This document shows positions 1 through 64,000 of a DNA stretch of 64,000 nt, in pieces. The translations under genes and the position numbers were made by a program. Positions within the stretch are counted from its first letter, which is position 1. Every line of letters starts with the position of its first letter. The notes beneath the pieces are model-generated. The model searched no databases and had not been told where the DNA came from. It saw nothing but the letters and a program-made list of their open reading frames with translations. Source of the stretch: Limihaloglobus sulfuriphilus (lineage in GTDB: Bacteria; Planctomycetota; Phycisphaerae; Sedimentisphaerales; Sedimentisphaeraceae); contig NZ_CP019646.1 in assembly GCF_001999965.1 (NCBI RefSeq), positions 186,001 to 250,000 on the forward strand, in the 5' to 3' direction.

Positions 1-2
1 AG

Positions 3-2465
3 GACGCGGAGGTCTTTGAAAACAATATTGGTTTCAGGACGTTTGAGATACGCGGCTCGCATTTCTATCTAAACGGCCGGCCGTATTTTCTGCGGGCACT
101 TTCCAGGATACCCCCAGGGCGTGTGCATGATGCGGAAAGCAATATCAGGCCTGAAATATGGCGCGATAAAAATTTTGTCCGTGATTTCTTTGAAACAATC
201 AAGGATGCAAACGTTAACATGATCCGTGTATGCGGGCCTGTTGATAAGGATTTAATCTGGTTCGATTATGCCGACAAGATGGGCGTTATGATGGTAAACG
301 GCAGTTACCGCGGCGAAGGCGCGGAGGGTGAAAGCGTAATTGAGCACAACAGGTCAATATTTGTGCCGGTTATAAAAACGGTACGGAACTACACCTCGCC
401 GGTGATTTACACCCTCTCGAATGAGCTTCAGTGGGACAAAAACGATGCGTTTCTGCCCGGCACAAGGCAGAATTACGAAGTTGCCAAAGCCGTTGATCCT
501 ACCCGTCTAATCATCGGGAATGCCGGTTTCGGCCGCGGCATGGCCGGTGACATCGAAGATGTACATGATTATCTGGGCTGGTATTACGGTGATATGAGCT
601 CTTTTTCAAGGTACAAAACCAGCAGTTCCAAGGTGGATTACCGCTATGGCAAAGACAGCGGCAAGCCGATTACCTTCACAGAGATGATCGGCACCTATAC
701 CAATAACCGCGACGGCAGTTTCCAGATGGCTATCAACAAGCATCACGCCAATGCACTCAGGCTTGTAGGTACGAGCCCGAGGTTTGCGGATGATTCAATG
801 TGGTACCAGGCCTTAATCACAAAGGAGATGGTCGAGGCAATGCGATGCGTCAGAGGCTCGCAAAGCCGGATCTGCGGCACTTTCCCGTTTTCCACCTATT
901 GGTTCTGGGATATTGAGAATAAGACCGCCAGGGCAAAACCCGCAATTGAGTCGCTCAAGATGTCGTACAGTCCGGTTCTGCTCTCGATGCAGACATGGAA
1001 TAGAAATCTTTATCAAACGGATCAATTTTCATGTATGCTTCACGTGGTAAACGATGATTATTCTCTCGGCTCGCTTGTAAATGCGAAGGCGAGGCTGAGC
1101 CTGGTTCAGGATGGTGCCGTTAGAAGCACTGTACTTGTTGACTTGCCCCGGGTTGATTACTATGACACGTTCAAGTCCGTGGTCAGTCTGGATATCCCCG
1201 AAGGCATAGGCGCAGGTACCGCGTATGTCAAAGCCGAGCTGATACATCCAAAGGCTGACTGCACTGGAAATACTCTTGAAATATATGTCGCCGGCAGGGA
1301 TTTTGCCGATACGGATATAAAAGAAAAAATATTTGTCTATGACAATTCCGGCGAAACTCTAAAAGCACTTGTTAAAAACGGCTTTGAAGCTGTTAAAGTT
1401 GCGGCGGTTGATTCTCTAAGCCCTGAGGATAAACTTGTAATAGCCGCGGGCGTGTTTGATGCTCAAAATAATTTTTCTACGGAGGCCTTCTGGAAATACA
1501 TTGAGGCCGGCGGACATGCCCTTGTTATGGAACAGGAGTACTCGGCCGGTAAGGATATACTGCCCGAGGGGTTCGGTCTCAAACAAGCCAATGAGCTCTT
1601 TGTGAATATCGACCGCGGCCCGGATCATCATCTTCTAAGCGGGCTTAGACACAGAGACCTGTTTGCCTTCAACGATGCTGGCGGCGACTCCGTGGACAGT
1701 TATGCTGTAAGTACCGGTTTCGAGCTTACCCGGGAAGCTCTTGAGAGTACCGAGGTTGCGGCAAACTGTGATTCACAACTGGCCAAAGCGGCTGTAGTTG
1801 AATATTTCGCAGGAAAGGGCAGTGTTATCTTTTCTCAGATAGAATGTATGAAGAGAGCGGGCACAGACCCCGTTGCGGACAGGCTGCGTACAAACCTGGT
1901 ATCAATGCTTATCAATTCCGACCACCTTTTTGGCGAGCAGAGCGGCTGGGAAATAAAGTTTGCCGACTTCGATTCTGAAAGAGGGCTCTTCGCTTCTCCC
2001 TTGAAACAGGGTTTCATTTTAAATTCACACAACTACGGACGGGTAAGCTATGGAGATGTCTCAGGCTCCAGCTGGGGAGCGGGCCGGCCCGACGGAAGAA
2101 GGGTGACCGGTGAGATGAAAATCACACGTTCGCTTGGATATTTAGGCCATGTTGACGAGAAAGCCTCTCACGCAGACGGTTTCTTCTGGGTTAGACCCCC
2201 AAAAGGCGCTGAGTCGGCAAGCATAGCCGCATTCAATCCAACCGATAGGCCTTTAAAGTTTGCCGTTAAGGCAAGCGGCTCAGAGATACAAACCTATACA
2301 GTCTCCCCCGGCGAGAAAAAGCCTTTCGGCCCGTTAAGTTTTAAACGGCTTGATAATGGTGCCGTAAAGTTTACAATAAGGATCTCTGTCGATACCAAAG
2401 GACAGAACAAGGAAAAGAAACTCGTTGAAGAGCTGGTCTTTGAAAGTCTTGTTTTTTTGAAATAA
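3..2465 (+). CDS. Glycoside hydrolase family 2-like enzyme, 5' end cut by window
   Basis: The reading frame is open from base 3, upstream of the first GTG at 123, so the true start lies outside the window. The first codons read GFRTFEIRGSHFYLNGRPYF, the typical entry into the GH2 catalytic barrel. The candidate acid/base Glu is the NE pair in IYTLSNELQW (Glu codon 423-425). The candidate nucleophile is Glu in ITFTEMIGTY (codon 681-683). A long C-terminal part, about 500 residues of beta-rich accessory domains, follows the barrel. GH2 enzymes remove beta-linked galactose, glucuronate or mannose; the substrate cannot be told here. The gene is followed after 25 bases by a GH3 gene on the same strand, so it is probably part of a saccharide operon. 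The family call is firm, the specificity is not. Confidence 0.85.
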   Translation, partial: DAEVFENNIGFRTFEIRGSHFYLNGRPYFLRALSRIPPGRVHDAESNIRPEIWRDKNFVRDFFETIKDANVNMIRVCGPVDKDLIWFDYADKMGVMMVNGSYRGEGAEGESVIEHNRSIFVPVIKTVRNYTSPVIYTLSNELQWDKNDAFLPGTRQNYEVAKAVDPTRLIIGNAGFGRGMAGDIEDVHDYLGWYYGDMSSFSRYKTSSSKVDYRYGKDSGKPITFTEMIGTYTNNRDGSFQMAINKHHANALRLVGTSPRFADDSMWYQALITKEMVEAMRCVRGSQSRICGTFPFSTYWFWDIENKTARAKPAIESLKMSYSPVLLSMQTWNRNLYQTDQFSCMLHVVNDDYSLGSLVNAKARLSLVQDGAVRSTVLVDLPRVDYYDTFKSVVSLDIPEGIGAGTAYVKAELIHPKADCTGNTLEIYVAGRDFADTDIKEKIFVYDNSGETLKALVKNGFEAVKVAAVDSLSPEDKLVIAAGVFDAQNNFSTEAFWKYIEAGGHALVMEQEYSAGKDILPEGFGLKQANELFVNIDRGPDHHLLSGLRHRDLFAFNDAGGDSVDSYAVSTGFELTREALESTEVAANCDSQLAKAAVVEYFAGKGSVIFSQIECMKRAGTDPVADRLRTNLVSMLINSDHLFGEQSGWEIKFADFDSERGLFASPLKQGFILNSHNYGRVSYGDVSGSSWGAGRPDGRRVTGEMKITRSLGYLGHVDEKASHADGFFWVRPPKGAESASIAAFNPTDRPLKFAVKASGSEIQTYTVSPGEKKPFGPLSFKRLDNGAVKFTIRISVDTKGQNKEKKLVEELVFESLVFLK

Positions 2466-2490
2466 CACGAATATTCTTATGAGGCGAAAG

Positions 2491-4269
2491 ATGTCAATTG
2501 ACTGCACGAAATGGGTGGATCAGCTGCTCGGCAGAATGACTATTGAACAAAAAATAGGGCAGATGCTGGTGTTCGGCTTCTGCGGGCCGGTCATAACTCC
2601 CGATATTGCCGAGCTGATACGGAAATATCATATAGGCGGTCTGCGGATAAGTCAGAAATTTCGCATGATGACCGTGGCTAACGATATCAAGCCCGGCACA
2701 GAACCCGATGAGAATACCAGGCGATCCCTGCAATACCCCCGCGGGCTGAACCGCGATTACGCTTATATCGATTCGCCTACATCATGTACTGCACGTGAGT
2801 ACGCCCAGAGCCTCAACCGTCTCAGAGACTTCGCCCTCGAGCGGCCCCTTGGAGTCGGTATCCATCTCGTTATCGATCAGGAGGGCAACGCCTGTGATGA
2901 TCTTTTGTCCTCGCAGAGACTCTTTCCCGCGGCTATGGGATACCCCGGCGCCGGCGATACTGACCTGGCATACCGCAGCGGATTGTGTATAGCCAGACAG
3001 GCCAGGGCTATCGGCGCAAATATGATCCACTCGCCTGTGCTTGACGTGAATACAAACCCTCTTAATCCCGAGATAGGAGCCAGGTCTTTCAGTGCCCTGA
3101 CCGATGAAGTTATCCTGTATGGCCGCGCACTGATGCAGGGGTTGAAAGACGGGGGGCTTTTCACCACCGGCAAGCATTTTCCAGGCAGGGGCGAGTCCGT
3201 TTCAGATGCTCATTGGGGTTTGCCCACAGTCGGCATTTCCAGGGAAGATTTGTATCATGAACATATTCGTCCCTACAAAAAACTGATCGAAGCCGGTCTT
3301 GACGCGGTTATGCTTGCCCATTGCTGCTATCCCTGTTTAGGGGTGGTTGACAGGCCGGCATGTGTTTCTGATACGATTATAAATGATATACTAAGGGGTG
3401 AGCTCGGTTTTGAGGGTATTATCACTACAGATAACATGATGATGGGCGGGATTCTGCAAAAGTACGAGATGAGCGAGGCTGTCGTAGAGGCTGTGGCGGC
3501 GGGCTGTGATATAATTCTCTGCCGCGACGAGAGCCCTCTGCGTTACAAAATCATAGACTCATTGATCAACGCCGTGCGAAACGGAAGGATAAAAGAAAAG
3601 AGGGTTGATGAGTCTGTAGAGCGGGTACTTAAGATGAGATGGCAGATGGGGCTTGCCCAAAACGGCGGCAAGGTTGACCCTGATGTTGCAGATGTTCCGT
3701 TTAACGATGCATTTGTAAAGAAAACGGCAGCAGAGGCGGCAGAGAAAACCGTCATGCTAAAAGATGAATCGTCTCTGATTCCGCTTGATCCAGCCAGTAA
3801 TGTTCTTCTGATTGAGCAGATATTCCCTACACACTCTTTCGCGGCTAATATGTACAGTCACCCGGGCCTGCTCTGGGAAGAGATGTGCAGGCACAGCGAT
3901 AAGGTTTTCAGTGTCGAGATACCGTATTACCCCGGTGAGGCTGACTTTGACAGAATACGCCGGCGAATTTCAGAGGCTGATACAATTGTTATGACCAATT
4001 ATTATTACCACAAAGGCGTTTCTTCGATCACTGAGGCAGTGCGAAAGGTTATGGATATGGGCAAAGATGTCATTGTGGTAACAAATACTCCATACGAGTT
4101 CGGTTTGGCGGCTGATTTTCCAGTTGGGATTGTATGTTTCAACCCCGGCTCCCGGGAACAGCTGCGTGCCGTTGCTGAAGTTCTTTACGGCAAACTCAAG
4201 CCGAACGCGAAATTAGGCTTTGAAGTCACATCATCAGAACTTGTAAACAAAGAAGCTGTTATTAGATGA
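2491..4269 (+). CDS. Glycoside hydrolase family 3, NagZ-like beta-N-acetylhexosaminidase type
   Basis: The N-terminal (beta/alpha)8 domain carries KHFPGRGESVSDAHWGLP. The Asp-His pair in it is the acid/base dyad of NagZ-type GH3 enzymes. The candidate nucleophile is the Asp in IITTDNMMMG. A GH3 C-terminal domain follows from about residue 400. There is no signal peptide, so the enzyme is probably cytoplasmic. An ATG at 2479 is possible, but the ATG at 2491 has a GAGG ribosome site seven bases upstream and is preferred. It probably hydrolyses short beta-linked (amino) sugars released by the neighbouring GH2 enzyme; beta-glucosidase or phosphorylase activity, known for some members, is not excluded. 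The 3' end overlaps the next gene by four bases (ATGA), which implies translational coupling. Confidence 0.88.
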   Translation: MSIDCTKWVDQLLGRMTIEQKIGQMLVFGFCGPVITPDIAELIRKYHIGGLRISQKFRMMTVANDIKPGTEPDENTRRSLQYPRGLNRDYAYIDSPTSCTAREYAQSLNRLRDFALERPLGVGIHLVIDQEGNACDDLLSSQRLFPAAMGYPGAGDTDLAYRSGLCIARQARAIGANMIHSPVLDVNTNPLNPEIGARSFSALTDEVILYGRALMQGLKDGGLFTTGKHFPGRGESVSDAHWGLPTVGISREDLYHEHIRPYKKLIEAGLDAVMLAHCCYPCLGVVDRPACVSDTIINDILRGELGFEGIITTDNMMMGGILQKYEMSEAVVEAVAAGCDIILCRDESPLRYKIIDSLINAVRNGRIKEKRVDESVERVLKMRWQMGLAQNGGKVDPDVADVPFNDAFVKKTAAEAAEKTVMLKDESSLIPLDPASNVLLIEQIFPTHSFAANMYSHPGLLWEEMCRHSDKVFSVEIPYYPGEADFDRIRRRISEADTIVMTNYYYHKGVSSITEAVRKVMDMGKDVIVVTNTPYEFGLAADFPVGIVCFNPGSREQLRAVAEVLYGKLKPNAKLGFEVTSSELVNKEAVIR

Positions 4270-5234
4270 ACTCACGGGAAATTGTAACAAAAACGATTGA
4301 TTATGACAACCCTGTAAGGCTTGCCCGTTCGTTTGCACCTTCGGATATAGTTTTCACACGCCATAAAGTAAAGACACTTGACACACAATGGCGGCGTAAA
4401 GACGGCGTTTGGCGCAAATACGATGAATGGGGCAATCTGTGGGGCAGAATCGACAGTACAAGCAAGGGCGAGGTTGTAAAGGGCTGCATCAGTGATTTAA
4501 AGGAAATAGAATCGCTTGAACTTCCCGATTATTCAAATTCCGATGACTATAAGAATGTGAAAACTGACCGCACTGCATACGAGGATTTTTATCTGGTCGG
4601 CAAACTTGGAGGTCTGACTTTCAGTGTTGCCCGCAAGATGCGGAGGATGGATCAGTATCTTATGGACCTTGTTACAGAGCCTGATCTAATCCACGCCCTG
4701 CATGACAGGATAGATGAGCTGATTGAATCTATGATAATAAATTACGCCGATGCGGGGGTTGATGCCGTTATGTTCTGGGAGGATTGGGGTACGCAGCAGC
4801 ATCTTCTAATTTCGCCCCAAATGTGGCGGGCCGAGTTTCTGCCGCGATTTCAGCGGCATTGCAAGACTGCCCATAATAAAGGTATCAAAATTATAATGCA
4901 TTCATGCGGACAGATAGGCGCGATTGTTGATGAGCTTGCCGCGGCAGGAATAGATGTTTTCCAGTTTGACCAGCCTCGTCTGCATGGTTTTGACAGGCTG
5001 GCTGAATATCAGGACACACGCAGGGTTACAATCTGGTCTCCGGTGGATATTCAGGATACGCTCCAGAGTAAAAAAGAAGAGCTTATCAGAGCCGATGCGG
5101 CTGAAATGGTCAAAAAACTCTTTAGAGGACGAGGCGGTTTTATCGCCGGTTTCTATGAAGATGAAGCGTCAATAGGCCTGGATTCAAGATGGCAGGAAAT
5201 AGCCGCCGATCAATTTATTAAATCCGGTTGTTAG
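4266..5234 (+). CDS. Uroporphyrinogen decarboxylase-like (MtaA/corrinoid methyltransferase type) protein
   Basis: A single URO-D fold domain of 322 residues. The motif IIMHSCGQIGAIVDELAAAG matches the HSCG segment of the MtaA/MtbA-like methyltransferase branch rather than heme-pathway HemE. The segment VDAVMFWEDWGTQQHLLISP is the usual substrate-side loop of that branch. The start overlaps the GH3 stop codon, and a sodium/solute symporter follows after 28 bases, so it belongs to a saccharide-utilisation operon. Family members move methyl groups between corrinoid proteins and acceptors. A role in demethylating O-methylated sugars or aromatics is only inference. No corrinoid protein is seen nearby. 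Confidence 0.78.
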   Translation: MNSREIVTKTIDYDNPVRLARSFAPSDIVFTRHKVKTLDTQWRRKDGVWRKYDEWGNLWGRIDSTSKGEVVKGCISDLKEIESLELPDYSNSDDYKNVKTDRTAYEDFYLVGKLGGLTFSVARKMRRMDQYLMDLVTEPDLIHALHDRIDELIESMIINYADAGVDAVMFWEDWGTQQHLLISPQMWRAEFLPRFQRHCKTAHNKGIKIIMHSCGQIGAIVDELAAAGIDVFQFDQPRLHGFDRLAEYQDTRRVTIWSPVDIQDTLQSKKEELIRADAAEMVKKLFRGRGGFIAGFYEDEASIGLDSRWQEIAADQFIKSGC

Positions 5235-5262
5235 TTTTATGTTTTTTTATAAAGGTATTTAA

Positions 5263-7449
5263 ATGTTTGGACTCTCTCTGATTGACATTATTGTTATTTT
5301 AGCCTATTTTTCTGTAACCATAGCGATTGGCTTCTGGGCGATGCGGAGGATACAGAACCAGGAAGATTATTTTCTGGGCGGCAGACGGTTTGGAAAGTTC
5401 ATCCAGATATTCGCCGCGTTCGGCCAGGCGACATCAGCTTCAACCGCTATAAGTGCTACAACTACTACTATGGCAAACGGCGCTTCGGGGATATGGAGTA
5501 CGCTCAACTATGTGTTCGGCACTCCGGTTCTGTGGATGATTGCCCCGTGGTACAGAAGGCTGCGGCTCTTGACGATGGGCGACTTCTTTGAAGACCGATA
5601 CGGTTCAAAAACAATGGGTGCTGTATATGCAATCGTCAGCTCTGTAGGGTTTATGATAATGATTTCGCTTGGAGTAAACGCTATGAGTAAAACCATCATG
5701 GCGCTTACGCCAAAAACCCTTGATGAGTTATCGGTTGTCGAGGTTCAGGAGTACGAGAGGTCTTTGGAGCTCGACAGGCTCAGCCAGGCTGATTACCGAA
5801 GTTTGACACCTGAACAGCAAACCAGGCTCGACAAGCTGCGGCTCGAGAATCCAAGAAATGTTTTTTCACACGTAAACAAGAAGACACTGATTATAATTGT
5901 CTGTCTTGTAGTGCTGATATATGCCGTGGCAGGGGGTCTGGAAGCCGCTTTTTTAACGGACACCATACAGGGTGTCTTTATAATTATTCTCTCAATAGCA
6001 TTGATACCTTTTGGCTGGGCGAAGATAAATTCCATCTACGGCGGAGAGGGTGTAATGGGTGCGTTGACTACAATACATCAGCATTTGCCCGAATCCTATT
6101 TTGAGATTTTCGGCTCTCCCAAGACCATTGACTTTACATGGTACTATGTGGCCGGATTGACATTGATGGTTACCATAAATCTCGGTGTCCAGGCAAACCA
6201 GCTTGTTACTACCGGCTCTGCCAAGGACGAATATACAGCCCGTCTGGGTTTTACCGTAGGTATATATATGAAACGTCTCTGCACGATACTCTGGGGGGTG
6301 TTTGCCCTCTCCGCGGCACTGCTTTACGGAAGCTCCGTAAGTGACCCCGATCTGGTGTACGGCTATGCTGTGCTGGATCTTCTGGGGCCATTGAAGATGG
6401 GGCTTGTCGGGCTGATGATAGCATGTCTGATGTCTGCGCTTATGAGTACCGCTGATTGTCTAATGATTACAAGTTCTTCACTGTTGACACACAATGTTTA
6501 TAGATTGATTCTGCCTGACCACAGCGAGAAAATGTATGTTATAGCCGGCAGGGTGCTCGGAGCGATTGTGGTGATAGGCGGCTGCTGGATTGCGATGTTC
6601 TTTGAAAGTATTTTCGCTCAGTTGAAACTTACCTGGGAAGTAACCGCTGTTTTCGCGGCGTGTTTCTGGATGGGGATGCTCTGGCGAAAGGCCAACAGAA
6701 GGGCAGCCTGGGCATCTATCATTGTTACCGGAATAACGTTTTTTGTGATTCCGGTGTTCCTGCCTGCAATCATGCCTTCGCTGAGAACCAATGTTTACCT
6801 GCTGACCACTACAAATCCCGCTCCCCTGGAAAGGTACTACACTGCTCACAAGATGGACGTTGAGGCAAGAAACAAGGAAATCAGTGACTGGCAGCTGCTT
6901 GATGAAACCCAAAAATTGGCAACACCTCAGCCTGAGCCGCTGGCAGCCGGCGAGAAATTTTCTAAAATTTATAAACTTCCCCAGAAATCTATATTCTGGA
7001 CACAGGGTATCAAAGAAGATAAATACGGCATCCCAAAGGGCTACGGTATGCTTAATGCCGGGCTGGTCGTTCTGGACAAGGCAGGGTTAAATTTATCTGA
7101 TAAGCCTTATGCGTTTAACGAAACCCTGAGGGTGCTGCTGCGGGTTATAGTCCCCTTTGGTGTTCTGTTGCTGGCGTCTTTATTTACACGCAAAGACGAT
7201 AAGAACATGCTTGACAGGTTTTATGTTAAGATGAAAACTCCGGCTATGGCCGACAGAGAAGCAGATGTCCGTGAAATGGAACTATCGCTTCAGAGCCCCG
7301 GCAGGTTTAATTACAAGAAAATGCTGCCGCAAAGTGACTGGGAATTTTGCAAATGGGACAGGGTTTCAATTATAGGCTTTAGCATATCTGTACTGGTCGC
7401 GGTGGGAATTATCTACCTGTTCCTGTTTTTGGTATCGCTTGGCGGCTAA
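5263..7449 (+). CDS. Sodium:solute symporter (SSS family), enlarged
   Basis: Multi-pass membrane protein of the SSS/SLC5 family. The N-terminus (IIVILAYFSVTIAIGFWAMR) followed by EDYFLGGRRFGKF is the family signature, and about 13 membrane segments can be read. At 728 residues it is longer than the usual 500-550. A charged, helical insert of about 60 residues (roughly 148-208, rich in E, R and L) separates two membrane segments. A polar loop near residues 520-600 and a C-terminal extension with a last membrane helix are also present. An AAAGGT ribosome site lies seven bases before the ATG. Its position behind GH2, GH3 and the methyltransferase suggests sodium-driven import of a sugar or derivative. 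Confidence 0.88.
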   Translation: MFGLSLIDIIVILAYFSVTIAIGFWAMRRIQNQEDYFLGGRRFGKFIQIFAAFGQATSASTAISATTTTMANGASGIWSTLNYVFGTPVLWMIAPWYRRLRLLTMGDFFEDRYGSKTMGAVYAIVSSVGFMIMISLGVNAMSKTIMALTPKTLDELSVVEVQEYERSLELDRLSQADYRSLTPEQQTRLDKLRLENPRNVFSHVNKKTLIIIVCLVVLIYAVAGGLEAAFLTDTIQGVFIIILSIALIPFGWAKINSIYGGEGVMGALTTIHQHLPESYFEIFGSPKTIDFTWYYVAGLTLMVTINLGVQANQLVTTGSAKDEYTARLGFTVGIYMKRLCTILWGVFALSAALLYGSSVSDPDLVYGYAVLDLLGPLKMGLVGLMIACLMSALMSTADCLMITSSSLLTHNVYRLILPDHSEKMYVIAGRVLGAIVVIGGCWIAMFFESIFAQLKLTWEVTAVFAACFWMGMLWRKANRRAAWASIIVTGITFFVIPVFLPAIMPSLRTNVYLLTTTNPAPLERYYTAHKMDVEARNKEISDWQLLDETQKLATPQPEPLAAGEKFSKIYKLPQKSIFWTQGIKEDKYGIPKGYGMLNAGLVVLDKAGLNLSDKPYAFNETLRVLLRVIVPFGVLLLASLFTRKDDKNMLDRFYVKMKTPAMADREADVREMELSLQSPGRFNYKKMLPQSDWEFCKWDRVSIIGFSISVLVAVGIIYLFLFLVSLGG

Positions 7450-7648
7450 AATAAAGGTAAACGCATTTTTGTGTAGTTTTTACGCATGTCTTTTTAAACA
7501 AAAAGCTTATGTTGCAGGTTCTGTTTCTGTCATACGCGGCGGTTATATGTTTATCGCTTGCGGCTTACAGTCAATATGCAGAGCCTGTGCCGCAAATAAT
7601 CAAATCGAAAAAACCGCACATTCACAAAAAACTCAAAAAAAAGAATTA

Positions 7649-7676
7649 TTGCATAGAGTTGAAATCTTCATATAAT
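7649..7676 (+). promoter_or_regulatory. Candidate sigma-70 promoter for the TPR/rluD/rsfS/argS run
   Basis: TTGCAT (7649-7654), a 16-base spacer and a perfect TATAAT (7671-7676) lie 55 bases before the next start codon, in an AT-rich 281-base gap. The short ORF-like stretch at 7509-7730 in this gap has no support and is left out. Confidence 0.6.
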
Positions 7677-7730
7677 ACATCGCTTATTAAAATCAGTAGT
7701 ATTATTAAGTTTAAAATAACAGGAAGTTAA

Positions 7731-8471
7731 ATGGACAGCGAACACAGACACGAATTAAAACAGAACGAGCTTGCACGCATCGTTTCCGAACTGCCCGATA
7801 AGGCCAAGCATTTACCGACACTTATGAAGGAAAATCTTTGGACGACATGCTGCGTAATAATTATCATTGTGGCTATTATCATGTGGGTTGCCAGGCTTGG
7901 CGGCGATAGCTATGTTCGTAACGTGCAGAAACAGGCAGAGCTTACATCCTATTACAGGAGCGTAGAGACTGCCAAGGCCAATCTCCAGAGCGGCGAGGGA
8001 GACCTGAGTGCGATCGTTAATTCTGCAGATTCTATCCAGGCTGCCGCGAAAAATGCCGAAACCGCCGAGCACGAAGCCGTTGCCCTCATAGAGGCCGGAG
8101 ATGCTATCCGCGCTCAACTTTATTACAGCAAAAGTGTTATACCGGACAATGAGATTAAAGAGACCGTCACAAAAGCACAGGAAAAATACAAAATTGCCCT
8201 TAAAAAGGCCAATAAATTCCCGCTTGCCGCGGCTATGGCGGAATTTGGCATAGCACTTTGTGAAGAGGATCTGCGGAATTATGACGAAGCAATAAAGGGT
8301 TATGAGGCGATAATCGCAAATGAGGATTATGCGGCAACAGGCATTCCTTCACAGGCCAAAAACCGTCTGATGTTCATTGATGATTACAAAAAAAGTTTTA
8401 CTTTTGTTGAGCCGGCACCCGAGCCGCAGACCGAAGAGGAATCTGCCGGCGAAGCTGCTCAGACAGAGTAA
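7731..8471 (+). CDS. Membrane-anchored TPR-like protein (YfgM/TPR_21 type)
   Basis: 246 residues. There is a short cytoplasmic N-terminus, one membrane helix at about residues 38-58 (TTCCVIIIIVAIIMWVA), then an alpha-helical periplasmic part. The tail region KFPLAAAMAEFGIALCEEDL with NYDEAIKGYEAI reads as tetratricopeptide helices. An acidic, proline-containing tail ends the protein. The layout (N-terminal anchor plus TPR repeats) resembles YfgM, the ancillary SecYEG subunit, or TolA-binding-like proteins. AGGAAG precedes the ATG. It is the first gene of a run with rluD, rsfS and argS; a chaperone or translocon-accessory role is inference. Confidence 0.7.
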   Translation: MDSEHRHELKQNELARIVSELPDKAKHLPTLMKENLWTTCCVIIIIVAIIMWVARLGGDSYVRNVQKQAELTSYYRSVETAKANLQSGEGDLSAIVNSADSIQAAAKNAETAEHEAVALIEAGDAIRAQLYYSKSVIPDNEIKETVTKAQEKYKIALKKANKFPLAAAMAEFGIALCEEDLRNYDEAIKGYEAIIANEDYAATGIPSQAKNRLMFIDDYKKSFTFVEPAPEPQTEEESAGEAAQTE

Positions 8472-8515
8472 TAGTTACTTGTTTAGGCTGATAACCCGTA
8501 GATGTTCCCAAAGAG

Positions 8516-8527
8516 TGTTCGCGAACA
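8516..8527. promoter_or_regulatory. Perfect 12-bp palindrome, possible operator
   Basis: TGTTCGCGAACA is self-complementary and sits in the 152-base gap before rluD. It has a GAAC/GTTC core like many operators, but no promoter elements are clearly arranged around it, and it could be half of a weak hairpin. Confidence 0.25.
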
Positions 8528-8623
8528 TTCATCGGCGAATAAAGATATAAATAGTGAGCTTAAGTTCATTTGATGTTCTTATGGGCTTAAAATTCATTTT
8601 TATCTTTAGTTTCAGAATTAAAC

Positions 8624-9706
8624 ATGGCGTATGAAACCTCAATAATAATGTCAGACGACGGACGTTTCGCAAATTCAACAGAATTATCTGAACTGCTCGA
8701 AGATTTTCAGGGCGGCGAGGTAATTCGTCTGCGCGTAGGTACAAATATCCGCCACAGACGCCTTGATAAATATGTAAACGGCCGTCTGGTAAGGTTTTCC
8801 AGAAATCTGATCCAGAAGATGGTCAAAAACGGCTCAATTATCGTCAACGATAACGAAGTAAAACCATCACACCAGATAAATCCCGGCGATATAGTAAGGA
8901 TTACACTCCCGGAGCCTCAGCTTAAGGAAATCACCCCCGAGGACATACCTCTGGATATTATCTACGAAGATGATGATATGATCGTGGTAAATAAGCAGGC
9001 GGACCTGATCATACACCCTGCCCGCGGTTTTAAGACCGGAACACTGGTCAACGCCCTGGTTCACTATGCCGACAGCCTCTCAAAAGGCACGTATCACTAT
9101 CGCCCGGGAATAGTACACCGCCTTGACAGGAACACTACCGGCGTTGTTGTAGTGGCAAAAAATGACATCGCACAGTACAAACTCGCCGAACAGTTCCAGG
9201 AACGCACAACGGAAAAGACATATCTTGCCATTGTGCACGGCAATCCGGAGCTTGATGCCGACAGGATCCGCAACCGGCTTGGTATTCATCCCAGCGTTAG
9301 AGAAAAGATCGCCGTACGTCCCGATATTGGCAAGGAAGCGATAACCATTTACCATGTTGTTGAGCGTTTCAGGGGCTTTGCTCTGCTGGAGATCAAAATT
9401 CTAACCGGCAGGACGCATCAGATACGTGTTCATATGTCTCACATCAAGCACCCGATCGTCGGCGATAGCGCCTATGGCGGTAAACCCCTTTACAACTGGC
9501 AGATATGTGATGAAGAAGCGGCAGCGCAGGAGCCTGTAATGCCTCGGTGTGCACTTCATGCCTGGCGGCTTTGCATAAACCATCCAAAGACCGGCAAGCG
9601 TATGCAGCTTGAAGCGCCTATCCCCGAAGACATGCTCAAAACACTTGAGCTGCTCAGAGAGCACAGGCCTCTAATGAAAACCGCCGCCGTTAAAAAGAAA
9701 TTTTAA
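8624..9706 (+). CDS. rluD: 23S rRNA pseudouridine synthase, RluD/RluA family
   Basis: An S4 RNA-binding domain (about residues 38-100; RLDKYVNGRL, then LVRFSRNLIQKMVKNGSIIV) is followed by a pseudouridine synthase domain. The catalytic Asp lies in GIVHRLDRNTTGVVVVAKN. The RTHQIRVHMSHI segment near residue 265 is the second conserved family motif. It converts uridines of large-subunit rRNA to pseudouridine in the cytoplasm. Its 360 residues fit RluD with a short extra N-terminus. The gene is followed by rsfS after 24 bases, a sensible ribosome-biogenesis grouping. Specificity within RluA/C/D cannot be fixed, but S4 plus context favours RluD. Confidence 0.9.
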   Translation: MAYETSIIMSDDGRFANSTELSELLEDFQGGEVIRLRVGTNIRHRRLDKYVNGRLVRFSRNLIQKMVKNGSIIVNDNEVKPSHQINPGDIVRITLPEPQLKEITPEDIPLDIIYEDDDMIVVNKQADLIIHPARGFKTGTLVNALVHYADSLSKGTYHYRPGIVHRLDRNTTGVVVVAKNDIAQYKLAEQFQERTTEKTYLAIVHGNPELDADRIRNRLGIHPSVREKIAVRPDIGKEAITIYHVVERFRGFALLEIKILTGRTHQIRVHMSHIKHPIVGDSAYGGKPLYNWQICDEEAAAQEPVMPRCALHAWRLCINHPKTGKRMQLEAPIPEDMLKTLELLREHRPLMKTAAVKKKF

Positions 9707-9730
9707 TAATATTTAAGGTTAAGCATTAAA

Positions 9731-10126
9731 TTGATACAAGACAAAGAAAAACGCAAACAGCAGGCCAAAGAAGCCGCTCTGATTGCCGCCAAAATTGCAA
9801 TCGACCGTAACTGTAAAGATGTTGTTGTAATGGACTTACTTGACCGCAGTCCCGCGACGGACTTTTTTGTTATTGCCACCGGCACCAGCGCAAGACAGAC
9901 CCGCACCGTCGCCGAGGAAATAATCCGTGACCTGCGGGGGCTCAAGTTCCGCCCGTTCGGCAAGGCCGGTTACGAGGATGGGAACTGGATTCTCGTTGAT
10001 TTTGTGACCGTGGTTGTGCATCTGTTCAATGATGAGTACCGTGAGTACTACGACCTTGAAATGCTCTGGGGCGATGCGGAGAAACTCGACCTGGAAGGGA
10101 TAACGGGCAATGAAGCCGACAATTAA
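9731..10126 (+). CDS. rsfS: Ribosome silencing factor RsfS
   Basis: A short RsfS/Iojap protein of 131 residues. Diagnostic segments are DLLDRSPATDFFVIATGTSA, GNWILVDFVTVVVHLFNDEY and REYYDLEMLWGDA. It binds ribosomal protein L14 and blocks subunit joining when nutrients are low. The start is unusual: no ATG is available, and TTG at 9731 is the best choice. An in-frame ATT at 9725 would sit closer to the AAGG at 9715. Its end overlaps the start of argS by 17 bases, suggesting coupled translation. Confidence 0.92.
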   Translation: MIQDKEKRKQQAKEAALIAAKIAIDRNCKDVVVMDLLDRSPATDFFVIATGTSARQTRTVAEEIIRDLRGLKFRPFGKAGYEDGNWILVDFVTVVVHLFNDEYREYYDLEMLWGDAEKLDLEGITGNEADN

Positions 10127-11885
10127 TATTCTGGAAAATCGCGTAAGTGCCGCTCTGAGCAGGGCAGCTGAGTCAGAGCAGCCCCTTGAGGCACTGCTAA
10201 AGCCTTCGACAAACCCTAAATTCGGGGATTACCAGGCAAACGGCGTTATGGCGGCGGCTAAACGTGCCGGACAGAACCCAAGAGAGCTGGCCGCAAAGGT
10301 CATTGAGATACTCGATGTTTCTGATATATGCGATGAGCCCGAGATAGCCGGTCCTGGCTTTATAAACTTTCGCCTTAAAAAAAGTTACATATCTTCGTGT
10401 CTGTCCCAAATTCTAAATGACAGAAACGGAAGGCTTGCGGTAGAGCCTGTTGAAAATCCTCAGACTGTGGTTGTTGACTACTCCGGCCCCAACATTGCCA
10501 AAGAAATGCACGTCGGGCATCTTCGCAGCACGATACTGGGCGACTGTATCTGTCAAATTTTGGAGTTTCTCGGTCATAAAGTCTTGCGGCAAAACCATAT
10601 AGGCGACTGGGGTACCCAGTTTGGTATGCTTTGCGCTCTGCTCAAACGCCGTGAGAAGGATAGCTCCGGCAGCAATGCAGAGGCGTTGGGTCTTTCCGAC
10701 CTGGAAAGTTTTTACAAAGAAGCCAAGAAAAAATTTGATTCAGACCCTGATTTTGCCGCCGAGGCACGTGCCGCGATTGCAGGCCTGCATTCAGGTGACA
10801 GGGAGTGGCTGGGCTACTGGCAGGAGATCGTCGATGAATCGAAGAAACACTATATGCAGATTTACGATATGCTCTCCATCGGTCTCAAAGACAGTGATGC
10901 ACGCGGCGAAAGCGCATACAAAGACGACCTCGCGGCTGTCGTTAAAGAGCTAAGAGACAAGGGGCTGGCGGTTGAGTCCGATGGTGCTGTCTGCGTTTTT
11001 CCCGATGGCTATAAGACTAAAGATTCTACTCCGATGCCGTTTATTATACAGAAATCTGACGGTGCGTTTTTATACGCCACTACAGACCTTGCCGCGATGA
11101 AATACCGTGTCTCGAAGCTGGGAGCCGAGCGAATTGTTTATGTAACTGACGCGAGGCAGAAACTGCATTTTGAGATGCTTTTTGATGTGGCAAAGTCCGC
11201 CGGTATCGCCGGCGAAGAAACCGAGCTTTCCCATGTAACATTTGGGACAATGCTGGGCAATGACGGTAAACCTTTCAAGACCCGCTCGGGTGATAATGTT
11301 AAACTAAAGGACCTTCTCGAAGAGGCGGTTGAGAGGGCGGCAAAGGTTGTGGATGAGAAAAATGCAGGTCTTGAGCCGCAGTTAAAGGCCAGAATCGCCG
11401 CCGCGGTGGGGATAGGAGCGGTCAAATACTCCGATTATTCCAACAACCGTACAACGGATTACATTTTCAGTTTTGACAAGATGCTCGCAATGGAGGGCAA
11501 CACCGCTCCATACATGCAGTATGCCTGCGCACGTGTCAAATCGATAGAGCGCAAAGCAGCCCAGAAAGGTTTTGATACAGACAAAATAATCGCATCAATC
11601 GATAAATTCCATCTTGAAGATGATTTTGAGCTTGATTTAGCTAAACACCTGTTGACTTACAGCGAAGCGGTTTCTGCTGCCTCGCAGGACTACCGCCCGA
11701 ATCTGCTTACCGGCTATTTGTATGAGCTGGCACAGAAATTCAGCGGGTTTTATACAAACTGCCCTGTTCTCACGGCCTCGCAGGAGTCGCTTGCGAGCCG
11801 GCTTGCACTTTGCAAACTTACTGAAGTGACACTCGAACACGGTTTGAAGAAAATTCTCAGAATTGATGTTCCTGAAAAGATGTAA
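10110..11885 (+). CDS. argS: Arginine--tRNA ligase
   Basis: A class I aminoacyl-tRNA synthetase of 591 residues that charges tRNA-Arg. The N-terminal Add-1 domain covers about residues 1-95. The HIGH motif appears as MHVGHLRSTILGD after VVDYSGPNIAKE. The KMSKS region is degenerate (FKTRSGDNVKLKDLL), as is usual for ArgS. The DALR anticodon-binding domain ends the protein (APYMQYACARVKSI onward). It overlaps rsfS by 17 bases and is followed by yjbQ after 18 bases. Confidence 0.96.
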   Translation: MKPTINILENRVSAALSRAAESEQPLEALLKPSTNPKFGDYQANGVMAAAKRAGQNPRELAAKVIEILDVSDICDEPEIAGPGFINFRLKKSYISSCLSQILNDRNGRLAVEPVENPQTVVVDYSGPNIAKEMHVGHLRSTILGDCICQILEFLGHKVLRQNHIGDWGTQFGMLCALLKRREKDSSGSNAEALGLSDLESFYKEAKKKFDSDPDFAAEARAAIAGLHSGDREWLGYWQEIVDESKKHYMQIYDMLSIGLKDSDARGESAYKDDLAAVVKELRDKGLAVESDGAVCVFPDGYKTKDSTPMPFIIQKSDGAFLYATTDLAAMKYRVSKLGAERIVYVTDARQKLHFEMLFDVAKSAGIAGEETELSHVTFGTMLGNDGKPFKTRSGDNVKLKDLLEEAVERAAKVVDEKNAGLEPQLKARIAAAVGIGAVKYSDYSNNRTTDYIFSFDKMLAMEGNTAPYMQYACARVKSIERKAAQKGFDTDKIIASIDKFHLEDDFELDLAKHLLTYSEAVSAASQDYRPNLLTGYLYELAQKFSGFYTNCPVLTASQESLASRLALCKLTEVTLEHGLKKILRIDVPEKM

Positions 11886-11903
11886 GATAAGAAAGGTGAA
11901 GCA

Positions 11904-12320
11904 ATGGAAGTAAAAGAAAAGATTTTTAATGTTCAGACCACCCGCCGCGCTGAGATGATTGACATCACCGGCCAGGTTGGCTCTATTGTCCGCTCTGCCG
12001 GCGTAAAAACCGGTGAAGTACTGGTTTTCTGCCCGCATACAACCGCCGCGATAACAATAAACGAAAACGCTGATCCTGATGTACAGCACGATATGCTTTT
12101 GACACTTGATGAGATGTTTCCGCAAAACCGCGCCGGCTACCGCCACTCCGAGGGAAATTCTGATGCTCATATAAAAAGTTCGCTTATCGGCTGCAGCGAG
12201 CGGATTCCTGTAACCGATAAGCATCTGATGCTTGGCACGTGGCAGGGGATTTACTTTTGTGAATTTGACGGCCCAAGAAACCGAAAAGTTTTTGTTCAGG
12301 TGGTGGATAAAGACAGCTAA
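11904..12320 (+). CDS. yjbQ: YjbQ family protein (UPF0047, secondary thiamine-phosphate synthase type)
   Basis: 138 residues forming the small YjbQ beta barrel. Conserved segments are VFCPHTTAAITINENADPDV, GNSDAHIKSSLIG and LGTWQGIYFCEFDGPR. The His and Glu residues in these segments form the family's likely active site. Some family members complement thiamine-phosphate synthase mutants weakly; the true function is not settled. AGAAAGGTGA precedes the ATG. It is probably the last gene of the run starting at the TPR protein. Confidence 0.88.
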   Translation: MEVKEKIFNVQTTRRAEMIDITGQVGSIVRSAGVKTGEVLVFCPHTTAAITINENADPDVQHDMLLTLDEMFPQNRAGYRHSEGNSDAHIKSSLIGCSERIPVTDKHLMLGTWQGIYFCEFDGPRNRKVFVQVVDKDS

Positions 12321-12502
12321 GCATCTGCCTTCGAATGTTTTAACTCGATTTCTCATTAGGAGCGTTGTTTGCTGCGCTTTTGTAGATGTTTTTTGGTACA
12401 ATCGTTTCAATTGAGCCCATCGCGGCAGGCGGATTATTCCTTACATTTAAATCAATTAACCATTTACTATACGAGATTTATAGGATTTTTATACAAATTA
12501 TG

Positions 12503-12531
12503 TTGACTATTCAAATTACAAATGTTATTAT
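12503..12531 (+). promoter_or_regulatory. Candidate sigma-70 promoter of the DUF11 lipoprotein gene
   Basis: TTGACT (12503-12508), a 17-base spacer and TATTAT (12526-12531) lie in a very AT-rich 306-base gap. Transcription would start near 12538, giving an untranslated leader of about 90 bases before the GAGGTG ribosome site (12615-12620). The rest of the gap shows no gene. Confidence 0.6.
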
Positions 12532-12626
12532 TAAGTGTGTTAATATAAAAAACGTGCTTTGACGTTAATCTGGATGAACGTCGGGCAATTTTAAAGTTAT
12601 TATTTTTTTTCAATGAGGTGAAAACT

Positions 12627-14219
12627 ATGAAAAAAGCATTGTTGTCAATTACGCTTGCAGCGGTTGTGCTTATGGCAGGCTGCTACAGCTGTGAGAGCTA
12701 TCACGAGATGAAAGGCACAGGCCCGGTAGCTCCCGGCTGTGAAAATAAAGTTTACTGGGATGATGACTGCATGACTCTTGCCGAGTACATGATCGAGCAG
12801 GAACAGGCAGCTCCTGCCCCGGCAAAAGCAGCCCCGGCGAAAGCCCAACCGGCAGAAGTATGCTGGGACACCAAAGGCGCGGTCAAGATTACAAAGACCA
12901 TGCCCGATGAGGTTCAGCTCAACCAGCCTTTTGAGTACCAGATTCATGTAAAGAACGTCTGCAATTTCGACGTTTCTGAGGTTATGGTTGTCGAAACTCT
13001 CTCAGATAACTTTGCTGTATCCAGCACAGATCCTTCCGCAACAAGAAAAGGCTCAGAGCTGAGCTGGATGCTTGGAAGTCTTGCTGCCGGCGATACAGAG
13101 GTTATCAAGGTTGTTGGCCAGGCTAACTCAACCGATACAATCGAGCACTGTGCTACAGTGACATACGTTGTACCGTCATGCGGTTCAGTAGCTGTTGTAG
13201 TTCCCGCAATTCAGATTGCGGCAACAGCACCGGCAGAAGTTCTGCTTTGTGACCCGATTCCGGTTACCTATGCGGTAACAAACACCGGTACAGGCGCTGC
13301 GTCTAACGTAGTTGTCAACGAGCAGCTGCCCAGCGGTCTTGTAACCGCCGACGGCAAAAACAAAGTTGTATTCGAAATCGGAACACTGGCACGCGGCGAG
13401 ACAAAAGAGTTTGAGAAGGTTCTCCAGGCTGAACAAACAGGCAGGTATGCAAAGACAGCGGTTGTAACTGCTGATGCAGGCCTCAAGGATAACGCAGATA
13501 CAGTTACTGTTGTTAAACAGCCTGTACTTGCAATCACAAAGACTTCTCCTGAGAAACGCTATCTCGGGCGTACTATCAAGTATGACGTAACTGTAAGCAA
13601 CAAGGGCGATGCGGTTGCATCTAATGTTGTTGTTACTGACAAGCTGCCTGGAAATGCTGAGTTCGTTTCAGCTTCCGGCGGTGTATCACCTGCTAACGGC
13701 GAGCTTGTATGGAATCTCGGCGACATGGCTCCCGGAGCTTCTAAGAGCGTCAGCGTAACAGTTAAGCCCGCAAGAGAAGGCAGATACGTTAACCGTGCAG
13801 CAGCAGAAGCTGTATGTGCAGAGGCAGTTGACGCTTCCAGCGCTACAAATGTTGAAGGTATCGCAGCAGTTCTGCTTGAGGTTATCGACGTTGAAGACCC
13901 GATCGAGCTTGGCAAAGAGACTACCTATGTCATAACAGCTACAAACCAGGGTACATCTACTGACAAGAATATCAAGATCGTTTGCGAGCTTGAAGGTTCA
14001 ATGCAGTATGTCTCTGCTACAGGTGCTACAAACGGCAAAATCAGCGGCAAGACTATAACATTCGCTCCGCTGGCGAAACTTGAGCCAGACGCCAAGGCTA
14101 CCTGGAAAGTCGTTATCAAAGCTGTAAGTGAAGATGACGCAAGGTTCACAGTTATCATGAACACAGACGCGATTGGTCGTCCTGTTCAGGAAACTGAAGC
14201 TACACAATTCTATGAATAA
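12627..14219 (+). CDS. Cysteine-containing DUF11-repeat lipoprotein (OmcB-like surface protein)
   Basis: The start is ATG at 12627, six bases after a GAGGTG ribosome site; the in-frame GTG at 12618 lies inside that site. A lipoprotein signal peptide ends in VVLMAGC, so Cys19 should be lipidated. An Ala/Pro-rich linker follows. Then come four DUF11-type beta-sandwich repeats of about 100 residues (roughly 75-185, 190-300, 300-410 and 410-530), with phrases such as VTVSNKGDAVASNVVVTDKL and YVITATNQGTSTDKNIKI. About a dozen cysteines are spread through the protein, as in chlamydial OmcB, suggesting disulfide cross-linking in the envelope. Its own promoter and a strong terminator indicate an abundant single-gene transcript. 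A degraded copy of its last repeat lies at 34215-34662. Confidence 0.82.
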   Translation: MKKALLSITLAAVVLMAGCYSCESYHEMKGTGPVAPGCENKVYWDDDCMTLAEYMIEQEQAAPAPAKAAPAKAQPAEVCWDTKGAVKITKTMPDEVQLNQPFEYQIHVKNVCNFDVSEVMVVETLSDNFAVSSTDPSATRKGSELSWMLGSLAAGDTEVIKVVGQANSTDTIEHCATVTYVVPSCGSVAVVVPAIQIAATAPAEVLLCDPIPVTYAVTNTGTGAASNVVVNEQLPSGLVTADGKNKVVFEIGTLARGETKEFEKVLQAEQTGRYAKTAVVTADAGLKDNADTVTVVKQPVLAITKTSPEKRYLGRTIKYDVTVSNKGDAVASNVVVTDKLPGNAEFVSASGGVSPANGELVWNLGDMAPGASKSVSVTVKPAREGRYVNRAAAEAVCAEAVDASSATNVEGIAAVLLEVIDVEDPIELGKETTYVITATNQGTSTDKNIKIVCELEGSMQYVSATGATNGKISGKTITFAPLAKLEPDAKATWKVVIKAVSEDDARFTVIMNTDAIGRPVQETEATQFYE

Positions 14220-14249
14220 TAAAGTTTATAGATTGATTTGATTTGACAG

Positions 14250-14287
14250 CACCGCCCGGGGTATTTGCTCCGGGCGGTGTTTTTTTA
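14250..14287 (+). terminator. Rho-independent terminator of the DUF11 lipoprotein gene
   Basis: A perfect 10-bp stem, CACCGCCCGG (14250-14259) with CCGGGCGGTG (14270-14279), has a 10-base loop and is followed directly by a run of T. It lies 30 bases after the stop codon. The left arm alone reappears at 34651-34660. Confidence 0.92.
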
Positions 14288-14354
14288 TGTTCTTCGTGCG
14301 GAGAATTTGTCTTGGGAGATGAATGTGTTTTGCTGATCCTGCCTTGCGGTAAGG

Positions 14355-15209
14355 TCAGTGGCCTATCACGGCTATTTTCAGTTTATCCGCCAGCGCAAGA
14401 GTTTCCTGTTTGTCGATAATAAATGTGTTGTCAGCCTCGACGACCAGTGCCGCCGCGGCGTGTTCGTGCAGGCTTCTGATTGTGTCAGGGCCTACGCATG
14501 GGACATCAAAACGCATGTCATGGCTGCTGCGGGGAGCTTTGAGCAGTGTCCATTTGCCTTTTTTGCACAGCCTGCCGGCACGGGATATCATTCGGGCGGT
14601 TCCCTCGATGGCTTCGACCGCGATTACGTCTTTGTCCTTGACGGCGACAGACTGGCCTATGTCGAGCTCGCCGATTTTTTTTACGATCTCCCAGCCGAAC
14701 TCGATATCCTGGCCAACTGTGCGGCTGGGCTGTGTTTTCGTCATAACGCCTTTGTCGGCGAGCTGGTCTTTTGAGTATTTAGTAGAATCGGTCAAAATTA
14801 TACCTCCGCTTGAAAGCTCATCGGCTATTGCCGACAATAGAGTGTCATTTTGCATTGTTTTGCCGCGAAGCCGCCAGAAATACGTGCGCAGTGTCCGCCA
14901 GTCCGGCATATACGCGGCTATGAGCCGGGGGATTGATGCGTTTTGCAGGCGTTTTTTGGCAACCCTGCCGACCATGATTGTTTCCTGGGCTCCTCCGCTT
15001 TTCAGAAATCTTATCCATCTGCCCATCTTTGCCAGGGGGACATAGGAAAATTCGTCGCAAACATCTGCCAACTCTGGAGAAGCATTTCCGTCGAGTGCGG
15101 CGCATACAACCCGTTTGCCCGCTTTTTTCGCCCCCTCGGCTATGATAAAGGGCAGACGCCCCTGGCCGGCAATCAGCCCGAGAACATTATTGTTACTCGT
15201 TTGAGCCAT
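14355..15209 (-). CDS. lpxI: UDP-2,3-diacylglucosamine pyrophosphatase LpxI
   Basis: 284 residues of the LpxI (DUF1009) family, which cleaves UDP-2,3-diacylglucosamine to lipid X in lipid A synthesis. The N-terminal half begins LGLIAGQGRLPFIIAEGAKK and contains MVGRVAKKRL. The C-terminal catalytic half holds IGQSVAVKDKDVIAVEAIEG and DMRFDVPCVGPDTIRSL. Its start overlaps the end of lpxD by 17 bases. The two are plainly one unit, and LpxI takes the place of LpxH here. Confidence 0.93.
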   Translation of the reverse strand: MAQTSNNNVLGLIAGQGRLPFIIAEGAKKAGKRVVCAALDGNASPELADVCDEFSYVPLAKMGRWIRFLKSGGAQETIMVGRVAKKRLQNASIPRLIAAYMPDWRTLRTYFWRLRGKTMQNDTLLSAIADELSSGGIILTDSTKYSKDQLADKGVMTKTQPSRTVGQDIEFGWEIVKKIGELDIGQSVAVKDKDVIAVEAIEGTARMISRAGRLCKKGKWTLLKAPRSSHDMRFDVPCVGPDTIRSLHEHAAAALVVEADNTFIIDKQETLALADKLKIAVIGH

Positions 15210-16236
15210 GTGCTTTCTTAAGTTCTTCGAGTTCTTTGGATAAGCGTTTTATTTCCAGCTTCATCTCGGGCAGAGTTTGTATCAGGGTATAGGCCCGTCT
15301 TGCCTTGCCGGCATCAATCGCCGGAGAGCCCGCAACCTGTTTGCCCGCCTCAACATCGTTTGTTATCGCCGCCTGGCCGGCAGCCATTACCATATCGCCG
15401 ACCTTGATATGCCCGACAATAGCCGCCTGACCGCCGATTACGCAGTACTGGCCCAGCTCTGCCGTGCCGGCAACCCCGACCTGCGGTACGAGCAGACAGC
15501 CCCGGCCGATGCGGGCGCCGTGACCGATGGTAACCGAATCACCGATTTTGGCTCCTGCTCCGATAACAGTGTCGCGAAGTGAGCCGCGTTCGATGGCGGC
15601 GTTTGAGCCGATTTCAACGTCGTCTTCGAGTATAACCCTCTTTATATGAGGTATCTTGTGGTGTACGCCTTCATGTGTAGCAAAACCGAAGCCGTCCTGT
15701 CCGATGGTGGCGTTGGCCTGGATGATGACCTTGTTTCCTATAACGCAGTCCTCGAATATGACCGAGTTGGGGTAAGCGATACAGTTATCGCCCATTACAG
15801 TACCCTCGCCTATATAAACGCCGGGATATATCATGCAGCCGCTGCCGATTTTGACATTTTCAGCGATTACGGCGTAATCATATACACAGCAGTCATCGCC
15901 AATCTGCGAGGTATCTGCTATTGAGGCATTTGGGCTTATGCCCGGCTTGTGGTGTTGGCGGTGGCCGTACATCAGCTCGACTATCCGGCAGAAACTGTAA
16001 TACGGGTCATCGCAGAGAACAATCGCCTCCGCGGAGGTCTCCAGCTCTTTGTTCGCCAGCACCGCCGAGGCTTCGGTGGTTTTCATGTACTTGTTGTACT
16101 TGATGTTAGCAAGAAAGCTTATTGAGCCTTGCCCGGCTGTGTCCAGCGGCGAGACAGTGTTTATTACGATATTCTCATCGCCGATTATACGGCCGTTTAT
16201 ATGTGCAGCTATTTCTTTTAGTGTTGTTTCTGTCAT
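15193..16236 (-). CDS. lpxD: UDP-3-O-acylglucosamine N-acyltransferase LpxD
   Basis: The third enzyme of lipid A synthesis. A uridine-binding N-terminal domain (TLKEIAAHINGRIIGDENIV, then GSISFLANIKY) is followed by a long left-handed beta helix of hexapeptide repeats and a short C-terminal helix. The catalytic His lies in the segment FGFATHEGVHHKIPHIKRV. The frame stays open to 16287, but the ATG at 16236 (MTETTLKEIA) has an AGGA site six bases upstream and matches the family's N-terminus. It overlaps lpxI, which shares the pathway. The presence of both genes argues for a lipid A-containing outer membrane. Confidence 0.93.
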   Translation of the reverse strand: MTETTLKEIAAHINGRIIGDENIVINTVSPLDTAGQGSISFLANIKYNKYMKTTEASAVLANKELETSAEAIVLCDDPYYSFCRIVELMYGHRQHHKPGISPNASIADTSQIGDDCCVYDYAVIAENVKIGSGCMIYPGVYIGEGTVMGDNCIAYPNSVIFEDCVIGNKVIIQANATIGQDGFGFATHEGVHHKIPHIKRVILEDDVEIGSNAAIERGSLRDTVIGAGAKIGDSVTIGHGARIGRGCLLVPQVGVAGTAELGQYCVIGGQAAIVGHIKVGDMVMAAGQAAITNDVEAGKQVAGSPAIDAGKARRAYTLIQTLPEMKLEIKRLSKELEELKKAHGSNE

Positions 16237-16529
16237 TTGTTTCCTGACTATATCTGGCGCATCCCAGCGCGATAAAAATAATAACAATTATACGAAAACC
16301 TGCCGCTAATTCAATAAAATATAGTAAGCGTTGGAATTCAGGTGTGCGATTTGTGATTTTTCCACACTTTGTAACAATCACAGAAAATCAGAGTTCATTT
16401 GTTATGTTGTTCTGATACAGCGTATTAACTACCCGCTCATTGACATTCGCGGCTCTGATACAGGTTGAAATTTATTAAAATGCCATATCTAACAACACAA
16501 TGGTAGTTATTCGCGACTGTAAACTCCGA

Positions 16530-16616
16530 TTTAACCTTGGTTTTCGGGAATGCCTTGTGAAAATAAGATTAAAAATCAGGCTTCAGAGTTCAGAAATGAG
16601 GAAAACTAAGGTTAAA
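16530..16616. repeat. Inverted repeat, 16-bp arms, unknown element
   Basis: Arms 16530-16545 (TTTAACCTTGGTTTTC) and 16601-16616 (GAAAACTAAGGTTAAA) pair with one mismatch around a 55-base AT-rich core. The element sits in the 402-base gap between lpxD and the sigma-like/HEAT gene, just beyond the latter's stop. No T run follows, so it is not a classical terminator. Nothing else was recognised in that gap. Confidence 0.5.
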
Positions 16617-16638
16617 CAGAAAAATGCTAAAGTTTACT

Positions 16639-18141
16639 CTATTCGCCCGGGTAATCGCCGGCTGCCGGCTCCGCGGTGGATTCCGTTTCTAAATCGTATT
16701 CGTCTGTGCTCTCGTTTGTGTATTCGTCGGTGTTTTCGCCAGTGTCTTGCTCTGGTGCGTATTCGTCTGTATATTGATCTGGTACGTACTCGCCGGTCTG
16801 CTCGGCGGGGTATTCTTGTGGGGCAGATTCCTCTGTATATTCCTCTGTGTATTCCTCTGTGTACTCATCTTCCGTATATTCATCTTCAGCCGGCTGTTGT
16901 GCGTTATCCTCGGGCAGGGGCTGCTGAGGAGTTTGCGGTGTCTCTTCCCGGGGCTGAAGGTCAGTTTCCTGTTCCTGCGGTTCTGTTTGTTCGGGCTGGG
17001 CCTGTTCGAGCCGGTTTATCTGTTCCCGCAAAGCATCCACGAATCCTGGATTATTATCAATAATAACCTTTATAGCCGCCTGGAAAACCTGTCCGTTTTC
17101 TGTGCCGCTATGGGCGAGGCTTTGCCGGACAAGCGGCTCAAGAGCCTTTGGATCACCGAGCTGACCAAGGAAAACCGCGGCGGCAACCTTTGTTGAATAC
17201 TCCTCCGTTTCGAGCAGGTCGATCAACCCGTCAACATCACGCTCAAACATGTACTGCCGGGCCAGGGCGAGGTCATCATTAACCTCAGCCGGGGCTTGCT
17301 GCTCTGTTTTTATTGTCTGGCCAGAGACGGCTCCTTCCTGAGCTGTATCGGCGTTAACCCTTTCATCAGAGAGCTTTACGTCTTCTGGCCGGGGTGTTTG
17401 CGTGTTGTCGGGTCTTTGAGCCTCAGGCTCCTGCACTTCGTTTGGGCCCGTCAATAACGCCGTCAGTATAATTATCAGAATCACGGCTGCTACGGCAATA
17501 ATCGCGGCATATACTCCCCGAGGCATCTTCCTGCCGTTTGCCGCGGCGGCTTGGAACACTTCGGCTGTGAGCTCTCTTGTTTCAGCGAGGAATACATCAT
17601 TGTCCAGCGTTCTGCATCGGTTGAGCCGCTCCTTGAGTGCGGGCGTAAATGTGCTGACATCGAAATCGGTGCCCATTTTGATGCTTGAACGTTCGAGACT
17701 CTCACGGATGTTGTCCTGGCCTGTTTCAAGCTCCTTTGAAATCTGCCGCAGGGTTTCTTGAAAATAATATTTATGCAGAAAAATAAGACAGTCCGCCGGC
17801 GGCAGCGAGAGCAGATTTTTGACCGTGGATATTTCTTTGGGCTCCATCGGGTTTGACGGCGTAGAAGTTGCGCTGTTTACCTCAAATGATATCTCGGATA
17901 AGGCCTGCCGCCACAGCTCGATTATTGGGGAGCTATCGGAATTGATTATGTCGGAGGGTTTCTCCGCGGCCTTTTTCATGACTTTGCGGAAAATGTTTCT
18001 GCTCAGCTCACGTGAGCCGGTAAAGATATAAATATAATCCAGCAGCCCCGATGAGTAAGAATCGTAAAACAGGTTCCAGCCGCTTATCTTGCCGGCGTTT
18101 ATTCCATTTATCAGCCGTCTGTCATCATTATGATTAAACAT
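16639..18141 (-). CDS. Membrane-anchored sigma-factor-like protein with HEAT repeats and acidic tail
   Basis: 500 residues in four parts. Residues 1-60 (GWNLFYDSYSSGLLDYIYIF) resemble ECF sigma region 2. Residues 108-155 (LSLPPADCLIFLHKYYFQET, then LRQISKELETGQDNIRESLE) resemble the helix-turn-helix of region 4. One strong membrane helix lies at about 208-231. Then come a HEAT-like stretch near 305-335 (STKVAAAVFLGQLGDPKALE) and an acidic, Glu/Thr/Tyr-rich tail of about 100 residues with repeated DEYTE/EEYTE units. The sigma part would be cytoplasmic and the rest exported. It lies between lpxD and murG on the same strand. Whether it still binds RNA polymerase is unknown; the sigma regions are divergent. 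Confidence 0.6.
   Translation of the reverse strand: MFNHNDDRRLINGINAGKISGWNLFYDSYSSGLLDYIYIFTGSRELSRNIFRKVMKKAAEKPSDIINSDSSPIIELWRQALSEISFEVNSATSTPSNPMEPKEISTVKNLLSLPPADCLIFLHKYYFQETLRQISKELETGQDNIRESLERSSIKMGTDFDVSTFTPALKERLNRCRTLDNDVFLAETRELTAEVFQAAAANGRKMPRGVYAAIIAVAAVILIIILTALLTGPNEVQEPEAQRPDNTQTPRPEDVKLSDERVNADTAQEGAVSGQTIKTEQQAPAEVNDDLALARQYMFERDVDGLIDLLETEEYSTKVAAAVFLGQLGDPKALEPLVRQSLAHSGTENGQVFQAAIKVIIDNNPGFVDALREQINRLEQAQPEQTEPQEQETDLQPREETPQTPQQPLPEDNAQQPAEDEYTEDEYTEEYTEEYTEESAPQEYPAEQTGEYVPDQYTDEYAPEQDTGENTDEYTNESTDEYDLETESTAEPAAGDYPGE
16735..16885. repeat. Coding minisatellite for the Glu-Tyr-Thr tail
   Basis: Short, near-identical units of about 12-15 bases (TATTCCTCTGTG and variants, + strand) repeat here and encode (D/E)EYTE on the minus strand. 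Unit number is likely to vary between strains through slippage. Confidence 0.7.
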
Positions 18142-18215
18142 CTATGTCCTTACATTTTAGTACCAAACAATTACGTTTGCTCAGAAACACTTGTAATTAT
18201 ACCTCTTAATTGAGC

Positions 18216-19334
18216 TTATGCAAGTTTTAGTATCTCACTGGCGATTGTTTCAGCGGCATCTTTTTTGGCAATACCGGCTGTTTTTTCAGACATCTGCTCT
18301 CTTATGCCCTTGTTTGACAACAGCGGCTCAAGTTTCTGCCAGATATTTTCCGCGGTGGCATTTCGATCTTCTTTCATGTCTTCCACAATCAGGCAGGCGC
18401 CCGCTTTTTCAAGCTCTATTGCGTTGAGCTGCTGGTGGTTGTCCTTGTGATAGGGGTAGGGCAGGCATATGAACGGTTTTCTGTAATACGTGTATTCCGC
18501 TATACTTACTGCACCTGCCCGGCCTATTACAATGTCTGCGCAGCTGTACATGTCCCAGATATTGTCGCAATAGTCAACCACCCTGTATTCTATACGGGCT
18601 TTTGCGGCGGCGTCTTTTAATCGCGTATCTTTTCCCCTGCCGCTCAGATGCAGCACCTGCCAGTTGTCGGCAAAACTCTCCAGACGCGGCAGCAGTGTTT
18701 CCATAGCGATATTTATGTTCAGTGCGCCGCTGGAGGCACCCGTAACAAGAAGTGTACTTTTGTCGGGCGAAAGATTGTATTCCGAAATAATTTTTTCCGG
18801 CCGCGGAGTTTCAAATTCTTCCCGCATCGGGCAGCCCGTGACAAATATTTTTGCGTTTGTGTTCGTAAACATGCCGGCAGTAGCCTGGTACTGACAGAAA
18901 ATTTTATCCGTTTTAGAAGCCATAAGCCTGTTTGATTTGCCCGGGACATAGTCAACGTTTATCAGGCAAACCGGCAGTGATTTCTTCTTCGCCGCGGCAA
19001 CCGCCGGAGCGGAGACATAACCGCCAATTCCGACTATAACAGATTTTTCAGTAAGCACTTGTGATACAATATTGCGGCTTTTTCTCTGGTTCAAAATGAA
19101 ATTGAGTATCTTTACCGGATGCAGAGCAAAACCTCTCGCCGGCAGGGCGGTGTATTCAAATTCCGTTTTGGAGAGGATATTTGCATCAATCGGGCTCTGA
19201 CTGCATAAAAAGTGGATAACCGTCTCCGGGGCGAGTTTGCGAATCTTCTGTGCCGCGGCGATTGCCGGGTAGATATGTCCGCCGGTACCGCCGCCGGCGA
19301 AGAAAACCTGTATTTTGCCGTTATTTTTTGTCAA
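18216..19334 (-). CDS. murG: UDP-GlcNAc transferase MurG
   Basis: A GT28 glycosyltransferase of 372 residues that adds GlcNAc to lipid I to form lipid II on the inner face of the cytoplasmic membrane. The N-terminal loop FAGGGTGGHIYPAIAAAQKI is diagnostic. The donor-binding half has LLVTGASSGALNINIAMETL and ADIVIGRAGAVSIAEYTYYR. The start overlaps the ftsW stop by four bases. Its presence supports a peptidoglycan wall. Confidence 0.95.
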   Translation of the reverse strand: MTKNNGKIQVFFAGGGTGGHIYPAIAAAQKIRKLAPETVIHFLCSQSPIDANILSKTEFEYTALPARGFALHPVKILNFILNQRKSRNIVSQVLTEKSVIVGIGGYVSAPAVAAAKKKSLPVCLINVDYVPGKSNRLMASKTDKIFCQYQATAGMFTNTNAKIFVTGCPMREEFETPRPEKIISEYNLSPDKSTLLVTGASSGALNINIAMETLLPRLESFADNWQVLHLSGRGKDTRLKDAAAKARIEYRVVDYCDNIWDMYSCADIVIGRAGAVSIAEYTYYRKPFICLPYPYHKDNHQQLNAIELEKAGACLIVEDMKEDRNATAENIWQKLEPLLSNKGIREQMSEKTAGIAKKDAAETIASEILKLA

Positions 19335-20512
19335 TCCTGAGCCTGATTTGTCTCGATTTGTTTATTTTTGCCTTCTCTGCCCGCGGCAATCGCGGCTAGT
19401 ATGCCCACGACGGCGGCACTTGTGAGAATGCTTGTTCCGCCTGAACTTACCAGCGGAAGCGGTATGCCCTTGTTGGGCAGTACACTTGTTACAACGCCGA
19501 TATTCATCACCGCCTGAAGCGTGATTCCGCAGGTGATACCCGCGGCCAGGAGCTTCCCGAAATTATCGCGGCACCTGAATAATGTTATAAATCCAACCGC
19601 CGCGAACAGGAAGAAAAGCATGAGTATAAGTATTGTGCCTATCAGGCCGGTTTCCTCGCCGATTACGGAAAAGATAAAGTCCGAGGAATCCACCGGCAAG
19701 TGCCCCCATTTTGTTGTGCCGCTGCCAATACCCTTGCCCCAGATTCCGCCGCTGCCGAGTGCCTGGAGCGAGCGGTTTGTCTGATACAGCAGGTCAGGAT
19801 CGGCTTTTTCAGGGAACATAAACGATAGAAGGCGGTTTACGCGGTATTCCTCTTTCATGACATAATAGGCCAGCACCGGCAGGACAAGCAGCCCCGAGCC
19901 GATGATGTGCAGCAGATTGGCGCCGCCGAAAATGAGCATCAGTCCGGTCATGGCGCTTAGAAATGCCGCCGTGCCGAAATCATTCATCAATATCAGCAGT
20001 ATGATAATACCCGAGACAAAGCATATCTTGCAGAAGTGAAAGAAGCTGAGTTTTTTGCCCTCTTTCACGTGCAGGTACATAAATGCCGCCTGATAGATAA
20101 TCAGAGACCATTTCGCCAGCTCCGAGGGCTGAAACATAACTGTAAGCGGGCCCAGCGGTATGCGTATCCAGCGCTTTGCCGCCGGCGGGCCGTAGCTCAG
20201 GGGTGTAAAATCGGCCAAAATCAGCAGAAATATAGAGGTCAGTATCATTAGCTGTATCAGCGAGATAAACTTGACTTTGCCGGGCAGTTCGAAAACCCGG
20301 TAAGGGATTCTGGAAGCGATGAGCATCGCAATCAACGCCGCGGCGGGGTAGATATATTTTGTCGGCGAGGGGCTGTTTCTCATATCGGCAAGGGCGGATA
20401 TGACAAATACAAGGCCAATACAAATCAGCAGTGAACAAAGCAGCAGCAGAACGCGGCTGCGGGTGAAGGTCTGATCCTCGATCAGCTTATTTTCTGTTAT
20501 TGTCTGCGTCAT
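19331..20512 (-). CDS. ftsW: Peptidoglycan polymerase FtsW (SEDS family)
   Basis: A polytopic SEDS protein with ten likely membrane helices. Family hallmarks are GGIWGKGIGSGTTKWGHLPV, DFIFSVIGEETGLIGTIL and NKGIPLPLVSSGGTSILTSA near the C-terminus. It polymerises lipid II at the septum. Pairing with murG favours FtsW over RodA. The frame extends to 20566; the ATG at 20512 (MTQTITENK) gives a normal N-terminus, although no clear ribosome site is seen at either start. Confidence 0.92.
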   Translation of the reverse strand: MTQTITENKLIEDQTFTRSRVLLLLCSLLICIGLVFVISALADMRNSPSPTKYIYPAAALIAMLIASRIPYRVFELPGKVKFISLIQLMILTSIFLLILADFTPLSYGPPAAKRWIRIPLGPLTVMFQPSELAKWSLIIYQAAFMYLHVKEGKKLSFFHFCKICFVSGIIILLILMNDFGTAAFLSAMTGLMLIFGGANLLHIIGSGLLVLPVLAYYVMKEEYRVNRLLSFMFPEKADPDLLYQTNRSLQALGSGGIWGKGIGSGTTKWGHLPVDSSDFIFSVIGEETGLIGTILILMLFFLFAAVGFITLFRCRDNFGKLLAAGITCGITLQAVMNIGVVTSVLPNKGIPLPLVSSGGTSILTSAAVVGILAAIAAGREGKNKQIETNQAQD

Positions 20513-20556
20513 GTGCCCGTTCTTCGAGTGAATAATCAATACGTAGTAAAAAAAAA

Positions 20557-20586
20557 TTAACATCAAAACCGATATGTTGTTATAAT
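20557..20586 (+). promoter_or_regulatory. Candidate promoter of the thiamine-binding-like gene
   Basis: TTAACA (20557-20562), an 18-base spacer and TATAAT (20581-20586) lie in the divergent gap. They would start transcription about 50 bases before the 20644 ATG. Confidence 0.45.
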
Positions 20587-20643
20587 ACAGTTTAGATGCG
20601 GTTTTGTCTAACAGAATAATAGTAATTTAGCGCAGAGTTTAGC

Positions 20644-20895
20644 ATGAATGTACAGGCACAAATAAGCATATACCCTTTGAAAGTTGATTCACTCTCCGAA
20701 CCGATAGAGCAGTTCTGCGGCGTACTGGAGACACACGGTCTCGAGGTGCAGACCCGGCAGATGTGCAGTTATTTATGCGGTGAATCGGATATTGTATTCA
20801 AAGCGTTAAAAGAGGCGTTCGACCTGGTGTCCGGTAAGTACGGCGTGGTAATGGATTTGAAGATATCAAACGCCTGTCCGGCGGAATCGCACTGA
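20644..20895 (+). CDS. Small thiamine-binding-like protein (MTH1187/YkoF, DUF77)
   Basis: An 83-residue ferredoxin-like protein. QAQISIYPLKVDSLSEPIEQ at the N-terminus, YLCGESDIVFKALKEAF in the middle and KISNACP at the end match the MTH1187/YkoF-like thiamine-binding family. Those proteins bind thiamine or its pyrimidine part in the cytoplasm. It stands alone between divergent ftsW and a convergent radical SAM gene, so context adds nothing about its role. Confidence 0.72.
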   Translation: MNVQAQISIYPLKVDSLSEPIEQFCGVLETHGLEVQTRQMCSYLCGESDIVFKALKEAFDLVSGKYGVVMDLKISNACPAESH

Positions 20896-20937
20896 AGTGT
20901 GAATCCCGCAAAAGATTGTTTGCGGTTTAATCGCAGA

Positions 20938-20959
20938 GACGCAAGCATTGCGTCCCTAC
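20938..20959. repeat. REP-like hairpin with GTAG flank
   Basis: GACGCAA (20938-20944), loop GCA and TTGCGTC (20948-20954) form a perfect 7-bp hairpin. CTAC at 20956-20959 reads GTAG at the 5' side on the minus strand. The GTAG-plus-hairpin layout matches the elements at 34174, 36431, 43717 and 43928, with a different stem sequence. The 127-base gap holds no gene. Confidence 0.55.
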
Positions 20960-21022
20960 TCGTTGTGGGGGACGGTTTTAAGATACGAGGTAATGGACAT
21001 CGAATTTACCTCAAATTCCCGC

Positions 21023-22528
21023 CTATTTTTCTGATAAAACGTACTGGCGTCGTTGGGCTGCTTTAAATGTCTGGCGGAAGTGAAAACCGTAAATCGACAG
21101 CCGCACCGCCATGTGGAAATGCGACGGGCTTCTCAGCGACCAGAGCAGCAGCAGCCAGTAGTGTATCCTGCCTTTGCCCAGTATTCCCAGATGCCAGACA
21201 GATTTAACGAAAGCCTGTATCTCTCTGTAATGAAAGAGCAGGGCGGTTTTTTTCTTTGGTTTGTAGTTCCGCAGGAATAATTTTATCCGCCGGCAGTAAT
21301 ATTTCTGTGAATAGATGGTTTTTATCACCTTTTCGTAGCCGTGCATCAGTGTTTCGGCATCCATTTTTGGTATAAAGTTCATTGTGCAATCCGTGTTGTC
21401 GCCGGTCGGCGGGCGGGTTAGCCGGTTTTCCCTGAGCATTTTATCGTACAGCTTCGTACCTGGAGGGGCGTTTAGAAGCCCTACCATAGCGACAACAATG
21501 CCGCTGTTCTGGATCAGATGGATAAGCCTGTCGAAAACAGAGCTGTCATCGCTGTCAAATCCGACGATAAAACCGCCCTGAACCTGCAGGCCGGACTGTA
21601 TGACCTTTTTGACACATGCGGGTATATCGCGGCCTTTGTTCTGGAGTTTGTTACACGCGATTAGTGTTTCTTCGTCTGGCGATTCTATGCCGATAAAAAC
21701 GCTGTTAAAGCCTGCCTGAACCATCATGTGCATCAACTCTTCATCGTCGGCGATATTTATAGATGCCTGCGTGTTGAAGTTGAACGGATGTTTCATTTTA
21801 TCCATCCACTCAATCAAAGCCGGCAGCAGTTCTTTCTTGAGTACGCTCTTTTTGCCGATAAAATTGTCATCAACAAAAAACACATCGCCCCGCCAGCCGG
21901 TTTCATAAAGGCTGTCCAGCTCGCTAATCAGATGCTGAGTAGGCTTGGTCCTGATCGCATGTCCAAAGAGATTAGTAACATCGCAGAAGTCGCAGTCAAA
22001 AGGGCACCCTCGAGAATACTGAACACACATCAGGGCGTATTTCTTCATATTGATCAGCTCCCACATCGGCGGCGGAGTCAGACTTAGATCGGGCTTCTGG
22101 TGAGTATTGTAAAATGGTCTTGCCGTACCCTGTTCAATGTCTTTGAGAAATGCCGGCAGTGTCAGCTCCGCTTCTTTGAAGACAAGGTGATCAACGTTTG
22201 TGTATTCATGGGGGAAGGTGTTGAACAGCGGCCCGCCTCCAACGGTTTTTGTGCCAAGACGAACACATCTGGCTACTAAATCGTCTGCGGACTGCTTTTG
22301 CACGACCATTCCGCTGATAAATACGTAATCAGCCCATTTTATATCCCGGTCGCGCAGTCGGGTGATATTCATATCGACAAGTTTTTTCTCCCACTTATCG
22401 GGCAGCATAGACGCAACGGTCATAAGCCCAAGCGGCGGAAGAAGTGATTTCTTCGAGACGAATTTGAGTACGGTATTAAAACTCCAGAAAGTGTCGGGAA
22501 CTTTAGGATTGACTAATAGTATGTTCAT
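21023..22528 (-). CDS. B12-binding-domain radical SAM protein (DUF4070 type)
   Basis: About 500 residues. The N-terminal cobalamin-binding-like Rossmann domain begins MNILLVNPKVPDTFWSF. The radical SAM cluster motif is YSRGCPFDCDFCD (CxxxCxxC). A DUF4070-like C-terminal region follows the barrel. The frame extends to 22555, but ATG 22528 has an AAGGAG site and is chosen. Members include hopanoid and lipid-modifying enzymes, but the substrate is unknown here and the gene stands alone. Confidence 0.85.
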   Translation of the reverse strand: MNILLVNPKVPDTFWSFNTVLKFVSKKSLLPPLGLMTVASMLPDKWEKKLVDMNITRLRDRDIKWADYVFISGMVVQKQSADDLVARCVRLGTKTVGGGPLFNTFPHEYTNVDHLVFKEAELTLPAFLKDIEQGTARPFYNTHQKPDLSLTPPPMWELINMKKYALMCVQYSRGCPFDCDFCDVTNLFGHAIRTKPTQHLISELDSLYETGWRGDVFFVDDNFIGKKSVLKKELLPALIEWMDKMKHPFNFNTQASINIADDEELMHMMVQAGFNSVFIGIESPDEETLIACNKLQNKGRDIPACVKKVIQSGLQVQGGFIVGFDSDDSSVFDRLIHLIQNSGIVVAMVGLLNAPPGTKLYDKMLRENRLTRPPTGDNTDCTMNFIPKMDAETLMHGYEKVIKTIYSQKYYCRRIKLFLRNYKPKKKTALLFHYREIQAFVKSVWHLGILGKGRIHYWLLLLWSLRSPSHFHMAVRLSIYGFHFRQTFKAAQRRQYVLSEK

Positions 22529-22703
22529 GGTTATCTCCTTATCAGTAATACACATGACTGCCTGCTTAATTGCGACCCGCCAGTACCGCTGATAATAGTT
22601 GCATTATAACACAATTTAATAGTCAAATCAAACGCAAACAGAATTTATCTAAATTTATGTGAGATGTATCAAAACTGACATTCCTGAAATTGTAAAACAT
22701 ATC

Positions 22704-22732
22704 TTGATTCTGCTGCGTAACTGTGGTATAAA
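22704..22732 (+). promoter_or_regulatory. Candidate promoter of dsbD
   Basis: TTGATT (22704-22709), a 17-base spacer and TATAAA (22727-22732) lie 80 bases before the dsbD start, in the 284-base divergent gap. Nothing else was recognised in that gap. Confidence 0.5.
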
Positions 22733-22812
22733 GATTGGACGAATTTTTTACGGCAACTGATGTATTTTGCTGTGAGACAAGGTTTTATTGTTCAGATAGA
22801 AATAGAATTTAA

Positions 22813-24576
22813 ATGAAAGTGATGAAATTTAGATATATAATCTCAGCGTGTTTAACAGCTTTATTGTTTTGCTCGCCGGCTTTTTCCCAACAGTACTTAC
22901 AATCACAAAGAATGCTTGAGAGCGGACGGGAGTATGCCGACGTTTCAGTTTCGTCTGTGAGCATTGACGGGCAAAAGGCTATACGGGTTAACTTTAGCGC
23001 CAGTGAGGACTTGCATTTTTATGCAGACGGCGATAACGTCCTGAAAGTATGGACAGAGCCGCAGCCGCAAGGCTCTTCTGTGGTATTTCCAGAGTCCAGG
23101 CCCTATTATGACCGCTTTGTGCAGAAAACCGTGCCCGTCTATTCAGGTGAGTTTGACGTTGTGGTTTTACTCGCCGCGGATGTTTCGGGTACAGTCGAGA
23201 CAGAGGTGAATGTCAGAGGTTTTGCCTGTACGAGTGACAGCTGTCTGCCGCCGGCAACGATAGATTTTGATTTTTCTGCCGATGCTTCGGACGCCTCGCA
23301 ATGGCCCGCGGCTGATATCGATATCCCAGAGGCCGCTGCACAGCCGCAGTCTGGCCCGCAAACACAGCAGGCACAGGAGGTTGGCTCCGATTCTTCCGGC
23401 CTTTTAAAGTACCTTCTGCTGGCGCTGCTGGCGGGGCTTTCGTTTAATGTAATGCCGTGCGTTCTGCCGGTTATTCCTATAATAATGAACAGACTGCTTG
23501 ACCAGGCCCGGGAGCACCGCTCCCGCTCTATAACTCTGGGTATGGCGTTTTGCGGCGGAATAATCGGCTTTTTTGTCATGCTGGCGGTATTCGGCGCAGT
23601 TTTTCAGGCTGTTACCGGGTCTGTTTTCCAGTGGGGAGACCAGATGCGGTACCCCGGTTTCATAGCCGGCATGTCGCTTTTCATTCTCGTAATGGCGCTG
23701 TTTCTCTTTGATGTGTTCGCCGTTGGCATACCATCTAGTGTTTCGAGTAAATCGGGCAGCGGCAAAGGTCTGGGCGGATCTGTGGGTATGGGCTTCTTCG
23801 CGGCTCTTATGAGTACGCCGTGCAGCGGGGCGATACTGGCTGTTGTTCTGGTCTGGACACAGACACAGCCGATACATATCGGGCTGCTGGTATTTTTGCT
23901 GCTCGGTATAGGTATGGCGTTGCCGTACGCTGTTTTAGTCGCGTTTCCCAAACTGCTCAAGAGTATCCCCAAGCCGGGGATGTGGATGGAGCATTTCCGC
24001 AAGGCGATGGGTTTTGTACTGCTTATAATCGCGGTAAAACTCGCCGCGTCGCTGCCTCAGCAGCGGCTTGAAAATCTCTTGCTCTACGCTGTATTTCTCT
24101 CGTTTGCTGTCTGGATGTGGGGCAAATGGGTCAATATGACCACGCCGAAAAAGAAACGTTACACTATCCGTCTGGCAGCTGTTATAATAGCAGTAGTTGC
24201 CGGCTTTGTGATTTTACCGGTCGAGAAGGACATTGTTGACTGGGTTGAATATGATGCCGCGGCGATAGAGACGGCAAAGCAGAACGATGAGCCGGTGTTG
24301 ATAAAATTCACCGCTGACTGGTGCGCGAACTGCAAAACACTGGATAAACGTGTGTATAAAGACAAGGATGTGGCCGCATTGATTGATGAGCTTGGAATCC
24401 TCGCGGTGGAGGCGGACACAACGCTAAATACATATCCGGCGTCTATAGATTTAAAAGAGGTGTATAACGAGCCCGGAGCAGTCCCGCTGACTGTATATAT
24501 AGGCAATGATGGCAGTGTAACCAAATTGCGGGGCATATACAGCAAGGAAGCTCTCTTAGAAGTTATTGACAATTAA
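22813..24576 (+). CDS. dsbD: Thiol:disulfide interchange protein DsbD
   Basis: A signal peptide (to about residue 25) leads into a periplasmic DsbD-alpha-like domain with the cysteine pair CTSDSCLPP. Eight membrane helices follow, carrying the conserved cysteines of VMPCVLPVIPIIMN and STPCSGAIL. A C-terminal thioredoxin domain has FTADWCANCKTLD. All three redox pairs are present, so electron transfer from cytoplasmic thioredoxin to the periplasm should be intact. Its 587 residues match full-length DsbD. A LOG-family gene follows after 20 bases, probably cotranscribed. Confidence 0.93.
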   Translation: MKVMKFRYIISACLTALLFCSPAFSQQYLQSQRMLESGREYADVSVSSVSIDGQKAIRVNFSASEDLHFYADGDNVLKVWTEPQPQGSSVVFPESRPYYDRFVQKTVPVYSGEFDVVVLLAADVSGTVETEVNVRGFACTSDSCLPPATIDFDFSADASDASQWPAADIDIPEAAAQPQSGPQTQQAQEVGSDSSGLLKYLLLALLAGLSFNVMPCVLPVIPIIMNRLLDQAREHRSRSITLGMAFCGGIIGFFVMLAVFGAVFQAVTGSVFQWGDQMRYPGFIAGMSLFILVMALFLFDVFAVGIPSSVSSKSGSGKGLGGSVGMGFFAALMSTPCSGAILAVVLVWTQTQPIHIGLLVFLLLGIGMALPYAVLVAFPKLLKSIPKPGMWMEHFRKAMGFVLLIIAVKLAASLPQQRLENLLLYAVFLSFAVWMWGKWVNMTTPKKKRYTIRLAAVIIAVVAGFVILPVEKDIVDWVEYDAAAIETAKQNDEPVLIKFTADWCANCKTLDKRVYKDKDVAALIDELGILAVEADTTLNTYPASIDLKEVYNEPGAVPLTVYIGNDGSVTKLRGIYSKEALLEVIDN

Positions 24577-24596
24577 GATTAGAAAGACGATATAAA

Positions 24597-25328
24597 ATGA
24601 CTAAAAAGAAAACAGTCTCACCCGAGGAAACCTGGCGTATTTTCAGGATAATGGCGGAGTTTGTAGAGGGCTTTGAGGAGCTGAATAATCTTGGCCCGGC
24701 GGTATCGATATTCGGTTCCGCCAGAACAGAGCCCGACCATGAGTATTACAAAATGGCACGCCTTGTCGCGCAGGAAGTAGTCAAGGCCGGTTTTTCTGTG
24801 ATTACCGGCGGCGGCGGCGGAATCATGGAAGCCGCTAATCTCGGTGCAAAGGATGCGGGCGGTTTGAGCGTTGGGCTCAATATTGAACTGCCGTTTGAAC
24901 AGGAGCCAAACAAGTATCAGGATGTCTCACTTGCGTTCAGGTATTTTTTCTGCCGCAAGGTTATGTTCCTAAAATACGCAAACGGGTTTATCGCGATGCC
25001 CGGCGGCTTTGGCACGCTTGATGAGTTTTTTGAGTCGGTTGTGCTGATGCAGACGTATAAACAAGCGTATTTCCCGATTATCCTTATGTGCTCTGATTTC
25101 TGGAAAGGGCTTATTGGCTGGATAAACGAGAAACTGCACAATGAGTACGGATATATCTCCCCGGAGGATTCCGGGCTTTACCATATATGTGATGACCCCG
25201 AAGAAGCGGCGGGGATTATCCGCAAGTTTTATTCCGGGCACAGAGAAAATTACGACGCCGAGCCCGGCAAGATCGAATGGCTCAGTGTCGGCAACAAAGT
25301 CCGCCGTGCAAACCAGGGCGAAGTTTGA
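24597..25328 (+). CDS. LOG family protein (Rossmann-fold nucleotide phosphoribohydrolase type)
   Basis: 243 residues. The family signatures are VITGGGGGIMEAANLGAKD and FIAMPGGFGTLDEFFESVVL. LOG proteins release bases from nucleoside 5'-monophosphates; in plants the same reaction activates cytokinins. In bacteria the role is usually nucleotide clean-up. It is a cytoplasmic protein, probably in one transcript with dsbD. Confidence 0.88.
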   Translation: MTKKKTVSPEETWRIFRIMAEFVEGFEELNNLGPAVSIFGSARTEPDHEYYKMARLVAQEVVKAGFSVITGGGGGIMEAANLGAKDAGGLSVGLNIELPFEQEPNKYQDVSLAFRYFFCRKVMFLKYANGFIAMPGGFGTLDEFFESVVLMQTYKQAYFPIILMCSDFWKGLIGWINEKLHNEYGYISPEDSGLYHICDDPEEAAGIIRKFYSGHRENYDAEPGKIEWLSVGNKVRRANQGEV

Positions 25329-25367
25329 TCTTATCTTTGCGTATGCTGTTATAATCTGCTCTTGATA

Positions 25368-27179
25368 TCAGGCAGAGCCGAATGCCGTATTGTACACCGT
25401 AGAACCCGAGGCCAGCGGTACCCCGTTTATATTTGAAGTTTCGCCCGCCGCTGAAGTGAGCGAGACATCATCAAATATGCAGCTGTTCTCGGAGCCGTCG
25501 TTTTCAAGCGTCCAGACACCTACGGTTATGAGGATTTTGGTAATACCAAGAGCCTCCCATGAACCGGAGCCTCGGAGGGTGTCGTGCATGTCTTTTATAT
25601 TCAGTGTCAAATCATGCCATTTATTGAGCGTGTCCGGCAAACTCCAGAACATGGCCTTTTTCTGGTTTCCCCAGTTGATGAGTTCTGTTTTTGGCGGCCT
25701 TCTGTCATCGGCTGTATAGAATGTGTTTCTAACCATGTTCACTGACTGGCTTTTCTCATTGTCAGTTGCTCCCCAGTCGAGCAGCATGAGCCGCTGCAGT
25801 GTTTCTCCGGAATATGCACAGACCTTAACATATCCGCCGCCGCCGACGGGCTCGCTGTCAAGACGATAACTAAATTTAAGCACCGGCGAGACAGGAGCGT
25901 CAACCATCTGGTACGCCTCAAGCATTTCGGTTTGCGCCCAGGGCTGGCCGGCTTCGTGCACACGGAAGAGCAGTGCCTTTCCGCCCGACTTGGCGATATT
26001 GGATTTTACCTCCCACTTGAACATTGGGTCCGTGTCTCCCTGGTAGCGGTACGGCATCATCCAGCCGTCCAGGCCGTTTTCAAACGAGCCGTTTACAAGT
26101 GCCGGCTTGGGCGGGTATGCGTGTATGTTGCAGAACCAGAGAGGCTCCTGGCTGGTGTATTCCCGGAATTTCGGGGAATATGTGTATTCCCGGTCCACAT
26201 TGGCGACTCGCGCCTTTACAACGACATCTTCGCCGCTGACCTCAAATATCATATAATAGCCGCCGCCGGTATCCCCGTCGCCCTGGTCTTCTCCGGGTTC
26301 AAAATCGTCAAACTCTTCGCCGAACGGGCGGGACGCGGTACAGGTTGGAGCGGTTATGAAGTTTATCCCGCGGTATGTCCAGGCGGTTTTTACTGAAGCC
26401 TGTATGCCGTTATGAACGTGTCCCCATACGGCGTATTTTACGTTACCCCAGCGAGCGATCTCGTCGAGGATTTCCATTCTCAGCGTGCGGTTGTATGTGT
26501 ACCATTCCAGCTGTGTAAGGCCCTGCGGCATAAGGTGCTCATGCAGAAACAGCATTGTCGGGCGGTTGCGGTTTTTGTGCAGGTCACTCTTGAGCCAGGC
26601 GAGTATCTCGAGTTCTTCTGTACGGTTCACAATGTCGCAGGGCAATACAACAAAATGCCATTTTCCGCAGTCAAATGAAAAGTAATAGTCGCGTATTCCG
26701 CAACAGGTCTGTTGATGCTCCTGGAATATTTCGTAGTGGTTTGTCTGGGCGTTGCCGTCGTGGTTGCCGTAAACGAGTATCGGCAGGCAGTCCATCTCAA
26801 GCGTTCTGCTCATAAAATTGTCCCAGCTCGGCGTGTGAGTCGGCACATTTACCAGGTCGCCGTCAATAATTGAAAACGCCGGCTTTTGCGCCATAGCGTT
26901 GATTTCCTTAATTGATTCGGTGTACCTGACGGCTGAAGTGCCGCCGACGGTGCCGATGGTGGTCTCGCCCGAGAGCTGGGGGTCCGCGAACAGGGCGAAG
27001 GTGAAGTTCTCGCCTACCTTGTCAAGCTGAGGGATTGTACCTGGACTTTTTGTTTTAAGCCGTATGTCTGCGCCGCCGGCTGCCAGAAGTGTCCCTGCGG
27101 CGGAGGGTGAAGATGCCGAGGCGAACGTGCCGAGTGCAGAGGTGCTGATACATTTTTTGATAAAATCTCTTCTTAACAT
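25368..27179 (-). CDS. Tat-exported calcineurin-like phosphoesterase with C-terminal beta domain
   Basis: The N-terminus MLRRDFIKK is a Tat-type twin-arginine signal followed by a hydrophobic Ala/Ser-rich stretch. The metal-binding motifs of the calcineurin fold follow in order: FALFADPQLS, IIDGDLVN, LVYGNHDGN, LFLHEHLM and VWGHVHNG. The last 230 residues (from about 365) form a beta-rich region like a carbohydrate-binding jelly roll (ALVNGSFENGLDGWMMPYRY). It should act outside the cytoplasm on an organophosphate. It follows the dockerin/LamG gene by 13 bases on the same strand, so the two are probably cotranscribed. Confidence 0.82.
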   Translation of the reverse strand: MLRRDFIKKCISTSALGTFASASSPSAAGTLLAAGGADIRLKTKSPGTIPQLDKVGENFTFALFADPQLSGETTIGTVGGTSAVRYTESIKEINAMAQKPAFSIIDGDLVNVPTHTPSWDNFMSRTLEMDCLPILVYGNHDGNAQTNHYEIFQEHQQTCCGIRDYYFSFDCGKWHFVVLPCDIVNRTEELEILAWLKSDLHKNRNRPTMLFLHEHLMPQGLTQLEWYTYNRTLRMEILDEIARWGNVKYAVWGHVHNGIQASVKTAWTYRGINFITAPTCTASRPFGEEFDDFEPGEDQGDGDTGGGYYMIFEVSGEDVVVKARVANVDREYTYSPKFREYTSQEPLWFCNIHAYPPKPALVNGSFENGLDGWMMPYRYQGDTDPMFKWEVKSNIAKSGGKALLFRVHEAGQPWAQTEMLEAYQMVDAPVSPVLKFSYRLDSEPVGGGGYVKVCAYSGETLQRLMLLDWGATDNEKSQSVNMVRNTFYTADDRRPPKTELINWGNQKKAMFWSLPDTLNKWHDLTLNIKDMHDTLRGSGSWEALGITKILITVGVWTLENDGSENSCIFDDVSLTSAAGETSNINGVPLASGSTVYNTAFGSA

Positions 27180-27192
27180 AAATGTCTCCTGT

Positions 27193-29163
27193 TTATGGCC
27201 AGAAAATCTGCCTGTTCCAGTTTTTGATTATTTGAGCGAAATCGAGTAAATCGATAATTCCGTCTTTGTTTGGGTCAGCCGGCGATACTGCCGGAGTCAG
27301 CGGCTGAAGGAGTTCTTCGCCGCTGCCTGCAAATAGCCAGAGTATCTCACTTTGGCTTAGCGGTGCTGAGTATATTCGAAGCTCGTCCATACAGCCGATA
27401 AAGAATTCGCCTTCCGTGCCGATCGGAGCGCCTATTCGTGTCTGCCCGCCGGCAGGTTCTTCTGTGATTTCAACTGATTTTTGTGAAAGCAGAAGCCCGT
27501 CTCTGTAGATGCTCAGTCTTTGTCGGCTGATGTCCTTTACAAAAGCGTAATGTGCCCAACCATCGAAAAAGTCGCTTTGCCGCGTCTGGTATTGGGTTGA
27601 CTGCCATGAAAAGTCGCCTGTATCCTGATCCGGGGAGCCCGTTCCCATTTCGACCGCTGCCGAGCCGCCGGCAGGAAAAGAGTCCTGCGTCTGTACCCAC
27701 ATCGAGACGGTGAAGCCATGTTCCGAGCTAAGAACCGGATTGAGAATCGAAATCCCGAAGGTTCCGTCAAAATTCATACAGCCGCCTGAATAGCCGTTTA
27801 GACTCCAGTTATTCGAGCCTGGCATATCAACCACGGCGGTATTGCCGTTGCCGGAGAGGTCATTGAGTATTATCCCCGAGCCTTCATCGAAGCTGTAATA
27901 TGCTGTCAGGTTTTCAACTGCAGGGCTGCTTGAGTAAACGGTCCTGTCCTGTTCGAGCCATTTCTGCGAAAATAACATCATGTCCTTTATATCTATCCTG
28001 CAATCGCCGTTGAAATCGCCTGCCGGCAAATATTCCTGAATGCACCGCGGCGGCTGGAGAGTGATATGGTCTATCCATACATCCCCCTGGGCTTCGGATA
28101 TGGGAGTAAATGTGATATCCATGGATTCTACATCTTCCAGGTCTATGCCGCTGAAACCTTCGAGATCAAAAACTATCTGCCTCCACCAGCCCGCGGCTCG
28201 CTGCTGAGAGCCAGTTATTCGCTGGCGGGCATAATCGCCGTTGCTGTGGAGTGTTACATGAAGTGCCGAAAGGTTGTAATCCGACATAAGCCAGAACGAA
28301 AGCGAGGAAGTGCCGCCCTCTTTCCAGTCAGGAATTGGGGAAACAGTAAGTACTGCTGAACCCGCATCACTTTTGGTTATACGCATTGCATTGCCCTGGT
28401 ACGTTTTGGCGGGGTCTGTTTCCAGTGCGATATCAAATCCGCCTGAAACGGCCCATTCTGTTTTCAGTTCAGCGCTGTTGGAGTAGCCGTTAAAATTCTC
28501 AAGAACGATTTCTGATGCCATAAGCGATGTAAACGTGAGCACATTCCCGCTGATGAGGCCGTCGGGGTGCACGCTGTCAACCCGCCAGTAATACGTTTTG
28601 GAGAGCTTGAACTCGGGGAACATGATTCCGCTCTCGTTTCTGCCCAGATAGTATTTCGAGGTTGTGCCGGCGGTTAGCACCTGCTCGTAATCATAGCCCA
28701 AGTAAACGTCAAATAAAAGGCTTCTCAAGCCGTTTCGCCAGCGGAAAGCAGTGTCCATATCAACGCCTGCTGCCCCGTCGGCAGGGTAATGAGAAACTGT
28801 TTTGCCCGAAGACGTTGTAAAAGACCATATCTGCCCCTTTTCGACGCCGTCCGGGTCGTGGTCAACCCGCCAGTAATACAACGTCTCGGGAACAAGAAGC
28901 CCCGGCTCATATTCTGTTACACCGCAGGGCAGACTTGCCGCGAGTACACCTCGCGGGTCGCCGGGTGTAGCTGTCTGCACATCAAGAAGGTTTGTTCCGA
29001 TGTAAACGATGTTCGCTGTGGCGTTTAGCTGTTGGGTCCATGACAGCAGGGGATCGGGAAAAACCCCGCTTTGGCCGTTTTGGGGTTCTGGTAAAGTTGC
29101 CGCCCGCAGGAAACAGGCTGATACCGCGAGAAATGCTATTAAAAATGCAAGTTTTATGTTCAT
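27193..29163 (-). CDS. Secreted LamG protein with two dockerin-like modules
   Basis: A signal peptide (about 1-21) leads into fibronectin-like repeats with the YYWRVD pattern (about 25-210) and a jelly-roll-like region. Next comes a dockerin-like EF-hand module (GDFNGDCRIDIKDMMLFSQ, near residue 388), a LamG/concanavalin-like domain (about 425-615) and a second EF-hand module at the C-terminus (DPNKDGIIDLLDFAQIIKNW). No catalytic motif is seen, so it is probably a binding or scaffold protein. It heads a two-gene unit with the Tat-exported phosphoesterase. Confidence 0.75.
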   Translation of the reverse strand: MNIKLAFLIAFLAVSACFLRAATLPEPQNGQSGVFPDPLLSWTQQLNATANIVYIGTNLLDVQTATPGDPRGVLAASLPCGVTEYEPGLLVPETLYYWRVDHDPDGVEKGQIWSFTTSSGKTVSHYPADGAAGVDMDTAFRWRNGLRSLLFDVYLGYDYEQVLTAGTTSKYYLGRNESGIMFPEFKLSKTYYWRVDSVHPDGLISGNVLTFTSLMASEIVLENFNGYSNSAELKTEWAVSGGFDIALETDPAKTYQGNAMRITKSDAGSAVLTVSPIPDWKEGGTSSLSFWLMSDYNLSALHVTLHSNGDYARQRITGSQQRAAGWWRQIVFDLEGFSGIDLEDVESMDITFTPISEAQGDVWIDHITLQPPRCIQEYLPAGDFNGDCRIDIKDMMLFSQKWLEQDRTVYSSSPAVENLTAYYSFDEGSGIILNDLSGNGNTAVVDMPGSNNWSLNGYSGGCMNFDGTFGISILNPVLSSEHGFTVSMWVQTQDSFPAGGSAAVEMGTGSPDQDTGDFSWQSTQYQTRQSDFFDGWAHYAFVKDISRQRLSIYRDGLLLSQKSVEITEEPAGGQTRIGAPIGTEGEFFIGCMDELRIYSAPLSQSEILWLFAGSGEELLQPLTPAVSPADPNKDGIIDLLDFAQIIKNWNRQIFWP

Positions 29164-29211
29164 TTCTGTATGATATATGTTTTTGCATTTTATGTAAAGT
29201 GTTATTTTTTT

Positions 29212-29658
29212 TTATTCGTTTTGGGAACGCAATATAAGGTTTACAGGCCCGTCAGAGGTGTTTTCGATGTCCATATGAGCGCCGAAAACGCCGGTTTCTA
29301 CTTTCACGCCGCGGCTTCGAATCATCTCAATTGTCAAGTCAAAGAGCCTTTCGGCCTGTTCCGGAGGTGCGGCATTGTCATATCCCGGGCGGCGACCTTT
29401 GCGGCAGTTTCCGCATAACGTAAAGTTACTGATTGCCAGGATTGAGCCGCTGATATCGAGCAGGCCCAGATTCATTTTGTCCTTGTCATCGGGGAAGATT
29501 CTCAGCCCTGGGATTTTGCGGGCAATAAATGCCGCGTCATCATCAGTGTCTTGTTTTTCGACCCCGATATAAACCAGCAGCCCCGCATCGGCAGAGCCGG
29601 TGATCTCTTCTTCAACTGTTACCTGTGCTTTTGCGATTCTCTGTACAAGTGCTATCAT
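29212..29658 (-). CDS. dtd: D-aminoacyl-tRNA deacylase
   Basis: 148 residues of the Dtd family, which removes D-amino acids from mischarged tRNA. MIALVQRIAKAQVTVEEEIT is the typical N-terminus. The active-site segment SQFTL appears as SNFTLCGNCRKGRRPGYDNA, and the GPVT motif appears as DGPVNLIL. The two substitutions are mild but worth noting. It is the last gene of the manA-yggS-menA-menG run, after a 78-base gap. Confidence 0.9.
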   Translation of the reverse strand: MIALVQRIAKAQVTVEEEITGSADAGLLVYIGVEKQDTDDDAAFIARKIPGLRIFPDDKDKMNLGLLDISGSILAISNFTLCGNCRKGRRPGYDNAAPPEQAERLFDLTIEMIRSRGVKVETGVFGAHMDIENTSDGPVNLILRSQNE

Positions 29659-29736
29659 TTGGTATCTCGTTTTATTTTATGACTTTAGAGTGATTGTATG
29701 TAACATGCCTGCGTTTGCAAGCCCGGATTTTCGGCA

Positions 29737-30441
29737 TCAATCAGCTTTATTTGTTCGAAAAATCCAGACAGCTCCGCCGGCAAGAGAGATTTTTTCAACA
29801 TCGAAACCGGCGTTTTTGATTATGGCGGCAGTTTTCTCCGGCGGGTAAAATTCTGTAACGGTCTTATTCAGATACCTGTAAGCGGCCAGGTTGCCCGTAA
29901 ATGCCGCGGCGATAACCGGCATAATGAACCGGAAATACACGCCGAATAAAAACCGCATCGGCTGTGCCGGCGGCATGGTGAACTCCATGATCAGCGCCGC
30001 GGCGCCGGGTCTTAGCACGCGGTGAATCTCGCGTATAGCGGCGGCAGTGTCGGCAGCGTTTCTAAGTCCGTAAACCATCGTTACGCAGTCAAAAGAGCCG
30101 TCGTCAAACGGCAGGCGGAGCATGTCGGCTTTCTGGAAATTGATTCGGTTTGCAAGGCCGTTTTTTTGAGCTTTATCCGCGGCGGCGGCGAGCATGTTTT
30201 CAGAAGCGTCAATAGCTGTTAAATCAGCCTCGGGTAAGGACCTGGCGGTTTTAATTGCTATATCGCCCGTGCCGGCGGCAATGTCGAGAATACGCCGGCT
30301 GTCCGGGGGTATCATCGATACGAATCTTCGTTTCCATCCCGCGTCCATGCCGAATGATATAACCCGGTTGGCGATATCATAGCGGCGGGCGATTTTGTCA
30401 AACTCTGCCGGTATGTTTTTTTTATCTATCATATCAGCCAT
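29737..30441 (-). CDS. menG: Demethylmenaquinone methyltransferase (MenG/UbiE)
   Basis: A class I SAM-dependent methyltransferase of 234 residues. FDKIARRYDIANRVISFGMD at the N-terminus, the SAM-binding ILDIAAGTGDIAIKTA and the hallmark MVYGLRNAAD identify UbiE/MenG. It performs the last methylation in menaquinone synthesis. Its start overlaps menA by 13 bases, and with no ubiquinone genes nearby the menaquinone role is preferred. Confidence 0.92.
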   Translation of the reverse strand: MADMIDKKNIPAEFDKIARRYDIANRVISFGMDAGWKRRFVSMIPPDSRRILDIAAGTGDIAIKTARSLPEADLTAIDASENMLAAAADKAQKNGLANRINFQKADMLRLPFDDGSFDCVTMVYGLRNAADTAAAIREIHRVLRPGAAALIMEFTMPPAQPMRFLFGVYFRFIMPVIAAAFTGNLAAYRYLNKTVTEFYPPEKTAAIIKNAGFDVEKISLAGGAVWIFRTNKAD

Positions 30442-31310
30442 AGGATACTTGTTGCGGCAGTTGAAAGGAATTCGGTTTTGGCAGTTGCCGCCAGAGAAAG
30501 ATTGAAATTTTTGGATATGGGTTCTGTCAGCAGCCTCTTAAATGATTTTATGTTTGGAATCAGCATTATAACTGCCAATACAATAAGCGGTTTACCGCTC
30601 GCGGCGGCAATTGCCGCGGGCGAGAGAATCGCTATGGTAATCAGTGCTATGGTGAATATTCTGGCTTTTTTCTCGCCGAGCAGGCCGGCGATGGTGGTTT
30701 TGCCGGAGAGCTTGTCGGTGTGAATATCGCGAAGGTTGTTGACCGCCATTATCGCGGCGGCGAAGAGCCCGCACATTATGCCTCCCAGCAGGTTTGGGAT
30801 ATCTGCGCCGCCGGTGAGCACATAATATGTTGCTGAACAGGGTACGATGCCGAAGAAGATGAACGCCGCGGTCTCACCGAATCCCCGGTACGCGAGTTTT
30901 AGCGGTTTTGAGGTGTATGCCACCGCCAGAACCATGCAGACCGCACCGAGTATTATCAGCCGCCGGTCCGTGCTGAACACGATGAACAGCCCAGGGACAG
31001 CGCTTGCGGCTATCAGCAGCAGAAAAGCCGTTTTAATGTGATGAGCTTTTATCAGGCTGCCCGCTGTTACACGCGCCGGGCCAAGCCGGTCGCTGCGGTC
31101 GGTGCCGTATTGCCAGTCATAGTAGTCGTTTGCCAGGTTTGCCGCTGACTGGAGCAGTACGGCGACACTCATGCACGAGATAAACAGCAGGATTGACATC
31201 GGGTCTGTTTTGCCGGCGAACGCGCCCGCCAGAAGCACCGGCGATATCGAAGCGAAAAGCGTCTTTGGCCGTATCGCCATTATCCAGTGTTTGATCGCGG
31301 CGTTTTGCAT
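30429..31310 (-). CDS. menA: 1,4-dihydroxy-2-naphthoate polyprenyltransferase
   Basis: A UbiA-superfamily membrane prenyltransferase of 293 residues with eight to nine helices. The first Asp-rich motif is NLANDYYDWQYGTDRSD, followed by LGPARVTAG. The second is NNLRDIHTDKLSGKTTIAG. It attaches the isoprenoid tail to dihydroxynaphthoate. The overlap with menG and the 15-base gap to yggS show a single transcription unit. Confidence 0.93.
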   Translation of the reverse strand: MQNAAIKHWIMAIRPKTLFASISPVLLAGAFAGKTDPMSILLFISCMSVAVLLQSAANLANDYYDWQYGTDRSDRLGPARVTAGSLIKAHHIKTAFLLLIAASAVPGLFIVFSTDRRLIILGAVCMVLAVAYTSKPLKLAYRGFGETAAFIFFGIVPCSATYYVLTGGADIPNLLGGIMCGLFAAAIMAVNNLRDIHTDKLSGKTTIAGLLGEKKARIFTIALITIAILSPAAIAAASGKPLIVLAVIMLIPNIKSFKRLLTEPISKNFNLSLAATAKTEFLSTAATSILWLI

Positions 31311-31325
31311 AGTGGTTTTGGGTCT

Positions 31326-32039
31326 TCAGTTAAATATCGCCGAGCCGATACGCAGGTGCGTTGCGCCTTCCTCGACGGCGATGGTGTAGTCGTTTGTCAT
31401 ACCCATGCTCAGGTATTTGCAGGTCTCGGGGCTGATTCCGCTGCCGCGTATCTGCTCGAAGATCTCCCTTGCACGGATGAACGTCTTGCGAATCTGAGCT
31501 TCATTGTCTGTAAACGCCGCCATGGTCATCACACCGGCAAGTTTGATGTTGGGCATTTCGCCGATTTGACCTGCCAGCTCAACCGTCTCTGCCGGTTCGA
31601 TGCCGTATTTCTGCTGTTCGCCGGAGCAGTTGGCCTGGAGGAATATTTCAGCGGTGATATTGTACTTCTGGGCAGTGGAATTTATTTCTGCGGCGAGCCT
31701 GAGGCTGTCAACCGAGTGTATGGTCTGGGAAATCGGCAGAAGTTTTCGCACTTTGTTACGCTGGAGATGGCCGATCATGTGCCAGTTGACTTTTGTTTCG
31801 GGCTGGTTGTTTTCGATGTATTCTGCTGTAAGTGTTGCGACCTCTTCGAGATGCGGGAGTCTGTTTTCGCCCAGTTCAGTATAGCCTGCGGCGATGACCT
31901 CGATGATTTCCTGTATGCCGACGGTTTTTGTGACGGCAATGAGGGTTATCTCGTCGCGGCTTCTTCCACTTTTGCCGCAGGCGGTATTGATGTTTTCCTC
32001 AATTCGTTTTAGGTTGTCTTTTATTGTCCTGGCTGCCAT
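31326..32039 (-). CDS. YggS family PLP homeostasis protein
   Basis: An alanine racemase-like barrel protein of 237 residues, without the racemase C-terminal domain. The PLP lysine lies in ITLIAVTKTVG. Other signatures are WHMIGHLQRNKVRKLLP, the HSVDS segment and YLSMGMTNDYTIAVEEGATH. It buffers free pyridoxal phosphate in the cytoplasm. It lies 28 bases after manA and 15 bases before menA. Confidence 0.92.
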   Translation of the reverse strand: MAARTIKDNLKRIEENINTACGKSGRSRDEITLIAVTKTVGIQEIIEVIAAGYTELGENRLPHLEEVATLTAEYIENNQPETKVNWHMIGHLQRNKVRKLLPISQTIHSVDSLRLAAEINSTAQKYNITAEIFLQANCSGEQQKYGIEPAETVELAGQIGEMPNIKLAGVMTMAAFTDNEAQIRKTFIRAREIFEQIRGSGISPETCKYLSMGMTNDYTIAVEEGATHLRIGSAIFN

Positions 32040-32067
32040 TGCTGCCCCCGTGATTGTGCGTAAATTA

Positions 32068-33039
32068 TTATTTAATGATATCGGGCAGGGTTATTCTGAG
32101 CATTTGTGTATCTTCGGCTGCTGTCAGTGCCCCGGTCATTTCAGCAGGGATAAACAGCGTATCGCCTTTGGTGAACTCGGTTTCTGCGGTATCGCTTCCG
32201 TATGCCGCCGCTTTGCCGCTGCCGCTGATGATGACATAAATTTCGAGCTCGCCTGCCATTGTGTACTGGTCATCGCCCGGGCCAAGATCAATTTTGTCAA
32301 CCTTGAACTCGTCGGCATCTACGAGTCTGCCTTCACTGCGGACGGTCAGGACGGATTCGTCAAGGTCAAACTTAGTGCTCTCGATGGCCTCTTCTACATG
32401 AAGCTGACGAGGCTCTCCGGTGCGTTTGTCAACGCGGTTCCAGTCAAAGACCCTGTAGGTGGTGTTGGAGGGCTGCTGAATCTCTGCGATTACAAGGTTG
32501 GGCCCGATAGCGTGCACGGTGCCCGAGGGGAGAAAATGGCACTCGCCGATTTTAACCGGTACCTTGACCAGGCAATCCTCGCAGGTACCGTTGTTTATCG
32601 CGTCTTTGAACTGCTCTCTGGTCGTGCCGGGCTTGAGGCCTTTGTAGATGTAACCGTCTGCCGGAGCGTCGATTATGTACCAGCATTCGGTTTTGGGACT
32701 GCCGGTTTCCATGCGGCGGCAGGTCTGTGCGTCGGGGTGAACCTGGACGCTGAGTACCGATTGGGCATCAAGCAGTTTTATCAGCAGCGGGAAAGATTCG
32801 AGCGGCTTATCAGTGCCGGTAACCGTTTTGGGATAAGTCTTTATAACATCGTTTAGAGTTTTTCCGGCGAGCGGGCCGTTGGCGATGACGCTGCGGCCTT
32901 CGGCCTGGTCTGCCAGCTCCCAGCTTTCTGCAGTTATCGTGTTCTCTGGGATGGGTTTGTTGAAAATTTCGCCGAGTTTGCGGCCGCCCCAGATGTAGTC
33001 TTTGAAAATAGGTTCAAATTTGTACGCGTAAAGTTCCAA
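32068..33039 (-). CDS. manA: Mannose-6-phosphate isomerase, class I
   Basis: A cupin-type zinc isomerase of 323 residues linking mannose-6-phosphate and fructose-6-phosphate. Zinc ligands are in LSVQVHPDAQTC and the His of PSGTVHAIGP. KDYIWGGRKLGEIF is the typical N-terminus of the short bacterial class. The start codon is TTG at 33039, seven bases after an AAGG site. It heads the manA-yggS-menA-menG-dtd run. Confidence 0.92.
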   Translation of the reverse strand: MELYAYKFEPIFKDYIWGGRKLGEIFNKPIPENTITAESWELADQAEGRSVIANGPLAGKTLNDVIKTYPKTVTGTDKPLESFPLLIKLLDAQSVLSVQVHPDAQTCRRMETGSPKTECWYIIDAPADGYIYKGLKPGTTREQFKDAINNGTCEDCLVKVPVKIGECHFLPSGTVHAIGPNLVIAEIQQPSNTTYRVFDWNRVDKRTGEPRQLHVEEAIESTKFDLDESVLTVRSEGRLVDADEFKVDKIDLGPGDDQYTMAGELEIYVIISGSGKAAAYGSDTAETEFTKGDTLFIPAEMTGALTAAEDTQMLRITLPDIIK

Positions 33040-33085
33040 GTTTATACCTTTCTATGTTTTTTACCTGAATTTCATTTAAACCCTT

Positions 33086-33113
33086 ATTATATTAAGCATA
33101 AACAAAATGTCAC
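33086..33113 (-). promoter_or_regulatory. Candidate promoter of the manA-yggS-menA-menG-dtd run
   Basis: On the minus strand GTGACA (33113-33108), a 16-base spacer and TATAAT (33091-33086) lie 46 bases before the manA TTG start. Confidence 0.55.
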
Positions 33114-33239
33114 ATACCTTTTTTGCGGCTTTAATTAATATCCAGCAGATTTGTGTGCGGTTCCACGTTTATTTTTTGCTATGATGGGATGAGTTATCTC
33201 TTTATATGTTTTTTTCAAGAGGACTTATCCGGTCAAAAT

Positions 33240-34122
33240 TTATGTCTTGAGAGGCAGGACAGTGCCCGGTTTTTTCTTGTTATTTGTCATCAGCGAGACA
33301 ATAATCAGTGTAAGAAGACTAAGCGGCATCGAAATAATTGCCGGCTGCCCAGGGGTATCCACGCATTTGTTTCTGAAAGCCCGAAAGCCTGAACATGTCT
33401 GGGCCTGCCATTATGATTCCAAGTGATACAATGATCCCTACAAAAATAGAAGATATAATGCCCGGGGCAGTGGTTCGTTTCCAGAAGTGTACCATGATGA
33501 TAGCGGGGAAATTGGCCGAAGCTGCAACAGCGAACTCCCACCCCACGAGAAATCCTACATTCACGCCTTTAAAAAGAATACCGAGTATTACAGCCAAAAT
33601 GCCCACTGTTACAGCTGTGAGCTTGGCGGCAAGTACCTTTGTCTTTTCTGTCATTGACCGCTTAAAGAATCTGTCTAACAGGTCATTAGCCACTGCTCCC
33701 GAGGCGGCGACAATCAGCCCCGAAACAGAGCCGAGCACGGTAGCAAATGCCAGTGCGGTAATTATGGCAAATAGTACCCCGCCAAAGCTGCGGGCCAGTA
33801 GGGGTGCGGACATGTTATCCGTTTCCGGGTTCAGGACACCGTTAGCAATCGCTCCAAGTCCAAGGAAAAGAGTGAGTATGTAGAAGAGCCCGATAGCTGA
33901 AATGGCAACGATGATGGATCGTCTGGCAGCAGTGGAGTCTGGGACAGTGTAATGCCTTATAAGCACATGAGGAAGGGTGGCTGTTCCGAAAAAGAGCGCA
34001 ATCATGAGCGAAATAAAATCCAGCCGCTACCAGGTATTTCCGGCGGAAATGTCAAAATGCCCGCCGGCTACAAAGAAACTTTCTGCGGATTTAACTTTCC
34101 AGCCCAGAAACCACGACAGCCA
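33240..34122 (-). pseudogene. Remnant of an ActP-type sodium/acetate-like symporter (SSS family)
   Basis: Read on the minus strand, an N-terminal scrap (WLSWFLGWKVKSAESFFVAG) is followed by an in-frame TAG at 34029-34027. It then jumps to DFISLMIALFFGTATLPHVL, about halfway through an ActP-like symporter. The middle, roughly 250 residues, is missing. The C-terminal half then reads well to GYPWAAGNYF, where the frame stops early (33319). The normal family ending, PAIISMPLSLLTLIIVSLMT, continues in another frame to a TAA at 33242-33240. An internal deletion, a nonsense codon and a frameshift make this a clear pseudogene. It is bounded upstream by a REP-type repeat. Confidence 0.85.
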
Positions 34123-34123
34123 T

Positions 34124-34197
34124 AAATGGTTATCCGGGATTTATTTAGCGTACAGATGGGCATAAGCGTCTGGAGCAAATTCATGAATTTGCTCTAC
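34124..34197 (-). repeat. Dispersed REP-type element, copy D
   Basis: On the minus strand GTAG (34197-34194) is followed by the perfect palindrome AGCAAATTCATGAATTTGCT (34193-34174) and about 50 bases that closely match the sequence after the hairpins at 43717 and 43971 (CCAGACG.TTATGC...TGTACGCT.AATAA...ATAACC.TTT). It lies at the junction between the symporter pseudogene and the duplicated DUF11 fragment. Confidence 0.8.
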
Positions 34198-34214
34198 AGG
34201 GGGCTTGTGCGGGA

Positions 34215-34662
34215 TGATGTATGTGCCGAAGCTGTTGACGCTTCAATAGCAACACAGGTTGAAGGTATCGCAGCAGTTCTGCTTGAGGTTATCGACGTAG
34301 AAGACCCGATTGATCTGGGCAAAGAGACTACTTATGTCATAACAGCTGCGAACCAAGGTACATCTACCGACAGCCACATAAAGATCTTTTGCGAGCTTGA
34401 AGATTCAATGCAGTAGTTTCCGCTTCCGGCACTGCAAACGGCACAATCAGCGGCAAGACTGTAACATTAGCTCCGCTGACGAAACTTGAACCAGACGCCA
34501 AGGCTGCCTGAAAAGTAGTTATCAAGGCGCATAGCGATGATGATGCAAGGTTCACGGTTACTATGAACACCGACGCTATAGATCGTCCTGTTCAGGAAAC
34601 TGAAGCTACACAATTCTATGAATAATAAATTTTATAGATTGATTTGACAGCACCGCCCGGGG
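34215..34662 (+). pseudogene. Decayed partial copy of the DUF11 lipoprotein gene and half its terminator
   Basis: The stretch is about 90% identical to 13807-14260: the last DUF11 repeat, the stop-codon region, the 3' untranslated bases and the left terminator arm CACCGCCCGG. It lacks signal peptide, start and promoter. Relative to the source it has a small deletion giving CAGTAG in place of CAGTATG, and a TGG-to-TGA change further on. The copy ends inside the terminator loop, so the right arm and T run are missing. It could be a duplicated fragment or the tail of a dead paralogue. Confidence 0.88.
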
Positions 34663-34986
34663 GATTAAGAAGCTGTGAAAGCCAGAGGCTCCAATTGTCA
34701 GGCCGTGTATAACAGCGTACACTTTTAGACACCGGCTTAACACTGGGGTTCCTATTAATATTAACCATTTTACGGAGTATTCCCCACTCAATTGTTAACA
34801 GGGGATCCTTACTGTAATAATTACTGGTTTTTAAAAAAAAAATAAAAAAGAAGTTGCAGCAGATATTCGCAAACAGTATTATTAAATACGGAAATAGATA
34901 ATGGGAAAGTATTCATATTTCGGAGATATGAGACTTTGATTTGTGATGTAAAGTAATTTTGGGAAAATTTCCCGGGAGAGTGAGAC
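34663..34986. other. Gap with candidate promoter and small palindromes before the PEP-CTERM gene
   Basis: No gene is seen. TTGCAG (34854-34859), a 17-base spacer and TATTAT (34877-34882) form a plausible promoter on the plus strand, giving a leader of about 98 bases. A TCATAT/ATATGA hairpin (about 34910-34931) and the palindrome GGGAAAATTTCCC (34961-34973) lie in that leader, just before the ribosome site. The part before 34800 has several short inverted repeats and may be scar sequence. Confidence 0.4.
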
Positions 34987-36138
34987 ATGAAAAGACTAAC
35001 TTTAAATCTATTGTTTCTTTCTGCAGCGAGATTGTGCACATGCGCCTGGGGTTTTCCAGTCGTAATTGACCCAACCATTCAGTATCCCTTTGATGTTACC
35101 CAGATAAGTCAATATCTAATTATTACAACAAACCAGGAGAGCGGGAATTCAGATGTATCTGTAAGTAATTTTGAGCTCGGTGCCAACAAGGCCCCGGTTC
35201 CCGCTCAGGGAGCTTTCGGAGGTCCTGACATAAGCAGCCAGCCGGGAGTACCATCGTACGCGGCAGACATATTTGAAGGTGTCGGCTACAACGGCAACGT
35301 TGCTGTTACTGATCCCAACGGCAAGTTTGACCTCTCGAATGTCGGTATATACGCAGACCCGGAAACAGGCATCCGCCTCGCCGGTTCCCGCTCGTCCGAT
35401 ACCATTGGATGCAGCAACAGCTTCTTCAATGACCCCAACATGTACCCAAACACCTACGATCCGCTGACCGGCAGCGGCCAGATTGTTAATCAGAACCAGG
35501 CTGACCAAAGTACAAAAATCAGTTCATCCAATGATTATCCGGGTGTTTCTTTCAATTACGACCACAGCGGACTTCTGGTGGAGCTGAGTGCTGCCCGTGA
35601 TTCAATAAACAATCTTGTTTCTACCGGCAGCATTACACGCAGCAACGGTGAGATTAAGGATCAGACCTATACTTTCTATGCCGATGACGGTGTTAATGTT
35701 GTTGATATATACACTAATGGCAATGACTTTAAACTGCAGAACGCAAATTTTGTCATCCAAGGCTCTGAATTCTCAAAAGTTATCTTCCGGATCACCGGAG
35801 ATAAGAATATGCTCATTGACAATGCTAATATACTTCTTGGCGATGGCGGGATCGACTACACAAGCGTTATGTTTTTCAGCGAGCACAACAATTATGATTT
35901 CAGCAATGCCATACTTAGCGGAGTTGCGTTCTGGAGCCTTGGTGAAGAAAAGACCACGATCAGTATGAGCAATGTACAGGGTTGTACCCAGCTCATAGCA
36001 GATGTTGTCGAACTTGACAATGTACGCCTGTCGCAGTGCCAGGGAGCCGGTTTTACTCCTATCCCAGAACCGGCTACAGCGATTTTATTCACTATAGGCA
36101 CTGTGCTTATTCGAAAACGTGTCCCTCTACTTCTTTAA
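34987..36138 (+). CDS. PEP-CTERM-type exported protein of unknown function, altered tail
   Basis: A signal peptide (about 1-22) leads into a 340-residue region rich in Asn, Ser, Asp and Gly (IYADPETGIRLAGSRSSDTI, FVIQGSEFSKVIFRITGDKN) that suggests a beta-helix or adhesin-like fold. It ends in a PEP-CTERM sorting signal: IPEPATAILFTIGTVLIRKR. In this class the protein normally ends at the basic cluster, but here VPLLL follows, and the last bases overlap a small antisense reading frame. It was probably exported and processed by an exosortase, which is not in the window. No function was recognised. Confidence 0.72.
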   Translation: MKRLTLNLLFLSAARLCTCAWGFPVVIDPTIQYPFDVTQISQYLIITTNQESGNSDVSVSNFELGANKAPVPAQGAFGGPDISSQPGVPSYAADIFEGVGYNGNVAVTDPNGKFDLSNVGIYADPETGIRLAGSRSSDTIGCSNSFFNDPNMYPNTYDPLTGSGQIVNQNQADQSTKISSSNDYPGVSFNYDHSGLLVELSAARDSINNLVSTGSITRSNGEIKDQTYTFYADDGVNVVDIYTNGNDFKLQNANFVIQGSEFSKVIFRITGDKNMLIDNANILLGDGGIDYTSVMFFSEHNNYDFSNAILSGVAFWSLGEEKTTISMSNVQGCTQLIADVVELDNVRLSQCQGAGFTPIPEPATAILFTIGTVLIRKRVPLLL

Positions 36139-36220
36139 AGAAATCATTGAGCTCTCCCTCAACCATATACTGACGGGAAGAATTAAAGGCTCGAGATTTT
36201 TTGGTTTGTAAGTTATTCAT
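36107..36220 (-). CDS. Possible 37-residue small ORF or gene fragment
   Basis: An ATG-started frame reads MNNLQTKKSRAFNSSRQYMV and goes on EGELNDFFKEVEGHVFE before TAA. The composition is that of an ordinary soluble protein rather than random AT-rich sequence, but there is no ribosome site and it overlaps the PEP-CTERM 3' end. It may be the remnant of an inserted gene. No family was recognised. Confidence 0.25.
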   Translation of the reverse strand: MNNLQTKKSRAFNSSRQYMVEGELNDFFKEVEGHVFE

Positions 36221-36430
36221 TTTAAAATTTTATAGCGTAATTTTCAATAAGTTGTTTTGTCGCGACCTTTTGATTGCTGACATAAAGTTTTTATATATAT
36301 GATCACATAGATACGGCGCGACCAAAAGATAAAGAGCGAGATATCTTACAAAGGAGGCGGTTTGCGCTTTCTCAGACCGGTTTGCCAGTTTTGACGTATT
36401 TGACTTAAGATTTGCAGGTTTACGTCTTTG
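36221..36430. other. Non-coding stretch after hydE, origin unknown
   Basis: No supported gene. On the minus strand two frames stay open for 45-60 codons (one ends QILSQIRQNWQTGLRKRKPP, the other contains YLCDHIYKNFMSAIKRSR), but neither has a start. Short GCGCGACC/GTCGCGACC motifs flank an AT-rich core at about 36260-36325. It may be remnant sequence attached to the REP element at 36431. Confidence 0.3.
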
Positions 36431-36454
36431 AGCAAATTCGTGAATTTTTTCTAC
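36431..36454 (-). repeat. REP-type element, copy E (imperfect hairpin)
   Basis: On the minus strand GTAG (36454-36451) precedes AAAAAATTCACGAATTTGCT, the same hairpin as at 34174 and 43721 but with two unpaired positions. It lies six bases beyond the hydE stop. Confidence 0.65.
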
Positions 36455-36459
36455 AGGTG

Positions 36460-37512
36460 TTATTGCAATCGCAGTGCATCGCCGCGGGTGAAGGCGAGGT
36501 GTCTGCCGATTTTTTCTACAGATTGTGCCAGCTCTGAAAAATCGGTTGTGGGATTTTCGTTCACGCAGCGTTTGTGCGGGTATATTTCGTACATCTGCCG
36601 GTAGGGCATTGGTGTAAAATTGGGCATAATGACGTTTGCGCCAGCCTGCAGTGCGTCTATGCGGTTGTCCGTTTTGGATATGCTGCCGGTTGCGGTGGTT
36701 GCGGGCATATGTGCCGCGGGCAGGAGAATCCTCGCCATTGCCTGTACCTTCAGCGTCATCTCGAGGCTGCCCTGGCGGCTGGAGGAGAGCTCGGTCTGGC
36801 CGTGTGGTATAAATAGGCCTATCCCCAGCATATCGAATCCAAACTCCCTGAAAAACATCACATCCGATGCCAGACTTTCAACAGTCTGGCCTTTGAGGCC
36901 GACAAGGCAGCCGCTGCCGGTCTGGTAGTCCAGTCGCTTAAGCGTGTCGAGGCACCTGATTCGGTTGTCATAGCTCATGTCAGGGTGCATTCTTTCGTAC
37001 AGCCGGCGGTCGGTTGTTTCTATCTTCAAAAGGTATCTGTCCGCGCCGGCTTCGCGCCATATCCGATAGTATTCGTCCGGCCACTCGCCAAGCGATAGCG
37101 TGACGGCCATGCCGGCAAAACGCTCTTTTATCTGTTTTATGATGTCGGCTATCCATACTGCGGTAAAGTCTTCATCTTCGCCGGACTGTATTACCACTGT
37201 TCGTATTCCTGAGCGGTAGATCATGTCCGCAGCTTCGAGGATCTCCTCTGTTTTCATGCGGTAGCGTGTCAGAGACTTATTGTTTTTGTTGAGCCCGCAG
37301 TAGCGGCAGCTGTTGCGGCAGTAGCTTGATATTTCAATAATTCCCCGCAGCAGGATGGCATCGCCAAGCGTCTGTTTCCTGATATTATCCGCGAAATCGA
37401 AAATCTGGCGTATTTGATCCTGCCGCTCAATGCTTAGTATGCCGGCAATGTCGGCGGCGTAGAAATTTCCCTCGTAAATTTGTTGCAGTTTTTTAGAAAG
37501 TGAGTTATTCAT
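36460..37512 (-). CDS. hydE: [FeFe] hydrogenase maturase HydE (radical SAM)
   Basis: A radical SAM enzyme of 350 residues. The cluster motif is SSYCRNSCRYCGL (CxxxCxxC), preceded by LLRGIIEI, which matches HydE. VVIQSGEDEDFTAVWI and LLKIETTDRRLYERMHPDMS are further HydE-like segments. HydE acts with HydF and HydG to build the H-cluster subsite of [FeFe] hydrogenase; neither partner is in the window. BioB or PylB are less likely alternatives. It follows mgtE after 13 bases on the same strand. It suggests fermentative hydrogen metabolism. Confidence 0.85.
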   Translation of the reverse strand: MNNSLSKKLQQIYEGNFYAADIAGILSIERQDQIRQIFDFADNIRKQTLGDAILLRGIIEISSYCRNSCRYCGLNKNNKSLTRYRMKTEEILEAADMIYRSGIRTVVIQSGEDEDFTAVWIADIIKQIKERFAGMAVTLSLGEWPDEYYRIWREAGADRYLLKIETTDRRLYERMHPDMSYDNRIRCLDTLKRLDYQTGSGCLVGLKGQTVESLASDVMFFREFGFDMLGIGLFIPHGQTELSSSRQGSLEMTLKVQAMARILLPAAHMPATTATGSISKTDNRIDALQAGANVIMPNFTPMPYRQMYEIYPHKRCVNENPTTDFSELAQSVEKIGRHLAFTRGDALRLQ

Positions 37513-37525
37513 TGGGTTTATAAGT

Positions 37526-38947
37526 TTACAAAGATACCAGAAGTAATGTCAGGCTCAGGTATATCGCCACACTGATCGAGTCGTTTGCGGTGGTAACCAG
37601 CGGCCCTGAGCTGATTGCGGGGTCGATGCCGATTTTTCGGAATGAAAACGGAAGCAGCAGTCCCAGAGTTGTCGAAACGATTATCGCAGAGAACATGGCA
37701 ACAGAAAAAGCCAGTGTAACTCTGATATCAAGAGCGCTTATCTCCACGGCCTGCTCAGCATTGTCAAAAGTTACAATCCTGGGCAGACCCCAGCATATTA
37801 TGCCGCCGATGATTCCACATGCCAGAGCAACGAGGAGGGCTATTCTGAATTCACGCAAAAACACCTGTTTTAGCCTCTCCGCGGCGATATGCCCCGAGGC
37901 CAGGCCGCATACAATAATTGCCGAGGTCTGCAGGCCGGCGTTTCCGCTTATTGCGGCTATCATAGGCACAAACGCCATTGCGATACCGAAGACGTAACTG
38001 AAGTTTCCGACGAAAAGTTTGTCTTTAAACGCGAAAATTACTGTTGCCGTAACCGCTGTTCCCAGCAGACACGGTGCTAACCATGTCATCCGGATTCTCG
38101 CGGCGTTGAATACAGATGTATTCTCAAGCTCGTCCGGGTCCGTACCCGCCATAGCGTAAATGTCTTCATCGGCCTCCTCTTTGGCAACTTCGAGGATAAT
38201 GTCGGCAGTAATTCGGCCGACGAGTCTGTTTTCCTGGTCCACAACCGGTACTGTAATAAGGTCGTATCTCGAGAATGTGTTACTTACGTGTTCCTGGTCA
38301 TCGGTAACAGTGACGTATATTCTGTCTTCTTCTATGAGGTCTTTTATTTTTGTCTGCGGCGGGGCTGTAAAGAGTTTTCTAATCCTGACATCGCCGAGGT
38401 ATTTTCCGTCGTTGTCCACCACGTAAACCGCGAAAAAGTCTTCGTCGATTTCCTGGCTGCGGATTTCTTCGATGGCTTCGAGAATAGTTGCGTCTGCTTT
38501 TACAGCAACAAAAACCGGATCCATAATACCGCCGGCAGTGTCCTCTTCGTATCGCATCAGGTATCTGATCTTGGCGGTAAGTGCCGGCTCTATCCGTATA
38601 AGTTTTCGGATATATTGTCTGGCTTTTTCTTTTGGCAGCTCACTGAGCACATCCACCGCATCGTCAGCAGGCAGTTCGCGGATAATATCGACGATAATGT
38701 GTTCATCGAGCTCTTCAAATAGAGTGTTTCGTGTTGCTTCGTTGACTTTTTCGAAAACTTCAGAGGCTTCGTCCACGTCAAGCACAGAGAAAATAGCTAC
38801 CCGGTCTTCTTTAGACACATATTCCACAATTTCCGCGATATCACCTATGTGGAGATCTTCGAGAGTCTCTTTAATTACGGAGTAGTTTCCGTCTTCAAGA
38901 TGCTGTTCAATTGTGGTTATTAAAGATTTTATCTCTTTTTGTTCCAT
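37526..38947 (-). CDS. mgtE: Magnesium transporter MgtE
   Basis: 473 residues with the full MgtE plan. The N-terminal superhelical domain holds IIRELPADDAVDVLSELP. A pair of CBS domains (about 130-260, MRYEEDTAGGIMDPVFVAV) and five C-terminal membrane helices with SGNAGLQTSAIIV follow. Cytoplasmic Mg2+ binding to the CBS part closes the channel in known homologues. hydE follows directly; the link between the two is probably only positional. Confidence 0.94.
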   Translation of the reverse strand: MEQKEIKSLITTIEQHLEDGNYSVIKETLEDLHIGDIAEIVEYVSKEDRVAIFSVLDVDEASEVFEKVNEATRNTLFEELDEHIIVDIIRELPADDAVDVLSELPKEKARQYIRKLIRIEPALTAKIRYLMRYEEDTAGGIMDPVFVAVKADATILEAIEEIRSQEIDEDFFAVYVVDNDGKYLGDVRIRKLFTAPPQTKIKDLIEEDRIYVTVTDDQEHVSNTFSRYDLITVPVVDQENRLVGRITADIILEVAKEEADEDIYAMAGTDPDELENTSVFNAARIRMTWLAPCLLGTAVTATVIFAFKDKLFVGNFSYVFGIAMAFVPMIAAISGNAGLQTSAIIVCGLASGHIAAERLKQVFLREFRIALLVALACGIIGGIICWGLPRIVTFDNAEQAVEISALDIRVTLAFSVAMFSAIIVSTTLGLLLPFSFRKIGIDPAISSGPLVTTANDSISVAIYLSLTLLLVSL

Positions 38948-39208
38948 TTTTATCTCTAACCGCGGGTTTTCTGAGCCTTTTCAGGGCGTGTTTCTTTACT
39001 TTATGCTTTATATAGAGTATATTACATATTCGCTACTTTGTAAATAAATGCTTTACCTGCGATTATGTTTTTTGTAAAATTTCTTTTTGTATGCAGGTTT
39101 TATCAGGCTGGAAAGTCATTGACCGCTTTTACTGGTCTTGTGTTTTTTCTGATTAAACCTGAAAATGTTTGTTTTATAAAAATTTAAGTTATTATATCGG
39201 TGATATTT

Positions 39209-39838
39209 ATGAGAAAAAATGTACTTCTTGCAATGTTGTTGACAGCAGCGGCAGTCGGGTTCAGCGCACCTCGTCCGGCCATGGTTCCGCTGCCCGGAAT
39301 TTGGACAATTGAGACAGAATTTGAGAATCTTCGTCCAATTATGTTCAGCCCTGACGGCTCTGAGCCGCAGCGTTACTGGTATATGATACTGTCTCTGACA
39401 AATAATTCGCCCAATACGGTACCGTTTTATCCTTCTATAGAGCTGATGACGGATACGTATTTCTTTTGCCAGGCTAACGATTTTCCTGCCGGGGCGATAT
39501 TTAAACAGATACGCCTTGTCAACCAGGGCAAGTATCCGTTTTTGATTTCTTATGACGATATAGATAGTTCGATCCTCAAAGGCAGCGACAATACCGTTGA
39601 TATCGCCGTTGTTTTCAGGGATTTCGACGCAGAAGCGAAATCGCTTAGTATTTTCATAGAGGGACTTAGCAATGAAACCGTAACAATCGAGCACCCTACG
39701 AAGACTGATAAGGACGGGAATCCACTCAAGGTTCGCCTTCGCAAGACGCTCAAGCTCAACTATAACCTCCCCGGTGATAATACGGCTAAGCAGAGCCGCA
39801 CGCTGATCTTTGACAGTCTTGAATGGGTGATGCGATAA
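39209..39838 (+). CDS. Secreted protein of unknown function
   Basis: The start is ATG 39209, five bases after GGTGA; the in-frame GTG at 39200 lies in that site. A signal peptide (about 1-20, ending VGFSA) is followed by a compact beta-rich domain of about 185 residues (WYMILSLTNNSPNTVPFYPS, DIAVVFRDFDAEAKSLSIFI). No known catalytic motif or anchor is seen. Phrases such as LTNNSPNTVPFYP suggest an immunoglobulin-like fold. It precedes an amidohydrolase by 52 bases. Confidence 0.7.
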   Translation: MRKNVLLAMLLTAAAVGFSAPRPAMVPLPGIWTIETEFENLRPIMFSPDGSEPQRYWYMILSLTNNSPNTVPFYPSIELMTDTYFFCQANDFPAGAIFKQIRLVNQGKYPFLISYDDIDSSILKGSDNTVDIAVVFRDFDAEAKSLSIFIEGLSNETVTIEHPTKTDKDGNPLKVRLRKTLKLNYNLPGDNTAKQSRTLIFDSLEWVMR

Positions 39839-39890
39839 CGGTTTTCATTGTTCCACTGCAGAAAAACACGATTAAAACCGGAGTGATTTT

Positions 39891-40670
39891 ATGATATTTG
39901 ACTGCCATACACACATTACAGATGAATCCGGCTCTTACAATGTAGAGTTCGCGGACCACGCAGCCGGACTTGGAGGCATGATAGTGTTGGCACGAATCGG
40001 AGAAGATAACCGCAAGGTCAGTGAATTGGCCGCCAAGTTCGAAAAAACTGTAACATTCGGCTTTATTGACCCTTCCAGCGAGAAAAAGCCGGCAGAGGCT
40101 GTGGAAAAGATTGCCCGCAAGGCCGGCTGCCGGGGACTGGTTGTTTATTGCGGCGAAACTGCGATGCACCCATGCCATTCCAGTGCGATGGTTGCTTTCG
40201 AAGCTGCCCAGCGGCTTGGGCTGCCGATATTTTTTCACAATGAATGCTGGGGAGAGACTTCGGTGCTTGACTACACCCAGCCCGTGCATCTTGACGAGCT
40301 TGCCAGAACATTTCCACAACTAAAGATGATTATAGGTTCTATGGCCAGGCCGTTCTACAGCCAGACTCTTGAGCTGACCTCTCGCCATGAAAATGTATAT
40401 GGCTGTCTGCCGATATATCCAAAGCGTGCGTGGGAGCTGTATAATACTGTGATTTCTATATTTGAGGCAGGCGCAGAGGATAAGATTCTCTTTGGTTCGG
40501 GATATCCGGACAATAATGCTAAAGAATCAATTGAGGCACTTCTCGGGCTCAAGCTGGCGTTTTCCGAGACAAATCTGCCGTGGGTGGGCAGCGCAGATCT
40601 GAGGAAGCTATACGAACGTGACTGTATTGAGGTGTTGGGCTTGTCAGTGTCGCATCAAGAGGGGCAGTAA
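39891..40670 (+). CDS. Amidohydrolase family 2 protein, catalytic Asp apparently lost
   Basis: 259 residues with the amidohydrolase-2 barrel: the HxH metal motif at the N-terminus (MIFDCHTHITDES), a central FHNECWGETSVL, and LFGSGYP near residue 205. In this superfamily the last motif is normally GSDYP or GTDYP, whose Asp activates water; here Gly replaces it. The protein may be non-hydrolytic, or the motif may be displaced. The stop overlaps the next start (TAATG), so it is coupled to the NSS transporter, which suggests a shared small substrate. Confidence 0.75.
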   Translation: MIFDCHTHITDESGSYNVEFADHAAGLGGMIVLARIGEDNRKVSELAAKFEKTVTFGFIDPSSEKKPAEAVEKIARKAGCRGLVVYCGETAMHPCHSSAMVAFEAAQRLGLPIFFHNECWGETSVLDYTQPVHLDELARTFPQLKMIIGSMARPFYSQTLELTSRHENVYGCLPIYPKRAWELYNTVISIFEAGAEDKILFGSGYPDNNAKESIEALLGLKLAFSETNLPWVGSADLRKLYERDCIEVLGLSVSHQEGQ

Positions 40671-42709
40671 TGTCGCAGATGCTTGAAGAACAACGGGAGA
40701 GCTGGGGCAGCAGAGGGGCCTTTATTCTCGCGGCGATAGGCTCGGCGATAGGGCTGGGCAATCTTTGGGCTTTTCCGTACAAAGTTTACAGCTACGGGGG
40801 CGGGGCATTCCTTATTCCCTATATAATAGCCACGATTGTGGTTGGTATTCCGCTGCTGACGCTTGAGCTGAGTCTGGGGCACTTTACCCAGAGGGCGGCG
40901 CCGATTTCATTTAGAAATATGCACAAACGCCTGGAGTTTGTCGGCTGGTGGGGCTTGCTGCTTGCTTTTATCATTATCACTTATTATCCTGTAATTCTTG
41001 GTTACAGCATAAGTTACCTTTGGTTCAGCATTCAGGGGATTTTCAACGGCGGCCGGCTTCCATGGGCAGCGCAGGGCATAGAGGGCATTACCACAGCAAA
41101 CAGTTATTTTTTTGACACTTATCTGGGCTACACAGAGGGCCTTGGACTGGGCGGGCTGAAATTGAATCTTGTTCTGCCGCTTTTGATAGCCTGGATTTTA
41201 ATGTATCTTGCAATCTTCAAGGGAGTAAGTGCAGTTGGAAAGCTGGTTTGGGTTGCTGTTCCTCTGCCGTGGATAATGCTGCTGATACTTACAGTACGCG
41301 GTTTGACGCTTGAGGGCAGTGTCGGCGGACTGGCGTATTATCTCGAGCCGGACTTTTCCAAGCTCAGGGAACCGGAGATATGGAGGTATGCGTTTGGACA
41401 GGTATTCTTCTCTCTGAGCCTGGCGTTTGGAGTAATGATAACATACGCATCGTTTCTGCACAGAAAAAGCGATATTAACAATAATGCCGTTGTAATCGCT
41501 CTGTCGAATTTCGGCACGAGCCTTATAGCTGGCCTTGCGATATTTTCTACGCTTGGAGGCATGGCATTCGTTACCGCACAGGCCGGCGATCCGATACCGG
41601 TTGAGGAGGTTGCCAAGAGCGGGCCGTCACTGGCGTTTGTCGCGTTTCCCTATGCACTTGCCCAGCTGCCGTATTCGGCATGGTTCAGCGCGGTATTTTT
41701 CGCGGTGCTGCTGATGCTGGGCGTGAGTTCGGCGTTTTCCATAACAGAAACGCTGCTGGCCTCAATCGTAGATAAAACCGGATGGAACAGAAATAAAGTT
41801 CTTTTAGCAATGACCGGAACAGGATTTCTTTTCGGGCTGGTGTATGTTACTCACGGCGGCCTTAACTGGCTTGGAATTATAGACGGCTTTGTCAACGGTA
41901 CCTGGGGTATCGCGTTGATGGGCTTTCTGGAATGTATAATTATGGGCTGGATATACAATCTCGACATTCTCCGCTGCCACGCGAATTCACGAAGCGACTG
42001 GCGGCTTGGGCCGTGGTGGAACATCCTGATTCGGATTGTTGTGCCGGTTATAATGGGAACGCTCTTTTTCTGGTCTTTTTACGATGATCTCGCCGCGGAG
42101 GGCGGGATATTCCACCGGCCGGACGGTTTGATTGACCCTGCCAACGCAATCGGCTACTCTGTAATGCTGCTGGCTCCTGTCGCGGCGATAATTATAAGCC
42201 TGTTCAGGGACAAATACAGCAATGATAATGAAGAAACGGTATCGACTTATGATCTGAAGCCGATAGATACAAGCACGTCTGTTTTTGTTGTTTCTGTTGC
42301 GGTATTTGCCGCCAGCATCTTCGCCGCGTTTAAATCAGCTGGTATGGTATCCTGGCATCTCTTCGCGGCGGCGGCCCTGATAGCTTTGGTATCGCTGGCA
42401 ACTGCCGCCAGGAAGAATCTTTTCTTCAGAGAAGGCCAGTACACGCGGCTGGACTGGAAGGGCGCCAGTGCGGGAGTGTGCAGTATCCTTGCGGTGAGCA
42501 ATGTCTTTTCGCTGGTTCTGATACGTGTTGCTGAAATCGTAGAGCCTTCGGAGTCCAAAGCCGTTATTGGGGGGCATTTAGGGCTTTGGGCATATCTAAT
42601 ACTTTCGCTGGTAGTTCTGATAATTGTCGGCGGGCTCGGCTGGTGCTTTTACCGTGCGGCTTCTTCTGTACCTTCGCCGGATACCCAGCACTCGGGCGAG
42701 GTGTCGTAG
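40670..42709 (+). CDS. Sodium-dependent transporter, NSS (SNF) family
   Basis: A polytopic membrane protein. The N-terminal signature WGSRGAFILAAIGSAIGLGN, followed by LWAFPYKVYSYGGGAFLIPY, holds the residues of the central Na+ and substrate site of LeuT-like carriers. At 679 residues it exceeds the usual 450-520; the extra part is at the C-terminus and adds several membrane helices separated by polar loops. The substrate is probably an amino acid or amine. It is translationally coupled to the amidohydrolase upstream. Confidence 0.9.
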   Translation: MSQMLEEQRESWGSRGAFILAAIGSAIGLGNLWAFPYKVYSYGGGAFLIPYIIATIVVGIPLLTLELSLGHFTQRAAPISFRNMHKRLEFVGWWGLLLAFIIITYYPVILGYSISYLWFSIQGIFNGGRLPWAAQGIEGITTANSYFFDTYLGYTEGLGLGGLKLNLVLPLLIAWILMYLAIFKGVSAVGKLVWVAVPLPWIMLLILTVRGLTLEGSVGGLAYYLEPDFSKLREPEIWRYAFGQVFFSLSLAFGVMITYASFLHRKSDINNNAVVIALSNFGTSLIAGLAIFSTLGGMAFVTAQAGDPIPVEEVAKSGPSLAFVAFPYALAQLPYSAWFSAVFFAVLLMLGVSSAFSITETLLASIVDKTGWNRNKVLLAMTGTGFLFGLVYVTHGGLNWLGIIDGFVNGTWGIALMGFLECIIMGWIYNLDILRCHANSRSDWRLGPWWNILIRIVVPVIMGTLFFWSFYDDLAAEGGIFHRPDGLIDPANAIGYSVMLLAPVAAIIISLFRDKYSNDNEETVSTYDLKPIDTSTSVFVVSVAVFAASIFAAFKSAGMVSWHLFAAAALIALVSLATAARKNLFFREGQYTRLDWKGASAGVCSILAVSNVFSLVLIRVAEIVEPSESKAVIGGHLGLWAYLILSLVVLIIVGGLGWCFYRAASSVPSPDTQHSGEVS

Positions 42710-42749
42710 TTTTTAACATTTTGGGTAATCTAATCAGGAAAAGAGGTTT

Positions 42750-43676
42750 ATGCAGATTTTAATATGGTCAGCTGTATTTATAGCGGGACTGGTGTTTCTG
42801 CTTTTTTTTTCCGATCGGTTTGTTGTCTCCGCTGAGGTTATAGGTCTTCGGCTCAATGTTCCCTCATTTGTGCTCGGCGTGCTCGTTCTGGCTGTCGGCA
42901 CATCTCTGCCGGAGCTTTTTACTTCAGTAATATCTGTATTAAGAGGAGCCCCTGAAATTGTTTCGGGAACAATTATCGGCTCAAATATCGCCAATATACT
43001 GCTCGTTTTGGGTGCTTCGGCACTTTTTGCCGGCAAAAAAAGTGTTGCTTTTAATCTTAAACACTCAGATATTGTGTTTTTTCTCGCCTCGGCCCTGATT
43101 TTTATTCTGGTCTCCTCTGACGGGCGGATAACCTTGCCCGGCGGCGTCATTCTGTTGCTGGCTTTAGCGGGATATGTAGGTTATGTACTTACAACGAATA
43201 TGCCCACAGTCAGCGATCAGCCAGGCGAATCGCTCGTTCAAGCATCCATTATGCTGGCGGTGAGTATTCTTGGGGTGTATGCCGGCTCTGAGATGCTTGT
43301 AAGGTCCGTAGTGAAACTTTCCGTGATCGCAGGCATACCCTCGGAGATTATAGCGGCAAGTGCAGTGGCATTCGGGACTTCTGTTCCGGAGCTGGCGGTC
43401 TCTCTGGCAGCAGCCAGACGCGGCAATATAGCCATGTCGGTCGGCAACGTTGTCGGCTCGAACATATTCAACGTGCTTGGAGTTGCCGGCTTTGCATCAT
43501 TGTTTGGCGTGATTACCGTTGAGCAGGTAACACTCTCGCTGGCAGTGCCGGTGATGGCGGCGGCTACCGCAGCATTCGCAATTGTGTCCTTTTTCAAACA
43601 TACATCCCGCTGGCAGGGGGCGTTGTTCGTGCTGGCATACCTGGCGTTCTGCGCAAAACTCTACGGTTTGTTCTAA
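42750..43676 (+). CDS. Calcium/sodium antiporter (CaCA family, YrbG-like)
   Basis: 308 residues in two homologous halves of five helices each. The alpha repeats are GTSLPELFTSVISVLRG with GSNIANILLVLG, and GTSVPELAVSLAAARRG with GSNIFNVLGVAG. The conserved Glu residues bind Ca2+ or Na+. It lies 40 bases after the NSS gene. Both halves are complete. Confidence 0.9.
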   Translation: MQILIWSAVFIAGLVFLLFFSDRFVVSAEVIGLRLNVPSFVLGVLVLAVGTSLPELFTSVISVLRGAPEIVSGTIIGSNIANILLVLGASALFAGKKSVAFNLKHSDIVFFLASALIFILVSSDGRITLPGGVILLLALAGYVGYVLTTNMPTVSDQPGESLVQASIMLAVSILGVYAGSEMLVRSVVKLSVIAGIPSEIIAASAVAFGTSVPELAVSLAAARRGNIAMSVGNVVGSNIFNVLGVAGFASLFGVITVEQVTLSLAVPVMAAATAAFAIVSFFKHTSRWQGALFVLAYLAFCAKLYGLF

Positions 43677-43716
43677 AAATTCATTTGCGGGCTTGTATAG
43701 TTTTTGGATTGCGTGC

Positions 43717-44249
43717 GTAGAGCAAATTCACGAATTTGCTCCAGACGATTATGCTGTCTGTACGCTGAATAACCCCGCATAACCGTTTGTTGCCGCGTTT
43801 AGAGTTCAAGCTTCAGCTTGTTCACCTGTATTTTTCTATTGAAGCAGCCGTCAAAATCACAAAGCGGTGTTGCGCTGCCCCTTGCCGCCGCACTATGTTG
43901 ATGCCGTGTTTTATATTTTACGGTTTGAGAAAATTCGTGAATTTTCTCTACGGGGGGCGCAGCATTGCAGCGCAAATTCACGAGTTTGCTCCAGACGATT
44001 ATGCCCGTCTTTACGCTGAATAACCCCGCATAACCGTTTGTTGCCGCGTTTAGAGTTCAAGCTTCAGCTTGTTCACCTGTGGTTTGTTTTCTATCGAAGC
44101 AGCCGTCAAAATCACAAAGCGGTGCTGCGCTGCCCCTTGCCGCCGCACTATGTTGATGCCGTGTTTTATATTTTACGGTTTGAGAAAATTCGTGAATTTT
44201 CTCTACGGGGGAGGCATCGTGTTGCAGCGTAAATTCACGAATTTGCTCC
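43717..44249. repeat. Tandem ~250-bp repeat framed by inverted REP-type hairpins
   Basis: Two nearly identical units lie in direct order, with CCAGACGATTATGC at 43741 and again at 43991 (period 250). Each unit opens with a hairpin in one orientation (43721-43740 after GTAG at 43717-43720; 43971-43990 after GCAG). It closes with a related hairpin in the other orientation (43928-43947 with CTAC at 43948-43951; 44183-44202 with CTAC at 44203-44206). A third opening hairpin lies at 44228-44247. Between them each unit has CAAGCTTCAGCTTG and the block CACAAAGCGGTG. The stem changes GCAAATTC/GAATTTGC to GAAAATTC/GAATTTTC are compensatory. The array fills the gap between the antiporter and rhamnosidase genes, which are convergent. 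Confidence 0.88.
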
Positions 44250-44252
44250 GGC

Positions 44253-46904
44253 TTAGAATTTGTATGTATATTCTCCCCAGCCGGCCTTGTAAGGTTCTGA
44301 TTCTCCAGGAACATATATCCATGCTGTTGTGTTTGGCGGAACAGTAACGCTGAGGGTTGTGCTCTGGTCGCGGCGGTGCCAGTCAACGGATATTCTGCCG
44401 TGGATGCAGTCGTAGGATGCCTTTACAAAACTGAGCTTATCGGTGATTACCGGGCGGATCTGGAACTCTTTGTATCCTGGTTTTAGCGGTTTTATTCCCA
44501 CCATATTTTCAAATATCCACTGTCCTACTGATCCGTAGGTGTAATGCGAGAACGAGTTCATACCCGTATCGCCGAAGCCGTCCTCGGGTGTCCAGCTGTT
44601 CCATCGCTCCCAGATACTCGTTGCTCCGTTCTTTACGGGGAACAGCCATGACGGGAACGTATCCTTGAACAGCAGGCGGTAAGCGACGTCGCTTCGCCCG
44701 ATTTTGGTCAGCACGTGCATAAGGTCGCGCGTGCCGACAAACCCTGTGGAGAGGTGCCAGTTTCGCTCTTTTATGCGTTCTATCAGGTGGCCAGCGGCCT
44801 TGCCGCGCATTTCGCCATCGACAAGGTCAAACCACAGCGCCAGCACATAGCATGTCTGGCTGTCGCCTTTTATGATACCGTCCGGGCTGACGTAAGCCCT
44901 GTTGAAAGCCTGTTTAAAGTTTTCATATATTTCCCCGTACCTTGCCGCGTCCTGGTCTTTGCCCAGAATCTGGGCGATGTTCTGCATGATTCGGGCATTG
45001 CCGGCGGTGTATGCGGTGTATATCAGCCTTTTGGGTGTGTCGGCGTCTATGTCGAGCCAGTCGCCGAAGCAGTGGAATTCTTTCGGTGCCAGATTATCCG
45101 GAGCGCTCCTGTCGAGATAATCCATAAACCGTGCCATGGCGTCGTAATGTTTTTCCAGCAGGCTCTTATCCGCGTAAACCTGGTACAATGCCCAGGGGCA
45201 TATAATCGCGGCATCAGACCACGCCGGCCCGCCGGAGCCGCCCACCCAGGCGGAGATTTCAGGGGCGACCATGGGGATATCACCGTTTTCAAACTGGGCG
45301 TCAAACAGCGATGTGAGCCATTTTCTGAAAAACGCCTGGACATCCGTGTTCAGGCACGCCGTGCGGATGTATGCCTGGGCGTCGCCTGTCCAGCCGAGAC
45401 GCTCATCACGCTGCGGGCAGTCGGTCGGGACTTCTATGAAATTCGCGCGCTGCGTCTGGCAGATGTTGTGATAGAGCTGGTTCAGCCGCGTATCGGAGCA
45501 TTCAAAACTGCCGGTTACAGGTGTTGCCGAGGTAAGCTCGATTCCGGTGACTGTATCACTTTCGCAAGTTTCGGGATATCCGCTCAGCTCTATGTACTGG
45601 AAACCGTGGAATGTGAACCGCGGCTGCCACAGCTCGGGGCCGCCGCCTTTGCATATATAGGTATCGATAACCCTGGCCTCGCGGAGGTTATCGGTGTAGA
45701 GAGTGCCGTCGTCCTTGAGCCGCTCTCCAAAACGCAGAGTAATCTTTGTGCCTTTTGGGGCTTTTACCTTGAGCCTGGCGAATCCGGCGAAGTTGGTGCC
45801 CATGTCTAAGATGTATTTGCCCTGCGAAATTTGGTTTATGGAAACGGGTTTTATTTCCTGGTAAACCTGTACTGTTTGTGCAGGGTATGAGCCGAATTTT
45901 ATCTGCGGGTGCTCTGAAGTGTCGGGCTTCTCCCAGAGCTGATCGTCGAAGCCGGGCTTGTCCCAGCCGACGGTTTCCAGACGGGCATCATAAGTCTCGC
46001 CCTGGAGAAAATCGCTCTCGAGAATCGCTCCTGTGGATGTCTTCCAGCTCTGGTCAGTGGTTAAAGTCTCTTTTGTGCCGTCCTGGTATTCTATTGCAAG
46101 CTGTGCGGCGAGTCTCGGGTTTTTGCCGTAGTGGTCGCGGTTTTTCTTTCCCCCTACATAACCACAGTACCAGCCGCCGGTTAGTATGCCTGCTATGGCG
46201 TTTGAGCCTTCGTCGAGCATTTCTGTAACATCATAGGTGTTGTAGTAAACCCGTACCCGGTAGTCCGTCCAGCCGGGAGCAAAAAAATCCTCTCCTACGC
46301 GGCGGCCGTTGATGTGCATCTCGTAATTTCCCAGAGCCGAGGCGTAGAGCACTGCCCTGCGGGGCGTTTTGGAGAGGGTGAACTCTTTTCTAAGCAGCCT
46401 TGCCGGCACAAGCAGGTAATCGAGATTCTTATCTTTGAATTGTTTTTCGGCTTGGGCGCGGGGTTTGTCGTATCCGATCCAGCCGGCTTTCCAGTCGCTC
46501 TTGTTCAGCAGGCCTGCGCTCCAGTAAGCTGTTTCACTCCAGCTGCCCGGTTTGCCGCTGCCGTCCCAGAGCATGACCTTCCAGAAACATTCGCCTCCGC
46601 TTTCAAGCGGTTTGCCGCCATATTTGATGGCGTAAGTCTTGTCAGATTCGACCTTTCCGCTGTCCCAGAGGTCGCCCTCGTCTTTGAGCAGGATATCAGG
46701 AGTTGAGGCCGCCAGTATGCGGTATGCGCCCTGGAAAAGGTTCTCGGAATCTTCCTGGATTTTCCAGCTCAGCTCAGGTGCCGGGTTTTCTATTCCAAGA
46801 GGGTTTTTCATGTATTGACAGCGAAGTTGAATTGCTTTCATTGAATCTGCTCCATAAATAATCGCGGCTGACGAGAATAATAAGTATGTTATTATTGTTT
46901 TCAT
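44253..46904 (-). CDS. Secreted alpha-L-rhamnosidase, GH78
   Basis: About 880 residues. The chosen start gives the signal peptide MKTIITYLLFSSAAIIYGA; the frame continues to 46946, but that start would overlap the histidine kinase gene. N-terminal beta domains (NPAPELSWKI, RRAVLYASALGNYEMHINGR) lead into the (alpha/alpha)6 catalytic barrel. The GH78 hallmark PQRDERLGWTGDAQAYIRTA contains acidic catalytic-site residues. A C-terminal beta domain closes the protein. It releases rhamnose from pectin or plant glycosides outside the cytoplasm. It follows a sensor kinase gene on the same strand, which may control it. Confidence 0.92.
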   Translation of the reverse strand: MKTIITYLLFSSAAIIYGADSMKAIQLRCQYMKNPLGIENPAPELSWKIQEDSENLFQGAYRILAASTPDILLKDEGDLWDSGKVESDKTYAIKYGGKPLESGGECFWKVMLWDGSGKPGSWSETAYWSAGLLNKSDWKAGWIGYDKPRAQAEKQFKDKNLDYLLVPARLLRKEFTLSKTPRRAVLYASALGNYEMHINGRRVGEDFFAPGWTDYRVRVYYNTYDVTEMLDEGSNAIAGILTGGWYCGYVGGKKNRDHYGKNPRLAAQLAIEYQDGTKETLTTDQSWKTSTGAILESDFLQGETYDARLETVGWDKPGFDDQLWEKPDTSEHPQIKFGSYPAQTVQVYQEIKPVSINQISQGKYILDMGTNFAGFARLKVKAPKGTKITLRFGERLKDDGTLYTDNLREARVIDTYICKGGGPELWQPRFTFHGFQYIELSGYPETCESDTVTGIELTSATPVTGSFECSDTRLNQLYHNICQTQRANFIEVPTDCPQRDERLGWTGDAQAYIRTACLNTDVQAFFRKWLTSLFDAQFENGDIPMVAPEISAWVGGSGGPAWSDAAIICPWALYQVYADKSLLEKHYDAMARFMDYLDRSAPDNLAPKEFHCFGDWLDIDADTPKRLIYTAYTAGNARIMQNIAQILGKDQDAARYGEIYENFKQAFNRAYVSPDGIIKGDSQTCYVLALWFDLVDGEMRGKAAGHLIERIKERNWHLSTGFVGTRDLMHVLTKIGRSDVAYRLLFKDTFPSWLFPVKNGATSIWERWNSWTPEDGFGDTGMNSFSHYTYGSVGQWIFENMVGIKPLKPGYKEFQIRPVITDKLSFVKASYDCIHGRISVDWHRRDQSTTLSVTVPPNTTAWIYVPGESEPYKAGWGEYTYKF

Positions 46905-46936
46905 AAAATCAGGATACATATATACTAGATGTTTAT

Positions 46937-48496
46937 TTATTCCCAATAAAAAGCCTCAGACTTTTTAAGTTTATCTTCCGGTTTGACTACCAGCAATGAT
47001 ACTGTTGTTCCCTTGTCGGGTACTGTAATTATGTCCAGCTTGGCACGAATAAGAGCGGCCCTTTTTCTCATTAGGGCAATCCCAATACAGTGATGGTCTT
47101 TAATGTTTACTTTTTCAGGGTCGAAGCCGCTGCCGTTGTCTCTGATTTCAATTGTCAGTGTATTGGGTTTATCACTAAAAAACACCTCAATTTGGCTGCA
47201 ACCTGAATGCTCGCAGGCATTTCTCAACGATTCCTGTATAATACGGTACACACAAATAGCCATTTTGGCGGGGAGCCTTTTGGGCAGGTTCTCTACCTGA
47301 CATCTCATATCTATATCTCTGTAATGAAACGACTGTATTTTGCATTCGTAGCGGACCGCTTCGACAAGCCCTAACTCGTAAAGCCGGGTAGGGTGCAGCT
47401 GGTAGGACATGTTATTAGTCAGATTGGACAAATCTCCAATTACTTCATTGACCCTTGCAAGGTTCTCTTGCAAATCAGAGATATTGGCATTCGGGGCATT
47501 TATCTGGGTTTTCCCGATTTCTATGGCGAGAAATCCTAAGCGTTGTGTAATATCATGATGCAATTGATTCGATATGTGTTCTAACTCCTCTTCCTGTAAG
47601 CCCAGCAGCTTTCCGGTGAGCAGCTGGTGCTCTTCCTTGGTTTCTCGCAGTTCAGTGGTTCTTTGTTTGACTATGCCCTCGATATGCTCGACCGCTTTTA
47701 GCTGTTCTTGCTTAGCTTCATTGATGTCTTCAGCAAAAATGTCGAAGGGCTCCATAAGCCCATCATGTATTACGGCTTTGTAAACCAGATAAAAAGAAGC
47801 TGCTCTGGCTATATGGGCTGAGAAGTTCATTATGCCGTTAACATCAGCAAATGTTGCTATGATTATTTCAGATAATGCTTTGGCTAATATGCCGGCTGAT
47901 AAGAATATAACAAAAGTAAGGTCAAACTGTTTTCGCCTTATTAAGATAAGTATAAGCGATACAAATAATAATGCTGAAATCAGATACTCGCTGTATCTCT
48001 TGAAAGCCGTAAAGCCTGTGCCCTCTATAAAACAAGTTGGAAAAACCTTCCAGTAAAGAATAGTAACCGTAAAAAAGAATGTTATAATCCCGTAAATAAA
48101 GAGCGTGGAATATTCATTTCTGTTTCTGATACGGGTAAATAGAAGCAGCGAAATCCCCTCTACATATCTGGCGGCTATCCAGAACTGAGCCGACTGGTCA
48201 GCGCTGTTATCATTTATGCCCGTTATTCCCATATATGCGATCAAGTGAAACATATCCAGCAAGCCCACAGAAGTATAGGCGGCCCCAAGAAAGGTAAGGC
48301 TGCGGTTCTCTGTGAAGTTGCGTGAATTCCAGGCGAGTATGAAAATGCAGAACGATATCACAACTGTAAACAGTCCTACAGTCATTTGAAAATAAACACG
48401 ATTGGCCAGGTTCAAAAGCCCCAGGGCCAGAACAAGTGTTGCCAGCAAAGCCGGCAGAATCAGCAACGATTTGATTCTTTTTGAAGTCGCGAACAT
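46937..48496 (-). CDS. Sensor histidine kinase with MASE3 membrane domain
   Basis: The N-terminal MASE3-type membrane sensor (about 1-245, including LLDMFHLIAYMGITG) has seven or eight helices. A coiled coil (about 255-300) leads to a HisKA_3 dimerisation domain with the phospho-acceptor His314 in SNQLHHDITQRLGFLA. The HATPase domain carries EIRDNGSGFDPEKVN. This is the NarL-type kinase class, whose partner would be a LuxR-like response regulator; none is present in the window. A GGGGG ribosome site precedes the ATG. The adjacent downstream gene is the GH78 rhamnosidase. Confidence 0.9.
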   Translation of the reverse strand: MFATSKRIKSLLILPALLATLVLALGLLNLANRVYFQMTVGLFTVVISFCIFILAWNSRNFTENRSLTFLGAAYTSVGLLDMFHLIAYMGITGINDNSADQSAQFWIAARYVEGISLLLFTRIRNRNEYSTLFIYGIITFFFTVTILYWKVFPTCFIEGTGFTAFKRYSEYLISALLFVSLILILIRRKQFDLTFVIFLSAGILAKALSEIIIATFADVNGIMNFSAHIARAASFYLVYKAVIHDGLMEPFDIFAEDINEAKQEQLKAVEHIEGIVKQRTTELRETKEEHQLLTGKLLGLQEEELEHISNQLHHDITQRLGFLAIEIGKTQINAPNANISDLQENLARVNEVIGDLSNLTNNMSYQLHPTRLYELGLVEAVRYECKIQSFHYRDIDMRCQVENLPKRLPAKMAICVYRIIQESLRNACEHSGCSQIEVFFSDKPNTLTIEIRDNGSGFDPEKVNIKDHHCIGIALMRKRAALIRAKLDIITVPDKGTTVSLLVVKPEDKLKKSEAFYWE

Positions 48497-48794
48497 TTTG
48501 CCCCCGCAGTTTGTAAAATTTACCCCGCAATTTGGTCATTGTCTAAAAAACCTCTAAGAATATTATAAAAGATAAGTACTCTCATATCAAGTGTAATTTT
48601 ATTGGAATTTAAAATAAGCTTCATGCCGCAAAAAAACATATGATGGCCAGCGTAGGAGAGAAAAACATAAAATATAATAAAATATATTAGAAAATTCATA
48701 AATCCCAAGTTTTGAACATGTCTTTTATTTAGCCAAAATTAAAGCAAAAAAATAAAAAAACGCCCCGACCATCAAATTTTTATTATTTTTTTTC

Positions 48795-48822
48795 TTGACA
48801 TTTATTTTTTACTCTATAAAAT
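48795..48822 (+). promoter_or_regulatory. Candidate promoter of the lectin-like PEP-CTERM gene
   Basis: TTGACA (48795-48800), a 16-base spacer and TAAAAT (48817-48822) lie in the 556-base AT-rich divergent gap. They imply an unusually long leader of about 220 bases. Apart from this and the hairpin at 48998, no gene is supported in the gap; a 62-codon AT-rich frame at 48520-48708 (-) is not convincing. Confidence 0.45.
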
Positions 48823-48997
48823 CTATATGTTAACTAGGGAAAAAATGACAAAACGGGAAATTTGAGTTCTAATAAAATGCTTTTTGCCGCATAGTTTACA
48901 AGGCAGAGCAGGGATTGTGTAAACCCCTTCAAATCAAATTTCACCGCTTGTCTGATCTGGATGACGGTCATTCAGGGAAAACGAGAGATTTTAGAGA

Positions 48998-49037
48998 GTG
49001 ATGATTATACGGCGTTATGAACATGCCGTAAGATCAC
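48998..49037 (+). promoter_or_regulatory. Two-tier hairpin in the leader of the lectin-like PEP-CTERM gene
   Basis: The outer stem is GTGAT/ATCAC (48998-49002 with 49033-49037). The inner stem is TACGGC/GCCGTA (49008-49013 with 49025-49030), with an 11-base loop. The structure ends just before the ribosome site AAAGGGA and could influence translation or message stability. Confidence 0.4.
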
Positions 49038-49052
49038 AAAGGGAAAATTAAA

Positions 49053-49979
49053 ATGATTAAAACAGCGACTTACATCACCACTATTGTAGCAATTTTTGCA
49101 GCATCAACTTTTGGAGCCTCACTGGTTACCGAGAGTTTCTCAGGCACTACAGACCCCGCAGGATGGAATATCCAGACTTATACAGGCGGCACTCATACAA
49201 GTGCCGGTACTCTTGAGGGAGAATCCTTCCGCTATGGAACCGGAACCGGCAATGGTTATATGCAAATGACCGAGGCCGTCGATTATCAACGTACAACCGC
49301 TATCTATACAGCTGATACATTTTCAACTGCTCAGGACTTCAGCTTCACATGCGACTACAATATTGGCGACACTGGCACAGGAGCCGATGGAATCACATTT
49401 TTCTGGCTTGACAAGGCGACAATTGACTCTAACAGCTGGAATATCAACTCCATGTCCGGCGGCTATGGCGAATGGATGGGTGCACCTCACGGCAATGACT
49501 CTGGAAAGAGTGTAGGCTACTATAACGGTATCAAGGGTTACAGCATGGAGTTTGACCACTATGATAACGGTGCGGGTGAAGTGGATGAGTACAATCACTT
49601 TATAAGGATATCAGACTGGGCTCACTCTGGTGGCGTTGGTGCTGTTGACCGCGGTGGCGATGATGATTTCTATTACGGCAACGGCTGGCAGAGTGTTGAA
49701 TTTACATTCGATGCCGATACAGGTACTTTTACATACCAGTTGACAGATACAGACACAAGTGCCCAGACGGCGGTTAAAACTTTCACAGTAGCCGTCCTGG
49801 AAACCGCTCTCGGTACAGGCTGGTACGAGACGTTTGACGACGCTTACTTCGGTATTGGAGGGGCAACGGGCGGAGACAATGACGTTCACCTTATTCGCAA
49901 CCTCGACGTTGTTCCAGAGCCGGCAACAATGCTGATGTTTGCTATGGGTGGTCTGGCACTGCTTCGCAAGAAACGTTAA
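49053..49979 (+). CDS. PEP-CTERM protein with L-type lectin-like domain
   Basis: A signal peptide (about 1-22, ending STFGAS) leads into one domain of about 260 residues that resembles a legume/L-type lectin sandwich (CDYNIGDTGTGADGITFFWL, then GYSMEFDHYDNGAGEVDEYN and FYYGNGWQSVEFTFDADTG). It ends in a classic PEP-CTERM signal, VPEPATMLMFAMGGLALLRK plus KR. It is probably a sugar-binding surface or matrix protein sorted by an exosortase. It has its own promoter, a structured leader and a terminator. Confidence 0.82.
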   Translation: MIKTATYITTIVAIFAASTFGASLVTESFSGTTDPAGWNIQTYTGGTHTSAGTLEGESFRYGTGTGNGYMQMTEAVDYQRTTAIYTADTFSTAQDFSFTCDYNIGDTGTGADGITFFWLDKATIDSNSWNINSMSGGYGEWMGAPHGNDSGKSVGYYNGIKGYSMEFDHYDNGAGEVDEYNHFIRISDWAHSGGVGAVDRGGDDDFYYGNGWQSVEFTFDADTGTFTYQLTDTDTSAQTAVKTFTVAVLETALGTGWYETFDDAYFGIGGATGGDNDVHLIRNLDVVPEPATMLMFAMGGLALLRKKR

Positions 49980-50052
49980 GCGGCCGGCATTTGATTTAAG
50001 GGGCTTTCAGAAGTTTTCCTTAGATTAGAGAAAATAAACAAATAATCATAAC

Positions 50053-50097
50053 AAATCCGTGCATGCCTTTATAAGGGTATGCACGGATTTTTTTACA
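50053..50097 (+). terminator. Rho-independent terminator of the lectin-like PEP-CTERM gene
   Basis: AAATCCGTGCATGCC (50053-50067) and GGTATGCACGGATTT (50075-50089) form a long stem with one or two wobbles. The T run of the right arm extends to 50094. It begins 74 bases after the stop codon. Confidence 0.88.
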
Positions 50098-50253
50098 TAA
50101 ATTTAAGAACAGAGAATAAGAAGCTCGGTCTTGAAAAATATCTGCCGCGGGGTATAATCAGATAATAGTTGATTGCCTGTTTTGGGGCAATTTCGGAAAG
50201 ACACAAAAACAGGTGTTATTTTGACAGCCGTTTGGCTGTTGGGAGTTGAAAAA

Positions 50254-50985
50254 ATGAAGTTATATGGATTGCTTATATTAGCGTCTGGAGTTTTATTTAT
50301 GGGATGTTCATCAGAGCAGAGATACGCGGCAGAGCCCGGAGAGCAAACAGTGGCTAAATTGCACACGCAGTTGAGCGTTGAGATGGATTATCTGCTGTAT
50401 CTGCCCGAAGATTATGGCCGGCAAAACAGGCAGTGGCCGCTGATGATGTTTCTCCACGGCGCCGGCGAGCGGGGCAGCGATGTTGCCAGGGTAACAGCCC
50501 ACGGCCCGGCCAAGCTCGTCAGCCAGGGGGCTGATATGGAGTTTATAATAGTCTCTCCCCAGTGCCCGGCCCAAAGCTGGTGGCCGCAGGAAACGGCGGC
50601 CCTGGGAGCTTTGCTGGACCAGATCGTAAAAAAATACGATGTTGATACGCAGCGGGTTTACCTTACCGGTCTTAGCATGGGCGGTTTCGGCACATTTGCC
50701 CTGGCACGAACATATCCGGAGCGGTTTGCCGCTATCGCTCCGATATGCGGCGGCGGAGAACCGCTGCTGGCCTCGAGGCTCAAGGATGTGCCGACGTGGG
50801 TATTCCACGGCGAACGGGATAATATTGTGCCGATAAGCCGCAGCAGGGAGATGGTCGAGGCTATTAAAAAGGCCGGCGGTGATGTGAAGTTTACCGTGTA
50901 CCCCCAAGCCGACCACAATTCATGGGATCAGACCTACGACAACCCCGAGCTTTACAAGTGGTTCCTTTCGCACAGCAAAAAATAA
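50254..50985 (+). CDS. Lipoprotein alpha/beta hydrolase (CE1/phospholipase-carboxylesterase type)
   Basis: The start is ATG 50254, with GGGAG eight bases before. A lipobox, SGVLFMGCSS, marks a lipoprotein. The fold motifs are MMFLHGAGERG (oxyanion), TGLSMGGFGT (nucleophile Ser), FHGERDNIVP (Asp) and PQADHNSWDQTY (His). The set matches secreted esterases of polysaccharide loci such as feruloyl or acetyl esterases. It lies 24 bases before a secreted ADP-ribosylglycohydrolase-like gene and is probably cotranscribed with it. Confidence 0.85.
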   Translation: MKLYGLLILASGVLFMGCSSEQRYAAEPGEQTVAKLHTQLSVEMDYLLYLPEDYGRQNRQWPLMMFLHGAGERGSDVARVTAHGPAKLVSQGADMEFIIVSPQCPAQSWWPQETAALGALLDQIVKKYDVDTQRVYLTGLSMGGFGTFALARTYPERFAAIAPICGGGEPLLASRLKDVPTWVFHGERDNIVPISRSREMVEAIKKAGGDVKFTVYPQADHNSWDQTYDNPELYKWFLSHSKK

Positions 50986-51009
50986 ATTGAGTTATGATAA
51001 GGAGATAAA

Positions 51010-52698
51010 ATGCGTAAGTTACAAATTTTTAGTATTTTAATTACCGTTGTCGTATTTGTAAGTCATGTTGGCGCGAGGGAATATGTCATAAACAGAGATA
51101 CCTATCATGATAAACTCGCCGGCGGCTGGATTGGCCAGATTGTTGGAGTTACCTGGGGGTATCCGACTGAATTTGCATATCTGGGGCAGATGATACCTGA
51201 GGATAAGGTGCCGCAATGGAAGCCTGAAATGATAAATGATGGGTTTGGCCAGGACGATATTTATGTTGAGATGACATTTCTCAAGACACTCGAAGACTAC
51301 GGTTTTGATGTCTCCATTCGTCAGGCGGGCTTAGATTTTGCTAACAGTGAATACAGATTATGGCATGCAAATGACGCCGGCCGCCGCAACCTAAGAGACG
51401 GTATAGCTCCGCCCGACTGTTCTCATCCGCGGTTCAATGAACATGCCGATGACATTGATTATCAGATTGAGGCGGATTTTTCAGGCCTTATTGCCCCGGG
51501 AATACCCAGTTATCCTGTTGAAGCGGGTGAAAAGTTTGGCAGACTTGTCAATTACGGCGACGGCATGTACGGCGGCCAGTGGGTAGGGGCTATGTATTCA
51601 TTCGCGTTTTTTGAAGATGATGTGGAAACCGTTGTGCGCAAAGGGCTTGAATGCATCCCCGAGGGCAGCCAGTATCATGAGTGTATCTCAGATGTGCTTC
51701 GCTGCTATGAAAAGGACCCTGATAACTGGCGGAAGGCGTGGGATTTTGTAGAGCAGAAATACCATAAGAACATTGACTACAGGCAGTTCAGTTGTACTGT
51801 TCAACATAATTTCAATATCGATGCCAAGCTCAATGGAGCGTATATTGCTGTCGGTCTGCTTTACGGCAAGGGTGATTTTGAAGATACGATAAAGATTTCC
51901 ATGATGTGCGGCCAGGATTCAGACTGCAACCCGTCAAATGCCGGCGGTATTCTCGGTGTTATAAAAGGTTATGATAATCTGCCGGATATTTATAAGCAGA
52001 TTGACCGTGAGAGAAAATTTGAGCATACGGCATACAGTTTTCCGGGGTTGATTGAAGTTTGCGAAAAATTAGCCCAAAGGTTAGTCATTCGCCAGGGCGG
52101 CAAAGTTGTCAAGTCTGACGGGCGTGAGAAGTTTATTATTCCCGCCGGGCAGGTACGCGTAAGTAAACTGGTACAGTCACACAAGCCCGAGCCCCTCGTG
52201 GGAACACCATTTACGCAGGATGAAATGTCGCGGATAAAATTCAACAATCCCGAGATCAAAGAAAAGATGCCTCCTGCATTTGTCATCGGCAATTTTGCGC
52301 CGGGCTGGCAGGTTCTAAATTGCGGCGACTTCATGTTTCCGGGTTTGTATGATGAATATGACGGCAGGAAAAATGTTCTGGTTACCCATCCATACAATCA
52401 GGTTATCCCCTGCGTTATAACAAGAGAGTATTCAGTTCCGCAGGAAGGCGGGGCAAAACTGCATTTAATTGCCGGTCACTCTGAGAAGGGGGATTATGAG
52501 CTTGCTGTAAAGGTTAACGGCAGAGAACTTTACAACAAGGTGGTTGGGCCTGAAACAGCAGATGAGCGTTATCTGGAAGCATACATTGATTTGACAGACT
52601 ACGCAGGCCAAACAATAAAGATTGATATTCTCAATCAGGCCAATGGCTGGGCTTTTGAGGCCGCTTACTGGGATGTTATTGAAATAGTTACTGAATAA
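51010..52698 (+). CDS. Secreted ADP-ribosylglycohydrolase-family protein
   Basis: A signal peptide (about 1-22) precedes an all-helical ADP-ribosylglycohydrolase domain (about 30-370). Metal-site motifs are AGGWIGQIVGVTWG, INDGFGQDDIYVEMTF and MCGQDSDCNPSNAGGILGVI. A C-terminal beta domain (about 430-560) looks like a galactose-binding jelly roll (KGDYELAVKVNGRELYNKVV). The classic enzymes remove ADP-ribose from proteins in the cytoplasm. An exported version beside an esterase and near a GH5 enzyme is more likely a glycosidase for an external sugar, but that is inference. AAGGAG precedes the ATG. Confidence 0.82.
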   Translation: MRKLQIFSILITVVVFVSHVGAREYVINRDTYHDKLAGGWIGQIVGVTWGYPTEFAYLGQMIPEDKVPQWKPEMINDGFGQDDIYVEMTFLKTLEDYGFDVSIRQAGLDFANSEYRLWHANDAGRRNLRDGIAPPDCSHPRFNEHADDIDYQIEADFSGLIAPGIPSYPVEAGEKFGRLVNYGDGMYGGQWVGAMYSFAFFEDDVETVVRKGLECIPEGSQYHECISDVLRCYEKDPDNWRKAWDFVEQKYHKNIDYRQFSCTVQHNFNIDAKLNGAYIAVGLLYGKGDFEDTIKISMMCGQDSDCNPSNAGGILGVIKGYDNLPDIYKQIDRERKFEHTAYSFPGLIEVCEKLAQRLVIRQGGKVVKSDGREKFIIPAGQVRVSKLVQSHKPEPLVGTPFTQDEMSRIKFNNPEIKEKMPPAFVIGNFAPGWQVLNCGDFMFPGLYDEYDGRKNVLVTHPYNQVIPCVITREYSVPQEGGAKLHLIAGHSEKGDYELAVKVNGRELYNKVVGPETADERYLEAYIDLTDYAGQTIKIDILNQANGWAFEAAYWDVIEIVTE

Positions 52699-52768
52699 TT
52701 GAAAACAGACAGGGCAGCAAACCCTTAATATTCTGACCGGTTAAGTTTGAACAGTACCGTTTCTGCTT

Positions 52769-53869
52769 TTAAGGCATAACGTCGCGGCTGCTGTCCAGTA
52801 TTTCCGGCGTTTTGTGTATGAAGTATTCCAGCCATGCTTTTTTTATCATTTCCGCTAAACCATCATCTTTTTTGTATTCATCAAGCTGTTTGCCCCAGTA
52901 AAATGTTATCCAGCCCTCTGCTATCGGACGGGATTTTTCAATAAACTCATCCATCTGTTCTATGGAGCAGGAGAGGGGAAACATCTCTTCTATAACCAGG
53001 GGTTTTCCAATATCGTACACGGCTAATGCATCAAGGGCTTTTTGTGCCTTGTCTTTCTTGGGATAAAAGTGGACAGAAACAAAGTCCAGGTTTTCAGCTA
53101 CCTCATCGGAGTAGAAAAGCGGTTTGGCATTGGGCCACGTATGCGCCCATGGTATCGCGCCGACGGTAATCAGGTGGTCTTTGTCATGTTTCCTTATCGC
53201 GGCGGTTAAAGTATCGACCCATTCTCGCGCAACCTGTTTTCGTGTTCTGCCGTTTAGGCACAGGCTTATCCTCTGCACAAAGTGCTTTCCGCCGAATCCC
53301 TCTCCGGGGAGCCAGTCGCTCTCCTGCTTGTTTCCCGGCAATACAGGCTCATTCATCAGGTCATAGCAGAAGATTGCGCTGCCGGCGGCGCATATTTTCG
53401 CTACGTTCTCCCAGAATTCTGCCTGTATCTTCCACCTTTGCTCTTCGGTAACATTGTTATACCAATCCGGAACCATGTCCTTATGATAACATGCAAGACC
53501 GGTGATATTGAGGTAGAGGCCCGTCTTTTCTGCTAACTTTACAAGCCTTTCCAGGGTCTTGAGGCTCTCGGCGTTGGGCTGATCGGGTGAATCCATAAAA
53601 CGGTGTAATTGAAGATGGATACGTACGACATTCGCCCCGTATGATTTCATTTCCTGAAAATCGCCGACAACCTCATCCCACTTGGTATCCCAGTAATCTT
53701 CTATAAGCGTTCCGGATTCGTCGTGGTCATAATTGAAACCCCATACGACAAAGGGTTCGCCGGTATCGCTGCGGACAAACCCCTTCCCATCCTCGCTGAT
53801 ACGTATAGCGGGGATTGCCGCAGTTAATAATGAGCAGGCTGTCAATAAAACAAATGCTGATAAATTCAT
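52769..53869 (-). CDS. Secreted glycoside hydrolase family 5-like enzyme
   Basis: A signal peptide (about 1-18) and one (beta/alpha)8 barrel of about 345 residues. ANVVRIHLQLHRFM and FCYDLMNEPVLPG match clan A; Glu of NEP is the acid/base. KPLVIEEMFPLS supplies the likely nucleophile Glu, and FVSVHFYPKKD the His-Tyr loop. Substrates in GH5 include cellulose, mannan and xyloglucan; specificity is unclear. It follows the cohesin/dockerin-like gene by 26 bases and carries no dockerin itself. Confidence 0.85.
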   Translation of the reverse strand: MNLSAFVLLTACSLLTAAIPAIRISEDGKGFVRSDTGEPFVVWGFNYDHDESGTLIEDYWDTKWDEVVGDFQEMKSYGANVVRIHLQLHRFMDSPDQPNAESLKTLERLVKLAEKTGLYLNITGLACYHKDMVPDWYNNVTEEQRWKIQAEFWENVAKICAAGSAIFCYDLMNEPVLPGNKQESDWLPGEGFGGKHFVQRISLCLNGRTRKQVAREWVDTLTAAIRKHDKDHLITVGAIPWAHTWPNAKPLFYSDEVAENLDFVSVHFYPKKDKAQKALDALAVYDIGKPLVIEEMFPLSCSIEQMDEFIEKSRPIAEGWITFYWGKQLDEYKKDDGLAEMIKKAWLEYFIHKTPEILDSSRDVMP

Positions 53870-53895
53870 TTAATCCGTTTTGTATAGATAATTCT

Positions 53896-55446
53896 TTATT
53901 CCTTGAGCCAGTTTTCCAGGAAAATAAGAAGGTCATCGACATTGACTGCATTGTCATAGTTTCTGTCATAGCCCTGGCAGAAATCGTCCCAGAAACATTC
54001 GGTATTGCCCCACCAGGCATTAAAGCCCGCGAAGTCCGCCGCGTTTACAGACGGAGCTGCCAGAAGTGTAACTTCATGCGATACATCGCTATCGTACATT
54101 TCCACATCGTCGGATGCATCCTGGAATCCGGACTTTGACACTTTTATATTGTGGAACATGCCCCATTCAGAGCCGGGCAGCTCCAGTGATGCCTGGCCGT
54201 TTGCGTCGGTGAAGTCCTCCACCGCGCCGACAGTCATTTCCATGCCGAACGATATTGTCGGCGAGAACACCCTTGCAGCTTCAACCGGTTCTTGAGATAT
54301 GTCCTTGACGGTAACATTTACAAAATAAAAATTCTCGCAGCTGAACCATGTCTGGCCTGCAATGGAATCGTTTTTAGTGATATAGAGTGTGTAGTAATCC
54401 TTTGAGAGGCCGCTGAGGATTGTCAGCTCGATGGTCTCATCATCAACGTATGCGAAGGTGAAATCTTTTTCCACCGGTCCGGCTTCTCCGCCCGCAATCG
54501 CGGCAGAGTAGGTGCTTGTCTGAAAATCTTTGCCCAGCTCCGGGCTGGAGATTTTAAGCACGAGGTCCTGATCAGAAGCCTTGGCCGTTTCAGATACGAG
54601 TCCATCTGTTATGCTCAGCATCTCTGCTGGGGCGGAGTGGCTTGTATAACGTCCGGCAGATGTACTCGGGTTAAATGCACCGTATGCGGGGAATATGATC
54701 TCGTATGAAGATGCGTTTGACTGCGGTTCCAGGAAGAATGCCCCGTATGCCGGTATTAAAGAGATGCCCCGTTCGGGGTCGCTTTGGGTAATTTCTTCCA
54801 CGCTGCTGTCGTTGTAAGTGATTCGCAGTACGCCGTCGCTTAGCGGGTATCCGAAGTTCATATCATAAAAGAAATTCAGACCGCCGGTGTTATCGGTAAA
54901 GCTGAACAGCTCGACTTCATCGTTCCATTCTTTCGGCTCAAAAGATATTTCTGTACCCTCGTTCCAGAGCTGCAGTGAGCAGGTTTTGTAAGAGGCCGGG
55001 TATTGTAAGTCCTGCCACAGACCCACCGGCTGTACACCTTCGCCTGCCGGTATAAGCCGTATAACTATAAACGCGTCGCTGGTATATTGAGTCTCTCCTA
55101 TTATCACAGAGCCGGTAACGGTAAATGCGGTTCGTTTCCACCCGTTTTCAAGGTCCGTGGTTACGGCCGATTCAACGCTCAGTCCGGACATTATATTGTA
55201 CACGCTGCCGGTTCCCAGAGGGCTTACTACCGCAGGGTCATAATCTACGGAAAATACAGCGTCTGTGAATGTGACATTATCTACTAAAACATACAGATTC
55301 ATATGTCCGTTTGTGACCGGAGATCTGAATGAGGATGAATTCCATCCATCAGACCAGTTTGCTGATACCCATGCGTTGGGCACTGCCGTAAGTGAAGAAA
55401 CTGTAAACAAGACCGCTGAAACCAAAATCAAAAACTTAGTTCTCAT
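53896..55446 (-). CDS. Secreted protein with cohesin-like N-terminus and dockerin-like C-terminus
   Basis: A signal peptide (about 1-21) is followed by a domain of about 130 residues resembling a type I/II cohesin (NLYVLVDNVTFTDAVFSVDY, then DPAVVSPLG and SDAFIVIRLIPAGEGVQPVG). The middle has beta domains, including a carboxypeptidase-regulatory-like repeat (NVTVKDISQEPVEAARVFSP, DANGQASLELPG). The C-terminus is a dockerin-like unit with Asn/Asp loops (GYDRNYDNAVNVDDLLIFLE). One chain could thus both receive and make such contacts. It heads a two-gene unit with the GH5 enzyme. The cohesin call is tentative; the dockerin-like EF-hand is clearer. Confidence 0.6.
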   Translation of the reverse strand: MRTKFLILVSAVLFTVSSLTAVPNAWVSANWSDGWNSSSFRSPVTNGHMNLYVLVDNVTFTDAVFSVDYDPAVVSPLGTGSVYNIMSGLSVESAVTTDLENGWKRTAFTVTGSVIIGETQYTSDAFIVIRLIPAGEGVQPVGLWQDLQYPASYKTCSLQLWNEGTEISFEPKEWNDEVELFSFTDNTGGLNFFYDMNFGYPLSDGVLRITYNDSSVEEITQSDPERGISLIPAYGAFFLEPQSNASSYEIIFPAYGAFNPSTSAGRYTSHSAPAEMLSITDGLVSETAKASDQDLVLKISSPELGKDFQTSTYSAAIAGGEAGPVEKDFTFAYVDDETIELTILSGLSKDYYTLYITKNDSIAGQTWFSCENFYFVNVTVKDISQEPVEAARVFSPTISFGMEMTVGAVEDFTDANGQASLELPGSEWGMFHNIKVSKSGFQDASDDVEMYDSDVSHEVTLLAAPSVNAADFAGFNAWWGNTECFWDDFCQGYDRNYDNAVNVDDLLIFLENWLKE

Positions 55447-55450
55447 AGTA

Positions 55451-55475
55451 CCTCTTTTCTGAGAGGAAACCTCTC
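55451..55475 (-). promoter_or_regulatory. Leader with two competing hairpins over the ribosome site
   Basis: On the minus strand GAGAGG (55475-55470), TTT and CCTCTC (55466-55461) form a tight hairpin. The same CCTCT can instead pair with AGAGG (55455-55451), the apparent ribosome site of the 55446 start. The two pairings exclude each other, so the leader could switch translation of the cohesin/dockerin-like gene. Confidence 0.4.
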
Positions 55476-55662
55476 TAAAATAGTGTGTAGTTATATCGAC
55501 AAATCATTTATTTACAAATATCCAGACATTATGAATCTACAACTAAAATCATATCATGTCAAGACTTATGTTTTAGCCGAGAAGTTTTGTTGGCGTAAGA
55601 TGTTTTAAGTAAATGGTTTATGTGCTGATTCGAATAGTGAAGTTTGTCCACAGGAACGCAAT

Positions 55663-55707
55663 ATTACCCAGCCCGCAATGTTTCAATTGCACTGCGGGAT
55701 TGGTAAT
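55663..55707. repeat. Strong hairpin without T run in the gap before the symporter 3' end
   Basis: ATTACC + CCCGCAATG (55663-55680) pair with CACTGCGGG + GGTAAT (55690-55707) around a small internal loop and a 9-base terminal loop. It may stabilise the 3' end of the symporter message. The remaining 315-base gap between 55447 and 55761 holds no gene. Confidence 0.5.
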
Positions 55708-55761
55708 AGTTCTTGTTTGTTATTGGTTATGGCGGCTGTTAACCGGTGCGGTTGTTATGCG

Positions 55762-57291
55762 TCAAGTTTGGGGCGTGGACGTCTTTGGGCTCCTAAACAG
55801 CGATGTTCCGCATGCCACGACAACAAGGGTAATATTTACGAGTGCGGCAGTCCAGTATTCGTGGAATACGAACGTCAGTTTTGCCGGCAGCCAGCCGAAG
55901 AAGCTCATCATAAGATAGAGATTAAGTGCTATGGCAGCCGCCATACCGGTAATGATTGAGAAGTTGTCTATGCGTTTTACGAAGAAACCCAGCAAAAAGA
56001 TACCCAGGATGCAGCCGCCGAATACCGAGCTGAGAATAAAGCCCAGATCAACGATGGATTCACGCGGTATGAAATGGAATGCTATCGCGCCGAGAATCAT
56101 CATTGTGCCGGCAATCATGGCGAATGTCTTTGCCATTTTCAAGTAATAGGTGTCGTCTCTCTCTGTTGAGATGTATCTTTTTAGGAAATCGACAGTTACG
56201 AGTGTACTGATGGCGTTTATCGATGAGTCAAGCGAGCTCATGGCCGCCGCGAGACAGGCCGCGATTATCAGTCCTGCCACGCCTGCTGGTATTTGTGTCA
56301 GAATGAAGTAGGGCAGCACCTGGTCGGGATCCATGTTGGCGACGGCCTGATCGGGGAAAACCTTGTAGATTGCAAACAGGCATGTTCCCAGAAAGAAGAA
56401 TGAGAGCCAGGTCGGCACGCTCAAAATTGCGCAGATTGCGGTTGCTTTTCTGGCTTCTCGCATTGATTTGGCCGCGATGTATCTCTGAATGACGTTCTGG
56501 TTGCTTGAGTATTCTGTCGTGAAACCGATCAGCCCGATCAGAAGCATTGTAAAAAATGTCCGTTCGTTGAGGTTCAACTCAAACGAGCCGATACTGAACT
56601 TGTCGTGTGCAAGGCCGATGTCGATTATCTGTGAGAGTCCCTCGGGCATCTTTGTTACGATGACGCCAAAGCATACAATCCCGCCGCCAAGCAGGATTAT
56701 TGTCTGGACAACGTCTGTCCAGATAACGGCTTCGATACCACCCAGCACGGTGTAAAAGCTGATAAAAATGCCGCCGATGATTATTACAAGTATAATGTGC
56801 TGGCCGGTGATAAAGGCTATCGGAATTGATACCAGATACAGCACTGTGCTGAGCCGGAGCAGCTGGAGAAATACAAAGCTCAAAGATGCGTAGAGCCTCA
56901 CCCAGTGCGAAAATCTGTGTTCAAGGAATTCAAACGCCGATGTTATCTTTCTCTCGCGGAAATAGGGGATAAAAAATATAATGGCAAACACCGCGACAAT
57001 CGGCAGTGTCAGGTTTGGGATTATGTTTCGGTAGTCCAGCACGTAAGCCGCCGCCGGCAGTGCCAGGAATGTGACAGAACTGATTGATGTGCCGAGCATG
57101 GATATTCCAATCGCCCAGCCGGGGAAAGAACGGTTTCCCAGGAAGTATTCCTCTGTGCTGTTGTTCTTTCTGGAGAAATATACGCCGACCAGGGCCATGC
57201 CGATCAGAAAGATAAGTATTACGATGATATCTGGCAGTCTGAAATTTATTACAGACTCCGTCTCGGCGACAGCAAGCAATGTGTTAAACAT
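55762..57291 (-). CDS. Sodium:solute symporter (SSS family)
   Basis: 509 residues with 13 expected membrane helices. STEEYFLGNRSFPGWAIGIS and MLGTSISSVTFLALPA at the N-terminus, and FTTEYSSNQNVIQRYIAAKS and AAAMSSLDSSINAISTLVTV further on, are SGLT-like signatures for Na+ and sugar binding. Unlike the symporter at 5263 it has normal length. It lies 15 bases after the giant beta-helix gene, in a locus headed by a LacI regulator, so its cargo is probably the released sugar. Confidence 0.92.
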   Translation of the reverse strand: MFNTLLAVAETESVINFRLPDIIVILIFLIGMALVGVYFSRKNNSTEEYFLGNRSFPGWAIGISMLGTSISSVTFLALPAAAYVLDYRNIIPNLTLPIVAVFAIIFFIPYFRERKITSAFEFLEHRFSHWVRLYASLSFVFLQLLRLSTVLYLVSIPIAFITGQHIILVIIIGGIFISFYTVLGGIEAVIWTDVVQTIILLGGGIVCFGVIVTKMPEGLSQIIDIGLAHDKFSIGSFELNLNERTFFTMLLIGLIGFTTEYSSNQNVIQRYIAAKSMREARKATAICAILSVPTWLSFFFLGTCLFAIYKVFPDQAVANMDPDQVLPYFILTQIPAGVAGLIIAACLAAAMSSLDSSINAISTLVTVDFLKRYISTERDDTYYLKMAKTFAMIAGTMMILGAIAFHFIPRESIVDLGFILSSVFGGCILGIFLLGFFVKRIDNFSIITGMAAAIALNLYLMMSFFGWLPAKLTFVFHEYWTAALVNITLVVVACGTSLFRSPKTSTPQT

Positions 57292-57306
57292 AAAATGATT
57301 CCTTTT

Positions 57307-60300
57307 TTATCTCATAATCGGCACGAGCCTGTAACTGCTCTGGTTCTGGTCCTGCGGGTTTACGCCAACCCAGTAGGCCGCAGCGGAGACGGTTCCAGGG
57401 TTTTTTGTGAGTATTGCTATGGAGTTTTTCCACAGCTGATAGTCTGAATAAAACTGTTGTTTTGAAATGCCGTTTGTTCTCAGATACAAATCCATTTGAG
57501 GGTCTGCGTAGAGTCTGCCGGCGGATATTGCAAGAGGCGTTGAATTTATGACATCCAGTTCAAGCTCTCTTAATGGCGTGTTGTCTGTATCGTTGAAAAA
57601 GTAGAGTTTTTGCGGGCCTGAGAGTGTGTTTGCCAGCAGATCTTCTGTTTTGAGTTTCGCGTTTGAGATTTTGACCTCGTCTATGAGACCGTTGAAACCC
57701 CTGCTCCTTACCCATGATGCCCCGATTACGAGGCTCTCACCGGTTATCTGTAGGTCTTTTCGCGGGTGAGCGGCCTTGGAGAATGTTTGCTCAATGCCGT
57801 TGACCCAGATGCTTGTGTTGTTTGTCTCGGATGAACCGTCATGGGCGAACGCGACGTGGTACCACTGGCCGGCAGCGAGATCTGCAGGGTGGGAGAAGGA
57901 GTGGCCTGTGCCGTCTTCTGAATAGTAATACCCGTTTAACATTCCAACGCCTTCGCTGCGCTGGGTAACTCTAAGAAAATACACGTCCTTGTTAAAGTTT
58001 TCCCCGTCTTTGCCGCCCAGTGATATGATCATGTACGGGTTGTAGTAATCAAACGTATTTTCCGGTATAGAGTCAAGTTTAATCCATGCCTGAACAGTGA
58101 AAGTGTCAGTGTTAAACTCGCTGAGGTCTTCTGTGGATTCAGGGCGAACCAAATCGATATTGCCGTCAGGGCGGCCATCCGCGCTGATATAGTGCAGACA
58201 ATTTCCTGTATATCCTTCTGTTGACCACTCGGGATCCTGCCATGTACTGGCGCTTGAACCAAGACGAAGCGTCGGCCCGCCAATGCCGGGATAGGCGTAC
58301 TGGCCGGTGTTTTCCTCGAACTGCCAGCAGCCGAGCGTCTGGTTTTCATCGGTTACCGCTTCGGTAAGGACGATGTTTTCCTTGACTGTCTGGCCGTCAA
58401 AACTTCCCACAGCAATATTGTGCCACTTTTTGCCGTAATCTGCGCAGCTCTTGTATAGGCCGTCTATTCTGATTTTATAGATAAGCGCCGGCCCTGGTGA
58501 GTACGTTATCGCGGCTATTTCGTCCTGCGATGCCCTGCCGTCAAATTCTCCGGCGGCGATATCGATTATGTCCTCTGCAACGCCTGTTACGGAGGCCTGC
58601 CAGCTCAGGTCGCTTGGTTTGAGGCATGTAATTTCAGTAGTTCCGGAAACCTTTACCGCGATTTCATCATAATCATCCGTGTCAGTGGTGAAATTCCCGG
58701 CAGTAAGGGCGGTTATGGGGTTTGTGTTGTCCTCAAGCAGGACGGCAGAGGGCAGCCGGAAGCCTTTATGGAATATATAAACGGGATATTTGCCCTGCTG
58801 GTCGGGCTGTGAGCTGACCGCGGCTATCTCAAAATTGTCGTTTTCTTTTAACCAGCCGCCGTCGGGCAGGAAATTGCCGACAGCGATTTTGTTCCAGCGG
58901 CGCTCGCTCCTGCCGCACCTGTCCAGCTCATTGCCCCGCTGGTCAAATATGGCTATGGTGTAATAATCCACGTTTGATATGTTTGAGACGGGCTGATCCC
59001 ATATAACTGCGATCTCATCGCCTGCTTCAAATACCGCCATGTCACCAACCGCTATGTCTATCGGCTTTTTGGGGTTAACGGAATAAAAGTCCTGCCGCGG
59101 ATTATCCCTGTACCATTGCCGGGCAACAACCGAATAGTCGCTCAGGTCGATTTTGCCGTCTCCGGTCGTATCTGTTGTCTGTGGGTTAAAAGGTATATCC
59201 GCCGGCGCGGAAAGCCAGCTGTTTTTGAGCAGTTTCAGGTCTTTGGCGTCCGTATTCATATCGCTGTTGATGTCACTTTTTTCGGGCTTCACCAGTGAAT
59301 CGGCGATAATGAACTCAACGCCGGCATGGTTATGAACAACCGGAGTGCCGCCCGGGCAGATGATATGGAAAAATTTCTCGCTTTTCGGGATATAGCTGCC
59401 GGATTGGTTTGTGTAGCCCAGGTAAGAGGCGTAAGCGGTGTAGTCGTCAGAGACTGACCACAGCCAGAGATTATCGCCGGGCTGGTCGATTGTATTGTGG
59501 TGCACGGCGTAGAACATGTTCAGCAGAGCCATGTCAATTTCTGTATTGATGAAAGTATTGTCAGAGATTGAATTAAAATTGCTTCTGTTGAGAATGCCGA
59601 TTTTGCAGTTTGCGAACTGGTTGTCAGATACAATGTTATCCATCGTATAGCATCGGGTTTCGTCGGAGTTGTCGTTATTGCTGAAATTGGCCTGCCGCGG
59701 TGCAAAATCGATCGCAATATGATAATTTTCAAAGGTGTTGTTTGTGATATTGTTATTTCTCGGAGCCAGCTCGCGAACATCGAGGTTTTCTCCGCGGTTT
59801 CTGTAGAGTGATATAGCGGTGTGATAAGGGCGGTTATAGTATGCTGCCGGCAGAAATGAGTTTCCGCTGACCAGGTAGTCCCTGCACGCGTCTATGACTA
59901 TGTCGGCGTATGAAGGAACGCCGCGGGTGTTGTTGTCTCTGAAGGTGCAGTTTTGGATGATCCAGTCGTATGAATTGTATTCGCAGTAAAAACCGCCCAT
60001 GACATTTTCTTCGAAAACACAGTTTTGTACCGTACCGTTCTGGCCTCTTGGGAAGACTCCCCAGATGTCTCTGATAAAATTGATATTCTGGACATCAACT
60101 TTTCTTCGGTGGTCATGGTGGAAGGCTATGCCCCTTGAAAATCCTTTTATTGTCATGTTGTGGATAATGCTTCTGCGGTCGCCGGCCTGTGAATATTCGG
60201 TCTGGTAAAATATAAAGCAGTTTTCATCCGAGTATTCATCGAGGCTTATCCTGTGTGTGTAGTAGTAATAGAGGTCTCTGGCAAGGTCGGCGTCGGTCCT

Positions 60301-60624
60301 GGCGTCGATGGTAATGCCGTTGCCGTCGATACTTATATCGCTGTTATCTGATACAACAAAGACAGACGGCAGGCCGCCGATGATCCGTTTGACATACGAT
60401 GAGTCGAAATGCCATGGGGTTGTCTTGTCCGCGAATGCCAGTGATACGTCGATTTCGAAGGGTTCAACGATTTTGCCGTCCTGGTCATACCAGTTTGACC
60501 ATCTCGTTTGGTTCCAGGGGTCGAAACCGGCGCCTCCATCTAGCATAACTTCTGATACAGGGCGAGCTTGCGCAAAAAGGGCAAGGCAGACTAACGTTGT
60601 GAAGAGTATTTTTCTTGTTGTCAT
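57307..60624 (-). CDS. Giant secreted protein: beta helix, dockerin-like, FG-GAP-like and LamG modules
   Basis: About 1105 residues. ATG 60624 (MTTRKILFTTLVCLALFAQA) gives a clean signal peptide; the frame extends to 60663. The order is: right-handed parallel beta helix (about 85-430, many NCTF/NNTF turns such as GTVQNCVFEENVMGGFYCEY); dockerin-like EF-hand pair (about 450-515, DTTGDGKIDLSDYSVVARQW); FG-GAP-like repeats (AVGNFLPDGG, AAGEFDGRASQDEI); a LamG domain (about 770-1000) with YFLRVTQRSEGVGMLNGY; and a final FG-GAP-like piece. The helix may be a polysaccharide lyase, but no catalytic residues are assigned. It shares its LamG module with the two genes at 61864 and 62736. Confidence 0.82.
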   Translation of the reverse strand: MTTRKILFTTLVCLALFAQARPVSEVMLDGGAGFDPWNQTRWSNWYDQDGKIVEPFEIDVSLAFADKTTPWHFDSSYVKRIIGGLPSVFVVSDNSDISIDGNGITIDARTDADLARDLYYYYTHRISLDEYSDENCFIFYQTEYSQAGDRRSIIHNMTIKGFSRGIAFHHDHRRKVDVQNINFIRDIWGVFPRGQNGTVQNCVFEENVMGGFYCEYNSYDWIIQNCTFRDNNTRGVPSYADIVIDACRDYLVSGNSFLPAAYYNRPYHTAISLYRNRGENLDVRELAPRNNNITNNTFENYHIAIDFAPRQANFSNNDNSDETRCYTMDNIVSDNQFANCKIGILNRSNFNSISDNTFINTEIDMALLNMFYAVHHNTIDQPGDNLWLWSVSDDYTAYASYLGYTNQSGSYIPKSEKFFHIICPGGTPVVHNHAGVEFIIADSLVKPEKSDINSDMNTDAKDLKLLKNSWLSAPADIPFNPQTTDTTGDGKIDLSDYSVVARQWYRDNPRQDFYSVNPKKPIDIAVGDMAVFEAGDEIAVIWDQPVSNISNVDYYTIAIFDQRGNELDRCGRSERRWNKIAVGNFLPDGGWLKENDNFEIAAVSSQPDQQGKYPVYIFHKGFRLPSAVLLEDNTNPITALTAGNFTTDTDDYDEIAVKVSGTTEITCLKPSDLSWQASVTGVAEDIIDIAAGEFDGRASQDEIAAITYSPGPALIYKIRIDGLYKSCADYGKKWHNIAVGSFDGQTVKENIVLTEAVTDENQTLGCWQFEENTGQYAYPGIGGPTLRLGSSASTWQDPEWSTEGYTGNCLHYISADGRPDGNIDLVRPESTEDLSEFNTDTFTVQAWIKLDSIPENTFDYYNPYMIISLGGKDGENFNKDVYFLRVTQRSEGVGMLNGYYYSEDGTGHSFSHPADLAAGQWYHVAFAHDGSSETNNTSIWVNGIEQTFSKAAHPRKDLQITGESLVIGASWVRSRGFNGLIDEVKISNAKLKTEDLLANTLSGPQKLYFFNDTDNTPLRELELDVINSTPLAISAGRLYADPQMDLYLRTNGISKQQFYSDYQLWKNSIAILTKNPGTVSAAAYWVGVNPQDQNQSSYRLVPIMR

Positions 60625-60690
60625 AGTGCCTGTAGAATTTACTTTTGCGGCGGGTAAAGTCAAGACAAAAACGGCTTGTTTAAAAAAAAT

Positions 60691-60730
60691 ATGAAAATTT
60701 TCTTGACAATTTTCATAGATGTTTTACTAT
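60691..60730 (+). promoter_or_regulatory. Operator/promoter between the LacI regulator and the beta-helix operon
   Basis: The inverted repeat ATGAAAATT (60691-60699) / AATTTTCAT (60708-60716) overlaps a perfect -35 box TTGACA (60703-60708). TACTAT (60725-60730) follows after 16 bases. The site lies between divergent genes and is well placed for autoregulation by the LacI-type protein. Transcription would start at about 60737, the A of the regulator's ATG, suggesting a leaderless message. Confidence 0.6.
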
Positions 60731-60736
60731 GCACTC

Positions 60737-61774
60737 ATGGTTTCGATAACTGAAATAGCAGATATGGCCGGCGTGTCGCCCGCAACGGTGTCCAGAACGC
60801 TTACCAAAAGCGCAAAGGTCTCCGATGAAACTCTGGCCAGAATTGAAGAGGCTATGGAGAAAAGCGGCTATTCGCTGGAAATACACCGCAAACGAAATAA
60901 TTCCCGCGTAGCAAGGGTCAAGAATATAGCATTTCTGATTCTCAGCCGCGATGTACTTCAGGATTACTCCTCCTCATTTAATAAGACAACCCGGGCGGTC
61001 AGCTCGGCAATAATTCAGTCTCACGCCAATATGATTCACGCATACGTTGATAAGCTGGACAATCTGCCCCCCGCGGTCGCCAACGGCACTATAGACGGGC
61101 TGGTTCTCAGCGGCTCATGCAGTGATGATCAGGTTATGAAAATGATTTCGGGAATTCCCAAAGTCTGGCTCAGTTCCCACCGCGAGGGTGAAATGGTTCT
61201 TCCTCTGGTTGGAAATGAAGGCATCGGCAAGATGGCGGCGGGTTATCTTTCGCGGCGGGGGCACAAAAAAATTGCTTTTCTGAATGCCTTTTCAGAGCAT
61301 TTGGCAATGGCTACAAGGAGTGATTTTTTTGAGTTCTATGCCCGCAAAAATGATGTTGATGTTGAGCTTTTCACAAAGAGAAACAGGGAAAAGACTTACA
61401 ACTCGATACATGAGATTAAGCATGCCCTCGAAGAGCTGATTGATCAATGGGCGTCGCAGCCCTCGCGGGCAACGGGGCTGTTTATCCCCCTCGATATCCA
61501 GGTGGCAATCTGTTATGAAATCCTGGCGGCAAAAGGCATAAAAGCCGGTATAGATGTCGATATTATCGGCTGTGATAACGATGAGGCGGCGTTGATGGGT
61601 CTAAGCCCTAAGCCGGCAACAATTGAAATCGGTGCCGCGGCAATGGGTTACCGCGCTGTTCAGGAGCTCATGTGGAGAATCGATAATCCCCATGCGAAAA
61701 AGCATGACAGTGTTACAGTCGTGGTAGAGCCGAAGCTTGTGCCGGGCGGCGTAACAGATTTTTTTGTAAAATAG
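60737..61774 (+). CDS. LacI-family transcriptional regulator
   Basis: About 345 residues. The LacI helix-turn-helix and hinge are at the N-terminus (ITEIADMAGVSPATVSRTLT, then KSAKVSDETLARIEEAMEKS). A periplasmic-binding-protein-like effector domain follows (DGLVLSG, LSRRGHKKIAFLNAF, DIIGCDNDEAALMG). ATG 60737 gives the standard N-terminus; ATG 60719 would lie inside the candidate promoter. It probably represses the divergent beta-helix/symporter operon, and perhaps the downstream LamG genes, until a sugar effector binds. Confidence 0.92.
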   Translation: MVSITEIADMAGVSPATVSRTLTKSAKVSDETLARIEEAMEKSGYSLEIHRKRNNSRVARVKNIAFLILSRDVLQDYSSSFNKTTRAVSSAIIQSHANMIHAYVDKLDNLPPAVANGTIDGLVLSGSCSDDQVMKMISGIPKVWLSSHREGEMVLPLVGNEGIGKMAAGYLSRRGHKKIAFLNAFSEHLAMATRSDFFEFYARKNDVDVELFTKRNREKTYNSIHEIKHALEELIDQWASQPSRATGLFIPLDIQVAICYEILAAKGIKAGIDVDIIGCDNDEAALMGLSPKPATIEIGAAAMGYRAVQELMWRIDNPHAKKHDSVTVVVEPKLVPGGVTDFFVK

Positions 61775-61796
61775 AAATAGATTTTCAGATGTTTTG

Positions 61797-61818
61797 GCCG
61801 CCTGTTAGTGGTGGCGGC
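61797..61818. other. GC-rich hairpin between the LacI gene and the LamG gene
   Basis: GCCGCC (61797-61802) and GGCGGC (61813-61818) form a stem with a 10-base loop, 22 bases after the regulator's stop. It lacks a T run directly after it, so it may be a weak terminator or a stability element. Confidence 0.4.
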
Positions 61819-61863
61819 TGAAATGATAAATTTTTGTGAATCCTTATTAGAAAGGGAAAGAAA

Positions 61864-62697
61864 ATGTTAAAGAAAATGTTATTTATCGTGGTATTGTTAA
61901 TGTTAGCAATTTATGCAAATGCAGCAAAAATCGGCGACTGGTCCTTTGACGAGGGCGAGGGCCAGTGGACGTATAATTCGGTTCCGGGTTATACGGACCT
62001 CAGGCGAGGCTCGAGCGACGGCACATGGCAGGACCCGCAATGGTCAACCGAGGGCTACAGCGGCAACTGCCTGCATTTCATTGGTGAGCAAGGCAGCGGC
62101 GATGGCGATACCGACATACTGCGGCCAAACAGCACAGCGGATTTAAGTGCTTTCTACACGCAGACTTTTACGGTTGATGCCTGCATAAACCTCGATTCGA
62201 TTCCGCTGAATACGTTCGACTGGTACAATCCTTACACGATTATCTCTTTCGGCGGCAAAGACGCGTTGAACAACAACAAGGACGTATATTTCCTTAGAGT
62301 TACGCAGCGCAGCGAAGGTGTTGGAATGCTAAACGGCTATTTCTATTCAGAAGACGGTGTCGGGCATTCATTCTCCCACTCGGCGGATATCCTTGCCGGT
62401 CAATGGTACAATGTCGGCTTCTCTGTTGACAGCTCATCAACCACTGACAACGTAAGCCTTTGGGTTAACGGCATCGAAGAGACCAAAAGCTCATCGTCAG
62501 TAGCAAGAACCGACTTGACGATTAACGGCGAGAGCCTTGTTCTGGGAGCTATGTACGCAAGGTCCAGGTCACTTAACGGCCGCCTTGATGAAGTAAAGTT
62601 CTATGACAGCGTAGAAGCAGTTCCCGAGCCGGCTACATTTGCCCTTATGGCAGGTGCGGCATGTTTCGGTGTTCTTCGCAGAAAAGATAAAAAATAA
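61864..62697 (+). CDS. LamG-domain PEP-CTERM protein
   Basis: A signal peptide (1-20, ending YANA) is followed by one LamG/concanavalin-like domain of about 225 residues (SFDEGEGQWTYNSVPGYTDL, YFLRVTQRSEGVGMLNGYFY). The PEP-CTERM signal VPEPATFALMAGAACFGVLR plus RKDKK ends it. The domain is very close to that of the giant protein at 57307 and of the next gene, down to long stretches of DNA identity. AAAGGGAAAG precedes the ATG. It is probably a surface sugar-binding protein. Confidence 0.85.
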   Translation: MLKKMLFIVVLLMLAIYANAAKIGDWSFDEGEGQWTYNSVPGYTDLRRGSSDGTWQDPQWSTEGYSGNCLHFIGEQGSGDGDTDILRPNSTADLSAFYTQTFTVDACINLDSIPLNTFDWYNPYTIISFGGKDALNNNKDVYFLRVTQRSEGVGMLNGYFYSEDGVGHSFSHSADILAGQWYNVGFSVDSSSTTDNVSLWVNGIEETKSSSSVARTDLTINGESLVLGAMYARSRSLNGRLDEVKFYDSVEAVPEPATFALMAGAACFGVLRRKDKK

Positions 62698-62735
62698 CAC
62701 TAATTTTATTGTTTAGAGTTAATAGAGGTATTCAA

Positions 62736-64000
62736 ATGACTAAGAAATTGCTATTTATTATGATAGCGACGGCGGCGGTTTCGCTGACTTATGCCGAAAC
62801 TATCGGTTACTGGCCTTTCGAGGAAAATTCGGGTCAATTTGCAAACTGTCCGCCGGCGCTGGCCGGGGCCCTGCCGTTTCGGCTTGGCTCCAGCGGCTCT
62901 GCCTGGCAGGACCCTGAGTGGTCAACAGATGGTTATTCGGGTAACTGCCTGCACTTTATGAGTGCAGCGGGGCGGCCTGACGGCGAGCTGGATCTGATCC
63001 GGCCCGAGCCCGAAACAGACGTAAGCATGTATAACACAGATACATTCACTGTCGAAGCGTGGATCAAGCTCGACTCCATACCGGATAATACGTTTGACTA
63101 CTACAATCCGTACCAGATTATCTGTTTTGGCGGTGTAGATAGCGAAAGTGCGAATAAGTATGCGTACTTCCTAAGAGTTACGCAGCGCAGCGAGGGTGTT
63201 GGAATGCTTAACGGCTACTTCTATTCGAGTGACGGCACCGGATATTCTTTTATCCATTCCGCCGATCTGCTCGTGGGACAGTGGTATCATGTCGCATTCG
63301 CAGTTGACGGCTCTTCCACGACAGACAATGTAAGTATATGGGTAAACGGAGCGGAAGAGGTTAACTCTGCCGCGGCATCGCCCAGAACAGACCTGGCCAT
63401 CACAGGTGAAAGCCTGGCGGTCGGCACAAACTGGCTCAGACAGAGGGGCTTCAACGGCTATATCGATGAGCTTCGTATTTCTGATACCAGGCTTGCTACA
63501 TCAGAGCTGATGATAAACGGCGGCAGTGTAAACATACCCGAGCCGCAGAGAGAAACACTTGCCTGGTGGCGTTTCGAAGAGCAGGCCGGCCAGATTGCCC
63601 ATTGTGAGCCGGGAATGTCTGATATCAGTATGAGGCTTGGCACCAGCGACAGCGACTGGCACGACTGCGACTGGGTCGCGGAAGGTATCAGCGGCGGCGG
63701 TGTAATGTGTTACAGCGATATTGATACGGGCACTCTTGGGTATTTGACAGTTGATGCCGCCGACGAGGCCAAAGTTCCTACTCTTATGACCGAGTCCTTC
63801 ACCGTCGAGGCATGTATATGGCCGCAGTATATACCGCTGCTTAACCAGGCCGGCACAGGTGCGGAATTTGGTTTTTATGATCCGTTCTCGATCTTTGATA
63901 TCAAGGAATGGAGCTCCGAAGCCACTGTTACCGGAGATAATTCGATGTTCTGCCTTATCAGGTTTATGCCCAATGAAACAGGTGAATTCGGCCGTCTTGA
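62736..64000 (+). CDS. Secreted protein with at least two LamG domains, 3' end outside window
   Basis: The frame runs from ATG 62736 (GAGG site seven bases before) without a stop to the window end, giving 421 codons. MTKKLLFIMIATAAVSLTYA is a signal peptide. The first LamG domain (about 25-250) is a close relative of those at 57307 and 61864 (YFLRVTQRSEGVGMLNGYFY). A second, more divergent LamG-like domain starts at about 270 (LAWWRFEEQAGQIAHCEPG, then SFTVEACIWPQYIPLLNQ). It follows the LamG PEP-CTERM gene by 38 bases, so the pair is probably cotranscribed. Confidence 0.85.
   Translation, partial: MTKKLLFIMIATAAVSLTYAETIGYWPFEENSGQFANCPPALAGALPFRLGSSGSAWQDPEWSTDGYSGNCLHFMSAAGRPDGELDLIRPEPETDVSMYNTDTFTVEAWIKLDSIPDNTFDYYNPYQIICFGGVDSESANKYAYFLRVTQRSEGVGMLNGYFYSSDGTGYSFIHSADLLVGQWYHVAFAVDGSSTTDNVSIWVNGAEEVNSAAASPRTDLAITGESLAVGTNWLRQRGFNGYIDELRISDTRLATSELMINGGSVNIPEPQRETLAWWRFEEQAGQIAHCEPGMSDISMRLGTSDSDWHDCDWVAEGISGGGVMCYSDIDTGTLGYLTVDAADEAKVPTLMTESFTVEACIWPQYIPLLNQAGTGAEFGFYDPFSIFDIKEWSSEATVTGDNSMFCLIRFMPNETGEFGRL

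Follow-up and report, generated by a model that had tools for sequence, protein, structure and literature searches.

The gene between murG and lpxD in the window, which is the 64-kb stretch of DNA analysed here, encodes a 500-residue protein that shares homology with ECF sigma factors at its N-terminus. It is an ECF sigma/anti-sigma fusion, of the kind known from IutY and from groups ECF48/52/53. By computation, it descends from an ECF/anti-sigma pair and has a predicted topology with a single membrane span; its sigma half has lost the residues characteristic of sigma factors, and in its relatives this half is under constraint. We favour, with a probability of about 0.5, the interpretation that the protein is a membrane-tethered sigma mimic, in which a degenerate ECF sigma half with an anti-sigma remnant, a transmembrane helix, a HEAT sensor and an acidic tail would signal by partner binding. 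What appears to be new, judging from the papers searched, is the degeneration of the sigma half across a whole order; the fusion itself is known. A search of the literature found no paper describing these proteins or an order-wide degenerate sigma half.

The open reading frame runs in frame from its first ATG over exactly the interval given in Table 1. Its position between lpxD and murG, as proposed in an earlier sequence-only reading, is borne out by the Pfam matches of the two neighbours, and the three genes have a common orientation on one strand. Synteny comparison shows that the gene order ftsW-murG-fused gene is common to two genomes, G001 and G003, whereas in the sister genus (G002 and G004) no fused gene follows murG and no HEAT match was obtained. 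An envelope-stress role is only suggested by this neighbourhood. Directly behind lpxD lies lpxI (window 14355-15209), which assigns this organism's lipid A synthesis to the LpxI route. The genome carrying the window is a single contig of 3.87 Mb, and Rfam gave no match anywhere in the 64-kb window.

Table 1. Features of the fused gene and its neighbours, in window coordinates
Feature	Position	Strand	Basis
Fused sigma-like/TM/HEAT protein, 500 aa + stop	16639..18141	-	ORF; fused homologues across the order
Sigma2-like domain, residues 1-92	17866..18141	-	TIGR02985 at residues 22-68; AF2 helices 4-15, 19-41, 44-60, 72-91; Foldseek ECF sigma
Sigma4-like domain, residues 100-156	17674..17844	-	TIGR02937 at residues 94-153; PF08281 weak; AF2 helices 101-156
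Cytoplasmic helical linker, residues 160-206	17524..17664	-	AF2 helices 162-177 and 181-205
Single transmembrane helix, residues about 210-231	17449..17514	-	Hydropathy, flanking charges
Disordered extracytoplasmic linker, residues 232-284	17290..17448	-	AF2 pLDDT <50 at 234-284
HEAT-like module, order-restricted, residues 285-372	17026..17289	-	Family profile A2, 90 bits; AF2 pLDDT about 95
Acidic Tyr-rich low-complexity tail, residues 373-500	16642..17025	-	Composition; 12-nt tandem repeat
lpxD	15193..16287	-	Pfam LpxD 3.8e-18; downstream of fused gene, gap 351 nt
murG	18216..19334	-	Pfam Glyco_tran_28_C 8.5e-32; 74 nt upstream of fused gene
ftsW-like (SEDS) gene	19331..20566	-	Upstream of murG; ORF, identity by inspection, synteny

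The proposed layout of a membrane-anchored protein with an exported HEAT part and acidic tail also holds. Strong hydrophobicity sets in at about residue 212 (mean hydropathy over 19 residues, 3.19), and because Lys and Arg residues precede this span and acidic sequence follows it, an N-in/C-out topology is predicted. Pfam recognises the HEAT module weakly (HEAT_2, 0.0014), but the family profile matches it strongly, and its AlphaFold2 helices have pLDDT values of 93-97. The tail consists of 34% Asp and Glu and contains 11 Tyr residues. Acidic Glu/Asp-rich C-termini are also present in four fused relatives from another genus (L046, L047, L054, and L056), where G001 and G003 have carboxypeptidase-regulatory repeats, and the type of tail is thus independent of the family. 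On the cytoplasmic side, the helical linker is probably the remnant of an anti-sigma domain, as its position equals that of the N-terminus of the anti-sigma factors encoded as separate genes; the profile-profile match between the two is weak (hhalign probability, 31-37% only).

The sequence-only reading had proposed that helices like those of sigma regions 2 and 4 make up the N-terminus, and had named an absence of profile or structural similarity as the result that would overturn this. Both comparisons gave ECF sigma factors as matches, and among the relatives the domain stands in for a separate ECF gene. Residues 1-183 of the window protein alone matched TIGR02985 (4e-4) and TIGR02937 (5e-4) of NCBIfam, covering regions 2 and 4, and Pfam PF08281 matched weakly (E 0.04). 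These scores do not reach the curated cut-offs (19.7 bits versus 42.9 for TIGR02937, 13.9 versus 25.7 for PF08281), and phmmer with the window protein as a single sequence found no sigma factor in the PDB. Fused relatives score up to 3.4e-10 against sigma profiles in the first set of relatives. A family N-terminal profile of 20 rows, comprising 19 fused N-termini and the separate sigma factor of L120, matched Bacillus SigW at 7.8e-17 over positions 7-189, followed by AlgU, BldN, SigL, and RpoE. With a profile built from Pfam-confirmed ECFs of the same order plus four ECFs from the genome that carries the window, the window protein obtained 15.0 bits, compared to 6.1 bits for the best non-ECF, non-fused ORF among 2484. 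Ten loci in genome G000 share one and the same weak region-4 score; nine of them (L030-L036, L038, and L039) are open frames of 335 aa, and L037 is shorter (122 aa). A mobile element present in several copies, with an HTH that imitates sigma region 4, is the most likely explanation.

Structure prediction leads to the same assignment. AlphaFold2 models the sigma2 and sigma4 helices of the window protein at pLDDT of about 80-94, and essentially the first 40 Foldseek matches of the N-terminal model are ECF factors or PhyR, with a modest E of about 1e-3 and a probability of 1.00. SigW-RsiW, AlgU-MucA, BldN-RsbN, RpoE-RseA, and PhyR are at the top, most of these structures having been crystallised with an anti-sigma factor. 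The full-length model gave the same leading matches together with helical-repeat proteins that fit the HEAT part. The modelled sigma2/sigma4 arrangement lies closer to SigW and CnrH in complex with their anti-sigma factors (rmsd 6-8) than to sigma factors bound to polymerase (about 27), a difference to which we give no weight. The window protein thus has the sigma2-sigma4 two-domain homology of ECF sigma factors (sigma70 group 4).

Of the 161 genomes of the order, 77 have the HEAT-like module behind a membrane span (E<=1e-5). Its matches at E<=1e-8 in a sample of 397 genomes from the class all fall within this same order, which speaks against a class-wide or phylum-wide module. A protein scan of genome contigs with the window protein gave no match, and the same scan with the relative L055 matched two Phycisphaerae MAGs. 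Sixty-two TM-HEAT loci were read, five of which are cut by contig ends. In 36 split loci, an ECF sigma gene lies directly upstream, frequently overlapping the HEAT gene by 4 nt, and a short cytoplasmic N-terminus precedes the span of the HEAT protein. These split relatives therefore have the co-oriented adjacent ECF gene typical of anti-sigma factors, whereas the window protein carries the ECF-like domain within its own chain. The HxxxCxxC finger, a signature of zinc-binding class I anti-sigma factors (PMC7406223), occurs in 11 of the 36 split partners, and zf-HC2 reaches the curated level in two. At the 20 fused loci, including that in the window, about 210-275 residues stand before the span, and an upstream ECF gene is lacking. 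Seventeen of the fused domains are detected by the ECF profile, and the remaining three (L054, L056, and L111) align with detected close relatives. Fused domain and separate upstream ECF gene never occur together at one locus. This distribution identifies the window protein as an ECF sigma/anti-sigma fusion, and the occurrence of 20 fused loci in many genera, including the single-contig genome of the window, rules out a sequencing or assembly artefact. One further locus, L053:4247-7669 (G041), has neither arrangement: the HEAT and carboxypeptidase-regulatory repeat protein encoded there begins with no more than a signal-like N-terminus, no sigma gene adjoins it, and a paralogue lacking the HEAT part lies next to it.

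Two loci bear on how the fusion came about. At L120:3001-6299 (G147), a sigma ORF and a HEAT ORF that adjoin or overlap correspond exactly to the two halves of the fused protein; the first matches positions 3-198 of the fused N-terminal profile and the second continues with positions 198-256. This locus may be either an unfused pair or a frameshifted fused gene. At L128:2912-4471 (G149), a single ORF contains a degenerate ECF domain, an intact HxxxCxxC finger, which is absent from the window protein, a TM and a HEAT part. It is placed beside the split locus L051 in the HEAT tree (support 90/33), and this position, together with the retained finger, points to a second, independent fusion. The window protein forms a long branch in this tree, its place being unresolved.

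The sigma half of the fused proteins has lost its functional signature. Seven positions were compared, namely E, D, and Q of region 2.2, N, D, and R of regions 2.3-2.4, and T of region 4. All 20 fused proteins retain none or one of the seven, compared to 2-7 in 40 ECFs; the window protein retains none, with few confident alignment columns around region 2.4. It therefore lacks the conserved clamp-binding (2.2) and -10 (2.3/2.4) residues of ECF factors; regions 2.1/2.2 are those that touch the beta' clamp helices (PMC7406223). Polar consensus positions are retained to 6-33% in fused proteins versus 39-83% in ECFs, and hydrophobic, Gly, or Pro positions to 24-48% versus 45-86%. In the window protein, regions 2.3-2.4 have a net charge of -2 (+3 to +8 in ECFs), and the sigma4-like domain keeps its modelled HTH fold with an acidic recognition helix of charge -1 (+1 to +7 in ECFs). 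A basic region-4 helix (RLYRCRHSFRR) is retained in some relatives, and DNA binding is thus still possible there. In practical terms, a sigma-like match in this Phycisphaerae lineage calls for a check of its clamp and -10 residues before it is taken for a sigma factor.

These losses weigh on the most serious alternative, in which the protein is a membrane-held working sigma factor like IutY or SCO4117, an envelope signal leading to site-1 and then RseP-type cleavage so that the freed sigma domain and RNA polymerase transcribe envelope genes. The gross architecture is shared with IutY and ECF52, the genome encodes S2P/M50 proteases, the conserved fold is under selection, and the profile scores of the relatives point in the same direction. 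However, a working sigma factor, as the sequence-only reading had in mind, is not supported, given the loss of clamp-binding and promoter residues in the window protein and all 19 fused relatives, and the negative charges in the window protein where ECFs are positive. We consider this alternative unlikely, although it is the best of those competing with a mimic.

Selection was assessed by dN/dS in pairs of relatives of the window gene rather than in the gene itself, and several estimates are saturated. Most resolvable values for the sigma2/sigma4 stretches lie at 0.07-0.34, and those for HEAT at 0.04-0.17, the HEAT module often being the most conserved part. In the G001/G003 pair, the sigma2/sigma4 value is similar to that of HEAT (murG, 0.105; ftsW, 0.056). 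It could be imagined that, after the fusion, the sigma domain became a structural relic, no more than a passive anchor or plug in the cytoplasm, and that the HEAT part and tail work alone, for example as an envelope scaffold by FtsW and MurG. The strong degeneration of the sigma half, the particularly low HEAT values in g12 (0.04-0.09) and the ftsW-murG linkage conserved within the family would agree with such a role. A relic under no selection is disfavoured by the dN/dS values of the sigma half, and all 20 fused proteins have retained the domain, making this alternative improbable. Least credible is an unrelated all-helical cytoplasmic domain merely resembling ECF regions, which the sub-threshold scores of the window protein, the phmmer result and the modest Foldseek E would permit but which the SigW match, the decoy-controlled score, the fold and the replacement of the upstream ECF gene largely refute.

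The loss of the signature residues from a fold that is kept under purifying selection therefore favours a mimic, PhyR-like in its logic, over a released working sigma factor. The single polypeptide descends from an ECF sigma factor and the membrane-bound anti-sigma factor paired with it. Its cytoplasmic part consists of the sigma2-sigma4 fold followed by the probable anti-sigma remnant, and its outer part, behind one membrane span, of a HEAT-like module as putative sensor and an acidic tail predicted to be disordered. An envelope signal may be read by the HEAT module or the tail and could change the exposure of the sigma-like domain, either by conformation or by membrane proteolysis; the M50 site-2-type (S2P) protease encoded in the genome makes proteolytic release possible. 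Once exposed, the domain would bind a protein partner, such as another anti-sigma factor, and would not itself direct transcription. More tentatively, ECF/anti-sigma genes may have been fused at least twice in this one Phycisphaerae order, each sigma half now being a selected, non-transcribing membrane mimic and thus a signal-gated transmembrane counterpart of PhyR. The protein shows a sigma/anti-sigma pair that has turned into a single membrane protein with its sigma surface erased and its fold kept, which makes it testable whether ECF signalling can be rewired by a sigma mimic held at the membrane. It is also a candidate envelope sensor, encoded at a conserved site behind ftsW-murG in a planctomycete lineage that has received little study.

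The closest counterparts within the order are the split ECF/HEAT anti-sigma pairs (e.g., L058, L051, and L109), which have the same TM-HEAT part and an ECF gene directly upstream, but consist of two genes with an intact sigma signature and a zinc-finger or short anti-sigma N-terminus. A sigma factor and sensor in one protein, which had been regarded as unusual, is already found in IutY of Pseudomonas putida (ECF243) and in ECF48/52/53, all of which are fused ECF/anti-sigma proteins (PMC8999054, PMC5411451). Like IutY, the window protein is one polypeptide with an ECF domain in the cytosol, a single membrane span and an extracytoplasmic regulatory part. However, the sigma domain of IutY is functional and is freed by Prc and RseP (PMC5411451, PMC8999054), whereas the sigma residues are lost here, and the outer part of IutY is a FecR-like anti-sigma domain in siderophore signalling instead of a HEAT module and acidic tail. 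ECF48/52/53 proteins, such as SCO4117 of Streptomyces coelicolor, likewise have an ECF domain with a C-terminal membrane extension as a built-in anti-sigma factor (PMC8999054). They differ in their zinc finger, which the fused proteins here mostly lack (it is kept only in L128), in the role of SCO4117 in development, and in the functional sigma residues missing here. The sigma-like domain of PhyR of Alphaproteobacteria has an ECF fold in which the promoter and RNAP regions have degenerated, and it titrates an anti-sigma factor (PMC8103513). The window protein shares both the fold and the degeneration of its surfaces for RNAP and promoter, and its model matches PhyR structures in Foldseek. It is nevertheless not a PhyR, since its domain content includes no response-regulator receiver; PhyR is a soluble protein fused to such a receiver and titrates NepR, whereas the sigma-like domain described here is fused to a membrane HEAT protein.
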